A stretch of DNA of 48,283 bases from Nanobdellota archaeon. Lineage in GTDB: Archaea > Nanobdellota > Nanobdellia > Pacearchaeales > GW2011-AR1. The position numbers were made by a program, and so were the translations under genes. The stretch lies in NCBI GenBank assembly GCA_030648285.1, contig JAUSIC010000003.1:1-48283 (forward strand). The letters run 5' to 3'. Under the pieces are notes generated by a model, which saw only the letters and a list, made by a program, of their open reading frames with translations, did not search any database and was not told the origin of the DNA. Each line of letters starts with the position of its first letter. Position 1 is the stretch's first letter. Shown here piece by piece: positions 1 to 48,283 of the stretch.

Positions 1-54
1 CCAGAAGAAATAAAAAAAGTAAAGAAGACAAAGAAGAAGGGGGCTAGTGAGTAA
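1..54 (+). CDS. C-terminal end of a ribosomal protein, probably uS3 (partial)
   Basis: An open frame runs from the first base to a TAA at 52-54 and encodes a Lys/Glu-rich tail ending GASE. The body lies outside the window. Identification rests on position: in archaeal S10/spc operons uS3 directly precedes uL29, and basic tails are common at the uS3 C terminus. The tail itself is low complexity and proves nothing alone. Confidence 0.5.
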   Translation, partial: PEEIKKVKKTKKKGASE

Positions 55-66
55 TAACGAAATAAC

Positions 67-243
67 ATGGCAAAATTAAAATCAAAAGATATTCAAAAAA
101 TGAGTAAACAAGAAAAGGAAAAGAAATTAAAAGAACTTAAAATGGAATTAGTGAAGTCAAAAGCAGGTTCTGCAAAAGGCGGAAGTTCAAGGACAAAGGA
201 AATTAAAAAAATTATTGCAAGAATCATCACGCTCAACAAATAA
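67..243 (+). CDS. rpl29: Large-subunit ribosomal protein uL29
   Basis: A 58-residue, Lys-rich, two-helix protein, starting MAKLKSKDIQKM. The length and the pattern (helix with KLKELKMELVKSKAG, then a second helix with RTKEIKKIIARIITL) fit uL29, which sits near the peptide exit tunnel. It lies directly before aIF1 in the usual archaeal order uS3-uL29-aIF1. Its TAA stop abuts the aIF1 ATG with no gap, which suggests coupled translation. Confidence 0.9.
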   Translation: MAKLKSKDIQKMSKQEKEKKLKELKMELVKSKAGSAKGGSSRTKEIKKIIARIITLNK

Positions 244-540
244 ATGGAAATATGTCCAAAATGTGGCTTGCCAATGCAGGCCTGTGTTTGTGAACAAATC
301 ACAAAGGGTTCACAAAGGATAAAGGTAACGCTCGATAAGAAGCGTTATGGGAAAATCGTAACTGTCGTAACAGGGTTTGACAGCAGCATTGACGTACAGA
401 AAATCGCCAAGTCTCTGAAAAATGAGCTTGCTTGCGGTGGAACGTCAAAGAACAACGAAGTTGAGCTGCAAGGAGATCACTCGAAGAAAATTCGAGCAAT
501 CCTGGTTAAACTCGGGTTCAACGAAGAATCTATAGATTAA
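244..540 (+). CDS. Translation initiation factor aIF1 (SUI1 family)
   Basis: 98 residues. Residues 1-20 hold an N-terminal CPKCGLPMQACVC knuckle (CxxC and CxC), as in archaeal aIF1. The SUI1 fold follows: RIKVTLDKKRYGKIVTVVTGF, then LKNELACGGTSKNNEVELQGDH around residues 58-80. The family binds the 30S P site and controls start-codon choice. The position after uL29 is typical of archaea. Composition is odd: six of the seven leucine codons are CTN and arginine uses CGT, CGA and AGG, while neighbouring genes use AGA and TTA heavily. The RNase P subunit Rnp1/Pop4, usually found between aIF1 and uS17, is absent here. Confidence 0.93.
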   Translation: MEICPKCGLPMQACVCEQITKGSQRIKVTLDKKRYGKIVTVVTGFDSSIDVQKIAKSLKNELACGGTSKNNEVELQGDHSKKIRAILVKLGFNEESID

Positions 541-585
541 CCCAACTTATATTCAAAAACACAGAAGAGGAGAAACAGAAAGAAA

Positions 586-957
586 ATGAAAAAAACAGAA
601 ACAAAAGTAGAAGAAAAAGGAAAGAAAATCTTAGTTGGAACTCTTGAGGACTGCCATGACAAAAATTGTCACATTCACGGAAACCTGAAAACTCGTGGAA
701 GAACATTTGAAGGAACAGTTACAAAAAAATTTCCACACAGAATTACAATTGAATTTGAAAGAATGATTTACTCAAGAAAATATGAAAGATACTACAAATC
801 AAAAACAAAACTTCATGCAAAACTTACAAAATGCATGGAAAAATATATTGATGTTGGAGATTTGATAAAAATACAGGAAACACGTCCGTTGAGCAAGATT
901 ATTCATTTTGTTGTTATAGACAAAATAAAAAGCAAGGAGGAAGTTCATAGAAAATGA
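586..957 (+). CDS. rps17: Small-subunit ribosomal protein uS17
   Basis: 123 residues. The uS17 OB-fold signature is visible: RTFEGTVTKKFPHRITIEFER near residues 38-60, the archaeal-type insertion YSRKYERYYKSKTKLHAK, and DVGDLIKIQETRPLSKIIHFVV near the C terminus. It binds 16S rRNA early in 30S assembly. The N terminus carries a CHDKNCHIHG segment typical of archaeal and eukaryotic S17/S11. The sequence AGAGGAGAAA at about 564-573 is a plausible ribosome-binding site. The TGA stop overlaps a six-codon mini-ORF. Confidence 0.93.
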   Translation: MKKTETKVEEKGKKILVGTLEDCHDKNCHIHGNLKTRGRTFEGTVTKKFPHRITIEFERMIYSRKYERYYKSKTKLHAKLTKCMEKYIDVGDLIKIQETRPLSKIIHFVVIDKIKSKEEVHRK

Positions 958-974
958 GCGCTAATTTCAAATGA
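954..974 (+). CDS. Six-codon mini-ORF bridging uS17 and uL14
   Basis: ATG at 954 overlaps the uS17 stop (ATGA) and the frame encodes MSANFK, ending at TGA 972-974. That stop overlaps the uL14 start at 971 (again ATGA). A ribosome could pass from uS17 through this peptide to uL14. AGGAGG at 935-940 lies before the mini-ORF, while no such motif lies directly before uL14. Translation is inferred from the double overlap only. Confidence 0.45.
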   Translation: MSANFK

Positions 975-1372
975 AAGCAATATCAGCAAGAGCAACAAAC
1001 GCATTGAACTTAGGAACAATAGTTGTAATCGCAGATAACAGCGGAGGAAGAATTGGAAGAATAGTCTCTGTAAAGAGAGCAAAAGGAACAAAAGGAAGAC
1101 AAGTGTCAGCGAAAATAGCAGACTGGGTAAAAGTTAGCGTAAGAAAGGGAATACCAGACATGAAAGGAAAAGTCTTTGATGCTGTTGTTATAAGACAAAG
1201 ACAAGCTTATAGAAGACTGACTGGAGAAAGAGTTGCTTTTGAAGACAATGCTGTTGCAATACTCAAGGATGAAAAAGGAAATCCAAAGGGAACACAAATT
1301 AAAGGACCTGTTGCAAGGGAAGTAATGGAAAGATGGAGTTCTGTAGCTAAACTTGCATCAGTTGTATATTAA
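971..1372 (+). CDS. rpl14: Large-subunit ribosomal protein uL14
   Basis: 133 residues. The family core is clear: ADNSGGRIGRIVSVKRAKGTKGR near residues 22-44, VRKGIPDMKGKVFDAVVIRQ near 57-76, and FEDNAVAILKDEKGNPKGTQIKGPVAREV near 90-118. The length is normal for archaeal uL14 (about 132). The protein binds 23S rRNA at the subunit interface. It is the fourth complete ribosome-related gene here after uL29, aIF1 and uS17, in archaeal order. Its stop is followed one base later by the uL24 start. Confidence 0.96.
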   Translation: MKAISARATNALNLGTIVVIADNSGGRIGRIVSVKRAKGTKGRQVSAKIADWVKVSVRKGIPDMKGKVFDAVVIRQRQAYRRLTGERVAFEDNAVAILKDEKGNPKGTQIKGPVAREVMERWSSVAKLASVVY

Positions 1373-1373
1373 A

Positions 1374-1826
1374 ATGAACAAGAAATTTTCAAAACATTGG
1401 AAGTCAAGCAGAAAACCAAGAAAACAAAGAAAGTACATAGCAAAAGCTCCGATTCATATAAAGAGAAAAATGCTTCATGTTCAGTTGTCAAAAGAATTAA
1501 GAAAAAAGTATGGAATAAGGAATATAACAATAAACAAAGGAGACACTGTAAAAGTCATGAAAGGGAAATTCAAGAAAAAACAAGGAAAAGTAACAGAAGT
1601 GAATACAAAAAGACTAAGAATATTTGTTGAAGGAGTTCAAGTAAGAAAACAGGATGGAAGCAAAGCAAATGTTTTCATAAGACCTGCGAACTTGCAAATT
1701 GTTGAATTAAATCTTGAGAAGAAAAGAAGCAAGATTGAAAGAATGAAAAAAGAAACCAAAGAAAAAGTAAAAGAAGAAAAAACAGAAAGCAAAGTTAAAG
1801 AAAAAATCACGGAGGAAAAGAAATAA
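1374..1826 (+). CDS. rpl24: Large-subunit ribosomal protein uL24
   Basis: 150 residues from ATG 1374. A longer frame opens at 1353 but would overlap uL14, so 1374 is preferred. The core shows SKHWKSSRKPRKQRKY (archaeal/eukaryotic L26-type N terminus) and the KOW motif NKGDTVKVMKGKFKKKQGKV near residues 54-73. The last 35 or so residues are a Lys/Glu-rich tail beyond the usual end of the family (about 120). The TAA stop shares its last A with the ATG of the following mini-ORF (TAATG). Confidence 0.93.
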   Translation: MNKKFSKHWKSSRKPRKQRKYIAKAPIHIKRKMLHVQLSKELRKKYGIRNITINKGDTVKVMKGKFKKKQGKVTEVNTKRLRIFVEGVQVRKQDGSKANVFIRPANLQIVELNLEKKRSKIERMKKETKEKVKEEKTESKVKEKITEEKK

Positions 1827-1876
1827 TGACAGAACTAAAGTTCAGCACAAATAAAAATTCGGGAGAATTTTCATAA
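1826..1876 (+). CDS. Leader mini-ORF 1 (coupled to uS4e)
   Basis: A 16-codon frame encoding MTELKFSTNKNSGEFS. Its ATG overlaps the uL24 stop (TAATG) and its TAA overlaps the uS4e ATG (TAATG). Its second half, STNKNS-x-EFS, is nearly identical to the end of the leader at 28659-28561 (minus), with a synonymous TCG/TCA change. No similarity to a known protein is recognised. It belongs to the seven-member leader family of this window. Translation and function are inferred from the double overlap and from recurrence. Confidence 0.6.
   Translation: MTELKFSTNKNSGEFS
1854..1871 (+). promoter_or_regulatory. SD-presenting hairpin before uS4e
   Basis: Perfect inverted repeat with arms AAAATTC and GAATTTT and loop GGGA, inside leader mini-ORF 1. 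The loop plus the first base of the 3' arm gives GGGAG, a Shine-Dalgarno-like string ending 10 bases before the uS4e ATG at 1876. The same layout recurs at six other sites. Confidence 0.6.
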
Positions 1877-2517
1877 TGACACACTTGAAAAGACAGCAAT
1901 CACCAAAGAGCTGGCCTGTTGTAAGAAAAGGAACAAAATACTTAGTAAAACCCAAATCAAATGGAATTCCAATGCTTATAATTTTAAGAGACATGCTTGA
2001 AGTTGCACAGAACAGAAAAGAAGTAAAGAGGGCAATCAACATGAAAAATATTCTATTGAATCAAAAACAAGTGAAAGATGAAAAAAACAGCGCTGTTTTA
2101 TTTGATACAATAAGTGTTATTCCTACAAAGAAGAATTACAGGATAACTTTCTCTGAAAAAGGAAGATTTCAGCTTGATGAAATAAAAGAAAATGAAACAA
2201 ACAACAAGATAGCAAAAATAATCAACAAGAAAATGCTCAAAGGAAAGAAAACGCAAATTAATCTTAGCGATGGAAGAAATTTCTTGTCTGACTTGAAATG
2301 CAATGTAAATGATTCTGTATTAGTAAATCTAAAAGAAAAGAAAATAGAAAAATGCATTCCATTAAAAGAAAAATCAAACATCTTTGTATTTGAAGGAAAA
2401 CACGTTGGAAAACAAGGAATAATTGAAAAGATAATTCCAGAACAAAAAATGGTTGAAGCAGATGTTAAAGGAAATAAAATTCAGGTTTTAATTAAACAAC
2501 TTATGGTAATAGAATAA
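1876..2517 (+). CDS. rps4e: Small-subunit ribosomal protein eS4
   Basis: 213 residues. The archaeal eS4 start MTHLKRQQSPKSWPVVRKGTKYLVKPKSN is plain, followed by the S4-like RNA-binding segment (PMLIILRDMLEVAQNRKEVKRAINMKNILLN), and a C-terminal KOW-type segment FVFEGKHVGKQGIIEKIIPEQ near residues 170-190. The family is found only in archaea and eukaryotes. Start 1876 gives the conserved N terminus and overlaps the mini-ORF stop. It is somewhat shorter than typical archaeal eS4 (about 235-240). Confidence 0.95.
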   Translation: MTHLKRQQSPKSWPVVRKGTKYLVKPKSNGIPMLIILRDMLEVAQNRKEVKRAINMKNILLNQKQVKDEKNSAVLFDTISVIPTKKNYRITFSEKGRFQLDEIKENETNNKIAKIINKKMLKGKKTQINLSDGRNFLSDLKCNVNDSVLVNLKEKKIEKCIPLKEKSNIFVFEGKHVGKQGIIEKIIPEQKMVEADVKGNKIQVLIKQLMVIE

Positions 2518-2518
2518 A

Positions 2519-3013
2519 ATGTCAAACATAATGAGAACAATAAAAATCGAGAAGGTTGTTTTAGGAATAGGTGCAACAGGAGACAATCTTGAGAAAGGAA
2601 TAAAACTTCTTGAATTAATAACAGAGAGAAAAGCTTCAAGAAGAACTTCTGCCAAGAGAATTCCTTCTTTAGGAGTAAGGCCTAAATTGCAAGTAGGAGC
2701 AATTGTTACAATAAGAAAAGAACCTGAGAAGATATTAAAGAGAATGCTTTCTGCAATTGATAATAGATTAAAAACAAAACAAATGAGCGAAAATAATTTT
2801 TCATTCGGAATAAAAGAATATATTGAAATTCCTGGAATGGAATTCCAAAGAGATATTGGAATCATGGGGCTTGACGTAACAGTAGTATTCAAAAGAACAG
2901 GAAGAAGAGTAAAATTAAGAAAAGTCAAAACAGGAAAAGTTCCAAAAAGACAAGTAATAACAAAAGAAGAAATAATTAAATTCATGGAGGACAACTTTCA
3001 GACAAAGTTCTAA
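2519..3013 (+). CDS. rpl5: Large-subunit ribosomal protein uL5
   Basis: 164 residues. Start MSNIMRTIKIEKVVLGIGATGDNLEKGIKLLELIT matches the archaeal uL5 N terminus. The middle has RTSAKRIPSLGVRPKLQVGAIVTIRKEP and the end GIKEYIEIPGMEFQRDIGIMGLDVTVVFKRTGRRV. uL5 binds 5S rRNA with uL18. The start lies one base after the eS4 stop. Confidence 0.96.
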   Translation: MSNIMRTIKIEKVVLGIGATGDNLEKGIKLLELITERKASRRTSAKRIPSLGVRPKLQVGAIVTIRKEPEKILKRMLSAIDNRLKTKQMSENNFSFGIKEYIEIPGMEFQRDIGIMGLDVTVVFKRTGRRVKLRKVKTGKVPKRQVITKEEIIKFMEDNFQTKF

Positions 3014-3014
3014 A

Positions 3015-3245
3015 ATGACAGCAAGCGATTGGAAAAAAGTATTAAAACAGATTGAAAACAAACCTGTAAAAAGGGACAAATTTACTAAACATAACAAGCC
3101 AAAGCAAAGAACAACAGGAATTGCAATGAAAAAATGCGAAAGATGTGGAAGATTTGGCGCTCATATCAGTTCATATGGATTAAACTTATGCCGACACTGC
3201 TTCAGGGAAACTGCAGTAGAAATCGGTTTCAAAAAATACAACTAA
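3015..3245 (+). CDS. rps14: Small-subunit ribosomal protein uS14 (zinc-binding form)
   Basis: 76 residues. The C-terminal half is the standard zinc form: KCERCGRFGAHISSYGLNLCRHCFRETAVEIGFKKYN, with CxxC at residues 40-43 and CRHC at 58-61. Archaeal uS14 is usually 50-56 residues, so the first 20 or so residues (MTASDWKKVLKQIENKPVKRD) are an N-terminal extension. The frame starts one base after uL5 stops, which supports the longer form, but an internal start cannot be ruled out. Confidence 0.95.
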   Translation: MTASDWKKVLKQIENKPVKRDKFTKHNKPKQRTTGIAMKKCERCGRFGAHISSYGLNLCRHCFRETAVEIGFKKYN

Positions 3246-3246
3246 A

Positions 3247-3303
3247 ATGTCAACTCCATTCCACAATTTCAAATTAAATAAAATGATGACAGCAAAATTG
3301 TAA
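3247..3303 (+). CDS. Mini-ORF between uS14 and uS8
   Basis: 18 codons, MSTPFHNFKLNKMMTAKL, starting one base after the uS14 stop and ending one base before the uS8 ATG. It fills the gap exactly, as the leader mini-ORFs elsewhere do, but it lacks their TAATG overlap and hairpin. It shares AATTTCAAAT with the small bridge before uL14. It may be a degenerate relative of the leader family or a plain spacer. No peptide function is claimed. Confidence 0.35.
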   Translation: MSTPFHNFKLNKMMTAKL

Positions 3304-3304
3304 A

Positions 3305-3685
3305 ATGTCGCAAGATATTGTTTCGGACGCATTAAACATGATAAGAAATGCCAAAAGGGCAAGAAGAGATAGTGTGAAAATCAATAGAATATCAAATCTC
3401 TTAATCGAAGTTCTGAAAATAATGAAAGAGAAAGAAGCAATAAAGAAATACAAGATTGACAGCAAGGAAAAATCAATAGAAGTAACATTCGGAGATTTCA
3501 CAGAATGCAGAGCAATAAAGCCAAGATTCACTGCAGACAAAACTCAAATTGAAAAATACAGAAGAAGATATCTTCCTGCAAGAAACTTAGGAACAATAAT
3601 CATTTCAACAAATAAAGGATTAATGACTCACGAAGAGGCATTTGCAGAAGGAATTGGAGGAATCCTTGTTGCGTATTTTTATTAA
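3305..3685 (+). CDS. rps8: Small-subunit ribosomal protein uS8
   Basis: 126 residues. Family marks: DIVSDALNMIRNAKRARRDSV at the N terminus, the ISNLLIEVLKIMKEKEAI helix, and the C-terminal ARNLGTIIISTNKGLMTHEEAFAEGIGGILVAYFY, ending in the archaeal-type FY. It is an early 30S assembly protein that binds the central domain of 16S rRNA. The length matches archaeal uS8 (about 130). Confidence 0.96.
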   Translation: MSQDIVSDALNMIRNAKRARRDSVKINRISNLLIEVLKIMKEKEAIKKYKIDSKEKSIEVTFGDFTECRAIKPRFTADKTQIEKYRRRYLPARNLGTIIISTNKGLMTHEEAFAEGIGGILVAYFY

Positions 3686-3686
3686 A

Positions 3687-3944
3687 ATGAACGAAAAACC
3701 AAGAATAGAAAACAGAGTATCTGGATTAGGAAGAGCAGTAATATTTGGAGGAATTGCTATTCTTTATAGTAATCTTCTTTCTAATAATTTATTGGGGAAT
3801 AGTCTTAAAACTATTATGGATGCTGGATGTGCAATAGTAGCTACTGATGGTATCGGAGATTTAGTTACTGGACAAAATCATTATTTATCTTCAAGATTAA
3901 TTAAACATCTTAATGAAAGGAGAAATTTGAAATATTTAATATAA
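3687..3944 (+). CDS. Unknown small membrane-type protein inserted in the ribosomal operon
   Basis: 85 residues from ATG 3687, one base after the uS8 stop. A hydrophobic stretch, AVIFGGIAILYSNLLSNNLL, lies near residues 14-33, and a second mildly hydrophobic one, IMDAGCAIVATDGIGDLV, near 39-56. A basic tail follows. I do not recognise the family. It splits uS8 from uL6, which are normally adjacent, and uses more GGT/TTT/AGT codons than its neighbours. It may be a lineage-specific insertion. One or two membrane segments are predicted by eye only. Confidence 0.6.
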   Translation: MNEKPRIENRVSGLGRAVIFGGIAILYSNLLSNNLLGNSLKTIMDAGCAIVATDGIGDLVTGQNHYLSSRLIKHLNERRNLKYLI

Positions 3945-3945
3945 C

Positions 3946-4488
3946 ATGAAAAAAGATTTATCGCAAACAATTGAAATTCCAGAAGGAGTGGAAGCGAACA
4001 TAGACGGAAGTTCAATCACTGTAAAGGGAAGCAAAGGAGAAAACAAAAGGACATTCAATGTCACAAATCTTTCTTTTGAGAAAAAAGGAAATAAAATAGT
4101 TGTTGGAAACAAAAAAGCAACAAAAAAAGACAAAAGAATGATGAACACAATTGCAGCACATGTCAAGAACATGATAAAAGGAGTTCAGGAAAAATTTGAA
4201 TACAAATTAAAAGTGTGCTTCAGCCATTTCCCAATCACAGTTGAATTAAAAGGAAATGAAGGAATAATAAAAAATTTCTTGGGAGAAAAAACACCAAGAA
4301 AAATGAAAATCAAAGAAGGTGCAGAAGTGAAAGTGGACAAAGATATAATCACAATAACCTCAACAGACAAGGAGATAGCAGGAAAAGTTGCAGCTGATTT
4401 TGAAAGAGCAACATGGATAAGAATGAGAGATAGAAGAATTTTCCAAGATGGCATTTTCATAACAAGTAAAGCAGGAGAAGATATCTGA
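3946..4488 (+). CDS. rpl6: Large-subunit ribosomal protein uL6
   Basis: 180 residues. Start MKKDLSQTIEIPEGVEANIDGSSITVKGSKGEN is typical of archaeal uL6. The MNTIAAHVKNMIKGVQEKFEYKLKVCFSHFPITVE segment and the end DRRIFQDGIFI match the archaeal/eukaryotic L9 subgroup. It sits near the sarcin-ricin loop. The TGA stop overlaps the eL32 ATG (TGATG). Confidence 0.96.
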   Translation: MKKDLSQTIEIPEGVEANIDGSSITVKGSKGENKRTFNVTNLSFEKKGNKIVVGNKKATKKDKRMMNTIAAHVKNMIKGVQEKFEYKLKVCFSHFPITVELKGNEGIIKNFLGEKTPRKMKIKEGAEVKVDKDIITITSTDKEIAGKVAADFERATWIRMRDRRIFQDGIFITSKAGEDI

Positions 4489-4964
4489 TGTCTAAAGAAT
4501 TTTTGAAGCGTGGTTGGAAGAGATATTCAAGACTAGGAAGAAAAAGAAAAAAAATAAGAGTATGGAGAAGAGCAGCAGGAAGACAAAACAAGATGAGAGA
4601 AAGAAAAAGAGGATACACAAACATAGTCAGCATTGGTTATGGAAGAGAAAAATCAGGAAGAGGAAAAGTTCAAGACAAAGTTCCTGTAATGGTTCACAAT
4701 CTTAAAGAATTAGCAAAAGTAAAGAAAACTGAAATAGTAATAATCGCAAACGTTGGAAAAAAGAAAAAAATGGAAATAGCAAAAAAAGCAAATGAAATGA
4801 AATTAGATGTTCAAAACTTAAACGTAAAAAGATTTTTGAAGAAAGCAGAAAGAAAAGCGAAACAGATAGGAAATCTGAAAAACGGACAAGCCGTTTTAAA
4901 GAAAGAAGTTAAAAAGGAAGAAAAAAAGACAGAAGTAAAGACTAAGGAGGAAAAGAAAAAATGA
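4488..4964 (+). CDS. rpl32e: Large-subunit ribosomal protein eL32
   Basis: 158 residues. The core FLKRGWKRYSRLGRKRKKIRVWRRAAGRQNKMRERKRGY and VSIGYGREKSGRGKVQDKVPVMVHNLKELAKV matches archaeal eL32. The region after about residue 130 is a Lys/Glu-rich tail, similar in style to the uL24 tail. The family is archaeal and eukaryotic only. Four-base overlap with eL19 (ATGA) at its end. Confidence 0.94.
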   Translation: MSKEFLKRGWKRYSRLGRKRKKIRVWRRAAGRQNKMRERKRGYTNIVSIGYGREKSGRGKVQDKVPVMVHNLKELAKVKKTEIVIIANVGKKKKMEIAKKANEMKLDVQNLNVKRFLKKAERKAKQIGNLKNGQAVLKKEVKKEEKKTEVKTKEEKKK

Positions 4965-5365
4965 ACCTCACAAAGAAAAAAGAATTAGCAAAGAAGACTT
5001 TGAAAGTTGGAAAAGACAGAATTGCATTCGTTGATGCAAGATTAGATGAAATCAAAGAAGCAATAACAAGACAAGATATTCTTGATTTAGTGAACGAAGG
5101 AGCAATCATAGTAAAACCTGTAAAAGGAAGACTGAAAAAAACAAAGAAAAAATCAAGAAGTGTTGGAAACATAAGAAAGAAACCAAATGTGAGGAAGAAA
5201 ACCTATGTAATACTTGTAAGAAAACAAAGAAGTTATGTAGCAGAATTAAAAAGACAAAAAGAAATAACAAATGAAGAATTTAAAATGCTCAGAAGAAAAA
5301 TAAGAAACAAAGATTTCAGAAATAAAGCTCACTTAAGAGAATATAGCCAGGAGATGAAAAAATGA
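4961..5365 (+). CDS. rpl19e: Large-subunit ribosomal protein eL19
   Basis: 134 residues. Start MNLTKKKELAKKTLKVGKDRIAFVDARLDEIKEAITRQDI matches the eL19 N-terminal domain. Next comes IVKPVKGRLKKTKKKSRSVGNIRK, then the long C-terminal helix FKMLRRKIRNKDFRNKAHLREYSQ. It is somewhat short for archaeal eL19 (about 150). It overlaps both neighbours by four bases. Confidence 0.95.
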   Translation: MNLTKKKELAKKTLKVGKDRIAFVDARLDEIKEAITRQDILDLVNEGAIIVKPVKGRLKKTKKKSRSVGNIRKKPNVRKKTYVILVRKQRSYVAELKRQKEITNEEFKMLRRKIRNKDFRNKAHLREYSQEMKK

Positions 5366-5865
5366 CTAGAATGAGAAAAGTACCAAAGAGAAGAAGACAA
5401 GAAGGAAAAACAGATTATGCAAAAAGAATGAAATTGCTTAAAGGCAATTCTCCAAGAATAATCTTCAGAAGAACAAACAGATACATAATCAGCCAATATG
5501 TAACAAGCAAAGAAGCTCAAGACAAGATAGTTTTCGGAACAAGTTCAAAAGAATTATTGAAACATGGATGGCCGAAAGAAGCATCAGGAAGCTTGAAATC
5601 ATTAACAGCATCTTACTTTACAGGATTTTTAGCAGGAAAGAAAATACTAAAAGAAAAATTAAAAGCTCCAATTCTCGACTTTGGTATGAATCTTGTTCTT
5701 CACAAATCAAGAGAATTTGCATTCATAAAAGGACTTGTTGATTCTGGTGTTAAAATAAAAACAGAAGAAAAAGCCTTTCCTGAAGAATCAAGAATAAAAG
5801 GAGAACACATGAAGAATAAAGTTCCATTCGCAAAAATTAAAGAAAATATAGAAGGAGAAAAATAA
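5362..5865 (+). CDS. rpl18: Large-subunit ribosomal protein uL18
   Basis: 167 residues. Visible marks: RRRQEGKTDYAKRMKLLKGNSPRIIFRRTNRYIISQYV near the start (archaeal/eukaryotic L5-type), ASYFTGFLAGKKILK near residues 88-102, and the C-terminal FPEESRIKGEH. It binds 5S rRNA with uL5. One base separates its stop from the mini-ORF leader that precedes uS5. Confidence 0.95.
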   Translation: MTRMRKVPKRRRQEGKTDYAKRMKLLKGNSPRIIFRRTNRYIISQYVTSKEAQDKIVFGTSSKELLKHGWPKEASGSLKSLTASYFTGFLAGKKILKEKLKAPILDFGMNLVLHKSREFAFIKGLVDSGVKIKTEEKAFPEESRIKGEHMKNKVPFAKIKENIEGEK

Positions 5866-5866
5866 A

Positions 5867-5942
5867 ATGACAGAAATAGGAAATTTCACTGCAGACAAGA
5901 AGTCAGCCGTTCGTTCGTCAAAGCCGAGCGACAGCACAAATA
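5867..5942 (+). repeat. 76-base dispersed repeat, copy A
   Basis: Identical at all 76 positions to the reverse complement of 28584-28659, about 22.7 kb away. Both copies begin at the ATG of a leader mini-ORF and diverge after the CACAAATA block. No terminal inverted repeats or target duplications are seen. Confidence 0.9.
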
Positions 5943-5971
5943 CAAAATCGGCATGGAGGTATTTTGCATAA
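5867..5971 (+). CDS. Leader mini-ORF 2 (coupled to uS5)
   Basis: A 34-codon frame. It starts one base after the uL18 stop and its TAA (5969-5971) overlaps the uS5 ATG. The peptide begins MTEIGNFTADKKSAVR and ends STNTKSAWRYFA. The first 76 bases are identical to the start of the leader at 28659-28584 on the minus strand. The stretch at about 5905-5935 is clearly more GC-rich than the surroundings (CGT, TCG, CCG codons). The end KSAWRYFA is shared, base for base, with the leader before prefoldin alpha. No known protein family is recognised. Confidence 0.6.
   Translation: MTEIGNFTADKKSAVRSSKPSDSTNTKSAWRYFA
5943..5966 (+). promoter_or_regulatory. SD-presenting hairpin before uS5
   Basis: Arms CAAAAT (5943-5948) and ATTTTG (5961-5966) enclose a 12-base loop containing GGAGGT, a full six-base match to the archaeal anti-Shine-Dalgarno. 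Beyond an A-C mismatch the stem can add two more A-T pairs. GGAGGT ends 10 bases before the uS5 ATG. Confidence 0.6.
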
Positions 5972-6732
5972 TGGCAGAAGAAAAAACAGAAGAACAAATC
6001 AGCCAGGAAATGCTGGAAAAAGAACTTGAAAAAGAAATAATAGAAAAACAAGTAGTAGAAAGAAGCAAAGAAGAAATGGAGAGGGATGACAAGATTGCTT
6101 CTTGGGTTCCAAAAACAAAACTTGGAAGAGAAGTAAAAGAAGGAAAAATCAAAAAAATAGATGAAATTCTTGATGCTAAGCAAAAAATCTTAGAAGAACA
6201 AATTGTTGAAAAATTGCTTAATCTAAAATCAGATTTAATTTCAATTGGGCAATCAAAAGGAAAATTCGGTGGAGGAAAAAGAAGAGCCTGGAGACAAACT
6301 CAAAGAAAAACAAAAGAAGGGAATGTTCCGACTTTCTCAACAATGGCTGTTGTAGGAGATGGAAATGGGCATGTAGGAGTAGGCATGGGAGAAGCAAAAG
6401 AAACTCTTCCTGCAAGAGACAAAGCAATAAGAAAAGCAAAAATAAATATTATAAAAATTATCAGAGGATGCTCAAGTTTTGATTGCAATTGTTCTGAACC
6501 TCACACAATTCCATTTCAAGTAGAAGGAAAATCAGGAAGTGTAAGAATAACCTTGATTCCAGCACCTCAAGGAACAGGATTAGTTATCGGAAATGAATTG
6601 AAAAAAGTATTAAAACTCGCAGGAATTAAAGATGTATATAGCAAGACATTTGGAAGCATTAGAACAACTTTTAATTTTGTTCAAGCTTGCATGGATGCCT
6701 TGAAGAAAACAAACCCAATTTATAGAAAATGA
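5971..6732 (+). CDS. rps5: Small-subunit ribosomal protein uS5
   Basis: 253 residues from ATG 5971. A longer reading from 5953 is possible, but 5971 overlaps the leader stop and has GGAGGT upstream. The first 45 residues are a charged coiled-coil-like extension. The S5 core follows: GGGKRRAWRQTQRKTKEGNVPTFSTMAVVGDGNGHVGVGMGEAKE, then the S5 C-terminal domain VRITLIPAPQGTGLVIGNELKKVLKLAGIKDVYSKTFGS. uS5 shapes the mRNA entry site and decoding fidelity. Confidence 0.95.
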   Translation: MAEEKTEEQISQEMLEKELEKEIIEKQVVERSKEEMERDDKIASWVPKTKLGREVKEGKIKKIDEILDAKQKILEEQIVEKLLNLKSDLISIGQSKGKFGGGKRRAWRQTQRKTKEGNVPTFSTMAVVGDGNGHVGVGMGEAKETLPARDKAIRKAKINIIKIIRGCSSFDCNCSEPHTIPFQVEGKSGSVRITLIPAPQGTGLVIGNELKKVLKLAGIKDVYSKTFGSIRTTFNFVQACMDALKKTNPIYRK

Positions 6733-7013
6733 AAAGTGCAACAGAGATTAAACAAGTAAGAAATTTAGAAGATTTAAGAGAAATACATGTAGATGATGCT
6801 GTTGAAGTTCCAACAATAGAAGCAAGAGGAATTGTTTATGGTTTTGATAAATTGTATGGATGGATGGACTTAATAGAAGATTGGGGTAATGGGTTATTAC
6901 AAGTGATGTATGTATTTAACAGAGATGAGATAATATTAAACAGCAGTACACTATTAAAAAAAGATGTTGAAAAATATGAAGCTAAATTAAGAGAAGTGGG
7001 GGTTATCAAATGA
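6729..7013 (+). CDS. Unknown protein between uS5 and uL30
   Basis: 94 residues, acidic, no membrane segment. It overlaps uS5 and uL30 by four bases on each side (ATGA), so it is fully embedded in the operon. Visible features: a Tyr/Trp-rich middle (YGFDKLYGWMDLIEDWGNG) and a C-terminal helix (KKDVEKYEAKLREVG). I recognise no family. uS5 and uL30 are usually adjacent, so this is an insertion. A ribosome-associated role is only a guess from context. Confidence 0.65.
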   Translation: MKSATEIKQVRNLEDLREIHVDDAVEVPTIEARGIVYGFDKLYGWMDLIEDWGNGLLQVMYVFNRDEIILNSSTLLKKDVEKYEAKLREVGVIK

Positions 7014-7351
7014 TAGCAATAATAAGAATAACAGGGCAAATCAATCTTAGTGAGAACATAAAAGAAACTTTCCAAAGATTAAATCTAAAGAAAAAATATA
7101 CATGCATTGTTATTGAAGAAATGAATGATGTGCAAAAAGGAATGCTTAAAAAAATCAAAGACTTTGTTGCATACGGAGAATTAAACAAAGAAACTTATGA
7201 CAAGTTAGTTGAAAAAAGAGGACAAAAAGAAAAAAATATTTTCAGATTGCATCCTGCAAGAGGGGGAATCAATACAAAGAAAGCTTTTCCTAAAGGAGTT
7301 TTAGGAAATCACAAGCAAGAAATAAATAAATTAGTGGAGAGAATGCTCTAA
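7010..7351 (+). CDS. rpl30: Large-subunit ribosomal protein uL30 (short form)
   Basis: 113 residues. IAIIRITGQINLSENIKETFQRLNLKKKYTCIVIEE is the uL30 N terminus, and FRLHPARGGINTKKAFPKGVLGNHKQEINKLVERML is the archaeal/eukaryotic L7-type C terminus. Typical archaeal uL30 has about 150 residues, so the middle linker is shortened. The stop overlaps the uL15 ATG by one base (TAATG). Confidence 0.92.
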   Translation: MIAIIRITGQINLSENIKETFQRLNLKKKYTCIVIEEMNDVQKGMLKKIKDFVAYGELNKETYDKLVEKRGQKEKNIFRLHPARGGINTKKAFPKGVLGNHKQEINKLVERML

Positions 7352-7788
7352 TGATAAAAACACACAAACGAACAAAACAAAGCAGAAGGCACGGACAAGG
7401 AATGGGAAGTCATGGTAGAGGAGCAAGAAAAAAGGGAAAAGGAAAAGGACATCAAGGAGGAAAAGGAATGTCTGGAACAGGAAAAAGAGCAGGGCAAAAA
7501 GTAACATTAATGACTTCACTTTATGGGCATGGATATTTCGGAAAACAGGGAATAACAAGCAAAGGAACAGAAAGAGACAAGAGAGATAGAATAAACTTAA
7601 GAGATATTGAGAAACATCTTGACAAATATGGAAAAAAATCAGGAGACAAATGGGAAGTTGAATTAAAAGGATACAAGATTTTAGGAGAAGGAGAAGTAAC
7701 CAGTAAATTAATAATAAAGGCAAAAGAGGCTTCGAAATCAGCAATTGACAAAGTCAAAAGCGCTGGTGGAGAAATCATACTGAAATAA
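7351..7788 (+). CDS. rpl15: Large-subunit ribosomal protein uL15
   Basis: 145 residues. Start RTKQSRRHGQGMGSHGRGARKKGKGKGHQGGKGMSGTGKRAGQK is the archaeal/eukaryotic L27a-type Gly/Lys-rich extension that threads into 23S rRNA. The C-terminal domain EVELKGYKILGEGEVTSKLIIKAKEASKSAIDKVKSAGGEII is also typical. Six bases separate it from secY, as is usual for spc operons. Confidence 0.95.
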   Translation: MIKTHKRTKQSRRHGQGMGSHGRGARKKGKGKGHQGGKGMSGTGKRAGQKVTLMTSLYGHGYFGKQGITSKGTERDKRDRINLRDIEKHLDKYGKKSGDKWEVELKGYKILGEGEVTSKLIIKAKEASKSAIDKVKSAGGEIILK

Positions 7789-7794
7789 AATAAA

Positions 7795-9243
7795 ATGGTA
7801 GATTTGAAGAAAATTTTTGGATTAATTCCAGAAGTTAGTTCACCAGAAGAGAAAAAATTAAGCTTTAATGTAAAGCTCAAATGGACACTGATTGTTCTGG
7901 GTGCATTTTTTATTCTTGCAAACATTTCTCTTTTTGGATTATCAAACAATGCTCTTGAAAGATTCAAATATTTAGCTATTATTTTAGGAACTGATTTTGG
8001 TAGCATTATTTCCTTAGGTATTGGTCCAATAGTAATGGCTTCTGTAATTCTGCAGTTATTAACAGGAGTTGGAATAATAAAAATAGATTTAACAACAGAA
8101 GAAGGGAAAAAATTCTTCCAAGGCTTGCAGAAACTCTTGGTTTTCGCTTTCATAATTTTTGAAGCATTGGTTTATGTATTGATGAACGGGCTTCAGGCAA
8201 TGCCTGGTTTAGAAGTAATAGTAATTGTGCAATTAATCTTAGGAGGCATTGCAATTTTCTACATGGATGATATAATGACTAAATGGGGATTTGGTTCGGG
8301 AGTTAGCTTGTTCATTGCTGCAGGAGTTGCTTGGAGATTATTTGCTACATTATTCCAGTTCATAGATGCACAAGGGAAAAATTGCCTGCTCAGTTTTGGC
8401 AGTACAATGTGTTCTGGAAAAGTGTTTGTCTTAATCCAGTCAATAAGCGTTCTCAGAGACAGCACTGAATTTGCAGTTGCATTAGGAGCAATTCTCGTAA
8501 CTATCGGAATTTTCCTTTTGGTTGTTTTTGTGCAATCTCTAAAAGTTGAAGTTCCTTTGTCTTATGGAAGATTAAGAGGATACGCTGTCAAATGGCCACT
8601 TGCATTTTTATACGCGAGCAACATGCCTGTTATCTTAACAGCAGCATTAATTGCAAATATTCAGTTGTTTGGAGGAATGATTGATAACGCTGCTTCTGCT
8701 TGTGTCCAAGGAGCATGCACTGGTGCTGCAAAAGTTGCATCCTTTTTCGGTGGTTTCTTAGGACATTTCAATCCAAGCGGAGAAGCAGTATCTGGATTAG
8801 CATTTTGGATGGGAAACAGAAATCTTCTTGAATTAATCTTGAGAGGAGCATTTATTCCGGCTTATATTCTTCAAGGATTGACACACATATTATTTTTTGT
8901 TGTCTTGGCAACAGTATTTTCTGTCTTTTGGGTAAAAACTTCACAAATGGATTCAAAAGCTCAAGCACACAAAATTGCTGCATCTGGATTGCAAGTGGCA
9001 GGTTTCAGGCAGGATGAGAGAATATTGGAAAATATCCTTGACAGATACATAATGCCTTTGACAATAATGGGCGGAATTGCGATAGGATTATTAGCTGCAC
9101 TTACAGATGTTTTAGGTGCATTAGTTTCAGGAACAGCAATTCTTTTAGGAGTAATGATTATGTACCAATTCTATCAAAACATTGCACAACAGCATCAGGT
9201 TGATATGAACCCTGCATTCAGAAAGTTTATGGGTGCTGCATAG
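7795..9243 (+). CDS. secY: Preprotein translocase subunit SecY (Sec61 alpha)
   Basis: 482 residues with about ten hydrophobic segments, the right length for archaeal SecY. Family marks: SIISLGIGPIVMASVILQLLTGVGII near residues 63-88 (TM2 region), GSGVSLFIAAGV near 167-178, PLSYGRLRGYAVKWPL near 254-269, and QMDSKAQAHKIAASGLQVAGFRQDERILENIL near 384-415 (cytosolic loop between TM8 and TM9). It forms the protein-conducting channel. It closes the ribosomal block. The adenylate kinase gene that often follows in archaea is not here. Confidence 0.97.
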   Translation: MVDLKKIFGLIPEVSSPEEKKLSFNVKLKWTLIVLGAFFILANISLFGLSNNALERFKYLAIILGTDFGSIISLGIGPIVMASVILQLLTGVGIIKIDLTTEEGKKFFQGLQKLLVFAFIIFEALVYVLMNGLQAMPGLEVIVIVQLILGGIAIFYMDDIMTKWGFGSGVSLFIAAGVAWRLFATLFQFIDAQGKNCLLSFGSTMCSGKVFVLIQSISVLRDSTEFAVALGAILVTIGIFLLVVFVQSLKVEVPLSYGRLRGYAVKWPLAFLYASNMPVILTAALIANIQLFGGMIDNAASACVQGACTGAAKVASFFGGFLGHFNPSGEAVSGLAFWMGNRNLLELILRGAFIPAYILQGLTHILFFVVLATVFSVFWVKTSQMDSKAQAHKIAASGLQVAGFRQDERILENILDRYIMPLTIMGGIAIGLLAALTDVLGALVSGTAILLGVMIMYQFYQNIAQQHQVDMNPAFRKFMGAA

Positions 9244-9252
9244 TTTTAAAAG
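9244..9252 (+). promoter_or_regulatory. TATA box for the EMC3-like gene
   Basis: TTTTAAAAG lies right after the secY stop, centred about 26 bases before the ATG at 9274. This is the spacing seen before many first genes here and predicts a leaderless transcript starting at or near the ATG. Confidence 0.55.
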
Positions 9253-9273
9253 ACGATTTTAACTTAAACAAAA

Positions 9274-9882
9274 ATGGTAGACGAACAAGATAAAATGACA
9301 GGCATTATCCCAAATAAGGGTTCAATAAGCCATGAAGACAAGAAAGGAAGCATGCTGCCAATTGTAATTATCATGTTTATCTCTTTATTTATTGCATTTG
9401 CATGGGATAAATTTCCTGTTATAAAAAATTCTGTTCATGCTGTTTTAAATCCAACTGCAGGGGCATTATTAAAATTGAATATTCCTGGAGGATTAGAAAT
9501 TGGAATGATTATTATTGTTTTCCTGATTACCTTAATATCAACTTTAGTGCAGAAATTTGCTACAGACCAGAATGCATTAAGAGAATTAAAGAAAGAACAG
9601 AAAATTCTTAATGAAGAAATGAAAAAATATAAAGAACATCCTGAAAAAGTTGCAGAGCTTTCAAAAAAGCAAATGGAATTTATTCCAAAAACAATGAAAT
9701 TGACAAGCCGTTCAATGCTTTACACAGGTGTTCCATTTATTTTATTCTTTAGGTGGTTTAGCGATGTTTTTACTGCAATGGGAAATCCTAAATTCTTTGG
9801 CATAATGGGATGGTTCTTGTTCTACTTCATATTCACGATTGTGTTCTCTGCTATATTGAAGAAAGTAATGAAGGTTGTTTAA
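9274..9882 (+). CDS. EMC3/TMCO1/DUF106-type membrane insertase
   Basis: 202 residues. Three main hydrophobic segments lie near residues 27-45, 73-93 and 150-200 (the last probably two close helices). A charged coiled-coil hairpin, ALRELKKEQKILNEEMKKYKEHPEKVAELSKKQMEF, lies between the first and last parts. This layout is that of archaeal DUF106, members of the Oxa1/YidC/EMC3 superfamily that insert membrane proteins. Its place just downstream of secY is the usual archaeal location. It has its own TATA box. Confidence 0.85.
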   Translation: MVDEQDKMTGIIPNKGSISHEDKKGSMLPIVIIMFISLFIAFAWDKFPVIKNSVHAVLNPTAGALLKLNIPGGLEIGMIIIVFLITLISTLVQKFATDQNALRELKKEQKILNEEMKKYKEHPEKVAELSKKQMEFIPKTMKLTSRSMLYTGVPFILFFRWFSDVFTAMGNPKFFGIMGWFLFYFIFTIVFSAILKKVMKVV

Positions 9883-9889
9883 CTACTCC

Positions 9890-9911
9890 GAAACTAACTT
9901 TGTCAAGTTTC
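9890..9911 (+). other. Small hairpin after the EMC3-like gene
   Basis: GAAACT (9890-9895) and AGTTTC (9906-9911) can pair over a 10-base loop, and an inner ACTT/AAGT pairing is an alternative. It begins 8 bases after the stop codon. It could help stabilise or end the transcript, but there is no T run, so it is not called a terminator. Confidence 0.25.
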
Positions 9912-10021
9912 TTCGAAAGAAATAATTAAGGTGTATAACTTTAACGCCGAGTTTGACTAAAACGATTGTCATCAACTTAAATATCTACAAAAGGCTTCAA
10001 TTATTCTATTAACCCTCTCTA

Positions 10022-10036
10022 GGGTGGGCGGGTGGG
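10022..10036 (+). other. Perfect G-quadruplex motif
   Basis: GGGTGGGCGGGTGGG: four runs of three G with loops of one base each (T, C, T), the class that folds into very stable parallel G-quadruplexes. It stands in an AT-rich intergenic region about 12 bases before the TATA box of the prefoldin transcript. ACCCT/AGGGT (10014-10018 and 10021-10025; the second arm uses the first G run) could form a competing 5-bp hairpin. Confidence 0.8.
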
Positions 10037-10047
10037 ATTAAGACAAT

Positions 10048-10058
10048 AAATTTAAAAG
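10048..10058 (+). promoter_or_regulatory. TATA box for the leader/prefoldin transcript
   Basis: AAATTTAAAAG, centred about 27 bases before the leader ATG at 10080. The transcript is predicted to start near that ATG, so the mini-ORF itself would be read leaderless and prefoldin alpha through coupling. Confidence 0.55.
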
Positions 10059-10079
10059 CCAAAATATAATTCATTTTAT

Positions 10080-10157
10080 ATGAAAAATAGGAAATTTTCC
10101 AATGTCCTCAGCATGAAACCTGCAGATACAAAATCGGCATGGAGGTATTTTGCATAA
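10080..10157 (+). CDS. Leader mini-ORF 3 (coupled to prefoldin alpha)
   Basis: A 25-codon frame starting MKNRKFSNVLSMKPADTK and ending SAWRYFA. The TAA at 10155-10157 overlaps the prefoldin ATG (TAATG). The last 32 bases or so match leader 2 before uS5 almost exactly, while the first part differs. AGGAAATTT near its start is shared with leaders 2 and 4. It stands at the head of its transcript, unlike leaders 1, 2, 4 and 5. Confidence 0.6.
   Translation: MKNRKFSNVLSMKPADTKSAWRYFA
10129..10152 (+). promoter_or_regulatory. SD-presenting hairpin before prefoldin alpha
   Basis: Arms CAAAAT (10129-10134) and ATTTTG (10147-10152), with GGAGGT in the loop, identical to the uS5 element. GGAGGT ends 10 bases before the ATG at 10157. 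Confidence 0.6.
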
Positions 10158-10558
10158 TGGAAGAACCTAATGAACAAGAAAAACAAGAACTAATGATGAA
10201 ACTAGGATTTTTCGAACAGCAAATAAGACAAATTCAGCAACAAATTCAGGCAATTGAACAAGGAATTGTTGAAATGACTTCATTAAATTCAGGACTTGAA
10301 GAATTACAAGGCAAAAAAGATGCAGAAATTCTTGCTCCAATTGGAAGAGGAATTTATGCTAAAGCAAAGTTACTTTCAGAAGAATTGATTGTCAATGTTG
10401 GAAGCAATAATCTTGTGACAAAAGGAATTTCTGAAACAAGAAAACTCATTGAAAGCCAGATTCAAAAACTAGAAGAAATCAAAGTTGAAATGAATAATAA
10501 TCTTGAGAATTTAGGAAAAGAAATTGAAAGTGTAATGGGTGAAAAGCACGAACATTAA
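10157..10558 (+). CDS. pfdA: Prefoldin subunit alpha
   Basis: 133 residues from ATG 10157. It has two long amphipathic helices (residues about 5-48 and 90-130) rich in Gln/Glu/Lys, joined by a beta-hairpin segment, AEILAPIGRGIYAKAKLLSEELIVNVGSNNLVTKG, which is the signature of the alpha class. Archaeal prefoldin is an alpha2-beta4 jellyfish-shaped chaperone that holds unfolded proteins. The start is fixed by the leader overlap and by GGAGGT. It ends 4 bases into the convergent gene on the other strand. Confidence 0.85.
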   Translation: MEEPNEQEKQELMMKLGFFEQQIRQIQQQIQAIEQGIVEMTSLNSGLEELQGKKDAEILAPIGRGIYAKAKLLSEELIVNVGSNNLVTKGISETRKLIESQIQKLEEIKVEMNNNLENLGKEIESVMGEKHEH

Positions 10559-11361
10559 CTAACTTTTTTCACAAACCTATCATAACTCAATGCCCCGAAT
10601 TCAGTAACTATCTTTTTAATATATTTTTTATCCACAAACTCAAACGCGGGATTTTTTATTTTGATATGGTTAGGCGCTTTATCCCAGATTTCATTTAATT
10701 CTCTTTGTTCAAAGGGAATTCTCTTTTTTGTGAATTTCCAAGAATCAGCAATAATGTAAACAGGAGTTTTGTTTATTTTTGCCAATTGAGCAATAACCCC
10801 GCTTCCAACCTTGTTTATTATTCCTTCTCTTAACAAAGCATCTGAACCTAAAAATATTTTATTTGCTTTTCTCATTCCTTGCTTTCCCGATAATGCAATT
10901 CCAATAGCAGAATCAACAAACATTGTAACTTTTATGTTTGCATTTTTCAATTGCTTTGCTGTTTTTCTTCCCTGATACAAAGGGCGAGTTTCTGTATTGT
11001 AAACTTGAAATTTTTTTCCTTTTCTTTTAGCATAAATTAAAGCATTGATAACATTTGTCGAATGGCAATGAGTAAAAATAATATCATCTGTTTTTATTAA
11101 TTTTAAAATAACTTTGTTTATTTCTGTTTGACTATAATCAAAATGCTTTTTTATATCTGAAGAAGGAAAATCTTCTGCTAAATTTACAACTTTTTCGAGC
11201 ATTGGTTCTGTTTCTCTTAAAGAAATAAGTTTTCTCTTTGATTCTTTTGTTGGAATTAAAGAATAAGCATACAATGCTGCTTTTGCAATATTTCTTGCTC
11301 CTTGAATTTTAACTTCTTTTATATCTCTCGCAATTTTGTTGAAAACTTGCTGTTTTGACAT
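10555..11361 (-). CDS. eIF2B-alpha/ribose-1,5-bisphosphate isomerase-like protein
   Basis: 268 residues. Family marks: IKEVKIQGARNIAKAALYA at the N terminus, DIIFTHCHSTNVINALIYAKRKGKKFQVYNTETRPLYQGRKTAKQL near residues 92-137, and FVDSAIGIALSGKQGMRKANKIFLGSDALLREGIINKVGSGVIAQLAKINKTPVYIIADSWKF near 149-211. This group covers eIF2B alpha/beta/delta, MtnA and archaeal R15P isomerase of the AMP/RuBisCO III pathway. R15P isomerase is plausible, but the protein is shorter than usual (about 320) and no partner gene (AMP phosphorylase, RuBisCO) is in the window. It shares a TATA box with the SpoIIM-like gene. Confidence 0.7.
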   Translation of the reverse strand: MSKQQVFNKIARDIKEVKIQGARNIAKAALYAYSLIPTKESKRKLISLRETEPMLEKVVNLAEDFPSSDIKKHFDYSQTEINKVILKLIKTDDIIFTHCHSTNVINALIYAKRKGKKFQVYNTETRPLYQGRKTAKQLKNANIKVTMFVDSAIGIALSGKQGMRKANKIFLGSDALLREGIINKVGSGVIAQLAKINKTPVYIIADSWKFTKKRIPFEQRELNEIWDKAPNHIKIKNPAFEFVDKKYIKKIVTEFGALSYDRFVKKVS

Positions 11362-11387
11362 CTCTTTTTGATAAGAAGTTCTAAATG

Positions 11388-11393
11388 TTTAAA
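11388..11393. promoter_or_regulatory. Palindromic TATA box shared by two divergent genes
   Basis: TTTAAA in the 55-base gap between start codons at 11361 (minus) and 11417 (plus). Its centre is about 29 and 26 bases from the two starts. It is the only good TATA candidate in the gap for either direction. Confidence 0.5.
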
Positions 11394-11416
11394 AAACCTC
11401 TTCTTCTTTATACTAT

Positions 11417-12274
11417 ATGCTTGAGTCGTTAGTGAATCCAAAAAGAGTTGAGAAAGGTTCTTGGAAAATGTTCTTTATAGGTTTACTTTATGGTTCATTA
11501 TCTCTTCTTTTAGTTCATTGGTTTTTTTCAAGAGATGCTGTTTTATCAAAATTTTCAGGAATGATTGTTGTTCTTTTTTGTGTGATGTTTTCTCTTCCTT
11601 TCATATATTATGTTATTAAAAAAGAAGAAAAACAGGATGAACAAATTGAAGGAGTGTTGCATGTCTGGAAAGCCCATAGCGATGCTATTTTTGCATTCAT
11701 GTGGCTGTTTTTAGGTTTTTTAATCGCATTTTCATTCTGGTATATATTACTGCAAAATACAAGTCTGTTCAATGCTCAACTGGAAACTTATTGCATGATT
11801 AACAGCCCAGGAGGAATTGAAAATTGTGTTGCAAAATATTCAGATATACAAGGAATGATGTCAGGAGCTTCTACAAGTGTAGTTAATTTTTTATCAATAA
11901 TAGAAAATAATATCTATGTTATGATTTTTACTCTTTTGTTATCATTAATCTTTGGGGCAGGTGCAATTTTTGTTTTGGCTTGGAATGCAAGTGTTATTGC
12001 TTCTGCTATTGGGGTATTCACAAGATATCACCTGGCTCAGGTTCCAATAGGACTCTTAAGATACATGATACACGGAGTTCCTGAAATTGCTGCTTACTTT
12101 GTAACAGCTCTTGCAGGAGGAATCTTGGGAACAGGAATAATAAGGCATGGAATAAAGGACAAAAGGTTCTTGCATATAATTGAGAATGTCACAATTCTGC
12201 TGTTTATTTCTTTGGCTCTTTTGGTTATTGCAGGGTTGATGGAAGTCTATTTAACACCATTGTTCTTCAAATAA
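11417..12274 (+). CDS. SpoIIM/DUF95-like integral membrane protein
   Basis: 285 residues with about six hydrophobic segments (roughly 18-35, 45-66, 94-114, 165-195, 225-245, 255-280). MLESLVNPKRVEKGSWKMFFIGLLYG at the start and the pattern FGAGAIFVLAWNASVIASAIG, then GLLRYMIHGVPEIAAYFVTALAGGILG near residues 175-240 are typical of the stage II sporulation protein M family, which is widespread in archaea with unknown role. It is leaderless by TATA spacing. Confidence 0.75.
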   Translation: MLESLVNPKRVEKGSWKMFFIGLLYGSLSLLLVHWFFSRDAVLSKFSGMIVVLFCVMFSLPFIYYVIKKEEKQDEQIEGVLHVWKAHSDAIFAFMWLFLGFLIAFSFWYILLQNTSLFNAQLETYCMINSPGGIENCVAKYSDIQGMMSGASTSVVNFLSIIENNIYVMIFTLLLSLIFGAGAIFVLAWNASVIASAIGVFTRYHLAQVPIGLLRYMIHGVPEIAAYFVTALAGGILGTGIIRHGIKDKRFLHIIENVTILLFISLALLVIAGLMEVYLTPLFFK

Positions 12275-12313
12275 ACAATATTTAAAAATGGTTTATTGCT
12301 GATTAAATTACAT

Positions 12314-15100
12314 ATGGAAGAAATAAAAGAGAATGTTTTAACTCCTGATTTTTCTGGAGTATCAGATGAACTAGCAGACAGAAAGAAGAAACTTCTTGGT
12401 TTTTTGAAGAAAAAAGGACAATGGATTTATTATGCAATACTTGCATTCATAATTTTTATTGCAACTTTTGTAAGAACAAGAAATATCTCTAAATTAAAAG
12501 ACATAACAACAGGAACTTGGACATTAGGACCTGATTTAGACCCTTTCTTATTCCTGAGATGGGCAAAATATATAGCCCAGCATGGAAGCTTGTTTATTTT
12601 GGACAAGTTAAGGTCTGTTCCTTTGGCAGATATTTGTGTTGGTATACAGTGTAATCCTGTAAATACTTCAGGAGACATGAAACTACTATCTTACATGATA
12701 GTTTGGGTCTGGAAATTTTTATCTATTTTCAAAGAAGCAAGTGTAACTTATGCTGCTATAATCTTTCCTGTAATCATGTTCGTTTTGACAATAATCGCAT
12801 TTTTCCTTTTTGCAAGAAAAGTTTTCTACAAGATGGATGTAAAATCAAGAAATATCATTGCCTTGATATCAACTGCATTTTTCGCTGTAGTTCCTTCTTT
12901 ACTACCAAGAACAATCGCAGGAATACCTGAAAAAGAATCTGCTGCGTTCTTCTTCATTTTTCTCAGCTTTTACTTTTTCCTTGAAGCATTCACTTCTGAA
13001 AAATTAAGAGGAAAACTCATCTTTGGAATTCTTTCAGGAATAACTACAGGACTGCTTGCGCTCATATGGGGAGGAGCAGGGTTTGTCTTTCTCACTATAC
13101 CTGCTGCAGTTTTGTTCGCTTTTCTTCTTGGAAAAATTGATACTCATAAATTTTATTCTTATGGGCTATGGGTTTTAAGCTTTACATTAATCATGATTCC
13201 CTCTTCAACAAGATATGCCCTTGAAAATTTATTGACTTCAACTTCAACAGCTGTAACTTATCTATTATTTTTAGTTCTTGGAGTTGACATCCTCATATTC
13301 AAAAAGAAAATCTTTAAACTCAATGAAAAGATAAAAATAAAACTTCCACAACAGATTATTTCTCTGATTATTTCTTTTGTTTTAATAGCAATTTTAGGAA
13401 GCCTTGCTTTTGGAATATCTTTTATTCCGCATCAGGTTCAGGATGTCATAAGCCAGACAATACATCCATTAGACCAGACAAGATTCAGTGTTACTGTAGC
13501 AGAAAATAAACAGCCTTCTTTTGTCGGCGACTGGAAAGACAGTTTCGGGCCTGTTATATGGAATATTCCTTTATTTTTCTGGCTCTTTTTTATTGGTTCT
13601 ATTTTCTTATTTGCTAATCTTATAGAAAAATTAGAAAAGAAAGAAAGAATAATTTTGACAATAGCTTATACTATCTTCTTAGCAGGATTAATATTCAGCA
13701 AATATTCTCCTTCAGGAGTATTAAACGGAGAAAGCACCACGAGTTTAATTGTTTATTTTGGAGGAGTGCTGGTTTTCCTTATTAGTTTTGGATATTTCTA
13801 CATTAAGAGATATAAAGAAAGCAAATTATCTGCATTTAAGGAATTTGAATTTTCATATTTGATTTATTTTATTGTATTAACCATGGCAATAATGGCAGCA
13901 AGAGGAGCAGTCAGACTTATAATGGTTTTAGGAGCAATAAGTCCGCTTGCTATTGGCTTTTTAGTTTACAAAACTTCAAAAGACTATTTCAAGCAAAAAG
14001 ACAATGTTAAAAAATTCGCAATAGCAGTAATTGCATTAATCATAATAATCGCTGCTGTTTTTACTCTATGGACATATTATAGGGCTGACAGAGCTACTGG
14101 AGAGAATTTTGCTCCTGGCCCATACCAATGGCAATGGCAAAAAGCAATGGCTTGGGTGAGAGAAAATACATCAGTCAATGCTGTATTTGCTCATTGGTGG
14201 GATTATGGTTATTGGGTTCAAAGCATTGGAGAGAGAGCAACAATCGTAGATGGAGGTAATAGTGTAGGATATTGGAATCATTTAATGGGAAGGTATGTGC
14301 TTGCAGGAAATAATGAAAAAGATTCTTTAGATTTTCTTTATGCACATAATGCAACGCATTTACTCATAGACTCTTCTGAAATTGGAAAATATACTGCATT
14401 TTCCAGCATTGGCTCTGATGGAGATTATGATAAAATGTCTTGGATTCCTGAAATCCTGATGGATGAAAAACAAATAGTAGAGAAAAATAATGAAACCATG
14501 TATGTTTATATAATCCCCGGAGGAGGTACTGCAACAGACGAAGATATTCTCTGGAGTGAAAATGGAAAAGATATATTGCTTCCTGGAAGAAGCTCTTACC
14601 TAATTGGAGTAATCTTAAGCAAAAGTTCAGATAATAGGATATCCCAGCCTACTGGTGTTTTTGTATATAATAATCAACAATACAGGATTCCTTTCAGATA
14701 TGTTTATATCAAGGGAAATCTCAACGATTTCAATTCAGGATTAGATGCAGGAATATTCCTATACCCTAGGATAGAAACTACTTCAACAGGAATAAAGCAA
14801 AATGGGATAGGAGCAGGGTTTTATTTAAGCCCAAGAACAATTCACTCCAGCATTGCCCAGTTATATTTATTTGAGCAAAAATCAGATTATTTCAAAATAG
14901 CACATGTGGAAAGCAATGCTATTGTGAGTGATTTAAAAAGTAATGGATTTTATGAGGGAGAATTTTTATATTACCAAGGATTCCAAGGACCAATAAAGAT
15001 ATGGGCAATAACATATCCTTCAGATATAAAATTAAAGCAAGAATATTTAAATATAAATTATCCGAAAGAATTTCAAACAACAGATCCTGCTAGATACTAA
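12314..15100 (+). CDS. aglB: Oligosaccharyltransferase AglB (STT3 family)
   Basis: 928 residues from ATG 12314. A TTG at 12296 would add six residues, but the ATG fits the TATA box at about 12281-12286. The N-terminal half has many membrane segments. DLD at residues 74-76 in the first external loop (LGPDLDPFLFLRW) is the metal-binding motif, and WWDYGYW at 628-634 is the catalytic signature of the soluble domain. A second acidic patch, GIPEKESAAFFF, follows the next helices. It transfers lipid-linked glycan to Asn in N-X-S/T on surface proteins. It heads an operon with a GlcNAc-P-transferase-like enzyme and a flippase-like protein. Confidence 0.96.
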   Translation: MEEIKENVLTPDFSGVSDELADRKKKLLGFLKKKGQWIYYAILAFIIFIATFVRTRNISKLKDITTGTWTLGPDLDPFLFLRWAKYIAQHGSLFILDKLRSVPLADICVGIQCNPVNTSGDMKLLSYMIVWVWKFLSIFKEASVTYAAIIFPVIMFVLTIIAFFLFARKVFYKMDVKSRNIIALISTAFFAVVPSLLPRTIAGIPEKESAAFFFIFLSFYFFLEAFTSEKLRGKLIFGILSGITTGLLALIWGGAGFVFLTIPAAVLFAFLLGKIDTHKFYSYGLWVLSFTLIMIPSSTRYALENLLTSTSTAVTYLLFLVLGVDILIFKKKIFKLNEKIKIKLPQQIISLIISFVLIAILGSLAFGISFIPHQVQDVISQTIHPLDQTRFSVTVAENKQPSFVGDWKDSFGPVIWNIPLFFWLFFIGSIFLFANLIEKLEKKERIILTIAYTIFLAGLIFSKYSPSGVLNGESTTSLIVYFGGVLVFLISFGYFYIKRYKESKLSAFKEFEFSYLIYFIVLTMAIMAARGAVRLIMVLGAISPLAIGFLVYKTSKDYFKQKDNVKKFAIAVIALIIIIAAVFTLWTYYRADRATGENFAPGPYQWQWQKAMAWVRENTSVNAVFAHWWDYGYWVQSIGERATIVDGGNSVGYWNHLMGRYVLAGNNEKDSLDFLYAHNATHLLIDSSEIGKYTAFSSIGSDGDYDKMSWIPEILMDEKQIVEKNNETMYVYIIPGGGTATDEDILWSENGKDILLPGRSSYLIGVILSKSSDNRISQPTGVFVYNNQQYRIPFRYVYIKGNLNDFNSGLDAGIFLYPRIETTSTGIKQNGIGAGFYLSPRTIHSSIAQLYLFEQKSDYFKIAHVESNAIVSDLKSNGFYEGEFLYYQGFQGPIKIWAITYPSDIKLKQEYLNINYPKEFQTTDPARY

Positions 15101-15101
15101 A

Positions 15102-15158
15102 ATGAGCAAACAGGAAATTTGCCACAAATACAAAATAGATAAGAGGTATTTTGCATAA
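15102..15158 (+). CDS. Leader mini-ORF 4 (coupled to the GlcNAc-P-transferase-like gene)
   Basis: 18 codons, MSKQEICHKYKIDKRYFA. It starts one base after the aglB stop, and its TAA at 15156-15158 overlaps the next ATG. It is the shortest member that holds all the conserved blocks, so it may be closest to the basic form. CACAAATACAAAAT is read here as HKYKI, but in a different frame in the leader before uS5. Confidence 0.6.
   Translation: MSKQEICHKYKIDKRYFA
15131..15153 (+). promoter_or_regulatory. SD-presenting hairpin before the GlcNAc-P-transferase-like gene
   Basis: Arms CAAAATA (15131-15137) and TATTTTG (15147-15153), a 7-bp stem, with loop GATAAGAGG carrying the purine-rich GAGG. The start codon is at 15158. 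Confidence 0.6.
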
Positions 15159-16150
15159 TGGAAATTATACTGGTAATTCCCCTTCTTCTAAGCTTTTTAA
15201 TGGCTTTATTTTTAATGCCGTTTTGGATTAAAAAAGCTAAAGAGATTGGGCTTGTATGGGAAGATATGAACAAGCCAGAACATCCAAAGAATGTTGCTGG
15301 TTCTGGAGGGGTTGCAGTATTTTTAGCATTTATACTAGGAGTTTTAACATATATTGCCATAAAGACATTTTACTTCAAATCAAAAGATAATCTAATAGAA
15401 ATTTTTGCTTCTTTGAGTGTTATCTTGGTAATTTCATTTATTGGAATTTTAGATGATTTGTTAGGATGGAGAAAAGGAGGATTATCTGCAAAATCAAGAC
15501 TGGCTTTGTTATTGTTTGCATCTATTCCTTTGATTGTAATAAATGCAGGAGAATCAAATATATTTGGAAATGTAGAATTAGGATTGATATATCCTCTGGT
15601 TTTTATCCCTCTCGGAATAATTGGAGCATCAGCAACCTTTAATTTCTTAGCAGGTTATAATGGATTGGAAACAAGCCAGGGAATATTGATATTATCCAGT
15701 CTTTCATTAATAACATTTACAACAGGAGAAAAATGGCTTTCAATAATTATTTTATGCATGGTTGCTTCTTTAATTCCTTTTTATCTTTTTAATAAATATC
15801 CTGCAAAAGTTTTTCCAGGGAATATAATTACCTATTCTGTAGGAGGTTTAATTGCAATGATAGCTATACTTGGAAATTTGGAAAAAATTGCTATCTTCTT
15901 TTTCATCCCCTATATCTTAGAAACAATCCTGAAAGTTAGAGGAAAATTAAAAAAACAAAGTTTTGCAAGGGTAAATCCTGACGGAAGTTTGGAAGTGCCT
16001 TATGAAAAAATTTATGGGTTGGAACATTTGGCAATATTTATTTTAAAAAAGGTAAAAAAGAAGGTTTATGAGAAAGATGTTGTTTATCTCATAAATGGGT
16101 TTCAGATATTTATAATAATATTAGGAATGATATTATTCTGGAGACCTTAA
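15158..16150 (+). CDS. GlcNAc-1-phosphate transferase, MraY/WecA/Alg7 family (AglH-like)
   Basis: 330 residues with about ten hydrophobic segments. LDDLLG at residues 98-103 holds the paired aspartates that bind Mg and the lipid phosphate. NFLAGYNGLETSQG near 162-175 holds the conserved Asn/Asp region. The C-terminal loop with the FARVNPDGSLEVPYEKIYGLEH segment matches Alg7-type archaeal and eukaryotic enzymes. It would start the lipid-linked glycan by moving a sugar-1-phosphate from UDP-sugar to dolichyl phosphate. The location between aglB and a flippase-like gene supports this. The exact sugar is inferred. Confidence 0.85.
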   Translation: MEIILVIPLLLSFLMALFLMPFWIKKAKEIGLVWEDMNKPEHPKNVAGSGGVAVFLAFILGVLTYIAIKTFYFKSKDNLIEIFASLSVILVISFIGILDDLLGWRKGGLSAKSRLALLLFASIPLIVINAGESNIFGNVELGLIYPLVFIPLGIIGASATFNFLAGYNGLETSQGILILSSLSLITFTTGEKWLSIIILCMVASLIPFYLFNKYPAKVFPGNIITYSVGGLIAMIAILGNLEKIAIFFFIPYILETILKVRGKLKKQSFARVNPDGSLEVPYEKIYGLEHLAIFILKKVKKKVYEKDVVYLINGFQIFIIILGMILFWRP

Positions 16151-16152
16151 TA

Positions 16153-16356
16153 ATGAGCAAACAAGAAATTAAATTCGCGACCTCACTAATATGGATTAAA
16201 CGTGAAATCGCTCACCACAAATACAAAATCGACAGGAGTGAATGGAAACGAACAGGAAGTTCATTTCACGCTCTTTTTCAAAAAGTGAATGACAAGAAAG
16301 AAACATTATTTTTAGGAAAAAATAACGAAGAAAAATATCGGAGGTATTTTGCATAA
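16153..16356 (+). CDS. Leader mini-ORF 5 (long form, coupled to the flippase-like gene)
   Basis: A 67-codon frame. It starts MSKQEIKF and ends EEKYRRYFA, with the TAA overlapping the next ATG (16354-16356). It contains an internal copy of the CACAAATACAAAATCG block (16216-16231), followed by AGGAG and an ATG at 16242 that opens a nested 16-codon frame ending in TGA at 16292. The element thus looks like an older leader extended or fused to a second one. The peptide between the ends has no recognised family. Confidence 0.55.
   Translation: MSKQEIKFATSLIWIKREIAHHKYKIDRSEWKRTGSSFHALFQKVNDKKETLFLGKNNEEKYRRYFA
16332..16350 (+). promoter_or_regulatory. SD-presenting hairpin before the flippase-like gene
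   Basis: Arms AAAATA (16332-16337) and TATTTT (16345-16350), with loop TCGGAGG. The 5' arm is embedded in a sequence unlike the other leaders, yet the pairing and the exposed GGAGG are kept. The start codon is at 16356. Confidence 0.6.
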
Positions 16357-17297
16357 TGAAAATTAGAAAACTTTTGCCTATAATAGGAATTTTAATCTTT
16401 CTGTACATTTTAATAAGATTAGATATAAGAAAAGTCTTATTAGAAATCAGCCAGGCAAAAGTAAATTTTCTGTTAATTGCTGTATTATTCATTTTCATTT
16501 CCTTTTTAACAGAAACATTAAAATGGTTTTCAATAGCAAGAGTGCAAAAAACTAATATTCCTTTTTTTAAGGCAGTAAAAGTAAATCTAATCAGTTCTTT
16601 TTATGGATTCATAACTCCTTCAAAAGTGGGGGGGGTAATACGTGCAAAATATTTGAAAGAATACAACAACAATGTCGGAAAAGGAGTTGGAAATTTTATA
16701 TTGGACAAGGTTTTGGATGTATGTTCCTTAGTGTTTTTAGCAATATTATTTTCTTTTGTGTTTAGAGAGTTTCTTCCAATTAATTTTTTCTATTACTCAA
16801 TTGCCCTGCTTTCATTGATGATAATATTTCTATTCATCTTTTTTGATATGAGGAAGAGCAGATTTTTTCTAAAGATAGTCTATAAAAGATTCATTCCAAA
16901 GAGATGGAAAGAAAGAGCAAGAAAAGAATTTTATTCTTTCTATGAAGATATGCCTAAAAAAAGATATTTTTTCCTATTTTTTCTCTTAAACATTCTTAAT
17001 TGGATTGTCTTATATTCTATAAGCTTTTTTATTGGAAAATCTATTGGAATAAACCTCTCTTTCTTTTATTTCTTAGCAATTCTTCCAATAGCTACTTTAG
17101 TTGCACAGATACCAATAACAATCTCTGGATTAGGTACAAGAGAGGCAATCTTAATCACTTTATTCGGATTAGTGGGAATTGATAAAACAAAAGTATTTTC
17201 AATGTCCATGATAAATCTGTTCATAGGAGCTGTTATTCCTTCTGCAGTAGGTTGGATTTTAAGTCTGAAAAACAATAAAAATTATAAACAAACCTAA
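16356..17297 (+). CDS. Flippase-like membrane protein (UPF0104/LPG synthase TM family)
   Basis: 313 residues with about eight membrane segments. Family signatures are FYGFITPSKVGGVIRAKYLKEY near residues 84-105 and VAQIPITISGLGTREAILITLFGLVG near 248-273. Members are polytopic proteins linked to lipid-linked sugar or aminoacyl-lipid translocation. In archaea they often neighbour dolichol-sugar genes. Coupling to the GlcNAc-P-transferase gene through leader 5 suggests a part in glycan-lipid transfer. Eight G in a row at 16628-16635 (coding V-G-G) are worth care for sequencing errors; the frame reads through intact. Confidence 0.8.
   Translation: MKIRKLLPIIGILIFLYILIRLDIRKVLLEISQAKVNFLLIAVLFIFISFLTETLKWFSIARVQKTNIPFFKAVKVNLISSFYGFITPSKVGGVIRAKYLKEYNNNVGKGVGNFILDKVLDVCSLVFLAILFSFVFREFLPINFFYYSIALLSLMIIFLFIFFDMRKSRFFLKIVYKRFIPKRWKERARKEFYSFYEDMPKKRYFFLFFLLNILNWIVLYSISFFIGKSIGINLSFFYFLAILPIATLVAQIPITISGLGTREAILITLFGLVGIDKTKVFSMSMINLFIGAVIPSAVGWILSLKNNKNYKQT
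17281..17288 (+). promoter_or_regulatory. TATA box inside the end of the flippase gene
   Basis: ATTATAAA centred about 25 bases before the ATG at 17310. It suggests a separate leaderless transcript for the radical SAM gene, although the gap between the genes is only 12 bases. Confidence 0.45.
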
Positions 17298-17309
17298 TAT
17301 TGCCAATTT

Positions 17310-18758
17310 ATGAAAATTTTTATAGGATATCCTCCTACAGAATCAAAAAAAGGTATTGCACTTCTTTCGCAAAACAGGCAATTTCAATGGTTCAGCAATG
17401 CCTCTTATTTATTTCCTGTAATACTTGCATCTGCAGCGACTATTTTAAAAAAGAATCATGAAGTTCAATGGATAGACTGTGTTGCTGAAAAAATATCAAA
17501 AGAGGAATTTTTTGAAAAGATAGAAAAAGAAAAGCCAGACTTGTTTGTTTTTGAAACAAAAACACCTGTAATAAAACAGCATTGGAAATTGATTGATGAA
17601 CTAAAAGAAAAATTTCCAAAAATGAATATTGCAATTCTTGGAGACCATGTTACATCTTTTCCAAAAGAAAGTATGGAGAACTCAAAAGTTGACTTTGTTC
17701 TAAAAGGAGGAGATTATGATTTCTTACTAGATGAGCTTGTTGAGTCTATTGGGAAAAATAAAAATTTTCCAGAAGGAGTAATGTACAGAGATGGTAAAAA
17801 AATTATTGACACAGGAGATTTTCAATTGAAGCATAACCTTGATGATGCTGGTTTTATTGACAGGGAATTGACAAAATGGAGACTTTATCAAAAAGAATAC
17901 AACATAAGCAGAGAGCCTTATTTTTACATAATGTCTGGAAGAGACTGCTGGTGGGGGAAATGCAAATTCTGTTCCTGGCCAAGGCTTTACCCAAGATTTA
18001 GAGTAAGAAGCGTGGAAAATGTCCTTGATGAAATAGAAATGCTGATAAAAAATTACAACACAAGAGAGATATTTGATGATTCTGGAACACTTGCCACTGG
18101 AAAATGGCTGAAAGATTTGTGCAATGGATTAATTGAAAGAGGGTATAACAAGAAAATAAAATATTCATGCAATATGAGGTTTGGAGCTTTAGAGCAGGAA
18201 GATTATAATCTAATGAAAAAAGCAGGATTTAGATTATTAAAATTTGGCTTGGAAAGCGCTAATCAAGAAACACTAGACAGACTGAACAAAGGAATAAAAG
18301 TAGAAGATATTCTTGAAGGATGCAAGAGGGCTAAAAAAGCAGGCTTGACAGTTCATTTAACAATGATTGTTGGTTATCCTTGGGAAACAAAAGAAGATGC
18401 ATTAAAGACATTTAAACTCGCAAAAATGCTTATGCAAACAGGCAAGGCTGATTTACTTCAGGCAACAGTTCTAATTCCTTATCCAGGAACACCATTATGG
18501 AAAGAAGCAGTTGAAAATGACTGGTTCTTGTTTGACAAAGAAGATTACGAGAGATATGACATGAGAGAGCCTGTCTTAAAGACAAAAGACTCTGATGCCA
18601 AGGAGATTGCAGCTATCTGTGAAAAAATTTATACTATATTTCTCACTCCTAATTATATATTTCAGAGACTTATCAGGATAAGAACAATAGATGATTTAAA
18701 ATTAAACATACGAGGAGTAAAGGCTGTCTTTGGTCATTTGAATGATTTCAAGAGGTAA
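17310..18758 (+). CDS. B12-binding-type radical SAM protein with a CX4CX2C cluster motif
   Basis: 482 residues. The N-terminal Rossmann-like B12-binding-type domain spans about 1-150 (VFETKTP, NIAILGDHVTSFPKESMENSKVDFVLKGG). The radical SAM barrel follows from about 200 with Cys213, Cys218 and Cys221 in RDCWWGKCKFC. The spacing is CX4CX2C instead of the usual CX3CX2C. MIVGYPWETKEDALKTF near residue 350 and ATVLIPYPGTPLWKEA are typical of the B12/P-methyltransferase-like group. The substrate is unknown. It lies directly after the glycosylation operon. Confidence 0.85.
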   Translation: MKIFIGYPPTESKKGIALLSQNRQFQWFSNASYLFPVILASAATILKKNHEVQWIDCVAEKISKEEFFEKIEKEKPDLFVFETKTPVIKQHWKLIDELKEKFPKMNIAILGDHVTSFPKESMENSKVDFVLKGGDYDFLLDELVESIGKNKNFPEGVMYRDGKKIIDTGDFQLKHNLDDAGFIDRELTKWRLYQKEYNISREPYFYIMSGRDCWWGKCKFCSWPRLYPRFRVRSVENVLDEIEMLIKNYNTREIFDDSGTLATGKWLKDLCNGLIERGYNKKIKYSCNMRFGALEQEDYNLMKKAGFRLLKFGLESANQETLDRLNKGIKVEDILEGCKRAKKAGLTVHLTMIVGYPWETKEDALKTFKLAKMLMQTGKADLLQATVLIPYPGTPLWKEAVENDWFLFDKEDYERYDMREPVLKTKDSDAKEIAAICEKIYTIFLTPNYIFQRLIRIRTIDDLKLNIRGVKAVFGHLNDFKR

Positions 18759-18801
18759 AAATAATATAAATGCTTAAAAAAAGAAAAAGTTGAATAAAAA
18801 C

Positions 18802-19677
18802 ATGAAAAAAGGAATATTTGTTAAGTTATCTGGATATGGTGAAGATTCTTGGAGTTCTGAATTTGAATTTGCTAAGAAATTAGATTGTGATTGTGTGGAA
18901 TTTGTTTTAGATTATCCTTTACTTGGACCTTCAACATATGATGAAAAAACTCTTGAAAGAATAAAGGGAATGGCTGGAGATTTGGAGATAATAGTTCATC
19001 TCATGCCTCATAGATATCTTACACCAAATAAGTACGATCAAGTTCCAGAACTTAAAGGAAAAACATTTGATTTGGCTTCACTAGATTCACAAGTTAGAAG
19101 ATTCAGCATACAAGAGGTTGAAAAAAGTTTTGTCATGGCTAAGCAATTAGGAGCAAGAATTGTTACTATTCATGGAGGATTTTGCAGAAATCAAAATCAG
19201 TACCAAAAAAACCTTGATGCCTTGAGAACTTCTTTAGAAGAATTAAATAAATATGCTAATGGTGTAAAATTATGCTTGGAAAATATGCCTGTAATGGACC
19301 ATTTCGGAAATAAGGTTGAAGAAATTCCAAAATCTCCTGAAGATTTAAATTTACTCACAGAAAATTTAGAGAATGTTGGTATTACTCTTGATACAGGACA
19401 TGCTAATACAATAATGCAACCAGAGAGATTTTTTGATAAATTAAAGAAAGTTTGGAATATACATGTTCATGACAATGGGGGAGATAGAGATAATCACTTG
19501 ATATTGGGAGAGGGGAATATTGACTTTGTTTATCTTATTGAGTTATTAAAAGAAAGAAATTATGAAGGCTATTTTAATCTTGAACTTGATATAAATTGGG
19601 ACGAATCAAAAGTAAAGGTAAGTCCGTCAAGAGAACAGAGAGGGGCTTCATGGAAGTATATTCAAGGATTATTATAA
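18802..19677 (+). CDS. Sugar phosphate isomerase/epimerase-like TIM barrel
   Basis: 291 residues from ATG 18802. A TTG at 18790 is possible, but ATG 18802 fits the TATA-like GCTTAAAAA at 18772-18780. The pattern IVHLMPHRYLTP, ARIVTIHGGFC, VKLCLENMPV, VGITLDTGHAN, VWNIHVHDNGGDRDNHLILGEGNIDF and GYFNLELDIN is that of the xylose-isomerase-like/AP endonuclease 2 superfamily, with metal-ligand Glu, Asp, His and Glu residues in place. Sugar-phosphate or inositol-type epimerisation is likely. Endonuclease IV is less likely because the DNA-binding loops are missing. Confidence 0.75.
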   Translation: MKKGIFVKLSGYGEDSWSSEFEFAKKLDCDCVEFVLDYPLLGPSTYDEKTLERIKGMAGDLEIIVHLMPHRYLTPNKYDQVPELKGKTFDLASLDSQVRRFSIQEVEKSFVMAKQLGARIVTIHGGFCRNQNQYQKNLDALRTSLEELNKYANGVKLCLENMPVMDHFGNKVEEIPKSPEDLNLLTENLENVGITLDTGHANTIMQPERFFDKLKKVWNIHVHDNGGDRDNHLILGEGNIDFVYLIELLKERNYEGYFNLELDINWDESKVKVSPSREQRGASWKYIQGLL

Positions 19678-19684
19678 TTTATTC

Positions 19685-19924
19685 TTACCAAACATCAATA
19701 TTCTGAATAATACCTCCAAGAATAACACCTGGTTCTACTGCTGCTCCTAATAATGCTCCTGTAGCAATACATTGCCCAAAAGAATAATCTTTTGTAAAAA
19801 GAGAATATATTGCTCCTCCGATTGCTCCAAGAGTTGTGCTTCCTAAAGTTAAACCATAAACTACTCCTAACTCTTTTATATTATTCCAGCCAGATTTTCT
19901 TTCAAGCCCTGATGTTTTTTCCAT
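19685..19924 (-). CDS. Small glycine-zipper membrane protein
   Basis: 79 residues. Two hydrophobic segments rich in small residues, VVYGLTLGSTTLGAIGGAIYSLF (about 21-43) and GQCIATGALLGAAVEPGVILGGIIQ (about 50-74), carry repeated GxxxG-like spacing. Such glycine zippers pack helices tightly in membranes. No family is recognised. A start at 19924 and the downstream position behind the deacetylase operon suggest a separate transcript. Function unknown. Confidence 0.6.
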   Translation of the reverse strand: MEKTSGLERKSGWNNIKELGVVYGLTLGSTTLGAIGGAIYSLFTKDYSFGQCIATGALLGAAVEPGVILGGIIQNIDVW

Positions 19925-19948
19925 AGCCTTAACATTTATGTTATCTTT

Positions 19949-20722
19949 TTAAATATTTAGATAACTCTCAATCGTCTTGAAATCATAACCTTTAGCTTTG
20001 CAGAACTGAATATATTTTTCAAGTTTGTTTAATAGTTTTTGACTGTGCTTTGCTTTCATGAAAAAAGGAATTTGTGCATTTGTCAAATCAGCAAACTCCC
20101 ATGGATGAAAAATTAACATCGTATAATCTGAAGAAAGAGAATTTATTTTTGTGAAAATTTTTGAATACAAAAAGGGGAAATTCTTGAAGGTGAGCCATTC
20201 GAGAGGAAGACGTATTATTGGAAGCGCTGAAAGAGGAAATTCTGTTATATTTCCAATTCTATTCGGCTTTCTTTTCTTAAACAAATTAATATATCTTCCA
20301 GGAATAAAAGTAGGATTGACAGAAGAATCATAAGAAAAACCGAAATCAGAAAGAGAAGAAATATCTTTTATTTCAAATCTTGGTGCTCTGAAACCATGAA
20401 CTTGTTTTTTAATAATTTTCTCAATTTCCTGTTTTGCCAGCGGAATTCTTGACAAATCCTTAAAATAAGAATCAGAATGAACATAACCATGACAGGCAAT
20501 TTCATGCTTTTTTGAAATATCTTTTATCAAAGAAGGATAATGTTTTGCAAAATTCGATGTCGTAAAAAAAGTTGCCTTGATATTATATTTAGATAGTAAT
20601 CCTAGTATTAACAAAAGTCCTTGCTTGGAAGTTTCAAATTGTTCTTGTTCACTGATTTCTCCACTAAACTCTAAAGGAGCATCAAATTCTTCCAAATCAA
20701 AAGTAAGCAATACCTGTTTCAT
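19949..20722 (-). CDS. Polysaccharide deacetylase (NodB/CE4-like)
   Basis: 257 residues. LLTFDLEEFD near residues 5-14 holds the catalytic Asp and its neighbour, IACHGYVHSD has the two zinc ligands His78 and His82, and HGFRAPRF near 109-116 holds the conserved Arg. FHPWEF near 218 is the last motif. It probably removes an acetyl group from a glycan or glycolipid sugar. Its ATG overlaps the stop of the GT2 gene upstream (20719-20722, ATGA), so the two are translated together. Confidence 0.85.
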   Translation of the reverse strand: MKQVLLTFDLEEFDAPLEFSGEISEQEQFETSKQGLLLILGLLSKYNIKATFFTTSNFAKHYPSLIKDISKKHEIACHGYVHSDSYFKDLSRIPLAKQEIEKIIKKQVHGFRAPRFEIKDISSLSDFGFSYDSSVNPTFIPGRYINLFKKRKPNRIGNITEFPLSALPIIRLPLEWLTFKNFPFLYSKIFTKINSLSSDYTMLIFHPWEFADLTNAQIPFFMKAKHSQKLLNKLEKYIQFCKAKGYDFKTIESYLNI

Positions 20723-21408
20723 TTTAAAAATCTTAAAATAAAGAGCCTTTTAAGCATTCCTGGAAGAATCCTCAACTTAACTGTGCTATAATCAGATTCT
20801 TTTGGTATTAGAAAGTATTCTTTTATCCTGAATTTTTTCTGCTGAATTCTATACAAAAGCTCTATATCAAATTCAAAGCCAGTGCATATAAAATTTTTCT
20901 CTAGGCTATCCCATACATACCTGTTCATGAATTTTGCTCCTGCCTGAGTGTCTGAAAGATAAATCCTGAAAAGAATTTTTGAGACAAGTGCATTACTAAT
21001 TGAGAAAAATCTCCTGCTCGTAGAAGTTTGATATTTCATGCTTCTGTGCTTGAATTTTGTCCCTATAACAATGTCTGCATCCTCAAGAAAATTTATCATT
21101 TTTAATATTTCTTCTAATTGAAAGGGATTATCTGCATCTAAAAAACCAATTATGCTATTTTCTGCCTGATTAAAACCTTTTACTAATGCGTTCCCTTTTC
21201 CTCTTTCAGGAACATTGATAATTTTTAAAGGGTATCTTGATTTTAAAGAATTGCATATTTCAAAAGTTTTATCTTTGCAGGCATTGCAAACAATGATAAA
21301 TTCAAGTTTTTTAAAATGCTTTGAAAAAACATTAAAATATTCTAAGATAGATTTTTCTATTGATCTTTCAGCATTATGGGCAGGTATTACAAGAGAGAGA
21401 CTCCTCAT
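20719..21408 (-). CDS. Family 2 glycosyltransferase (dolichyl-phosphate sugar synthase-like)
   Basis: 229 residues. SLVIPAHNAERSIEKSI at the N terminus and GFLDADNPF with DAD at residues 91-93 are the GT2/GT-A nucleotide and metal motifs. GERGKGNALVKGF-type spacing (PERGKGNALVKGFN, 68-81) is typical of dolichyl-phosphate mannose/glucose synthases. TQAGAKFM near 152-160 also fits. There is no membrane tail. It probably loads a sugar onto polyprenyl phosphate for surface-glycan assembly. First gene of a two-gene operon. Confidence 0.82.
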   Translation of the reverse strand: MRSLSLVIPAHNAERSIEKSILEYFNVFSKHFKKLEFIIVCNACKDKTFEICNSLKSRYPLKIINVPERGKGNALVKGFNQAENSIIGFLDADNPFQLEEILKMINFLEDADIVIGTKFKHRSMKYQTSTSRRFFSISNALVSKILFRIYLSDTQAGAKFMNRYVWDSLEKNFICTGFEFDIELLYRIQQKKFRIKEYFLIPKESDYSTVKLRILPGMLKRLFILRFLK

Positions 21409-21429
21409 AAAGTCTTTTATTCCGGTTCA

Positions 21430-21437
21430 TTTATAAA
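21430..21437 (-). promoter_or_regulatory. TATA box of the GT2/deacetylase operon
   Basis: TTTATAAA (palindromic) centred 25.5 bases before the GT2 start at 21408, the typical leaderless spacing here. Confidence 0.55.
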
Positions 21438-21468
21438 AATAGTTATGGTAGTTTAATATATAGAAATC

Positions 21469-21476
21469 TTTTTTAA
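21469..21476 (+). promoter_or_regulatory. TATA-like box of the nucleotidyltransferase gene
   Basis: TTTTTTAA centred about 25 bases before the ATG at 21498. In this divergent gap (21409-21497) each gene has its own box, unlike the pairs that share one. Confidence 0.4.
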
Positions 21477-21497
21477 CCGAAAATTCTAACCCCGAAT

Positions 21498-22634
21498 ATG
21501 CTTTATACAGTTTCTAAAATAGCAGATAAAAAGATACAAGAGGATATTGAAATTATAAAGAAAATCATTCTTGGCAAATTAAACCCAAGAGCAATAGTTC
21601 TATTTGGGGGTTTTGGACATGGAGGAGGAAGTTTTAAGATTCTTAACAAAAAAATTATTCCTCTGAATGATTATGACATCTACATAATTATGAATAATAA
21701 GATTAATGATCCAATCTTAGAAGAGTTAGGAAAAGAATGCTCAAAAGCGCTTGGCAGAGGAGGAATGGAAATTGTTGAAAAATTCCAAGATACTTATGAT
21801 GAAGATAAATTCTTTCATGTGGATTTGCATTCTCTGGAATATAAAAAGTTGGAAAAATTATATCCTACCCAAAGAAGCTTTGATTTGAAAACGAGTCTTG
21901 TTATTTGGGGAGATAAAAATGTGCTTGATAAGATTCCCCAAATAAAAATATCAAAGTCAGATGCCATACGCTTGTTATTCAATAAACTTAATCATTTTGC
22001 TATTGCAGAAGGGAATTCAAATATAATAAAATCCATATATGCTGTTAAGGGGCTGACTGATTTATGTTCTAGCCTGCTAATCTTTTATGACAAGTATGAT
22101 TCAAAATATCAAGAAAGGGAGAAAAATTTTCAGGAATTAAATGTTCCTGACAGGTTGAAAAAACTTGTTTCAGAAGCAACCAAATCAAAGCTTTTTTATG
22201 GCTATTCTATAAAAAATGTTGAAAGGTTTTTTTTAGAATCCAAAAAATGGGTGGAATGGACACTAAAAAAGATATTAAGAGAATATCTTAAAATAGACTC
22301 AGAAGACTGGAAAGTCATATGCAGAAAAATGTATCAAAAACTTCCTTATATTTATTTTAATGATTATCTGAAAAGCAAGTATCTCTTTTTAGGACAGTAT
22401 TACCTAAATATTATGTTTTTTGTTTCTGGATTAAGAAAAAGAAAATTTTTAATTAAAAGCTTAATGAGATGGAGAGATGCTGGCTTGATAATAGGAACTG
22501 CAATGATACTCTATTCTTTCGAAGAAGAGAATGAAGCAGAAAGATACATTAAAAAAATAACAAACAGCAGAAAATCACTAAAAAAGAGAATTTTAGAGTT
22601 ATATTCTATATATTATCTGCAAAAATTGATATAA
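21498..22634 (+). CDS. Nucleotidyltransferase-fold protein of unknown role
   Basis: 378 residues. AIVLFGGFGHGGGSFKILNKKIIPLNDYDIYIIMN near residues 32-66 matches the polymerase-beta-type pattern hGG, then D-h-D (DYD at about 59-61), with an unusually glycine-rich loop GGFGHGGGS. FFHVDLHSLEY near 110-120 could give the third acidic residue. The rest is helical with basic patches and has no recognised domain. This superfamily ranges from antibiotic nucleotidylation to MNT-type toxin partners. The gene lies between glycan genes, so a sugar- or protein-nucleotidylating role is possible but unproven. Confidence 0.6.
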   Translation: MLYTVSKIADKKIQEDIEIIKKIILGKLNPRAIVLFGGFGHGGGSFKILNKKIIPLNDYDIYIIMNNKINDPILEELGKECSKALGRGGMEIVEKFQDTYDEDKFFHVDLHSLEYKKLEKLYPTQRSFDLKTSLVIWGDKNVLDKIPQIKISKSDAIRLLFNKLNHFAIAEGNSNIIKSIYAVKGLTDLCSSLLIFYDKYDSKYQEREKNFQELNVPDRLKKLVSEATKSKLFYGYSIKNVERFFLESKKWVEWTLKKILREYLKIDSEDWKVICRKMYQKLPYIYFNDYLKSKYLFLGQYYLNIMFFVSGLRKRKFLIKSLMRWRDAGLIIGTAMILYSFEEENEAERYIKKITNSRKSLKKRILELYSIYYLQKLI

Positions 22635-22647
22635 AATCATAAAAATC

Positions 22648-22655
22648 TTTATTAA
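22648..22655 (+). promoter_or_regulatory. TATA box of the radical SAM/phosphodiesterase operon
   Basis: TTTATTAA centred about 25 bases before the ATG at 22677. It would drive the tightly packed run of genes to 26932. Confidence 0.5.
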
Positions 22656-22676
22656 TCCTCTAATTGATAACCCCCT

Positions 22677-24116
22677 ATGAAACTAGTTTTAATTGAACCT
22701 AACATCCAAGGATACGCACTAATGCCCACAATGTCTCTGGCAATACTAAAATCATACATAAATGAGAAAAGCAGGCATAATGCAAGAGTAATAGACTTGA
22801 TATTTCATAAAAAAAATTGGAAAGAATATTTAAGCGAACAGATAAAAGAATTAAAACCTGATTTAATAGGAATGTCTGTTTTAAGCTTCAATTATCTAGC
22901 TGCTTTGGAAATTGCCAAGTTCATAAAGGAAAAATTTGGAACAAAGATAATATTCGGGGGCGTGCACGTAATTCTTTCTCCAGAAGAGGTTATAGAAAAT
23001 AAAGATGTGGATATAATCTGCACAGGAGAAGGAGAAGAAGTATTAAAGAATCTTTTGGATAAAAAACTAAATTGCAAAGATGTGAAAGGGATATGGTATA
23101 AAAAAGAAGAAAAAATAATCAAAAATCAAAAAATAAAACTGATAGAAAACTTGGACAGTATTCCGTTTCCAGATTGGAGTGATTTTGACTTAAAAAAATA
23201 TTTTTTGATAAGCGGAAACAATCTTCCGATAATGGGTTCTCGCGGATGTCCTTACCAATGCACGTACTGCAGTAATCATGCATTAAGAGAAAATTTGATT
23301 GGAAAATATGTAAGATTCAGAAGCGTGGACAACATAATAGAAGAAATAGAATTGAGAATAAAGCAATACCACAACAAGGGATTCAAATATCTATTTTTTT
23401 ATGATGATACTTTCATAATGTACAGAGATTTTGTCTTAGAATTTTGCAGGAAATTCAAAGAAAAAGGGTTTCATAAAAAAATAAAATGGAACGTGAATGT
23501 AAGGGCAAATCTCGTTACAGATGAAATAATAAAAGCAATGAAAGATGCAGGATGCTATGAAGTAAGAATGGGAGTTGAAGCAGGAAATGATTACATAAGA
23601 AATGAAATCTATAAGAGAAATATGTCTGAAAAGCAAATTTTTGATGCTATTAAAATAATTAAAAAATATGGGTTGCAACTAAGACTGCAGTTCATAATTG
23701 GCGCTCCTTATGAGAACCTTGATATGATGAATGAAAGCTTTGAAATGGCAAAAAAATCAGAAGCAGATTATGTCTTGTTTCCTGTCTTAATTCCTCTTCC
23801 TTCGACAAAAATGAAGGAACTTTGCGAAGAAGAAGGAGTCATTGAAAGAAAGAAATTCAAAAGTTCGCATGAAATGTTCACTAATCCTGTTGTAAGAACA
23901 AAATTTGTGTCAAGAAAAGAAATCAAAAATTTTGTCAATAAAATAAGAATGTACCAGGTTAAAAAATATTTTTTAGAAGGATTAAAGTTAAGAGGCTTAA
24001 TCTTTGTAAAAGATTCCTTGATTTTTTTTGTCTATTACAAGAGAAAATATGATTTGGAAATAGATAACATTTTCCGTTTTACAATAAATAAATACAAGCT
24101 TGAGGATTTAAAATGA
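22677..24116 (+). CDS. B12-binding-type radical SAM protein
   Basis: 479 residues. The N-terminal B12-binding-type domain has KPDLIGMSVLSFNYLAALEIAKFI and IIFGGVHVILSPEEVIENKDVDIICTGEGEEV (about 62-120). SRGCPYQCTYCSNH places the 4Fe-4S cysteines at 191, 195 and 198 (CX3CX2C). FFYDDTFIM, RMGVEAGNDYIRNEIYKRNMS and QFIIGAPYENLDMMNESF follow in family order. The substrate is unknown. Members modify lipids, glycans or cofactors, often methylating unactivated carbons. It overlaps the next gene by four bases. Confidence 0.9.
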   Translation: MKLVLIEPNIQGYALMPTMSLAILKSYINEKSRHNARVIDLIFHKKNWKEYLSEQIKELKPDLIGMSVLSFNYLAALEIAKFIKEKFGTKIIFGGVHVILSPEEVIENKDVDIICTGEGEEVLKNLLDKKLNCKDVKGIWYKKEEKIIKNQKIKLIENLDSIPFPDWSDFDLKKYFLISGNNLPIMGSRGCPYQCTYCSNHALRENLIGKYVRFRSVDNIIEEIELRIKQYHNKGFKYLFFYDDTFIMYRDFVLEFCRKFKEKGFHKKIKWNVNVRANLVTDEIIKAMKDAGCYEVRMGVEAGNDYIRNEIYKRNMSEKQIFDAIKIIKKYGLQLRLQFIIGAPYENLDMMNESFEMAKKSEADYVLFPVLIPLPSTKMKELCEEEGVIERKKFKSSHEMFTNPVVRTKFVSRKEIKNFVNKIRMYQVKKYFLEGLKLRGLIFVKDSLIFFVYYKRKYDLEIDNIFRFTINKYKLEDLK

Positions 24117-25513
24117 GTCAATTAAAAGTTCTATTAATTCAACCAAATTACAGAAGAATCTATGCATACGCAAAAAACAAAGAGATTACTCCTATTTTTC
24201 CTCCATTTGGACTTGCTTATATCGCAGCAGTATTGAAAAAAAATAATATTCCTGTTAAGATATTAGAATCAAATGTTTTTGATTTAAATCATGAACAGAT
24301 AAAAAAGGAAATTGAGGAGTATAATCCCAATATTGTTGGAATTACTTCTACAACTTCAATGATTGAAGAAGCTCATGAAATCGCCCTGCTTTGTGACGAG
24401 AAAATAAAAGTAATAATAGGGGGAGTTCATGCAAGTTCTCTTCCAGAAGAAACACTGGAAAAATTCGAGAGATTTGATTTTTTAGTAAGGGGAGAAGGAG
24501 AATTTGCAATGCTGGAACTTGTTCAAAAGAAACCCTTGGAGAAAATAAAAGGGTTATCTTACAGAAAAAATGGGAAAATAAAACATAATGCTCCAAGAGA
24601 ATTAAACAATCAACTCGATGAACTCCCTTTCCCTTCGAGAGAACTTTTGCCAATGGATAAATATTTCAGCGCAGGAGCAAAACAAACACCAAGCGATTAC
24701 ATACTCAGCTCGAGAGGATGCCCTTACCAATGCATTTTTTGTGCAGACCATCTTGTCCATGGAAGAAAATTTAGGTTTAGAAGCCCTGAAAATATAATTA
24801 AAGAAGTCGAGGAACTCCATAAAAGAGGGGTGAAAGACTGGGATTTTATCGATGATAATTTCACTTTAATTAATGAAAGAGTTGAAAAATTCTGCGATTT
24901 GATGATACAAAAAGGACTAAATAAAAAAATGAGCTGGAGATGTGCAAATGGAATAAGAGTTGACAGGATAACTCTTGAATTATTGAAAAAAATGAAAGAA
25001 GCAGGCTGTTACATGGTTTCTCTTGGAATAGAATCTGGAAATGAAGAAATTCTAAGAAATATGAAGAAAGACATTAATCTAGAAAAAGTTAGAATGGCTG
25101 TTAAATGGTGCAATGAAGTCGGAATTGAAACAAGAGGGTTATTCATGTTTGGTAATCTCGGGGAAAATGAAAAAACAATGCAAGACACAATAGATTTCGC
25201 AAAAAGCCTTAATTTAGATACAGCATCCTTTCATATAACAATTCCTTTTCCAAATACAGAATATTGGAACATTGTAAAAAAAGAAGGAGAAATATATCCA
25301 AAGAATTATAGGGATTATATTGCATATGGAAACGTTATCTTCAAGCACGGAGAACTGAATGAAAAAACATTATTAAAAATGCAAACGAAAGCATTCAAGG
25401 AATTTTATTTCAGGCCAAAAATAGTTTTCAAGGCTTTGAAAAGCATGAATTCTCTTAGAAAAATAAAAGTTTACTTTAATGCAGGAATTGCTTTTCTTGG
25501 AATAAATAAATGA
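24113..25513 (+). CDS. B12-binding-type radical SAM protein
   Basis: 466 residues. The N-terminal domain carries VGITSTTSMIEEAHEIALLC and VIIGGVHASSLPEETLEKFERFDFLVRGEGE (about 77-130). SSRGCPYQCIFCAD gives Cys203, Cys207 and Cys210. DDNFTLINERVEKFCDL, SLGIESGNEEILRNMKKDI and GLFMFGNLGENEKTM follow. It is related to its upstream neighbour but not a recent copy. It overlaps both neighbours by four bases, so this is one translation unit with the phosphodiesterase-like gene. Confidence 0.9.
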   Translation: MSQLKVLLIQPNYRRIYAYAKNKEITPIFPPFGLAYIAAVLKKNNIPVKILESNVFDLNHEQIKKEIEEYNPNIVGITSTTSMIEEAHEIALLCDEKIKVIIGGVHASSLPEETLEKFERFDFLVRGEGEFAMLELVQKKPLEKIKGLSYRKNGKIKHNAPRELNNQLDELPFPSRELLPMDKYFSAGAKQTPSDYILSSRGCPYQCIFCADHLVHGRKFRFRSPENIIKEVEELHKRGVKDWDFIDDNFTLINERVEKFCDLMIQKGLNKKMSWRCANGIRVDRITLELLKKMKEAGCYMVSLGIESGNEEILRNMKKDINLEKVRMAVKWCNEVGIETRGLFMFGNLGENEKTMQDTIDFAKSLNLDTASFHITIPFPNTEYWNIVKKEGEIYPKNYRDYIAYGNVIFKHGELNEKTLLKMQTKAFKEFYFRPKIVFKALKSMNSLRKIKVYFNAGIAFLGINK

Positions 25514-26409
25514 TAAAAATAATCATGATAGACGCATTCAAAGAAGAATATCTAAACTATGCCCCTTATCTTTCTTCATTGACAAAAAAATATCAATGGG
25601 GAGAATTAAAAATGCCAATTGGACATTGGGGAGGAGTAGAAGTATTCTTTCATGGAAAATCTGACAAGCTTGCTCTTTTTCAAAAAAAAGAGAAATCTTC
25701 ATTAAAATGGACTAAAAAATTTGCTTGGCTCGAGAAATTATTCGGAAGAACAGCTATTGATGCCTTGATAAATTTTCCAAGGTTTATCTTAGGTTATGAA
25801 TTATTCAAAACAGGAAAAGTTCCAATTAACCAATTAGGGAAATTTGATTTTTGTGTTAAAGAACCATTATACTCTTCAAAAGAGATAGAATTTGAATATA
25901 TTGGAGATTTAGACAATGTAGCACATAGATATGGGACAAAAAGCCAGCGGACAATCGACACAATAAAAAAAGTTGATGAAAAAATATCCAAAGAGGATTT
26001 TGATATAATATTTTCAGACCATGGAATGATTGATGTTAAAAAAACAATCAATGTTCCTTTAAGTGAGAATTGCTTTATTGATTCAGACATGGCAAGATAC
26101 TGGGGAAATGAAGAGGAATTAAATGAGATAAAAAAGAGACTTCCAATGAAAGATGGAAAGATAATTGACTGGAAAGATAAATCTTATGGAGATCTGATTT
26201 TTATTGTCAAGCCAGGAATTTTAATCTTGCCTAATTATTGGCAAGGAAAACAACCTGCAAAGGCTATGCATGGTTATTATGGAGATAATAAAGAACTAAA
26301 TGGGATTTACATAATAAAAAAACAAGGAAACAGGAAAAATTTGGGGGTAGAAGAATTGCATGAGATATTGAATAAAATGAAGGAGGAAGAGAAAATTGGA
26401 AGAAAATAA
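25510..26409 (+). CDS. Alkaline-phosphatase-superfamily phosphodiesterase-like protein
   Basis: 299 residues. IIMIDAFKEEYL at residues 4-15 holds the first metal-binding Asp of the superfamily. EYIGDLDNVAHRYG near 133-146, IIFSDHGMIDV near 164-174 (the DHG motif) and AKAMHGYYGDN near 256-266 are the other metal sites, in the usual order. It is short for type I phosphodiesterases, and the nucleophile Ser/Thr is not obvious near residue 42. No signal peptide, so it is probably cytoplasmic. Four-base overlap with the radical SAM gene suggests a shared pathway. Confidence 0.7.
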   Translation: MIKIIMIDAFKEEYLNYAPYLSSLTKKYQWGELKMPIGHWGGVEVFFHGKSDKLALFQKKEKSSLKWTKKFAWLEKLFGRTAIDALINFPRFILGYELFKTGKVPINQLGKFDFCVKEPLYSSKEIEFEYIGDLDNVAHRYGTKSQRTIDTIKKVDEKISKEDFDIIFSDHGMIDVKKTINVPLSENCFIDSDMARYWGNEEELNEIKKRLPMKDGKIIDWKDKSYGDLIFIVKPGILILPNYWQGKQPAKAMHGYYGDNKELNGIYIIKKQGNRKNLGVEELHEILNKMKEEEKIGRK

Positions 26410-26932
26410 ACTAGAAGACACTTATGAAGATAAAAATCTTTTAACAAGATTTTACTTCAGAACAAAGGTTTGGTTAGCAGTAAGAACTGCAAAATTAAAA
26501 AAAGAAGATATTATATTAGACTTTGGATGCGGAGGAGGGTGGCTGGAAAAGAAACTCAAGGGTTATCAAATATATGGATATGATATTAATCCTAAGAAAA
26601 CATTTATCAAAGATTATAAAACAATCAAACCCAATAAGATTTTTGTTCTGGACGTATTTGAGCATATTCCAACAGAAGAAATCAAAAAAATAGTTGAGAA
26701 TTTTAAAAAATTAAATAATAATTTTATATTAATTGTTTCTGTTCCTACTGAAAATTTAGCTTCAAGAAAAATAAGAAAATTCGTAGGCAAGCCAGAAGTT
26801 CCAAAAGAACACATCACAAAATATCAAGAGATAACTAAAATTTTAAAAGATAATTTTATTATAAAAAAGAGAATTAATTTTTTCACAATTAGCCATATTT
26901 TAATATTTAGTTATAATTCGCTTGATATATGA
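26396..26932 (+). CDS. SAM-dependent methyltransferase (class I, short)
   Basis: 178 residues from a TTG start at 26396. AAGGAGGAAGAG at 26380-26391 is a strong Shine-Dalgarno 5-15 bases upstream, and the frame overlaps the previous stop. DIILDFGCGGGWLEKKL near residues 40-56 is motif I, and FVLDVFEHIP near 84-93 is the acidic motif. The end NFFTISHILIFSY fits ubiquinone/menaquinone-type (UbiE-like) methyltransferases of glycan clusters. The last 26 bases overlap the 3' end of the GT39-like gene on the other strand. Confidence 0.75.
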   Translation: MEENKLEDTYEDKNLLTRFYFRTKVWLAVRTAKLKKEDIILDFGCGGGWLEKKLKGYQIYGYDINPKKTFIKDYKTIKPNKIFVLDVFEHIPTEEIKKIVENFKKLNNNFILIVSVPTENLASRKIRKFVGKPEVPKEHITKYQEITKILKDNFIIKKRINFFTISHILIFSYNSLDI

Positions 26933-28511
26933 CTAAAATTGGTTGATTGTCCTGTTGATAACCCTGAACAGGAAACCATGTATCATTATGAACCATTGGA
27001 TAATTTACCATCCAATCATCATGTTTCTGAAATATTGACAAAATTAAAAACTTTGGTTTTTCTTTATTTACAAATTCATCAAAGCTTGTTTCATTGAAAT
27101 AATCCCCGCTATGACTTTCTGGATTTTTAAATCCGTCATCAAATGTTCCTGTTCTTCTTTCGGAATAATAAGAAATCTGTGGGAAGCTCTGGGTTATAAT
27201 TGTATCATCAATATTTGAATGCTGTTTTATCCATTCTCCTGCAAGTTTAAGTTCATAATAAGAACTCTTTTTACTTTCTGTTAGCTGATAACCCCAAACT
27301 AAATTAGGTATAAGACTAGCAACTAGAATAATTAAAATCAAAATAGCAATAACTTTTTTATTTATCTTCAGATGCTTTTCTACTAGTTTTCCTAATTCAA
27401 AAAGAGGAATCGCAGCAATCATAAACAAGAAGGGATGCTGCATTAAGGTATATCTCTGCTGAGCAGTCGGATCCATTTGCATATAGCCTAATACCAAAAG
27501 AGGAAGAGCTATCCAGAGAAAAACAAATAACTTGCTTTGAATTGTCTTGTTTTTGAATATCTTGTCAAATCCTAAAAAAAGATCTGCAAAGAAATAAACA
27601 GCACCGATTATAAACAATATGAATATCGGAAGAGTCAGATTATATGGCAAATCCAAGAAGTAAATAGGCCAGTTTACAACAGAAGTTCTCGCTACTGGTG
27701 CAGCTGCTGTCTTGATAATACCCAAGTCATAAGAGAGTATATCTATCAGAGGATTTCCAAAATGCTTTGCATAAACAATAAAATGAGGCACTAAGGCTAA
27801 GGCAAATATTAAAAGAGTAATCCACAAAGATTTATTTTTTAGAAACTTAAACTTTTCTTTAATAAAAGCAAGTACGAAAAACATTGGAAGAACCATTAGG
27901 TTCTGCATTCTGATTAAAACAGATACAGCAAGGAAAAGTCCAGACAAGTACAGATATTTTTTTCCCTTTTCCATTTCATATCCTTTCCAAAAAAGAAACA
28001 AAGTCAAAAGAATAAAAAAAGTAGAAGGTATATCTGTCATTGTTCTTCCTGTGAAGAAAAAAGCAACCCATGAAAAAGTAAGTCCTATTGCTGTGAATAA
28101 GGCATATTTTTTATTGAACATGTCCCTGACTAAAAAATAAGAAACTGCGATAATTCCTGTTGAAAACAAAACTTCTGAAAATCTTATTCCAACTTCCCCT
28201 AATCCAATCTTAAAAAATAAGGCTCCAAATAATGGCCACAAAGCTCCTCTTCTGTAATACCACAAATCAGTCATATTACCAACACCTGCCCATAATTTAG
28301 CAGTAGACATGTATTCTGCACCATCAAACCACATTGCCTGGTCTTTTGTTATAAAAAAGACTACAACCCTAATAACAAATGCTAAAATTAAAACTCCAAT
28401 AAATGCCTTATCATAATTATCTTGAACCCAAGAAAATAGTTTTGTTTTTATTGTCTTTTTTCTTTCTTCAATAATTTTTTCTTCTGATTTAATTGCTATT
28501 ATTTCTTCCAT
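26907..28511 (-). CDS. GT39/ArnT-like polyprenyl-phosphate-sugar glycosyltransferase
   Basis: 534 residues, with a soluble N-terminal extension then about 11-12 membrane segments. The first external loop MWFDGAEYMSTAKLWAGVG near residues 59-77 holds the catalytic acidic residues (DGAEY) of the GT-C fold. TGRTMTDIPSTFFILLTLFLFWKGYEM and the soluble C-terminal end (FPQISYYSERRTGTFDDG) fit the dolichyl-phosphate-mannose mannosyltransferase group. It would move a sugar from polyprenyl phosphate onto an exported acceptor. It is preceded by two tandem leader mini-ORFs. Confidence 0.82.
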   Translation of the reverse strand: MEEIIAIKSEEKIIEERKKTIKTKLFSWVQDNYDKAFIGVLILAFVIRVVVFFITKDQAMWFDGAEYMSTAKLWAGVGNMTDLWYYRRGALWPLFGALFFKIGLGEVGIRFSEVLFSTGIIAVSYFLVRDMFNKKYALFTAIGLTFSWVAFFFTGRTMTDIPSTFFILLTLFLFWKGYEMEKGKKYLYLSGLFLAVSVLIRMQNLMVLPMFFVLAFIKEKFKFLKNKSLWITLLIFALALVPHFIVYAKHFGNPLIDILSYDLGIIKTAAAPVARTSVVNWPIYFLDLPYNLTLPIFILFIIGAVYFFADLFLGFDKIFKNKTIQSKLFVFLWIALPLLVLGYMQMDPTAQQRYTLMQHPFLFMIAAIPLFELGKLVEKHLKINKKVIAILILIILVASLIPNLVWGYQLTESKKSSYYELKLAGEWIKQHSNIDDTIITQSFPQISYYSERRTGTFDDGFKNPESHSGDYFNETSFDEFVNKEKPKFLILSIFQKHDDWMVNYPMVHNDTWFPVQGYQQDNQPILVIYQANYN

Positions 28512-28561
28512 TACATAAAATCTCCTATTTTATGTTTGTGGCAAATCTCCTGTTTGCTCAT
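28511..28561 (-). CDS. Leader mini-ORF 6 (second of a tandem pair, coupled to the GT39-like gene)
   Basis: 16 codons, MSKQEICHKHKIGDFM. The ATG overlaps the stop of the preceding leader (TAATG) and the TAA overlaps the ATG of the GT39-like gene (TAATG). The first seven residues equal those of leader 4, but with CAG kept and GAA changed to GAG, a synonymous difference. Confidence 0.6.
   Translation of the reverse strand: MSKQEICHKHKIGDFM
28513..28535 (-). promoter_or_regulatory. SD-presenting hairpin before the GT39-like gene
   Basis: On the minus strand the arms are ACATAAAAT and ATTTTATGT, a perfect 9-bp stem, with the five-base loop AGGAG, a clear Shine-Dalgarno. The ATG follows the stem by one base. 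It is the strongest stem in the family. Confidence 0.7.
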
Positions 28562-28659
28562 TATGAAAATTCTTCTGAATTTTTATTTGTGCTGTCGCTC
28601 GGCTTTGACGAACGAACGGCTGACTTCTTGTCTGCAGTGAAATTTCCTATTTCTGTCAT
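28561..28659 (-). CDS. Leader mini-ORF 7 (first of a tandem pair)
   Basis: A 32-codon frame beginning MTEIGNFTADKKSAVR and ending STNKNSEEFS. The front is identical to leader 2 over 76 bases, and the end resembles leader 1. It is therefore a mosaic of two other leaders. The TAA overlaps the ATG of leader 6. A TATA-like TTTTTTAA (28683-28690) lies about 27 bases before its ATG, so it probably opens the transcript. Confidence 0.6.
   Translation of the reverse strand: MTEIGNFTADKKSAVRSSKPSDSTNKNSEEFS
28566..28583 (-). promoter_or_regulatory. Hairpin before leader mini-ORF 6
   Basis: Arms AAAATTC and GAATTTT on the minus strand, loop AGAA. The same stem as at 1854-1871, but with a degenerate purine-rich loop (AGAAGA) in place of GGGAG. 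Confidence 0.5.
28584..28659 (-). repeat. 76-base dispersed repeat, copy B
   Basis: Reverse complement is identical to 5867-5942 at every position. It forms the front part of leader mini-ORF 7. Confidence 0.9.
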
Positions 28660-28686
28660 TATATGATTTGTTATATTGATTATTTT

Positions 28687-29163
28687 TTAATCGTTTTTTA
28701 TCTTCTTAATTATGTCTGTTGTAGAATTAACTTTATCGCTGGTGAATGCTATTTTTCCGCCATAGCTTTCAACAACTCTTCTTTCTTCCTGATTGCATGT
28801 ATCTATGTTATATTCTCCTCCTTTGACATACACATCTGGCTTGAGAGACTGAATATGGCCAACAGGACTCTGCTCATCATAAATTAAGATAAAATCAACA
28901 GAACTTAAAGCAGAGAGTATTTCTGCTCTTTCTCTTTGGGGTATTTTCGGCCTGTCTGGCCCTTTAACTGCCTTGACAGAAGAATCTGAATTTAAGCCGA
29001 CAATCAAAAAATCCCCTTTCTCTTTAGACTCATTCAAGTGCCTTATATGCCCTACATGAAGTATATCAAAGCACCCATTTGTCCAAATTATTGTTTTTCC
29101 CTGCTTTTTCAACTGAGGAACAATAATCAGCAATTCCTCATAAGTCTTTATTTTATCAGACAT
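28687..29163 (-). CDS. Cytidylyltransferase-like protein, HldE C-domain/RfaE2 type
   Basis: 158 residues. IIWTNGCFDILHVGHIRHLNESKEKGDFLIVGLNSDSSVKAVKGPDRP near residues 25-72 holds the HxGH motif (36-39). RAEILSALSSVDFILIYDEQSPVGHIQSLKPDVYVKGGEYN follows, and the end has STTDIIKKIK, the position of the STSxII motif. This matches the D-glycero-D-manno-heptose-1-phosphate adenylyltransferase half of HldE; the kinase half is missing, as in RfaE2 forms. It probably activates a sugar phosphate for the GT9-like neighbour. TATA TTTTAAAA at 29184-29191. Confidence 0.83.
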   Translation of the reverse strand: MSDKIKTYEELLIIVPQLKKQGKTIIWTNGCFDILHVGHIRHLNESKEKGDFLIVGLNSDSSVKAVKGPDRPKIPQRERAEILSALSSVDFILIYDEQSPVGHIQSLKPDVYVKGGEYNIDTCNQEERRVVESYGGKIAFTSDKVNSTTDIIKKIKND

Positions 29164-29194
29164 TTAACTAAAAATAATAAGCCTTTTAAAAAAG

Positions 29195-30166
29195 TTATTG
29201 TGATAGAGCATTTAAAACCTCCTCAGCAGATATGCTTTTTGTAAGCTCTTCAGAGTACAAATCCTGCTTCTCTGGAAAAAAGTCATAAAGTTTTGGTGAA
29301 ACTATTTTTTTTAATGTTCCATATCCTTCAATTTCATCAGGAGAAGTACAGAAAAACAAGCCTATTGTTGGTTTTTTTAATGCAAGAGAAATGTGCAGTG
29401 AAACACTATCTGGACAAACAATCTCATCGCATAAACTTATTAAAGAAATTAGCTCTCTAAGAGAGCAATTCAAATCATGCGTATAAATTTTTATCCCTTG
29501 CTCTTTTAATTCTTCAATTAATTCTTCATACTTACCTTTTTCATCAGGTCCTCCAAGCAACAAAACTTCCTTATTTATTTTTCTAATAAATTCTTTTGTG
29601 TTTTCAAAATTCCAAACTTTTGAAGGCCATTTTGGAGAAGAACCTGCATAGATTCCGATTAGTTTTTTTTGAGTAAGATTATTATCTCTCAAGAATTTTT
29701 CAGCGTAATCTTTTTCCTTATCAGTTAAAACAATTACAGGCAATTCCTTAGAATAGGGTAATTCTGCTGCATCAAACATCATTTCTTGATATGTTCTTTT
29801 ATTTGTCTTTTTTAGATTATCATCAAATAAGGTATTTAGATAATATTCTGCAGAGAGATTAAATGCAACAGGATAACCATTTTCATTATAAAAACCAAAT
29901 TTTTTTTCTGCATTAATTTCTTTTGCTATTCTTGTAGCTTCTTCATCAACATCAAAATTATATAGGATGTCAAAAAATTCTCTGGGATAATTAAAAATTG
30001 AAAATACCCTCTGAACATGAGGATTTGCTTCAAATATTTGCATATTATGCTCTTTTGTTATCCAAGTTATCTCTGAATCAGGATATTTTTTCCTAACTGC
30101 CTGAGCTATTGGAAGAGTTCTTATGACATCTCCAGACGCACCTAATTTGATTATCAGTACCTTCAT
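29195..30166 (-). CDS. Family 9 glycosyltransferase (heptosyltransferase-like)
   Basis: 323 residues. MKVLIIKLGASGDVIRTLPIAQAVRKKYPDSEITWITKEHN is the GT9 N terminus. IGIYAGSSPKWPSKVWNFENTKEFI near 165-190 and LLGGPDEKGKYEELIEEL, then ISLISLCDEIVCPDSVSLHISLALKKPTIGLFFCTSPDEIEGYG near 243-285 are the C-domain motifs of ADP-heptose:LPS heptosyltransferases. GT9 is bacterial in origin and rare in archaea. With the RfaE2-like gene beside it, a heptose-like sugar in the surface glycan is suggested, not shown. Confidence 0.82.
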   Translation of the reverse strand: MKVLIIKLGASGDVIRTLPIAQAVRKKYPDSEITWITKEHNMQIFEANPHVQRVFSIFNYPREFFDILYNFDVDEEATRIAKEINAEKKFGFYNENGYPVAFNLSAEYYLNTLFDDNLKKTNKRTYQEMMFDAAELPYSKELPVIVLTDKEKDYAEKFLRDNNLTQKKLIGIYAGSSPKWPSKVWNFENTKEFIRKINKEVLLLGGPDEKGKYEELIEELKEQGIKIYTHDLNCSLRELISLISLCDEIVCPDSVSLHISLALKKPTIGLFFCTSPDEIEGYGTLKKIVSPKLYDFFPEKQDLYSEELTKSISAEEVLNALSQ

Positions 30167-30171
30167 GAATT

Positions 30172-30194
30172 TTTATATAGAAAACCTTATATAA
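30172..30194. promoter_or_regulatory. Interlocked divergent TATA boxes
   Basis: TTTATATA (30172-30179) is centred about 25 bases before the plus-strand ATG at 30200. TTATATAA (30187-30194, palindromic) is centred about 25 bases before the minus-strand ATG at 30166. The gap between the starts is only 33 bases, so the boxes lie within each other's promoters. Confidence 0.5.
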
Positions 30195-30199
30195 AGATT

Positions 30200-30634
30200 A
30201 TGAAAGAAAAATATATGAAAGTTTACATAGCAGGAAAATTGTGCAATGAAGATGAAAGAAAATTCTTGGAAAAACTTGCAAAATTAGCAGAAGAATTAGG
30301 ATTTGAGACATTTCTTCCCCACAGAGAGATAGGATTAGCTAAAAATATATATGATGTTGAGAAAATATTTAATGGAGATATAATAAACGGATTTAAGGAT
30401 GTTTCTTTGGTTATTGCAGACTTGAATGGATTGCATATTGGTTCAGGAACTGCATGGGAATTAGGATATGCCTATGCAAAAGGAATTCCTGTAATAGGAA
30501 TCAAAGAAGACGAGCCAATAGAAAATGCATTGGATAGTTTAAGTGCAATAATAATTCATTCTACAAAGATAGTAAATTCTTTAGAAGAATTGAAAAAGGA
30601 ATTAGAAAGGTTTAAAATTAATCAAGAGGCTTAG
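30200..30634 (+). CDS. Nucleoside 2-deoxyribosyltransferase-like protein
   Basis: 144 residues. MKVYIAGKLCNEDERKFLEKLAKLAEELGFETFLPHREIG, then INGFKDVSLVIADLNGLHIGSGTAWELGYAYAKGIPVIGI near residues 60-100 match the family (DLNG..G.GTAWELGYA motif with the catalytic Glu). It acts in nucleotide salvage. A second ATG at 30215 begins the conserved MKVYIAGKL and also fits a TATA box, so the first five residues are uncertain. The 3' end overlaps the convergent GT2 gene by 17 bases. Confidence 0.83.
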   Translation: MKEKYMKVYIAGKLCNEDERKFLEKLAKLAEELGFETFLPHREIGLAKNIYDVEKIFNGDIINGFKDVSLVIADLNGLHIGSGTAWELGYAYAKGIPVIGIKEDEPIENALDSLSAIIIHSTKIVNSLEELKKELERFKINQEA

Positions 30635-31520
30635 TCGATTGTATTTCTGTTTCTCTCCAGCCATCAGAATAATTTGTTTTTTGTTTTATATCCTCGAAGG
30701 CTTTTTTATAGATGCTGTATCTTGCTTTTAACAATTCTGTTGTCCAGCCAAATTCCTTCATTTTTTTTGAGTATAACAAGGAATGAAAAAGACCATATTT
30801 TATCTCATTGAAAAAAGATTTTGTTCTTGGCATTTCTGGAAATAATTTGTTCAGATTTTCATGCCCTTTTATATTTCTTATTTTTTGATTCTCCCAGTCT
30901 TTGATATTGTCTGGATTTTTCACAAAAACTTCCACATCAGGAAGATATTTTATTTTATATCCTTTTTTCCAGAAAAGATAAGGAATAACAGAATCTTCTG
31001 AAGCGTCTATAGGAAAATCAACAATAACTCCCTTTCGAATTGCAAACAAATATCCTGAACATTCAAAGAACTTTTCTTTTTGCGATAACTTCTTTCTCAC
31101 TTTATCAGCCCCTGAAAAAAGAAGATGAGACCAGTATCCAAATTTTGTATCTCTGGAATCCACTGAAACAGGCTTTCCTGTTATGCATCCTATTTTTGAA
31201 TCTTGAAATGCATCTGAAATTTCCTTAACTGTATTTTGAGAAACATAGACATCTCCATCTGTAAGAATAAAAATATCTTTCTCTGTGCCAGGAAATTCCT
31301 GAAATAAAAGATTTAATGCATAAGATTTTCCTTCTCCTGGATCAAGAAAAAAATTAAACCTCTTGTCGTCTATATTCTCTTTTAAAAATTTCTCAACTTC
31401 TTCAAAAGGGTCAACAACAAACACCCTCAAATCTTCATCTTTATATTGCTCTAAAAAAACATTAACAGCTCTCAAAGTAGAAACAGGTTCTTTATACGAA
31501 GTGATAATAACATCTATCAT
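30618..31520 (-). CDS. Family 2 glycosyltransferase
   Basis: 300 residues. IDVIITSYKEPVSTLRAVNVFL is the GT-A start. FFLDPGEGKSYALNLLF near 77-93 and DIFILTDGDVYVSQNTVKEI near 102-121 hold the DGD metal motif. GYLFAIRKGVIVDFPIDASEDSVIPYLFWKKGYKIKYLPDVEVFVKNPD near 155-204 carries the acceptor-side ED motif. It is soluble, without membrane segments. The sugar is unknown. It follows a small KOW-like gene by one base. Confidence 0.83.
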   Translation of the reverse strand: MIDVIITSYKEPVSTLRAVNVFLEQYKDEDLRVFVVDPFEEVEKFLKENIDDKRFNFFLDPGEGKSYALNLLFQEFPGTEKDIFILTDGDVYVSQNTVKEISDAFQDSKIGCITGKPVSVDSRDTKFGYWSHLLFSGADKVRKKLSQKEKFFECSGYLFAIRKGVIVDFPIDASEDSVIPYLFWKKGYKIKYLPDVEVFVKNPDNIKDWENQKIRNIKGHENLNKLFPEMPRTKSFFNEIKYGLFHSLLYSKKMKEFGWTTELLKARYSIYKKAFEDIKQKTNYSDGWRETEIQSTKPLD

Positions 31521-31521
31521 T

Positions 31522-31719
31522 TTAATTTAAAGACTCAAAAGGGTAGTCTTCTGGCCTTATTAGAACAATTGTTTCTTCTTTTGCGTTTTTTGCCAGAATC
31601 CTTACTTTTCTTTTTCCCTGTTTCCCCATGTCTGAAATTTCAAATTCATGTATAAAATATTCTTGGCTAGCTATTAAGATTTTATCTCCTTTTTTTAACT
31701 CTGATGCTGGTTTTCTCAT
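31522..31719 (-). CDS. Small EF-P/eIF5A-like beta-domain protein
   Basis: 65 residues. ASELKKGDKILIASQEYFIHEFEISDMGKQGKRKVRILAKN and ETIVLIRPEDYPFE resemble the N-terminal KOW-like domain of aIF5A/EF-P, but without the hypusine/lysine loop and the OB domain. Similar stand-alone small proteins annotated as elongation-factor-like are known in archaea. Function unknown. It shares a palindromic TATA box with queC. Confidence 0.55.
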   Translation of the reverse strand: MRKPASELKKGDKILIASQEYFIHEFEISDMGKQGKRKVRILAKNAKEETIVLIRPEDYPFESLN

Positions 31720-31741
31720 TGATTATTTCTGATAAAACAAA

Positions 31742-31749
31742 TTTATAAA
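31742..31749. promoter_or_regulatory. Palindromic TATA box shared by queC and the EF-P-like gene
   Basis: TTTATAAA sits exactly mid-way in the 51-base gap, about 26.5 bases from the minus-strand start (31719) and 25.5 from the plus-strand start (31771). Confidence 0.6.
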
Positions 31750-31770
31750 GATTGTTAAAATTTAAAAGGG

Positions 31771-32481
31771 ATGAAAAATGCGATAATACTCTGTTCAGGA
31801 GGATTAGACAGTGTTGTTACTTCTCATTATGTAAGAGAAAAACTAGGATATGAGAAAATTATTATCCTGTTCTTTAATTATAATCAAAAGAGCCTCATAA
31901 AAGAAAGAAAATCCTCAAAAAAATGCGCAAAAGACATTAAAGCCAAATTCAGTGAAATTGATTTAAGATTATTATTTTCACATATAAATAAAAGTGTTAG
32001 AATAAAAAAAATAAAAAGAAAAGAACTGAAAAACAGTTCTAAAGAATCAGAAAAACTTTATGTTCCTTGTAGAAATACTTTGTTTTTAGTTTATTCTCTT
32101 GCTTTGGCAGAATCTCTGTATAAAGATAAGAAAGAAATTTATGATATTTTTACTGGATTTAAAAATGAAGGAAAAGAATCTTATCCAGATACAACTCCTG
32201 AATTTGTTGAGGAGATGAACAAGCTAAGCAAAATTAGCTGTTATAAACCTTTTAAGATTAATGCTCCTTTAATAAGAAAAGATAAAGAAGATATCATAAA
32301 ATTAGGAATAAATTTAGGAGTGAATCTTAAAGATACATTTAGCTGTTATAATAGTTTAAATGGAAAACATTGCGGATATTGCTTGGCGTGCAGATTAAGG
32401 CAAGAGGGATTTTATTGGGCAAATGTCAAGGATCCTACAATTTACAAAGAAAAACTGAAAGATTTTCGAACAGCCGAATAA
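31771..32481 (+). CDS. queC: 7-cyano-7-deazaguanine (preQ0) synthase QueC
   Basis: 236 residues. SGGLDS at residues 9-14 is the ATP-pyrophosphatase P-loop. YVPCRNTLFLVYSLALAES near 98-115, FTGFKNEGKESYPDTTPEFVEEM near 127-149, and the zinc site Cys192, Cys201, Cys204, Cys207 in SCYNSLNGKHCGYCLACRLR are all present. The enzyme makes preQ0, used in archaea for archaeosine in tRNA. Leaderless. It abuts the convergent radical SAM gene with no gap. Confidence 0.94.
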   Translation: MKNAIILCSGGLDSVVTSHYVREKLGYEKIIILFFNYNQKSLIKERKSSKKCAKDIKAKFSEIDLRLLFSHINKSVRIKKIKRKELKNSSKESEKLYVPCRNTLFLVYSLALAESLYKDKKEIYDIFTGFKNEGKESYPDTTPEFVEEMNKLSKISCYKPFKINAPLIRKDKEDIIKLGINLGVNLKDTFSCYNSLNGKHCGYCLACRLRQEGFYWANVKDPTIYKEKLKDFRTAE

Positions 32482-34017
32482 TTATACCCTATACCTTGTT
32501 TTGTCATACCAAACTTTGAATGAAATTGGCAAAGAGCGATACATTGGTTTTATTATCTTTTCTCTTGTTAAATCTGAAATTGATACTGCATAGAGTGAGA
32601 AATAAGACATCAGGGGATTTTTCAGATTTTTTCTGATTCTTTTTTCTTTTAAGAGATAATTCAAAAGAAAATTAGGCATGAACCCGTATCTTTTTTCTGT
32701 CACAGAACCTCTCATCAAATTCAAAATTAGATTAAGATAAATGTTTCTTTTTTTCAACAAGATATGCTTGCTTCTATCCCAATAATTCAATTGATAAGCT
32801 GCATCTTTTTCAGTCTTGATTATTCCTTCTCTCCTTGCTCTTACATCTAATTTTGAACCTGGAAAAAATACAAGATTGTTGACAGACAAATAATATGGTT
32901 TTGGAAGTTTCCTAAGAAGCTTTATTAGATTTAAAATATGCTCTGGTTTTTCATAAGGATTGCAAGTTATTACATCATACATGATTGCCAATTTGTTTTT
33001 ATATTTATTAATTATTTTTGCTGCATTCAAGACATGATTATCTGTCTGATTCCTATGATAAATCTCAAGGTTAGTTTTTTCGCTTCCTTGTATTCCAACA
33101 ATAATATCTGTGCAGCCTGCATCTACTAGCAATTTTATTTTTTCTTCTGACACAGTATGCGGATCTGCAAGGCATTTGAATCTCATATTAACTTTCTCTT
33201 TGTAAAGCTTGCAGAATTTTTTTATGTCTTCTATAGGGCGGAGAGAAAAAGTATCATCTCTTATATCAAAATAACCCAGAGAAGGAAATTTATTTTTTAA
33301 GTACAAAACACCCTCTATTATGTATTCTGGAGAATGCCATCTCAGGACTTTCTTTCTTTTTCCTTCATAAAGTTGGTTGAATAAGCTATTTGAACAATAA
33401 TCACAACCATAAGGACAGCCTCTTCCTGTTAGGAAAAATATCTGCCCTCCCAAATCTCTTTCTCTGAATTTTATTATTTTTCTTTTTTCTAAAATAAAAT
33501 GGTCTTCAATATCATAATCTGGAAGAGGAAGAGAATCCAGATTGTCTATCAAATTTCTTACTGGATTTTTTATTATTTTTCCTGCTTTTTTTATCCAGAG
33601 GTTTTTTATCTTATCAAAACTTTTTTTCTTTTCAATTGCATTAACCAAATCAATGATTGCATCTTCTCCTTCACCTACGCAGACAATATCTGCATGCCTT
33701 ATGCATTCTTCAGGAGAGATTGTTGCATGAACTCCTCCATAGACTATTGGAATGTTCGTATTTTTTTTCAAAAAAGAAATTAATCTTGAAGCCCTATGTG
33801 CTGTAGAAGCATAGGAGTTTATTCCAATTAGTTTACTTTCTCTGCACAGATTTAATAATTGAATTAATTCTTCTCTTGAATAATTTTTAGAATAATCTTC
33901 ACTTAGAGTCATAAAAACGATTTTTACTTTATGTCCTTGTTTTTTTAAAACAGAGGAAATTGTCCTTATTCCTTGGTCAGAAGGATATGTTGATGTAGAA
34001 ATGAGAGTTACTTGCAT
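32482..34017 (-). CDS. B12-binding-type radical SAM protein
   Basis: 511 residues. IGINSYASTAHRASRLISFLKK, IPIVYGGVHATISPEECIRHADIVCVGEGEDAIIDLV near 89-126 form the B12-binding-type domain. TGRGCPYGCDYCSN gives Cys201, Cys205 and Cys208. FDIRDDTFSLRPIEDIKKFCKLY, IIVGIQGSEKTNLEIYHRNQT and VITCNPYEKPEHILNLIKLL follow. The C-terminal 100 residues are hydrophobic and basic. A TATA-like TTTTTAAA at about 34040-34047 fits leaderless transcription. Substrate unknown. Confidence 0.9.
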   Translation of the reverse strand: MQVTLISTSTYPSDQGIRTISSVLKKQGHKVKIVFMTLSEDYSKNYSREELIQLLNLCRESKLIGINSYASTAHRASRLISFLKKNTNIPIVYGGVHATISPEECIRHADIVCVGEGEDAIIDLVNAIEKKKSFDKIKNLWIKKAGKIIKNPVRNLIDNLDSLPLPDYDIEDHFILEKRKIIKFRERDLGGQIFFLTGRGCPYGCDYCSNSLFNQLYEGKRKKVLRWHSPEYIIEGVLYLKNKFPSLGYFDIRDDTFSLRPIEDIKKFCKLYKEKVNMRFKCLADPHTVSEEKIKLLVDAGCTDIIVGIQGSEKTNLEIYHRNQTDNHVLNAAKIINKYKNKLAIMYDVITCNPYEKPEHILNLIKLLRKLPKPYYLSVNNLVFFPGSKLDVRARREGIIKTEKDAAYQLNYWDRSKHILLKKRNIYLNLILNLMRGSVTEKRYGFMPNFLLNYLLKEKRIRKNLKNPLMSYFSLYAVSISDLTREKIIKPMYRSLPISFKVWYDKTRYRV

Positions 34018-34077
34018 AAAACGAGCAAAATAGATGTTCTTTTTAAATTTTTATTCATTTACAGGAACACGGAAATC

Positions 34078-34085
34078 TTTTAAAA
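34078..34085 (+). promoter_or_regulatory. TATA box that decides the start of the fusion gene
   Basis: TTTTAAAA centred 26.5 bases before the ATG at 34108. The upstream in-frame ATG at 34096 is only about 14 bases from the box, which argues against it. Confidence 0.5.
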
Positions 34086-34107
34086 ACCATACTCAATGGC
34101 TATTTTG

Positions 34108-35991
34108 ATGAAAGCACTCATACTTGCAGGGGGCAGAGGCAAAAGATTAGATGATTGGACTGAAAACAAGAATAAAAGCATGATTAAACTTTTTGAAAAA
34201 CCAATCATAGAGTATAACCTTGAACATGCAATAGAAGCAGGAGTCAAAGAGATAATCATAGTTATTGGTTATAAAGGAGAAGAAATAAAAAGAGCTTTTG
34301 GAAAAGAATACAAGGGAATTCCAATAAAGTATATTCTTCAGAAAGAGCAGAGAGGAGTAATACATGCAATAGAATGTGCAAGACACACAATAGGAGATTC
34401 TGATTTTTTGCTGATGCTCGCAGATGAAATTGTTCCTGAATCAAAAATAAAAGAGATGGCTAAAAAATTCAGGAAAGAAAATTTATTTGCTATATGTGGA
34501 ATAATAAATGAAAAACAGACAGCAAGCATAGGCAAAACTTATTCTGCAATGGTCAATGAAAAAAACAGGGTGTTTAGACTGATTGAAAAACCAAAAGTAG
34601 TAATCAACAAGATAAAAGGAACAGGACACTGCATTCTCAAGAATGACATGCTTAACTACCTTGAGAGAACTCCTATCAATGCAAACAGAGGAGAAAGAGA
34701 ATTAGTTGACTGGATTCAAGTGGCTGTTGATGATGGAAAAGAAGTTTATGTTTATCCAATAAGTAGAATTGGATATGTAAATGTAAATACAAAAGAAGAT
34801 TATGATTTAGCAAAAGAACTTTTAAGAAAATCAAATCCAAAAGTTTTGATTGTTCATACACAGATGAAATTCTTAGGAGGGGCAGAATTATTGATAGTTG
34901 AATTATGCAACTGGCTTACAAAGAATGGAGTAAAAAATGATATTCTAGCATTATCCAAATCAAAAGAAGTTGAAAACTCTCTTATTGATACAGAGATAAT
35001 AATTCCCAAACATAACATTAATTTGCAACCTCCTGGATTCAAAAATACAGGAGAAGTTATACAATTCATTAAAATTTACAGAAAGAAACTGAAAAAAATA
35101 TTAAAAAATTATGATGTAATTAATTTTCATAATTTTCCTGTTACCTGGACTCTTTTTCCAAGAAAAAAACCTTGTGTCTGGATGCTGAATGAACCTCCAA
35201 ATTTATGGAGCAAGCCAAATGCAGGATTATTGCTAAAAACACTAAACAAAACAAGAAACTGGCTTGATAAATTCATAATCAAGAAGAGTGTAGATATAAT
35301 CTGCACTGCTGATGAATTCAATAAGACAAGAGCAGAAAAAAGATACAAAAAAAGTTCAAGGATAATATATTACGGAGTTAATCATGATTTTTTTTCTAAA
35401 GGAAAAGCTGAAAGAGCAATTAAAAAATTCAACTTGAAGAATAATTTTGTTGTTCTCCAATCAGGAATGATTATTGATACTAAAAACCAGTTGGAGAGTG
35501 TCAAAACAATAAAAAAAGTAAAAGAAAGTATTCCAAATGTTCTTTTATTGTTAGCAGGAAAGGTTGCTGATGAAAAATACAAAAAAATAATTGAGGATTA
35601 TATCAAAGAAAATAATTTAGAAAAAAATGTTTTATTCACAGGAAATTTATCAAGAGAAGAATTGAGAGACTTATACAAAGCAAGTGATGTTGGCTTGTTC
35701 CCTGTTGGAAAACAAGGAGGATGGTTGGCTCCATTTGAAATGCTTTGTTCTGGAAATCCTGTTATTGTTTCAGAAGAGATGGGTGCTGCTTCTTTGATAA
35801 AAAATTTCAATCTAGGGGTTGTTACAAAAGATTATGCAAGTTCCTTGCTAGAGGTTCATAAAAACAAGAAGGATTATGTGAAACAAGCAAAAGAGGCTTC
35901 ATTATTCATAAAAAAGAATTTATCTTGGAAAATATTTACAGATAAAATGATTAAAGCTTATAAGGATGCACTGGGAAAGGAAAAATATTAA
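34108..35991 (+). CDS. Fusion: sugar-1-phosphate nucleotidyltransferase + GT4 glycosyltransferase
   Basis: 627 residues from ATG 34108. Residues 1-240 form a nucleotidyltransferase: MKALILAGGRGKRL, EYNLEHAIEAGVKEIIIVIGYKGEEI, LMLADEIV and FRLIEKPK. Residues about 244-627 form a GT4/GT-B enzyme: VLIVHTQMKFLGGAELLIVEL, IIYYGVNHDFF, VVLQSGMIIDTKNQLESVKTIKKV, VLFTGNLSREELRDLYKASDVGLFP and LAPFEMLCSGNPVIVSEEMGA. The two are joined by a short linker with no stop or frame change. One protein could both make the nucleotide-sugar and use it. The sugar is unknown. Confidence 0.88.
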   Translation: MKALILAGGRGKRLDDWTENKNKSMIKLFEKPIIEYNLEHAIEAGVKEIIIVIGYKGEEIKRAFGKEYKGIPIKYILQKEQRGVIHAIECARHTIGDSDFLLMLADEIVPESKIKEMAKKFRKENLFAICGIINEKQTASIGKTYSAMVNEKNRVFRLIEKPKVVINKIKGTGHCILKNDMLNYLERTPINANRGERELVDWIQVAVDDGKEVYVYPISRIGYVNVNTKEDYDLAKELLRKSNPKVLIVHTQMKFLGGAELLIVELCNWLTKNGVKNDILALSKSKEVENSLIDTEIIIPKHNINLQPPGFKNTGEVIQFIKIYRKKLKKILKNYDVINFHNFPVTWTLFPRKKPCVWMLNEPPNLWSKPNAGLLLKTLNKTRNWLDKFIIKKSVDIICTADEFNKTRAEKRYKKSSRIIYYGVNHDFFSKGKAERAIKKFNLKNNFVVLQSGMIIDTKNQLESVKTIKKVKESIPNVLLLLAGKVADEKYKKIIEDYIKENNLEKNVLFTGNLSREELRDLYKASDVGLFPVGKQGGWLAPFEMLCSGNPVIVSEEMGAASLIKNFNLGVVTKDYASSLLEVHKNKKDYVKQAKEASLFIKKNLSWKIFTDKMIKAYKDALGKEKY

Positions 35992-36147
35992 TTACTCTTT
36001 TAACTTTGCTACTCCTAACCTTAATCTTATTGCTTCTGAGATGAATTCAGCTCTTGAACGATAACCCTCTTTTGACTTTTCCATATATTTATCTATCATT
36101 TTAGCTAAATCTTCTGTAATAGAGATATTAACATATCTTACTCTCAT
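35992..36147 (-). CDS. Ribbon-helix-helix DNA-binding protein
   Basis: 51 residues from ATG 36147. A longer open frame runs upstream, but its sequence is not protein-like and crosses the divergent promoter. MRVRYVNISITEDLAKMIDKYMEKSKEGYRSRAEFISEAIRLRLG is a complete ribbon-helix-helix: the beta strand VRYVNISI and two helices joined by a turn with SRAEFI. Such proteins bind inverted repeats as dimers of dimers. It faces the methyltransferase gene, and an 18-base inverted repeat lies at that gene's start. Regulation of the neighbour and itself is likely. Its stop abuts the fusion gene's stop. Confidence 0.8.
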   Translation of the reverse strand: MRVRYVNISITEDLAKMIDKYMEKSKEGYRSRAEFISEAIRLRLGVAKLKE

Positions 36148-36168
36148 CAAGTACAGGTAGTGGAAAGA

Positions 36169-36176
36169 TTTATTAA
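36169..36176. promoter_or_regulatory. TATA box shared by the RHH gene and the methyltransferase gene
   Basis: TTTATTAA, reading TTAATAAA on the other strand, centred 25.5 bases from the minus-strand start at 36147 and 27.5 from the plus-strand ATG at 36200. Confidence 0.5.
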
Positions 36177-36182
36177 CTTTTT

Positions 36183-36200
36183 TCACGCACATATGCGTGA
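36183..36200. promoter_or_regulatory. Inverted repeat, probable operator for the RHH protein
   Basis: TCACGCA, four bases, TGCGTGA: a perfect 7-bp inverted repeat at the predicted transcription and translation start of the methyltransferase gene. Binding here would block that transcript directly. The link to the RHH protein is inferred from position. Confidence 0.6.
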
Positions 36201-36868
36201 TGAATAGAGTGCTAAGAGGAAAATTTGTAACCCTAAAACATTTTATAATGAAAATTTTGAATATTTTTGAGTATGAGATTCTATCTAATTTAAATGGATA
36301 TAAAATAAGAAAATTGCACAGACCTTCTTTGATGTTTGTCAAAGAAAAATTAGGCAAGGATTTAGTAGTTGCAGAAGTCGGTGTGTGGAAAGGGGAAAAT
36401 GCAGAAGATATGTTAAAATACCTTCCCATAAAAAAAATTTATTTAATTGACCCTTGGGACTTGGATGTTGAAGAGGGAGCAAAAAATATAGAAAATTTAA
36501 CAGATAACATTAATGAAGAAGAGATGAGACAGGCAGAAAGAGAGACAATAAAGAGAATGTCTAAGTTTAAAGATAAAGTAGTAATCATAAGAAAATCATC
36601 TACAGAAGCACTAAAAGATATTAAGGACAAATTGGATTTTGTTTATATGGATATATTTGGTGCTAGGAAAGATAAGGGAATAAGAAAAGAAATAGAAAAT
36701 TATTATAAAAAATTAAAAAAAGGAGGGATAATTGCAGGAGACGATATTGATAATGGAAAGTCTGGAAGTTTGGGTAATGGCGTTCCAAATGCAGTCTCGA
36801 GATTTGCAACAGAGAACAATTTAGATTTGTTTATCAATAAAAGAGACTGGTGGTGTATTAAAAAATAG
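36200..36868 (+). CDS. SAM-dependent methyltransferase (Methyltransf_24-like)
   Basis: 222 residues from ATG 36200. A GTG at 36197 is equally placed; an internal ATG at 36248 is also possible. VVAEVGVWKGENAEDMLKYLPIKKIYLIDPWDL near residues 55-87 is motif I with the acidic end of strand 2. LDFVYMDIFGARKDKGIRKEIENYYKKLKKGGIIAGDDID near 135-175 is the motif IV region. The end RDWWCIKK closes the fold. It probably methylates a sugar. It appears to be under RHH control, and ends 11 bases into the convergent gene. Confidence 0.75.
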   Translation: MNRVLRGKFVTLKHFIMKILNIFEYEILSNLNGYKIRKLHRPSLMFVKEKLGKDLVVAEVGVWKGENAEDMLKYLPIKKIYLIDPWDLDVEEGAKNIENLTDNINEEEMRQAERETIKRMSKFKDKVVIIRKSSTEALKDIKDKLDFVYMDIFGARKDKGIRKEIENYYKKLKKGGIIAGDDIDNGKSGSLGNGVPNAVSRFATENNLDLFINKRDWWCIKK

Positions 36869-37988
36869 GGTTTCTCAATTCATAAGCAGGACAATGACTA
36901 CAGGCAGGAGAAAACTTGTTCTGCCTTATTGCTTTTCTCATTGCCTTGTATCTTGGAGAATACCAGATTTCTCTGAATGGTTTTTCCAAAGCGTTTCCTA
37001 AAGATAATTTCTTTTGCCAGTCTCTCTGATTGTCTTCATTCTGGGCACAGCAAGGAGTAACATGTCCTGTGACAAAAATAAACGGCATGATATATTCCTT
37101 GCAATTATTTATTGAAGGTTTTCTTTCTAATCCTTCTGAATCCTGCTTTGCAGCCATGTTAACTGTGACTGGAATTTTATATTTTTGTGCTCTTTCTCTG
37201 ACCATGCGAACATATGATTCATCTATTTCTACTGCATATTTTTCTGCTTCTTTGTAATTATGCAACATAGGAGTTATTAGAACTTCTCCAATATCTGTAT
37301 TAAGAGAATGAATAAAATCTAAAAATTGTAAAACTTCCTCTTTAGAATCCTTTGTTATAATGTAATGGAAACTCAAAATTGGGAACCTTGCTTTCATTTG
37401 TTTCTTAATTTGAACAAATTTTCTTATATTTTTTTCAATCAACTCATAATTGCTTCCACGACAAACTTTTTCAAAGCTTTTTTTTGTAGCCCCATAAGTA
37501 GAAATGAACTGGAAATCAGGGCCAATCTTAATTAATTCTTTTATTTCCTTGTCATCTTTAAAATGAGCAAAATGGTCAAAGACTTCTATTATTGTTCCTT
37601 TTGATTTTGCATAAGCCATCATCTTATGATAATCTTTGTTGAGATAAGAACTTCCTATTCCTGTTAATCCAAGCCACTTTGGTTTTCCATAACCATCAAA
37701 TATTTTTTTGAATTGTTCAAAAGTTATATTTTTAGAAGGTTCTTTCCAATAACTATGCTCACAGCAGACGCATTTGAAGTTGCAGACAGTTGTTGGTTCT
37801 ATTTCCAAGAAAGGAGGAAACAAATCAATTCCTAATTTAGGCAAGAATTTGTTCAAAAGAAAAGATGCTGTTTTCCTGTTCCACCATAAAGGATAAACCC
37901 AGAACATATTGTAAATTTCCCTGAACCTGCCTGCCAATATGAAGTTAGAAAATAATCTCAGTTTATGAGAAAGAGACATTGTTGGCAT
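36858..37988 (-). CDS. Radical SAM protein with a C-terminal SPASM-like domain
   Basis: 376 residues. EIEPTTVCNFKCVCCEH gives Cys69, Cys73 and Cys76 (CX3CX2C). LGLTGIGSSYLNKDYHKMMAYAKSKGT near 102-131 and the long barrel follow. The C-terminal region has CKEYIMPFIFVTGHVTPCCAQNEDNQ and later SPACSHCPAY, a set of cysteines that could bind an auxiliary cluster. No B12-binding domain. SPASM enzymes modify peptides or act on sugars. In this glycan locus the substrate is open. TATA box at 38010-38017. Confidence 0.85.
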   Translation of the reverse strand: MPTMSLSHKLRLFSNFILAGRFREIYNMFWVYPLWWNRKTASFLLNKFLPKLGIDLFPPFLEIEPTTVCNFKCVCCEHSYWKEPSKNITFEQFKKIFDGYGKPKWLGLTGIGSSYLNKDYHKMMAYAKSKGTIIEVFDHFAHFKDDKEIKELIKIGPDFQFISTYGATKKSFEKVCRGSNYELIEKNIRKFVQIKKQMKARFPILSFHYIITKDSKEEVLQFLDFIHSLNTDIGEVLITPMLHNYKEAEKYAVEIDESYVRMVRERAQKYKIPVTVNMAAKQDSEGLERKPSINNCKEYIMPFIFVTGHVTPCCAQNEDNQRDWQKKLSLGNALEKPFREIWYSPRYKAMRKAIRQNKFSPACSHCPAYELRNPIF

Positions 37989-38009
37989 TTGTGGAAAAGA
38001 TAAAACCGA

Positions 38010-38017
38010 TTTATAAA
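38010..38017 (-). promoter_or_regulatory. TATA box of the SPASM radical SAM gene
   Basis: TTTATAAA, centred 25.5 bases before the start at 37988. It supports that start over an ATG at 37979. Confidence 0.55.
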
Positions 38018-38019
38018 GA

Positions 38020-38826
38020 TTATTCTAAATAATGATTATCTTTCAAAGTTCTTACAAAATTCGTTGTTGAATCATAAATTGGACCATAGAATCTATTTAA
38101 TTCATCTAATTCTCCCACAACTCTTTCAACATATCTATGAGGAATAGCAAAATGATGTGCTTCTACTCCATGAATTCTTTGATTTTGTATATCTTTCTTT
38201 ACTTCTGATTCAAACTCGATTACTTCTTCTAAACTTCTTTCAACATGAAATCTAGATAAATCATCAAAAAATCCAAAACTGAATAATGGCTGAGGAATTT
38301 TTCCTGCTTTCATGAATGGAAAAATACCAAGAGCAATACCATTTCCTGGAAATTGCCTAAAATTCTCTAAACCTGTTTCTTGCTGCAGTTCTAATGCTGC
38401 TGTTACTGAAGGATGCTGTCCATAAATACCCATACCTGCTGCAGCTGCTTGAAATGCAAAGGGGGTAGAAACATCTTTTCCTCTCATGTGAAATAAAAAA
38501 CTCTTTGTTTTTGGATCATAACAGTTTACTAACACTCCTGTAATAGGGCCTACAAAATCAGGATATTCTGCTAAAACTTTTGCAGAAGGGTATAATTTTG
38601 GAACTTCATACAAAACAACATTTCCTGTTGTAGCTCTGTCAATCTCAAAGATTCCTTGTTGTAGATGAGAACCTTTCCCTACCGCTCCTGTAGAAATCAT
38701 CTCTTTATTTATTTCATACCATAACTGTGTAGACAAGGGAGGCATATTAGGACATATTGTAATAGAAAAATTATCTTTAACTGTTCCACAGAATTCCAAC
38801 ATGTCTTGTTCTGTTTGAATCTTCAT
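38020..38826 (-). CDS. Unknown protein with a Nudix-like segment
   Basis: 268 residues, soluble. VTAALELQQETGLENFRQFPGNG near residues 141-163 looks like the second half of a Nudix box (REUxEExGU), but with Leu for Arg and Gln for one Glu, and the flanking GPITGVLVNCYDPKTKSFLFHMRGKD fits the beta strands before it. SFGFFDDLSRFHVERSLEEVIEFESEVKKDI lies near 187-220, and the end has HHFAIPHRYVERVVGEL. If Nudix, it is a divergent or inactive one. No other family is recognised. TATA-like ACTTAAAAAG at 38846-38855. Confidence 0.6.
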   Translation of the reverse strand: MKIQTEQDMLEFCGTVKDNFSITICPNMPPLSTQLWYEINKEMISTGAVGKGSHLQQGIFEIDRATTGNVVLYEVPKLYPSAKVLAEYPDFVGPITGVLVNCYDPKTKSFLFHMRGKDVSTPFAFQAAAAGMGIYGQHPSVTAALELQQETGLENFRQFPGNGIALGIFPFMKAGKIPQPLFSFGFFDDLSRFHVERSLEEVIEFESEVKKDIQNQRIHGVEAHHFAIPHRYVERVVGELDELNRFYGPIYDSTTNFVRTLKDNHYLE

Positions 38827-38897
38827 AAAATTTCATATAAAAATTACTTAAAAAGATATCTGTCTTTTATTATATAAGTGATAATATTACATAAATT

Positions 38898-38905
38898 CTT
38901 TTAAA
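38898..38905 (+). promoter_or_regulatory. TATA box of the epimerase gene
   Basis: CTTTTAAA centred about 25 bases before the ATG at 38927. Confidence 0.45.
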
Positions 38906-38926
38906 CTTAAATCATGATTATTTTTT

Positions 38927-39970
38927 ATGCCAAAGGTCTTAGTTACAGGAGGATGCGGTTTTTTAGGAAGTCATATCTGTGAATTATTCAAAAAAAGAGG
39001 ATGGGATGTTATTGCTTATGATAACATGACTACTTATGAATTCAAGAAAAATGCTTACATGAAACCAGAATCAAGATATCACAACCAGAGATTATTAGAA
39101 GACCTTGGTGTGAAAGTTGTAATTGAAGATGTGAGAGACAAAGAGACTCTGTTTCTATGGACAGAAGGGTGTGATTACATTTGCCATACTGCTGCTCAGC
39201 CAACAATGACTTTAAGCTGGGAAGAACCAGAAAGAGATTTTACAACTAATGTTATAGGAACATTCAATGTTTTGGAAGCTGCAAGAAAGTTTAACATTCC
39301 TGTAGTTTCTTGTAATTCAATTCATTGCTATGGGCCAGATAAAATTAATTCTGAAATAACTGAAAGAGAAACAAGATTTGTCAGAGAACCTGTTGCAATT
39401 GATGAAAATGAACCCTTATTGCAAGGGGTTGTGACTCCTCTGCACGCATCAAAAACTTCTGCTGAAAATTACATAAGGTGCTACATAGACACATTCAAAT
39501 TAAAGGCAGCAAGCTTCAGACTTACTGGAATTTATGGTCCTAATCAGTTCGGTGGAGAAGACCATGGATGGGTTGCGAATTTTGCTATTCGTAATATTTT
39601 AGAAATGCCTTTGACAATTTTTGGAGCAGGAAAACAATTAAGAGATATTTTATATGCGACAGATGTCGCAGAAGCTTTTTGGTGTTTTTACCAGAATCCT
39701 GTTTCAGGAATTTACAATATCGGCGGAGGAGGAAAAACCATGATTTCTTTATTGGAGTGCATTGAACTAATTGAAAAAATAACAGGAAAAAAATCAGATT
39801 TAAGATTCGGCAAAGACAGATTTGGAGACTTGAGGTATTATGTTTCAGATATCTCAAAAGCAAAAAAATATCTAAAATGGGAACCAAAAGTCATGCCTGA
39901 AGAAGGCATTCAAAAATTGATAGACTGGATTAAGAAGAATGAGAATTTGTTCATTAAAAATCTCAATTAA
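38927..39970 (+). CDS. NAD-dependent sugar epimerase/dehydratase (extended SDR)
   Basis: 347 residues. VLVTGGCGFLGSHICELF at 4-21 is the NAD-binding GxxGxxG. YICHTAAQPTMTLSWEEPERDFTTNVIGTFNVLEAARKF lies near 84-122. RLTGIYGPNQFGGEDHGWVANFAIRNI and GAGKQLRDILYATDVAEAFW follow, similar to CDP-paratose 2-epimerase-like enzymes. At the catalytic YxxxK site the sequence is LHASK, so Leu stands where Tyr is expected. Either another residue serves or the enzyme is altered. It probably makes a nucleotide sugar for the glycan. Confidence 0.83.
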   Translation: MPKVLVTGGCGFLGSHICELFKKRGWDVIAYDNMTTYEFKKNAYMKPESRYHNQRLLEDLGVKVVIEDVRDKETLFLWTEGCDYICHTAAQPTMTLSWEEPERDFTTNVIGTFNVLEAARKFNIPVVSCNSIHCYGPDKINSEITERETRFVREPVAIDENEPLLQGVVTPLHASKTSAENYIRCYIDTFKLKAASFRLTGIYGPNQFGGEDHGWVANFAIRNILEMPLTIFGAGKQLRDILYATDVAEAFWCFYQNPVSGIYNIGGGGKTMISLLECIELIEKITGKKSDLRFGKDRFGDLRYYVSDISKAKKYLKWEPKVMPEEGIQKLIDWIKKNENLFIKNLN

Positions 39971-39971
39971 T

Positions 39972-39979
39972 TTTATAAA
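39972..39979 (+). promoter_or_regulatory. TATA box of the radical SAM pair/GT4 operon
   Basis: TTTATAAA, immediately after the epimerase stop, centred about 26 bases before the ATG at 40002. Confidence 0.5.
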
Positions 39980-40001
39980 TTGAAGAATTACTTAGAAAAT
40001 T

Positions 40002-41528
40002 ATGAAAAAGAATAAAATACTGTTCTTGAAGGCAAGAACAGGTATGGATGACCCTTCTCCTCCTATGTCATTTAGTTTTCTTGGACGCATTGCAGAAGAA
40101 GAAGGTTTTGAAGTTCTTGTTGAAAATTTAAATGCGCAGTATAATGAAAAGACAAACGAAGATATTGTGGAATTGATAAAAAAAGAAGAACCGACAATTG
40201 TGGGAGTTCATATCTTCACTAATGCTGCAAAGTATTCTTATGAATTAATGAAAAAAATTAAGCCTTATTGCAAATTATTGATTGTTGGGGGTCCACACCC
40301 GACAATATGTCCTGAAGAAACACTTGAAATGGGAGCAGACGTTGCCTTTGTTGGAGAAGCAGAAATTTCGTTCAGAAAATTCTTAAAAAATATAAAGGGC
40401 AACAAAAGCCTGAAAAATTTAAAGGGAATTGTATTTCAAGATAATAAAAAGATAATAAAAACAGGAAAAGAAGAAGTAATTTTTGATTTGGACAAAATTC
40501 CAATACCAGATAAAAGGTTTAACAGAAAATCTGATTATATAAAAATAAAAGATGAGATAAATAATTTTGGGCAGATTTTATCCACAAGGGGATGTCCTGG
40601 GAGATGCACATATTGTTTTTCTCTGTTCAGCAAATGTTACAGATATATGTCTGCTCAGAAAGTTTTTGAGGAGATAATGGATTTGAAAAAGACTTATGGA
40701 ATAAACTTCATTAACTTTATTGATGATGCATTTACAATCAACAAGGAAAGGCTTATTGAACTCTGTGATTTGCTCATGGGTAAAAACATTGAATGGTCTT
40801 GTGCAACAAGGGTTGATTTTCTTAATAAAGAATTAATAATTAAAATGGGAAAAGCAGGTTGCAAAATGATAAACTTCGGAGTTGAAAGCGCGCTTCCAGA
40901 GACATTATTGAAAATGAAAAAAACAGCCAATCCAAAATGGTATGTTGAGCACACAGATAATCTTTTAAAATGGTGTTATGAAGAAAAAATAAGAGTTGCT
41001 GTGAATATTTTAACTGGATTTCCCTGGGAAACAGCAGAAGGCATGAAAGAAATGCAAAAATACATCAATAAAACAAAAAAATATGTGACTTCTGGATTTT
41101 ATGGGGGAATTCTTCAACCACAGCCAGGCACAGAGATGTATACAGAATATGCAAAAGAATATGGTTTTGAAAAATGGTGGCTTCAAAAAAGATCTATATT
41201 CAAAGATGATTACAGGCCTTTTTTCATGGCATATTATCACCAATATTGGGATCATCTTCAAAATAATTTTTTCAATTTTGATAAAGACAAATTCAGGGAA
41301 ATAGACAAGCTTTACAAACTAATGGGGAAATGGAACCTCTACATTTTTACCAAGAGAAGATTTAAGAATCCATTCATAATTCAATTTATTTATCAGGGGT
41401 TATTTCTTTTAAGCAATATTTCAATAATACTATACAAATTATCTCCAAGATTAGAAAAAAGAATACTAGAGAGAATTAAAAAATTTGGTTACAAGTTTAA
41501 GTTTAGAAAAGGAAGTGAAGAATTATGA
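40002..41528 (+). CDS. B12-binding-type radical SAM protein
   Basis: 508 residues. EPTIVGVHIFTNAAKYSYELMKKI and LLIVGGPHPTICPEETLEMGADVAFVGEAEISF near 63-125 form the B12-binding-type domain. STRGCPGRCTYCFS gives Cys198, Cys202 and Cys205. FIDDAFTINKERLIELCDLL, NFGVESALPETLLKMKKTAN and LTGFPWETAEGMKEM follow. The C terminus is basic with two hydrophobic stretches. It overlaps the next radical SAM gene by four bases. Confidence 0.9.
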   Translation: MKKNKILFLKARTGMDDPSPPMSFSFLGRIAEEEGFEVLVENLNAQYNEKTNEDIVELIKKEEPTIVGVHIFTNAAKYSYELMKKIKPYCKLLIVGGPHPTICPEETLEMGADVAFVGEAEISFRKFLKNIKGNKSLKNLKGIVFQDNKKIIKTGKEEVIFDLDKIPIPDKRFNRKSDYIKIKDEINNFGQILSTRGCPGRCTYCFSLFSKCYRYMSAQKVFEEIMDLKKTYGINFINFIDDAFTINKERLIELCDLLMGKNIEWSCATRVDFLNKELIIKMGKAGCKMINFGVESALPETLLKMKKTANPKWYVEHTDNLLKWCYEEKIRVAVNILTGFPWETAEGMKEMQKYINKTKKYVTSGFYGGILQPQPGTEMYTEYAKEYGFEKWWLQKRSIFKDDYRPFFMAYYHQYWDHLQNNFFNFDKDKFREIDKLYKLMGKWNLYIFTKRRFKNPFIIQFIYQGLFLLSNISIILYKLSPRLEKRILERIKKFGYKFKFRKGSEEL

Positions 41529-42907
41529 CAAGATTAGTTTTAGTCAATGCTGGGAAAAATTATGAATATGGGGTTCATGAACCAATAAACTTGCTATGTC
41601 TAGCAGCTTACGCAAAAAAATTTGGGCATGAGGTCTTCATAGCAGACCAGCTTGCAGGAGAAAATGTTTTCAGAAAAATAAAAAAACTTAACCCTGATTT
41701 TGTAGGGATAACAGGAACAACTGCAGTCATAACTGATGCATACGAAATAGCAGACTGGTGCAGAAAAGAAAAATATAAAGTAATCTTGGGCGGAGTACAT
41801 GTCAGTGTCATGCCTGAAGAAGCATTAAGACATGGAGATTTTGTTGTTGCAGGAGAAGGAGAAGATGCATTAATAAAAATACTTGAAGGAAAAGCAAAAA
41901 AAGGCATTGTAACAGGAAAAGTAATAGAAGATTTAGATTCTTTGCCTAAGATTGACAGGAGCATGATAAATATGAGATACTATCAAGCAGGAAAAGATAG
42001 AAATCCTGGCTCTCATCTTCATTTTGTTCCCTCAAATACAAAACTCAATTCAATGCTCTCAACAAGAGGTTGCCCTTATAATTGCATTTTTTGCCATAAC
42101 AGCTGGAGAGGGCTTAGAGTTAGAATAAATTCTGCTAAACATATAATAGAAGAAATGAAAGATTTGAAAGAAAAATATGGAACAGAAGCAATTTTTTTCA
42201 TGGACGATGATTTGCTATTTAATAAAAAAAGGGTTTACGAGTTCTGTGAATTATACAAGAAAGAAAAACTCAATATAATCTGGGGTTGCTCTGCAAGCGT
42301 GAATTCAGTTGATGAAGAGATTTTAAGAGCCATAAAAGAGATAAATTGCAAGCAGATAATGTTCGGGCTTGAATCTGGAAATGAAAGAATCTTAAAAATG
42401 TTAAAAAATGGGATTGCAACAATAGAAAAAAACAAAAGTGCAATTCTCCTTGCAAAAAAAGTAGGGATATTTGCTACAGGAAATTTCATGATAGGAAATC
42501 CTACTGAAACAGAAGTAGAAGTTATGGATTCAAAGAGGTTTATTATAGAAAATGACTTGGAAGGATTTGGAGTAACTATATCCACACCATTACCGGGGAC
42601 AAAGTTATGGGACATGTTTAAAGAACAAGGAGCAATTCCTAAAGATATAGACTGGAGAAAGTTCAATACAAATAAATTAACATTCAATTTAAGCAAAATA
42701 TCAAATGAAAGATTAGACGAACTATGGAGGGAATTCTTGAACCTTACTCTTGAAAGAAATGCACAAACCTCCCCAAAAAGATTATTAAAAGTTGCATTAA
42801 AACATCCTGACAAAGCAATCAGAAGATTCATCTATAATCCTAAATCTGTATTAGTTCTGGTAAAAAAGATGTTTAAACAAAAGTATGAAAAAAATAAAAA
42901 TAATTGA
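41525..42907 (+). CDS. B12-binding-type radical SAM protein
   Basis: 460 residues. DFVGITGTTAVITDAYEIADWC and VILGGVHVSVMPEEALRHGDFVVAGEGEDALIKIL (about 58-120) precede STRGCPYNCIFCHNSW, with Cys183, Cys187 and Cys190. FFMDDDLLFNKKRVYEFCELY, MFGLESGNERILKMLKNGI and FMIGNPTETEVEVMDSKRFI follow. It overlaps the GT4 gene downstream by 23 bases, so the radical SAM pair and the glycosyltransferase form one unit. Confidence 0.9.
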   Translation: MTRLVLVNAGKNYEYGVHEPINLLCLAAYAKKFGHEVFIADQLAGENVFRKIKKLNPDFVGITGTTAVITDAYEIADWCRKEKYKVILGGVHVSVMPEEALRHGDFVVAGEGEDALIKILEGKAKKGIVTGKVIEDLDSLPKIDRSMINMRYYQAGKDRNPGSHLHFVPSNTKLNSMLSTRGCPYNCIFCHNSWRGLRVRINSAKHIIEEMKDLKEKYGTEAIFFMDDDLLFNKKRVYEFCELYKKEKLNIIWGCSASVNSVDEEILRAIKEINCKQIMFGLESGNERILKMLKNGIATIEKNKSAILLAKKVGIFATGNFMIGNPTETEVEVMDSKRFIIENDLEGFGVTISTPLPGTKLWDMFKEQGAIPKDIDWRKFNTNKLTFNLSKISNERLDELWREFLNLTLERNAQTSPKRLLKVALKHPDKAIRRFIYNPKSVLVLVKKMFKQKYEKNKNN

Positions 42908-44066
42908 AATTTCTCATTCTTCTGAGTCTTATTCTTTAGGAGAAGGTGAAAAAGAACTGAAAAAACTTGTCATAAATGACTGGCCTGCAAGAGTTTCTAA
43001 ACAAATAAAGAAATTTTATCCTGAAATTGAAGTTGAATGCTGGGCTCCTGAAAAGATATACAAGGAAGAAAAGAGATTCCAAGAATTTGGAGTATTATTC
43101 AAGTTTTTTCCAACTACTTTTGCTTTGAGATATGCAATGGATTTTTCAATTCCAATGATAAAGGAACTAAAAAAAGAAGTTGAGAAAAGCAAAAAAGAAA
43201 ATTACAAATTAATTATTCATTTCCACGAGATTCATAACATTCATGGTTTAACAATAGCTACATTGTTCAAGAATGAAAATGTGATTGTCCAGCATCATGG
43301 GGGAAGCAATCCAATGAAGCATCTCAAGGGAGCAAGAATGAAAAAATTTCTTTTTCCTTTATTACTTTTTGGACAATTATGGGAAAACAAGGTTTTGAAG
43401 AATATAAAATATTATTACACTCTAAGCGATTATGAGAAGATATATTTGAAAAAAACAGCTCCAAATTCAAGGCTGAAATTTCAAACAATGGGTATTGAAG
43501 AAGAATATTTTAAAAATACAGACAAAAAGGTTGCAAGAATAAAATTGAAATTGCCTAAAGATAAAAAAATAATTCTTTTCATAGGAAAAGTTGACAGGAT
43601 AAAAGGAATGGATTTATTATTAGAGGCTATGAAAGATTTGAGAGACATAGAATTGAAAATAATTGGATTCGGACCTCAAGAACCAATATTCAAAAAATAT
43701 GTGAAAGAAAATAATTTAGATAATGTGGAATTTTTAGGCGGTGTTTTTGGAGAAAAGAAAATGTTATATCTAAGCAGTGCTGATGCTTTTGTCCTTCCTT
43801 CAAGAAGAGAAGGAGCACCTGTTACTGTAATGGAAGCATTATCAAGAAATACTCCTGTTGTTGTAAGCGATGTTGGAGGGGTTAAGCTAATGATAGAGAA
43901 CAACAGAGAAGGAATAATAATAAGACAGAACAATGTGAAAGACATTGTAAATGCATTAAGAAAAATTTTAAGATGGAAAAAGAAAAATGTGAGGCAATAT
44001 GCAAGAAAATATGAATGGAAAAAAATAATTGATGAAACTGTAAGAGATTACAATGAAATTAAATAA
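42885..44066 (+). CDS. Family 4 glycosyltransferase
   Basis: 393 residues. VIVQHHGGSNPMKHLKGARMKKFLFP, then KKIILFIGKVDRIKGMDLLLEAMKDLRDIELKIIGFGPQ near 218-256, VEFLGGVFGEKKMLYLSSADAFVLPSRREGAPVTVMEALSRNTPVVVSDVGG near 276-327 and NREGIIIRQNNVKDIVNALRKIL are GT4/GT-B motifs, with the REGAPVTVMEAL segment being the E(x7)E nucleotide-binding region. It adds one sugar to the growing glycan. It overlaps the upstream gene by 23 bases and the convergent radical SAM gene by 8 bases. Confidence 0.88.
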   Translation: MKKIKIIEISHSSESYSLGEGEKELKKLVINDWPARVSKQIKKFYPEIEVECWAPEKIYKEEKRFQEFGVLFKFFPTTFALRYAMDFSIPMIKELKKEVEKSKKENYKLIIHFHEIHNIHGLTIATLFKNENVIVQHHGGSNPMKHLKGARMKKFLFPLLLFGQLWENKVLKNIKYYYTLSDYEKIYLKKTAPNSRLKFQTMGIEEEYFKNTDKKVARIKLKLPKDKKIILFIGKVDRIKGMDLLLEAMKDLRDIELKIIGFGPQEPIFKKYVKENNLDNVEFLGGVFGEKKMLYLSSADAFVLPSRREGAPVTVMEALSRNTPVVVSDVGGVKLMIENNREGIIIRQNNVKDIVNALRKILRWKKKNVRQYARKYEWKKIIDETVRDYNEIK

Positions 44067-45171
44067 AATCTATGTCATCCCCGTAACAATCCAAAGCATC
44101 ATGAAGTATTTCATAACCTGGTTCTCTGTTAATGATGCCTTTTATATGAAGATTTTTAGCATCATTTGTGCAATGGTGCTTGCAATTTTCTTCTGGATTG
44201 AAATTTTTGAACTTTCCTGCTGCTTCTGGACTAAACCATAATTCTTTGAAGGATTTATCTTTTATTGAACCAAGAATTCCTGTTTCAGAATATGCTTTGT
44301 CATGGCAAAAGTAAACATTGCAATCAGCACCAATTACAGGAACAGTCTGCATGATGTAACATTTCTGATAACATCTCTGAGGAACACTTGCTCCTGAAAA
44401 ATCTCCTGCATAGGTATCATGAACAGCAAATTTATCTGAATGAAAATCTCTTTTAGCTCTTTCAATCTGTTCTAAAACAGTTTCTTTTATTGGCTCATGA
44501 TATTTTTTGAAATCCTGGTTCCACATAGGAGTTATTTTAATGTGATTAACCCCTAAATCCCTGAAATATTTTACAGAGTCATAAACTTGAGATGCATTTT
44601 CTAACTGAACAACAAAATTTATTCCGAACTCACATCCTTGTCTTTTTATCTTTGCAAATTCTCTGATATTTTTTTCTAATTCATAAAACCAGCTTTCTGG
44701 TCTTTTTCTTATTAGTGAAAAAGTTTTAGAATCACACGAGTTTGCAGATATTCTCACCCAATTAGCTTGTGAAAGTATTTTTGCTTTTTCTCCCTCTAAT
44801 GCCTGCCCATTCGTGATAATTGAAAGACCAATTCCATACTCCAGTGTTTTTTTCATAGCTTCTTCTATATAAGGATAAATTAGCGGTTCTCCTCCTCCTG
44901 AAAAAGTAATTGCCTTTACTCCCATTTCTTTAAAGTCCTTTAAAATTTCCAGAATTTTTTCCCTTGGAATTTCAGAAGTTCTGTTCAATAAACTTCTGAC
45001 ATCAGTATCTCCTGTTTCAGGATCATAAGAACAAAAACTACAACGATGATTGCATATATTTGTCGGCTTGAATCTAATGTAAATAGGAGCAATTATTTTT
45101 CCCTCTTTTAATGCTTTTAATTTTTTAGGATGCAGAACTATCTTTAATCCACCATACCTCTGAGCAATCAT
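44059..45171 (-). CDS. Radical SAM protein with a C-terminal cysteine-rich (SPASM-like) region
   Basis: 370 residues from ATG 45171, chosen because TTTATAAA at 45193-45200 is centred 25.5 bases upstream. A TTG at 45210 would lie upstream of that box. FKPTNICNHRCSFCSYD gives Cys40, Cys44 and Cys47. KAITFSGGGEPLIYPYIEEAMKKTLEYGIGLSIITNG is the classical radical SAM GGGEP segment. GADCNVYFCHDKAYSETGILGSIKDKSFKELW and NPEENCKHHCTNDA carry extra cysteines as in SPASM/Twitch proteins. Substrate unknown. Confidence 0.87.
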   Translation of the reverse strand: MIAQRYGGLKIVLHPKKLKALKEGKIIAPIYIRFKPTNICNHRCSFCSYDPETGDTDVRSLLNRTSEIPREKILEILKDFKEMGVKAITFSGGGEPLIYPYIEEAMKKTLEYGIGLSIITNGQALEGEKAKILSQANWVRISANSCDSKTFSLIRKRPESWFYELEKNIREFAKIKRQGCEFGINFVVQLENASQVYDSVKYFRDLGVNHIKITPMWNQDFKKYHEPIKETVLEQIERAKRDFHSDKFAVHDTYAGDFSGASVPQRCYQKCYIMQTVPVIGADCNVYFCHDKAYSETGILGSIKDKSFKELWFSPEAAGKFKNFNPEENCKHHCTNDAKNLHIKGIINREPGYEILHDALDCYGDDIDFI

Positions 45172-45192
45172 GATTATTGCAGAAAAAAATTG

Positions 45193-45200
45193 TTTATAAA
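45193..45200 (-). promoter_or_regulatory. TATA box that decides the radical SAM start
   Basis: TTTATAAA, 25.5 bases (centre) before ATG 45171, inside the longer open frame. Confidence 0.55.
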
Positions 45201-45251
45201 GATTATGCAATTAAATACCATAAAAAAGAGTTGTTTTTCTATAAATAAATG

Positions 45252-45259
45252 CTTATAAA
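45252..45259 (+). promoter_or_regulatory. TATA box of the epimerase-methyltransferase fusion
   Basis: CTTATAAA centred about 27 bases before the ATG at 45283. Confidence 0.45.
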
Positions 45260-45282
45260 TTCAACAGGAATTTAAATTGAAA

Positions 45283-46785
45283 ATGAGAATACATATTCTT
45301 GGTTCTGATGGCTTTGTAGGAAAAAGATTAATGGTGTTTTTTTCAGGAATTGCAGAAACAAGAGGATATTCTCTTTCTGACTGCGATTTATTAAGTCTGG
45401 AATCAGTTTCCAACTTGCCGAAATTTACAGAGCAAGACGTAGTGATAATGGTTTCTTCAATAACCAGATTGAAAGAAAATTCTCTTGAATCAATGGAAAA
45501 AAATATTCTGATGGCAGATAATATATCTAAATTCATAAAAGAAAACCCTCCTGGTTATTTTGTTTTTCTAAGCACAATAGATGTTTATGGTGCTAACCCT
45601 CAAATTCCAGTAAAAGAAACTAATTTTCCCAATCCAAGCGATTATTATTCATTGTCTAAATTAGCCAGTGAATTTTTACTAAGAAAAGTATGCGCGGAAA
45701 AAGATATTCCTCTGTTAATCTTAAGATTGTCTGGTTTATACGGAAAAGGAGATGAAGGAAAAAGCACGATAAACAAGTTATTTGAATCTGCTGTTAGAGA
45801 TAGAAAAATAACTATTATTGGAGATGGAAGTGATACACGGGACTTTGTTTATGTTGAAGATGTCTGCAAATTAATATGGAATGGAATCTTGCAAAAAAAA
45901 GATTCTTTAGTAAATGTCGCAACAGGAGAAAGTTATTCTATAAATGAAATTGTTAACTTGTTAAGACAATATCTCTCTTACGGAATTTCTATAGAGTACA
46001 AAGAAGAATCTGGGCAGAAAAGAGCCAAAGAACTGCGTTTTGACAATTCTTTGTTGAAAAAAAACTTTCCTTGGTTTGAATTTACTAACTTGAAAAATGG
46101 CTTAAAATTATATTTTGAAACACCAAGATTGACAGAAATAAATTTAATGGAGAGATACCCTCAATCAAAAAGAAATCCTGATGAAAGGGCTTTAGAAAAA
46201 ACAGAAGAAGATAGAAAGATTGCCAGAGAATTCGGAAAAGAATTTTTTGATGGAGACAGGAAACATGGTTATGGAGGATATAGTTATCATCCAAGGTTTT
46301 GGACAGATGTTGTTCAAGACATAATCAAGCATTATAAATTAACAGAGGAAAGCAGTCTGCTCGATGTGGGGTGTGGAAAAGGATTTATGTTATATGATTT
46401 TAAAAAAGCTCTTCCTGGGATGAAAATAAGAGGGATAGATATTTCCAGATATGCTGTTGAAAATGGGAAAGAAGAAATAAAAGAATTTCTTAATGTCGGA
46501 AATGCTAAATATTTGGGAGAATTCAAGGACAAAGAGTTTGATTTGGTAATCTCCACGACCACAATCCATAATCTTCCTAGAGAAGAATGCAAACAAGCAG
46601 TCAGGGAAATACAAAGAGTTGGAAAAAATGCGTTTGTTACAGTAGATGCCTGGAGGAATGAAGAAGAAAGAAAAAGAATGGAAGCGTGGAATCTAACTGC
46701 ATTAACATATATGCATGTTGATGATTGGAAAAAATTTTTTGAAGAATGTGGATATACTGGAGATTGCTATTGGTTTACTCCTTAG
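45283..46785 (+). CDS. Fusion: sugar epimerase/reductase (SDR) + SAM methyltransferase
   Basis: 500 residues from ATG 45283 (a TTG at 45277 is an alternative). Residues 1-280 are an extended SDR: GSDGFVGKR at 7-15, FLSTIDVYG near 95-103, catalytic Tyr122/Lys126 in YYSLSK, and DTRDFVYVEDVCKLIWNGI. Residues about 300-500 are a class I methyltransferase: LLDVGCGKGFMLYDF at about 359-373, FDLVISTTTIHNLPREECKQAVREIQRVG near 430-460. A single frame with no break joins them. Probably reduces or epimerises and then methylates the same nucleotide sugar. Confidence 0.88.
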   Translation: MRIHILGSDGFVGKRLMVFFSGIAETRGYSLSDCDLLSLESVSNLPKFTEQDVVIMVSSITRLKENSLESMEKNILMADNISKFIKENPPGYFVFLSTIDVYGANPQIPVKETNFPNPSDYYSLSKLASEFLLRKVCAEKDIPLLILRLSGLYGKGDEGKSTINKLFESAVRDRKITIIGDGSDTRDFVYVEDVCKLIWNGILQKKDSLVNVATGESYSINEIVNLLRQYLSYGISIEYKEESGQKRAKELRFDNSLLKKNFPWFEFTNLKNGLKLYFETPRLTEINLMERYPQSKRNPDERALEKTEEDRKIAREFGKEFFDGDRKHGYGGYSYHPRFWTDVVQDIIKHYKLTEESSLLDVGCGKGFMLYDFKKALPGMKIRGIDISRYAVENGKEEIKEFLNVGNAKYLGEFKDKEFDLVISTTTIHNLPREECKQAVREIQRVGKNAFVTVDAWRNEEERKRMEAWNLTALTYMHVDDWKKFFEECGYTGDCYWFTP

Positions 46786-46841
46786 TGCATCTCTCTTTCA
46801 CAATCTTTTTAAAGAGTTTTTGGATTTTGAATAAGTATCTA

Positions 46842-46861
46842 TAAGTTTATAAATAAACTTA
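46842..46861. promoter_or_regulatory. Inverted repeat overlapping the TATA box of the ThDP genes
   Basis: TAAGTTTAT, two bases, ATAAACTTA: a perfect 9-bp inverted repeat that includes TTTATAAA (46846-46853), centred about 27 bases before the ATG at 46877. A repressor bound here would compete with TBP. In AT-rich DNA chance palindromes are more frequent, so confidence is limited. Confidence 0.45.
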
Positions 46862-46876
46862 CTAGATTAAAATAAA

Positions 46877-47503
46877 ATGGAGAACATGACAAAAGAAGAG
46901 CTGATAAAATTTGAGGGAGAAATAAACGATTTGTGGGAACAGGCAAAGATTCCGTATCCTGTTCACTTTTGCGGAGGTAATGAGGAACAGCTTATTGAAA
47001 TATTCAAAGAAATAAAACCTGAAGATTATGTATTTTCAACTCATCGTGCACATTATCATGCTCTTTTAAAAGGAATTTCTCCTGAAAAATTAAAGGAAAT
47101 AATAATGCGTGGAGACAGCATGCATATTTTCAGCAAAGAATTCAACTTTTTTACATCTGCTATTGTCTGTGGTGTTCCTTCTATTGCAGTAGGAACAGCT
47201 CTTGCATTAAAGAAAAAAAATAGTAAAAAGCACGTGTGGTGTTTCATAGGAGATGGAGCAGAAGATGAAGGGCATTTTTATGAAGCAGCAAGATATGTTG
47301 AAGGGCATAATTTGCCTTGCACATTTATCATAGAAGACAATAATCGTTCTGTAGAAACTCCAAAAGAAGTTAGATATGGAAAATCTGAGATAAAATGGCC
47401 AAATTGTGTAAGAAGATATTACTACAAATCCAATTACCCTCATGTTGGAACAGAAAAATGGGTTAATTTTGGAAATACTAAAGCAGGAGGTTCAAGTTTT
47501 TAA
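46877..47503 (+). CDS. Thiamine-diphosphate enzyme, E1-alpha/transketolase N-domain type
   Basis: 208 residues. FSTHRAHYHALLKG near 53-66 and GVPSIAVGTALALKKK near 99-114 match the E1-alpha dehydrogenase family. GDGAEDEGHFYEAARYVEGHNLPCTFIIEDNN (125-156) is the ThDP-binding GDG to NN motif. At 208 residues it is much shorter than E1 alpha (about 320-370) and ends soon after the ThDP motif. It pairs with the next gene. Such short pairs occur in sugar-biosynthesis clusters. The stop overlaps the next ATG by one base (TAATG). Confidence 0.83.
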   Translation: MENMTKEELIKFEGEINDLWEQAKIPYPVHFCGGNEEQLIEIFKEIKPEDYVFSTHRAHYHALLKGISPEKLKEIIMRGDSMHIFSKEFNFFTSAIVCGVPSIAVGTALALKKKNSKKHVWCFIGDGAEDEGHFYEAARYVEGHNLPCTFIIEDNNRSVETPKEVRYGKSEIKWPNCVRRYYYKSNYPHVGTEKWVNFGNTKAGGSSF

Positions 47504-48036
47504 TGAAATACAAAGAAGCTGTCAAGAAATCAATGGAAATGTTAGCTGGAGAAAATAATACCCTTTTCTTAGGTTATAATATCTGCTTTGGTTCAAAAGG
47601 ATACGGAACAATGACAGATATTCCTGATGAAAAGAAAATAGAAACTCCTTTAGCAGAGAATTTGATGATAGGACTTGCTATGGGCATGTCTTTAGAAGGA
47701 TATCATCCAATAATCTTCTTTGAGAGACATGATTTCATGCTAATTGCTCTTGATGGCATAGTCAATCATCTAGACAAGATTGAGAGCATGTCAAAAGGAG
47801 AATTTCATATGCCTGTGATTATAAGAGCAGTGATTGGTTCAACAGCTCCTTTAAATCCAGGACCACAACACACCCAGGATTTCACAGAAGCTTTCAAGAA
47901 AATGATTAAATTTCCTATCTATGAACCAAAAACTCCCAAGGAAATAATAGAATGTTACGAGAAAGCAAAAAATTCACATACACCTGTAATGATTATAGAA
48001 AAAAAAGATTTGTATGAATTTGAAGATGGGAATTGA
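47503..48036 (+). CDS. Thiamine-diphosphate enzyme, E1-beta/transketolase pyrimidine-domain type
   Basis: 177 residues. IETPLAENLMIGLAMGMSLEGYHPIIFFERHDFMLIALDGIVNHLDKIESMSKGEFHMPVIIRAVIG near 45-110 is the pyrimidine-binding domain with the catalytic-type Glu in PLAEN. GPQHTQDFTEAFKKMIKFPIYEPKTPKEIIECYEKAKNSHTPVMIIEKKDLY follows. The C-terminal transketolase domain found in E1 beta is absent. Together with the upstream gene it makes a minimal two-subunit ThDP enzyme. It overlaps the radical SAM gene downstream by 11 bases. Confidence 0.83.
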   Translation: MKYKEAVKKSMEMLAGENNTLFLGYNICFGSKGYGTMTDIPDEKKIETPLAENLMIGLAMGMSLEGYHPIIFFERHDFMLIALDGIVNHLDKIESMSKGEFHMPVIIRAVIGSTAPLNPGPQHTQDFTEAFKKMIKFPIYEPKTPKEIIECYEKAKNSHTPVMIIEKKDLYEFEDGN

Positions 48037-48283
48037 TATATCAAACCATAAATTAATGTATCACCCAAAAAGGGTTTATGAATGGAATGAAAAGGGAGAT
48101 TGTTATCCGATATATGTAGAAATAGGACTTACTAATTTATGCAACCATAAATGTATTTTTTGTGCTTTAGATTTTTTGAAGCACGAAGGAAATTTCATAG
48201 ACAGAGAAGTAATGTTAAAAGCTTTGAAAGAAATGGGTGAAAAAGGAGTTAAATCAATAATGTTTGCTGGAGAAGGAGAATCT
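48026..48283 (+). CDS. Radical SAM protein, N-terminal part (partial)
   Basis: 86 codons before the window ends. ATG 48026 lies inside the end of the ThDP beta-type gene. VEIGLTNLCNHKCIFCALDF gives Cys39, Cys43 and Cys46 (CX3CX2C), and KALKEMGEKGVKSIMFAGEGES is the start of the SAM-binding GGE-type segment (here AGEGE). No B12-binding domain precedes the barrel. Coupled translation with the ThDP pair suggests a shared pathway. The C terminus is not visible. Confidence 0.85.
   Translation, partial: MGIDISNHKLMYHPKRVYEWNEKGDCYPIYVEIGLTNLCNHKCIFCALDFLKHEGNFIDREVMLKALKEMGEKGVKSIMFAGEGES

Follow-up and report, generated by a model that had tools for sequence, protein, structure and literature searches.

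Selected roles for G-quadruplexes (G4s) in prokaryotes are contested, since most surveys are confounded by base composition. Polar chromosomal motifs of the KOPS and Chi type lie on the G-rich leading strand, occur also within genes and have no G4 or hairpin, while REP/BIME elements and IS200/IS605-derived repeats are fixed-sequence palindromes recognised by a Y1 transposase. An archaeal G4 survey gives overall frequencies, Pacearchaeota included, and in the portion of it accessible to us no polar class with one-base loops of the kind reported here is described (PMC7565180); a 2026 study has Haloferax volcanii as its subject (PMC12873603). Among the archaeal genomes analysed, only one group, the methanogen family Methanomicrobiaceae, was reported to be rich in repetitive PQS (Chashchina 2021, PMC8044849); there, similar copies within a genome combine a 3-5 nt central loop with a conserved C-rich 3' tract of 10-12 nt, and where G4 formation was shown with oligonucleotides. 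The GGGAATC repeats of Xanthomonas and Nostoc (Rehm 2015, PMC4692102) are tandem heptamers that lie closer to the 5' neighbour and explicitly have no leading/lagging preference, and the intrastrand triplex motifs of E. coli (Holder 2015, PMC4666352) form a triplex hairpin, follow a fixed consensus and show no strand-orientation bias.

The motif and its neighbourhood in the window

In the window, by which we mean the whole stretch of 48,283 nucleotides analysed, a pattern search placed the one-base-loop G-quadruplex motif GGGTGGGCGGGTGGG on the + strand at 10022-10036, exactly as in the original prediction. The motif has the loops T, C and T, is followed on its 3' side by ATTAAGACAATAAA and reaches a G4Hunter score of 2.33 over its 15 nt; as a sequence pattern it agrees with the canonical G-quadruplex definition (four runs of at least three G, loops of 1-7), and its assignment to the type regarded as the most stable class of G4 is borne out by the sequence. 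When loop lengths of 1-12 were scanned it was the sole G3 motif in the whole window. Its own genome (621,814 bp in 25 contigs, Pacearchaeota) yielded GGGTGGGCGGGTGGG as the only match at up to two mismatches and the window motif as the single occurrence of GGGNGGGNGGGNGGG, these counts covering the intact pattern or up to two mismatches, with weaker G4s read in stretches only.

The motif starts 139 bases past the end (9882) of a gene for an EMC3/TMCO1-like membrane protein (9274-9882, + strand, PF01956), the neighbour that had been named for it; the closest named relative found for this protein was a Candidatus Pacearchaeota MAG protein (65% identity). Downstream, all on the + strand, follow a putative TATA-box-like TTTAAAA (10051-10057), a leader ORF MKNRKFSNVLSMKPADTKSAWRYFA (10080-10157), whose 3' half is repeat B and whose stop overlaps the prefoldin ATG (TAATG), and a prefoldin subunit gene (10157-10558, PF02996). 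The motif thus does lie just upstream of a putative promoter, at 14 nt from TTTAAAA and not at the ~12 originally given, and TTTAAAA itself stands ~26 nt before the leader ATG (10080), a spacing typical of archaeal promoters with a leaderless start. The competing hairpin that had been proposed as one arm of a switch, ACCCT-CTCT-AGGGT (10012-10025, + strand), is present in the sequence and would use the first G-run, but the switch looks weak, with ~-8 kcal/mol for the hairpin against ~-36 kcal/mol for the G4 in an RNA energy model that has no DNA G4 term. An intrinsic-terminator scan near the G4 found no T-run terminator (the promoter scan run with it used a bacterial sigma-70 model, not an archaeal one), a Rfam search gave no RNA family match above gathering score, and a tRNA scan of the window found no tRNA.

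Control specific to prefoldin was examined in the way first suggested, by reading the region upstream of prefoldin in relatives, and there the motif was absent except for a degenerate tract in the closest relative, G013 (EMC3 identity 67%). In the other relatives read the EMC3 and prefoldin genes often almost touch, and the gaps between them hold no G4. Only G013 has a comparable, promoter-sized gap, in which CTGAGCGAAGCGAAGTTATCTC precedes the degenerate G-rich tract GGGGTAGTGGTGG; as CTGAGCGAAGCGAAGTTATCTC resembles the CTGAGCAAAGCGAAGTTATCGCA that precedes a perfect G4 elsewhere in G013 (L145), this gap and that of the window have a type of element in common but differ in the precise motif. 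Prefoldin-specific conservation, not being seen among the relatives read, was rejected. A regulator or hairpin/G4 switch dedicated to the leader-prefoldin promoter draws on the closeness of the G4 to the TATA-like box and on the G013 tract at the same place, yet we regard it as highly improbable, given the other relatives without a G4 before prefoldin, a hairpin far weaker than the G4 in the RNA model, and the indifference to genes of the G4 class to which the motif belongs.

On its 5' side the G4 is abutted by repeat A, a dispersed intergenic repeat (9957-10019, + strand; core 9987-10011) that ends in ATTAAC and a pyrimidine tract. With up to three mismatches allowed, the 25-base core has at least 32 copies genome-wide (reversed control, 0); the copies sit between genes in both orientations and many end in the same ATTAAC and pyrimidine tract, but among the repeat A copies of this genome only that of the window continues into a G4. 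A consensus RNA fold of repeat A was sought on both strands and none was found. The window G4 may be a remnant, being the only intact member where the many other copies of repeat A in the genome have no G4.

Repeat B is a recurrent leader, ACAAAATCGGCATGGAGGTATTTTGCATAATG, with a MTEIGNF...NTKSAWRYFA-like mini-ORF, and precedes unrelated genes; at least 15 distinct copies were seen, before many genes, with a leader stop that overlaps the gene ATG (TAATG) and a Shine-Dalgarno-like GGAGGT. It occurs in the window at 10080-10159, 5867-5974, 15101-15160, 16331-16360 and, on the minus strand, 28525-28664, and elsewhere in the genome at loci L098-L121. Judged from these sequences, it looks like a translation-coupling leader cassette. 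Positions 5862-5949 and 28577-28664 form an 88-nt inverted repeat (97% complementary), one arm belonging to the ribosomal protein S5 leader and the other to a leader on the minus strand; it was read as a recent duplication of repeat B.

Abundance and placement of the class across the family

The pattern GGGNGGGNGGGNGGG was carried by 45 of the 180 genomes of the window's Pacearchaeota family, with up to ~30 G4s per genome (31 in G091, loops non-G), as against 2 of 246 genomes, with 3 matches, outside the family in a 279-genome phylum sample. A composition-matched scrambled pattern (12 G and 3 N, runs 2-4-2-4) had ~10 isolated matches in the 180 family genomes, where the G4 pattern had far more than 150, matches in poly-G runs and tandem arrays being set aside; since the scrambled pattern is so much rarer, base composition is not the explanation. 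The long stretches, 1.08 Mb in total, contained 43 perfect copies and 16 in which one G was changed, whereas a Markov control yielded neither kind. Chance and composition were rejected on the strength of the scrambled control, the phylum sample and the Markov sequences, and the early judgement that such a run is unlikely by chance holds. One-base loops are the most common loop class, and across the class the twelve Gs are preserved while the loop bases vary; the G4 before a tRNA-Leu-like gene common to G140 and G155, for instance, has the loops T,T,A in one and C,T,C in the other. With its one-base loops, intergenic site and free loop bases, the window motif fits this class by sequence.

Several G4s lie within ~30 bases of contig ends (L140, L159 and L190; G154:C13:5, G200:C24:7, G126:C37:30 and G178:C98:26), which looks like a break in assembly or sequencing at these places. 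A viral origin was considered and rejected, neither the repeat A core nor the TTAAC-pyrimidine-G4 arrangement occurring in viral contigs as exact patterns.

Within the fetched loci, 26 of 94 G4s (28%) fell inside ORFs, whereas 84% of points drawn at random from these loci did so (p ~1e-33), ORFs here being simple open-frame calls of at least 70 codons, not curated genes. The 62 G4s with both neighbours lie nearer to the 3' neighbour (median 58 nt, against 161 nt on the other side), and the gene directions around them were 14 same, 19 opposite, 16 divergent and 13 convergent. Because gene orientation around the G4s is random, gene-directed regulation was rejected, and as the motif ignores gene direction family-wide, the class does not act as a promoter or terminator device would. 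A related proposal is that the elements mark transcription boundaries, a G4 in RNA or template stalling the polymerase and so isolating adjacent units, while reverse-oriented G4s, unstable in replication, would be lost and leave a polarity behind. The intergenic sites close to the start or stop of the next gene on the 3' side suit such a role, as do the several G4s, that of the window included, that stand just before a TATA-like box; nevertheless, G4s are as numerous in divergent gaps, where a terminator would have no use, as in convergent ones, and G4 direction is random relative to transcripts, so that we consider this explanation unlikely.

Strand polarity, hairpins and repeat units

Relative to the chromosome, by contrast with genes, G4 orientation is strongly ordered. 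Neighbouring G4s on the same contig were co-oriented in 48 of 50 pairs, and the two discordant pairs lie on G100:C20 and on G110:C42, where the skew fades close to the reversed element. When the orientations of the 171 listed non-poly-G elements were shuffled within genomes (20,000 trials), discordant pairs averaged 19.8 and numbered at least 7 in every trial (permutation p<=5e-5). The strand carrying the G4 was C-rich, with negative fourfold-site GC skew, at 84 of 98 loci; as loci that share a contig cannot be treated as independent, the count per genome, where the mean was negative in 32 of 34, is the safer figure. All 16 loci of G091 were negative (mean skew -0.74) with genes of either strand, and G070 (8/8), G121 (6/6) and G108 (5/5) had a C-rich G4 strand without exception, with genes of both strands. 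Skew over long stretches agrees in G091, G114 and G110, and weakly in G118. Counting against the polarity are G100, which shows no clear skew, and the mixed orientation of repeat A along contigs. The window has practically no fourfold-site skew (0.03 and 0.05) and its genome one G4 copy; the polarity of G4s on the C-rich strand therefore rests on the relatives, not on the window's own genome.

Mutational skew cannot have produced the G-run, since it sits on the G-poor strand. The majority of the stretches with strong skew have more of their genes on the G-rich strand than on the other, as would be expected if the G-rich strand were the leading one, which we infer it to be. On contig G118:C3 (623,136 bases; L294-L300, L322-L337) fourfold-site skew keeps one sign across nearly all sampled stretches. 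This contig is about genome-length and shows no skew switch near orc1/cdc6 (99,951-101,048), which was accordingly rejected as a marker of such a switch; with one G-rich strand and no switch there, skew does not settle fork direction. One bacterial genome with such uniform skew has been interpreted as replicating unidirectionally (PMC7143001). The polarity could alternatively come from survivorship or from insertion bias.

In G091, 17 of 26 elements can form at least 12 of the 18 pairs of a stem that encloses the G4 and has the same two-base bulge throughout. An alignment of 16 elements had 94% of cells paired, a percentage inflated by the selection of aligned members for pairing in that register; compensatory changes occur at 15 of 18 pairs, and the covariation score was 0.645 compared with 0.179 when shuffled, sliding the partner abolishing the signal. 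The stems therefore vary in sequence between copies yet remain complementary, with the G4 as the hairpin loop. Such bridging stems were also seen in G200, G196, G030, G169, G170, G118 and some G121 loci and were absent from most loci of G100, G129, G070 and G110, and from the window, whose bridging z of -1.8, against -4 to -8 at most G091 loci, sets it outside the G4-in-hairpin-loop type. A second architecture consists of TTAAC and a short, often pyrimidine-rich block followed by the G4; here the window (ATTAACCCTCTCTA-GGG) and two G100 copies (ATTAACCTTCTTTA-GGG) match almost letter for letter. The G100 unit of ~130 nt has ~20 copies, partly in tandem, many of them with decayed G-runs.

Some genomes have loci with a small perfect hairpin directly before the G4 (L073, L148, L149, L089, L154), several of these with a GAA loop, e.g. 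TTTGCGCCGAAGGCGCAAAT. At L157 and L160 of G121 a covarying hairpin (arms GACAGCGCTAAAC...GTTTAGCGCTGTC and GACAACGCTCAAC...GTTGAGCATTGTC) directly precedes the G4, and an outer inverted repeat encloses both.

These units raise the possibility of selfish or repeat-type elements, i.e. non-autonomous intergenic copies mobilised by a transposase that acts on single strands, of the IS200/IS605 or REP/RAYT kind. The G100 unit, repeat A and the G091 hairpins would then be the copies, the G4 their terminal recognition structure, and the polarity a product of insertion into one replication template. Dispersal in either orientation to genes, the tandem G100 units with decayed internal G-runs, the G4 at one unit end and the strand polarity are all compatible with this. 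However, the G091 stems differ while staying complementary, unlike recent identical copies, the layout persists between genera while sequences differ, repeat A is of mixed orientation in the window's genome, and exact-pattern searches of viral contigs returned no copies. On balance we hold an origin by transposition to be possible but doubtful.

Interpretation and comparison with known systems

The window G4 is a member of a family-wide class that is non-random, intergenic and gene-indifferent, keeps its G-runs and, in relatives, is strand-polarised. To the reading of this class as polar DNA-level elements tied to replication or chromosome handling we assign a probability of roughly 45%, and the evidence points to chromosome handling more than to switching of the prefoldin gene. 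If the G-rich strand is leading, the G-run on the C-rich strand would lie in the leading-strand template, and the G4 might be folded or read as a replication fork or chromosome translocase passes, serving, for example, as a pausing, orienting or landing site. Since the G4s sit at repeat ends near the next gene, they would also come to lie beside promoters, as with prefoldin here, without being their switch.

More speculative, and in our view rather improbable as a whole, is the full proposal that Pacearchaeota chromosomes are marked by polar G4 elements, in some lineages in the loops of covarying DNA hairpins, by which replication forks or a chromosome translocase would be paused or given a direction; if true, these would amount to a structure-based equivalent, in archaea, of polar signals such as KOPS or Ter. 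The genomes are AT-rich and the motif stands on the strand where composition disfavours a G4, its Gs kept and its loops free. Together with the compensatory stems and the single orientation per contig, this is exceptionally clear evidence that a DNA structure is either under selection or deposited directionally, and it comes from archaea about whose replication and segregation signals little is known.

The Methanomicrobiaceae PQS are likewise archaeal, interspersed and intergenic, near gene starts and ends (PMC8044849). The Pacearchaeota class of putative G4s differs from them in that all loops are of one base, the loop bases are free, the 3' C tract is missing and the elements are strand-polar; the window motif, correspondingly, has neither a directly 3' C-rich tract nor a 3-5 nt central loop. 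The GGGAATC repeats share the intergenic location, the indifference to gene direction and an asymmetric distance to the neighbours (PMC4692102), whereas the Pacearchaeota elements are single 15-mers, as in the window, polarised as a class and closer to the 3' neighbour. Common ground with the E. coli triplex motifs lies in being a short, conserved, intergenic, G-rich structural repeat (PMC4666352). Motifs of the KOPS, Chi and Ter type are likewise short and oriented along the chromosome. A KOPS-like signal, however, has many leading-strand copies that point to the terminus, a description that does not suit the Pacearchaeota class, which is intergenic with its G-runs on the C-rich strand, nor the window's genome with its one copy. 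Finally, REP/BIME and IS200/IS605 repeats are also dispersed extragenic elements with hairpins and a possible replication-strand bias; in the Pacearchaeota class, by contrast, the stems vary by compensation and the constant part is the G4 motif.
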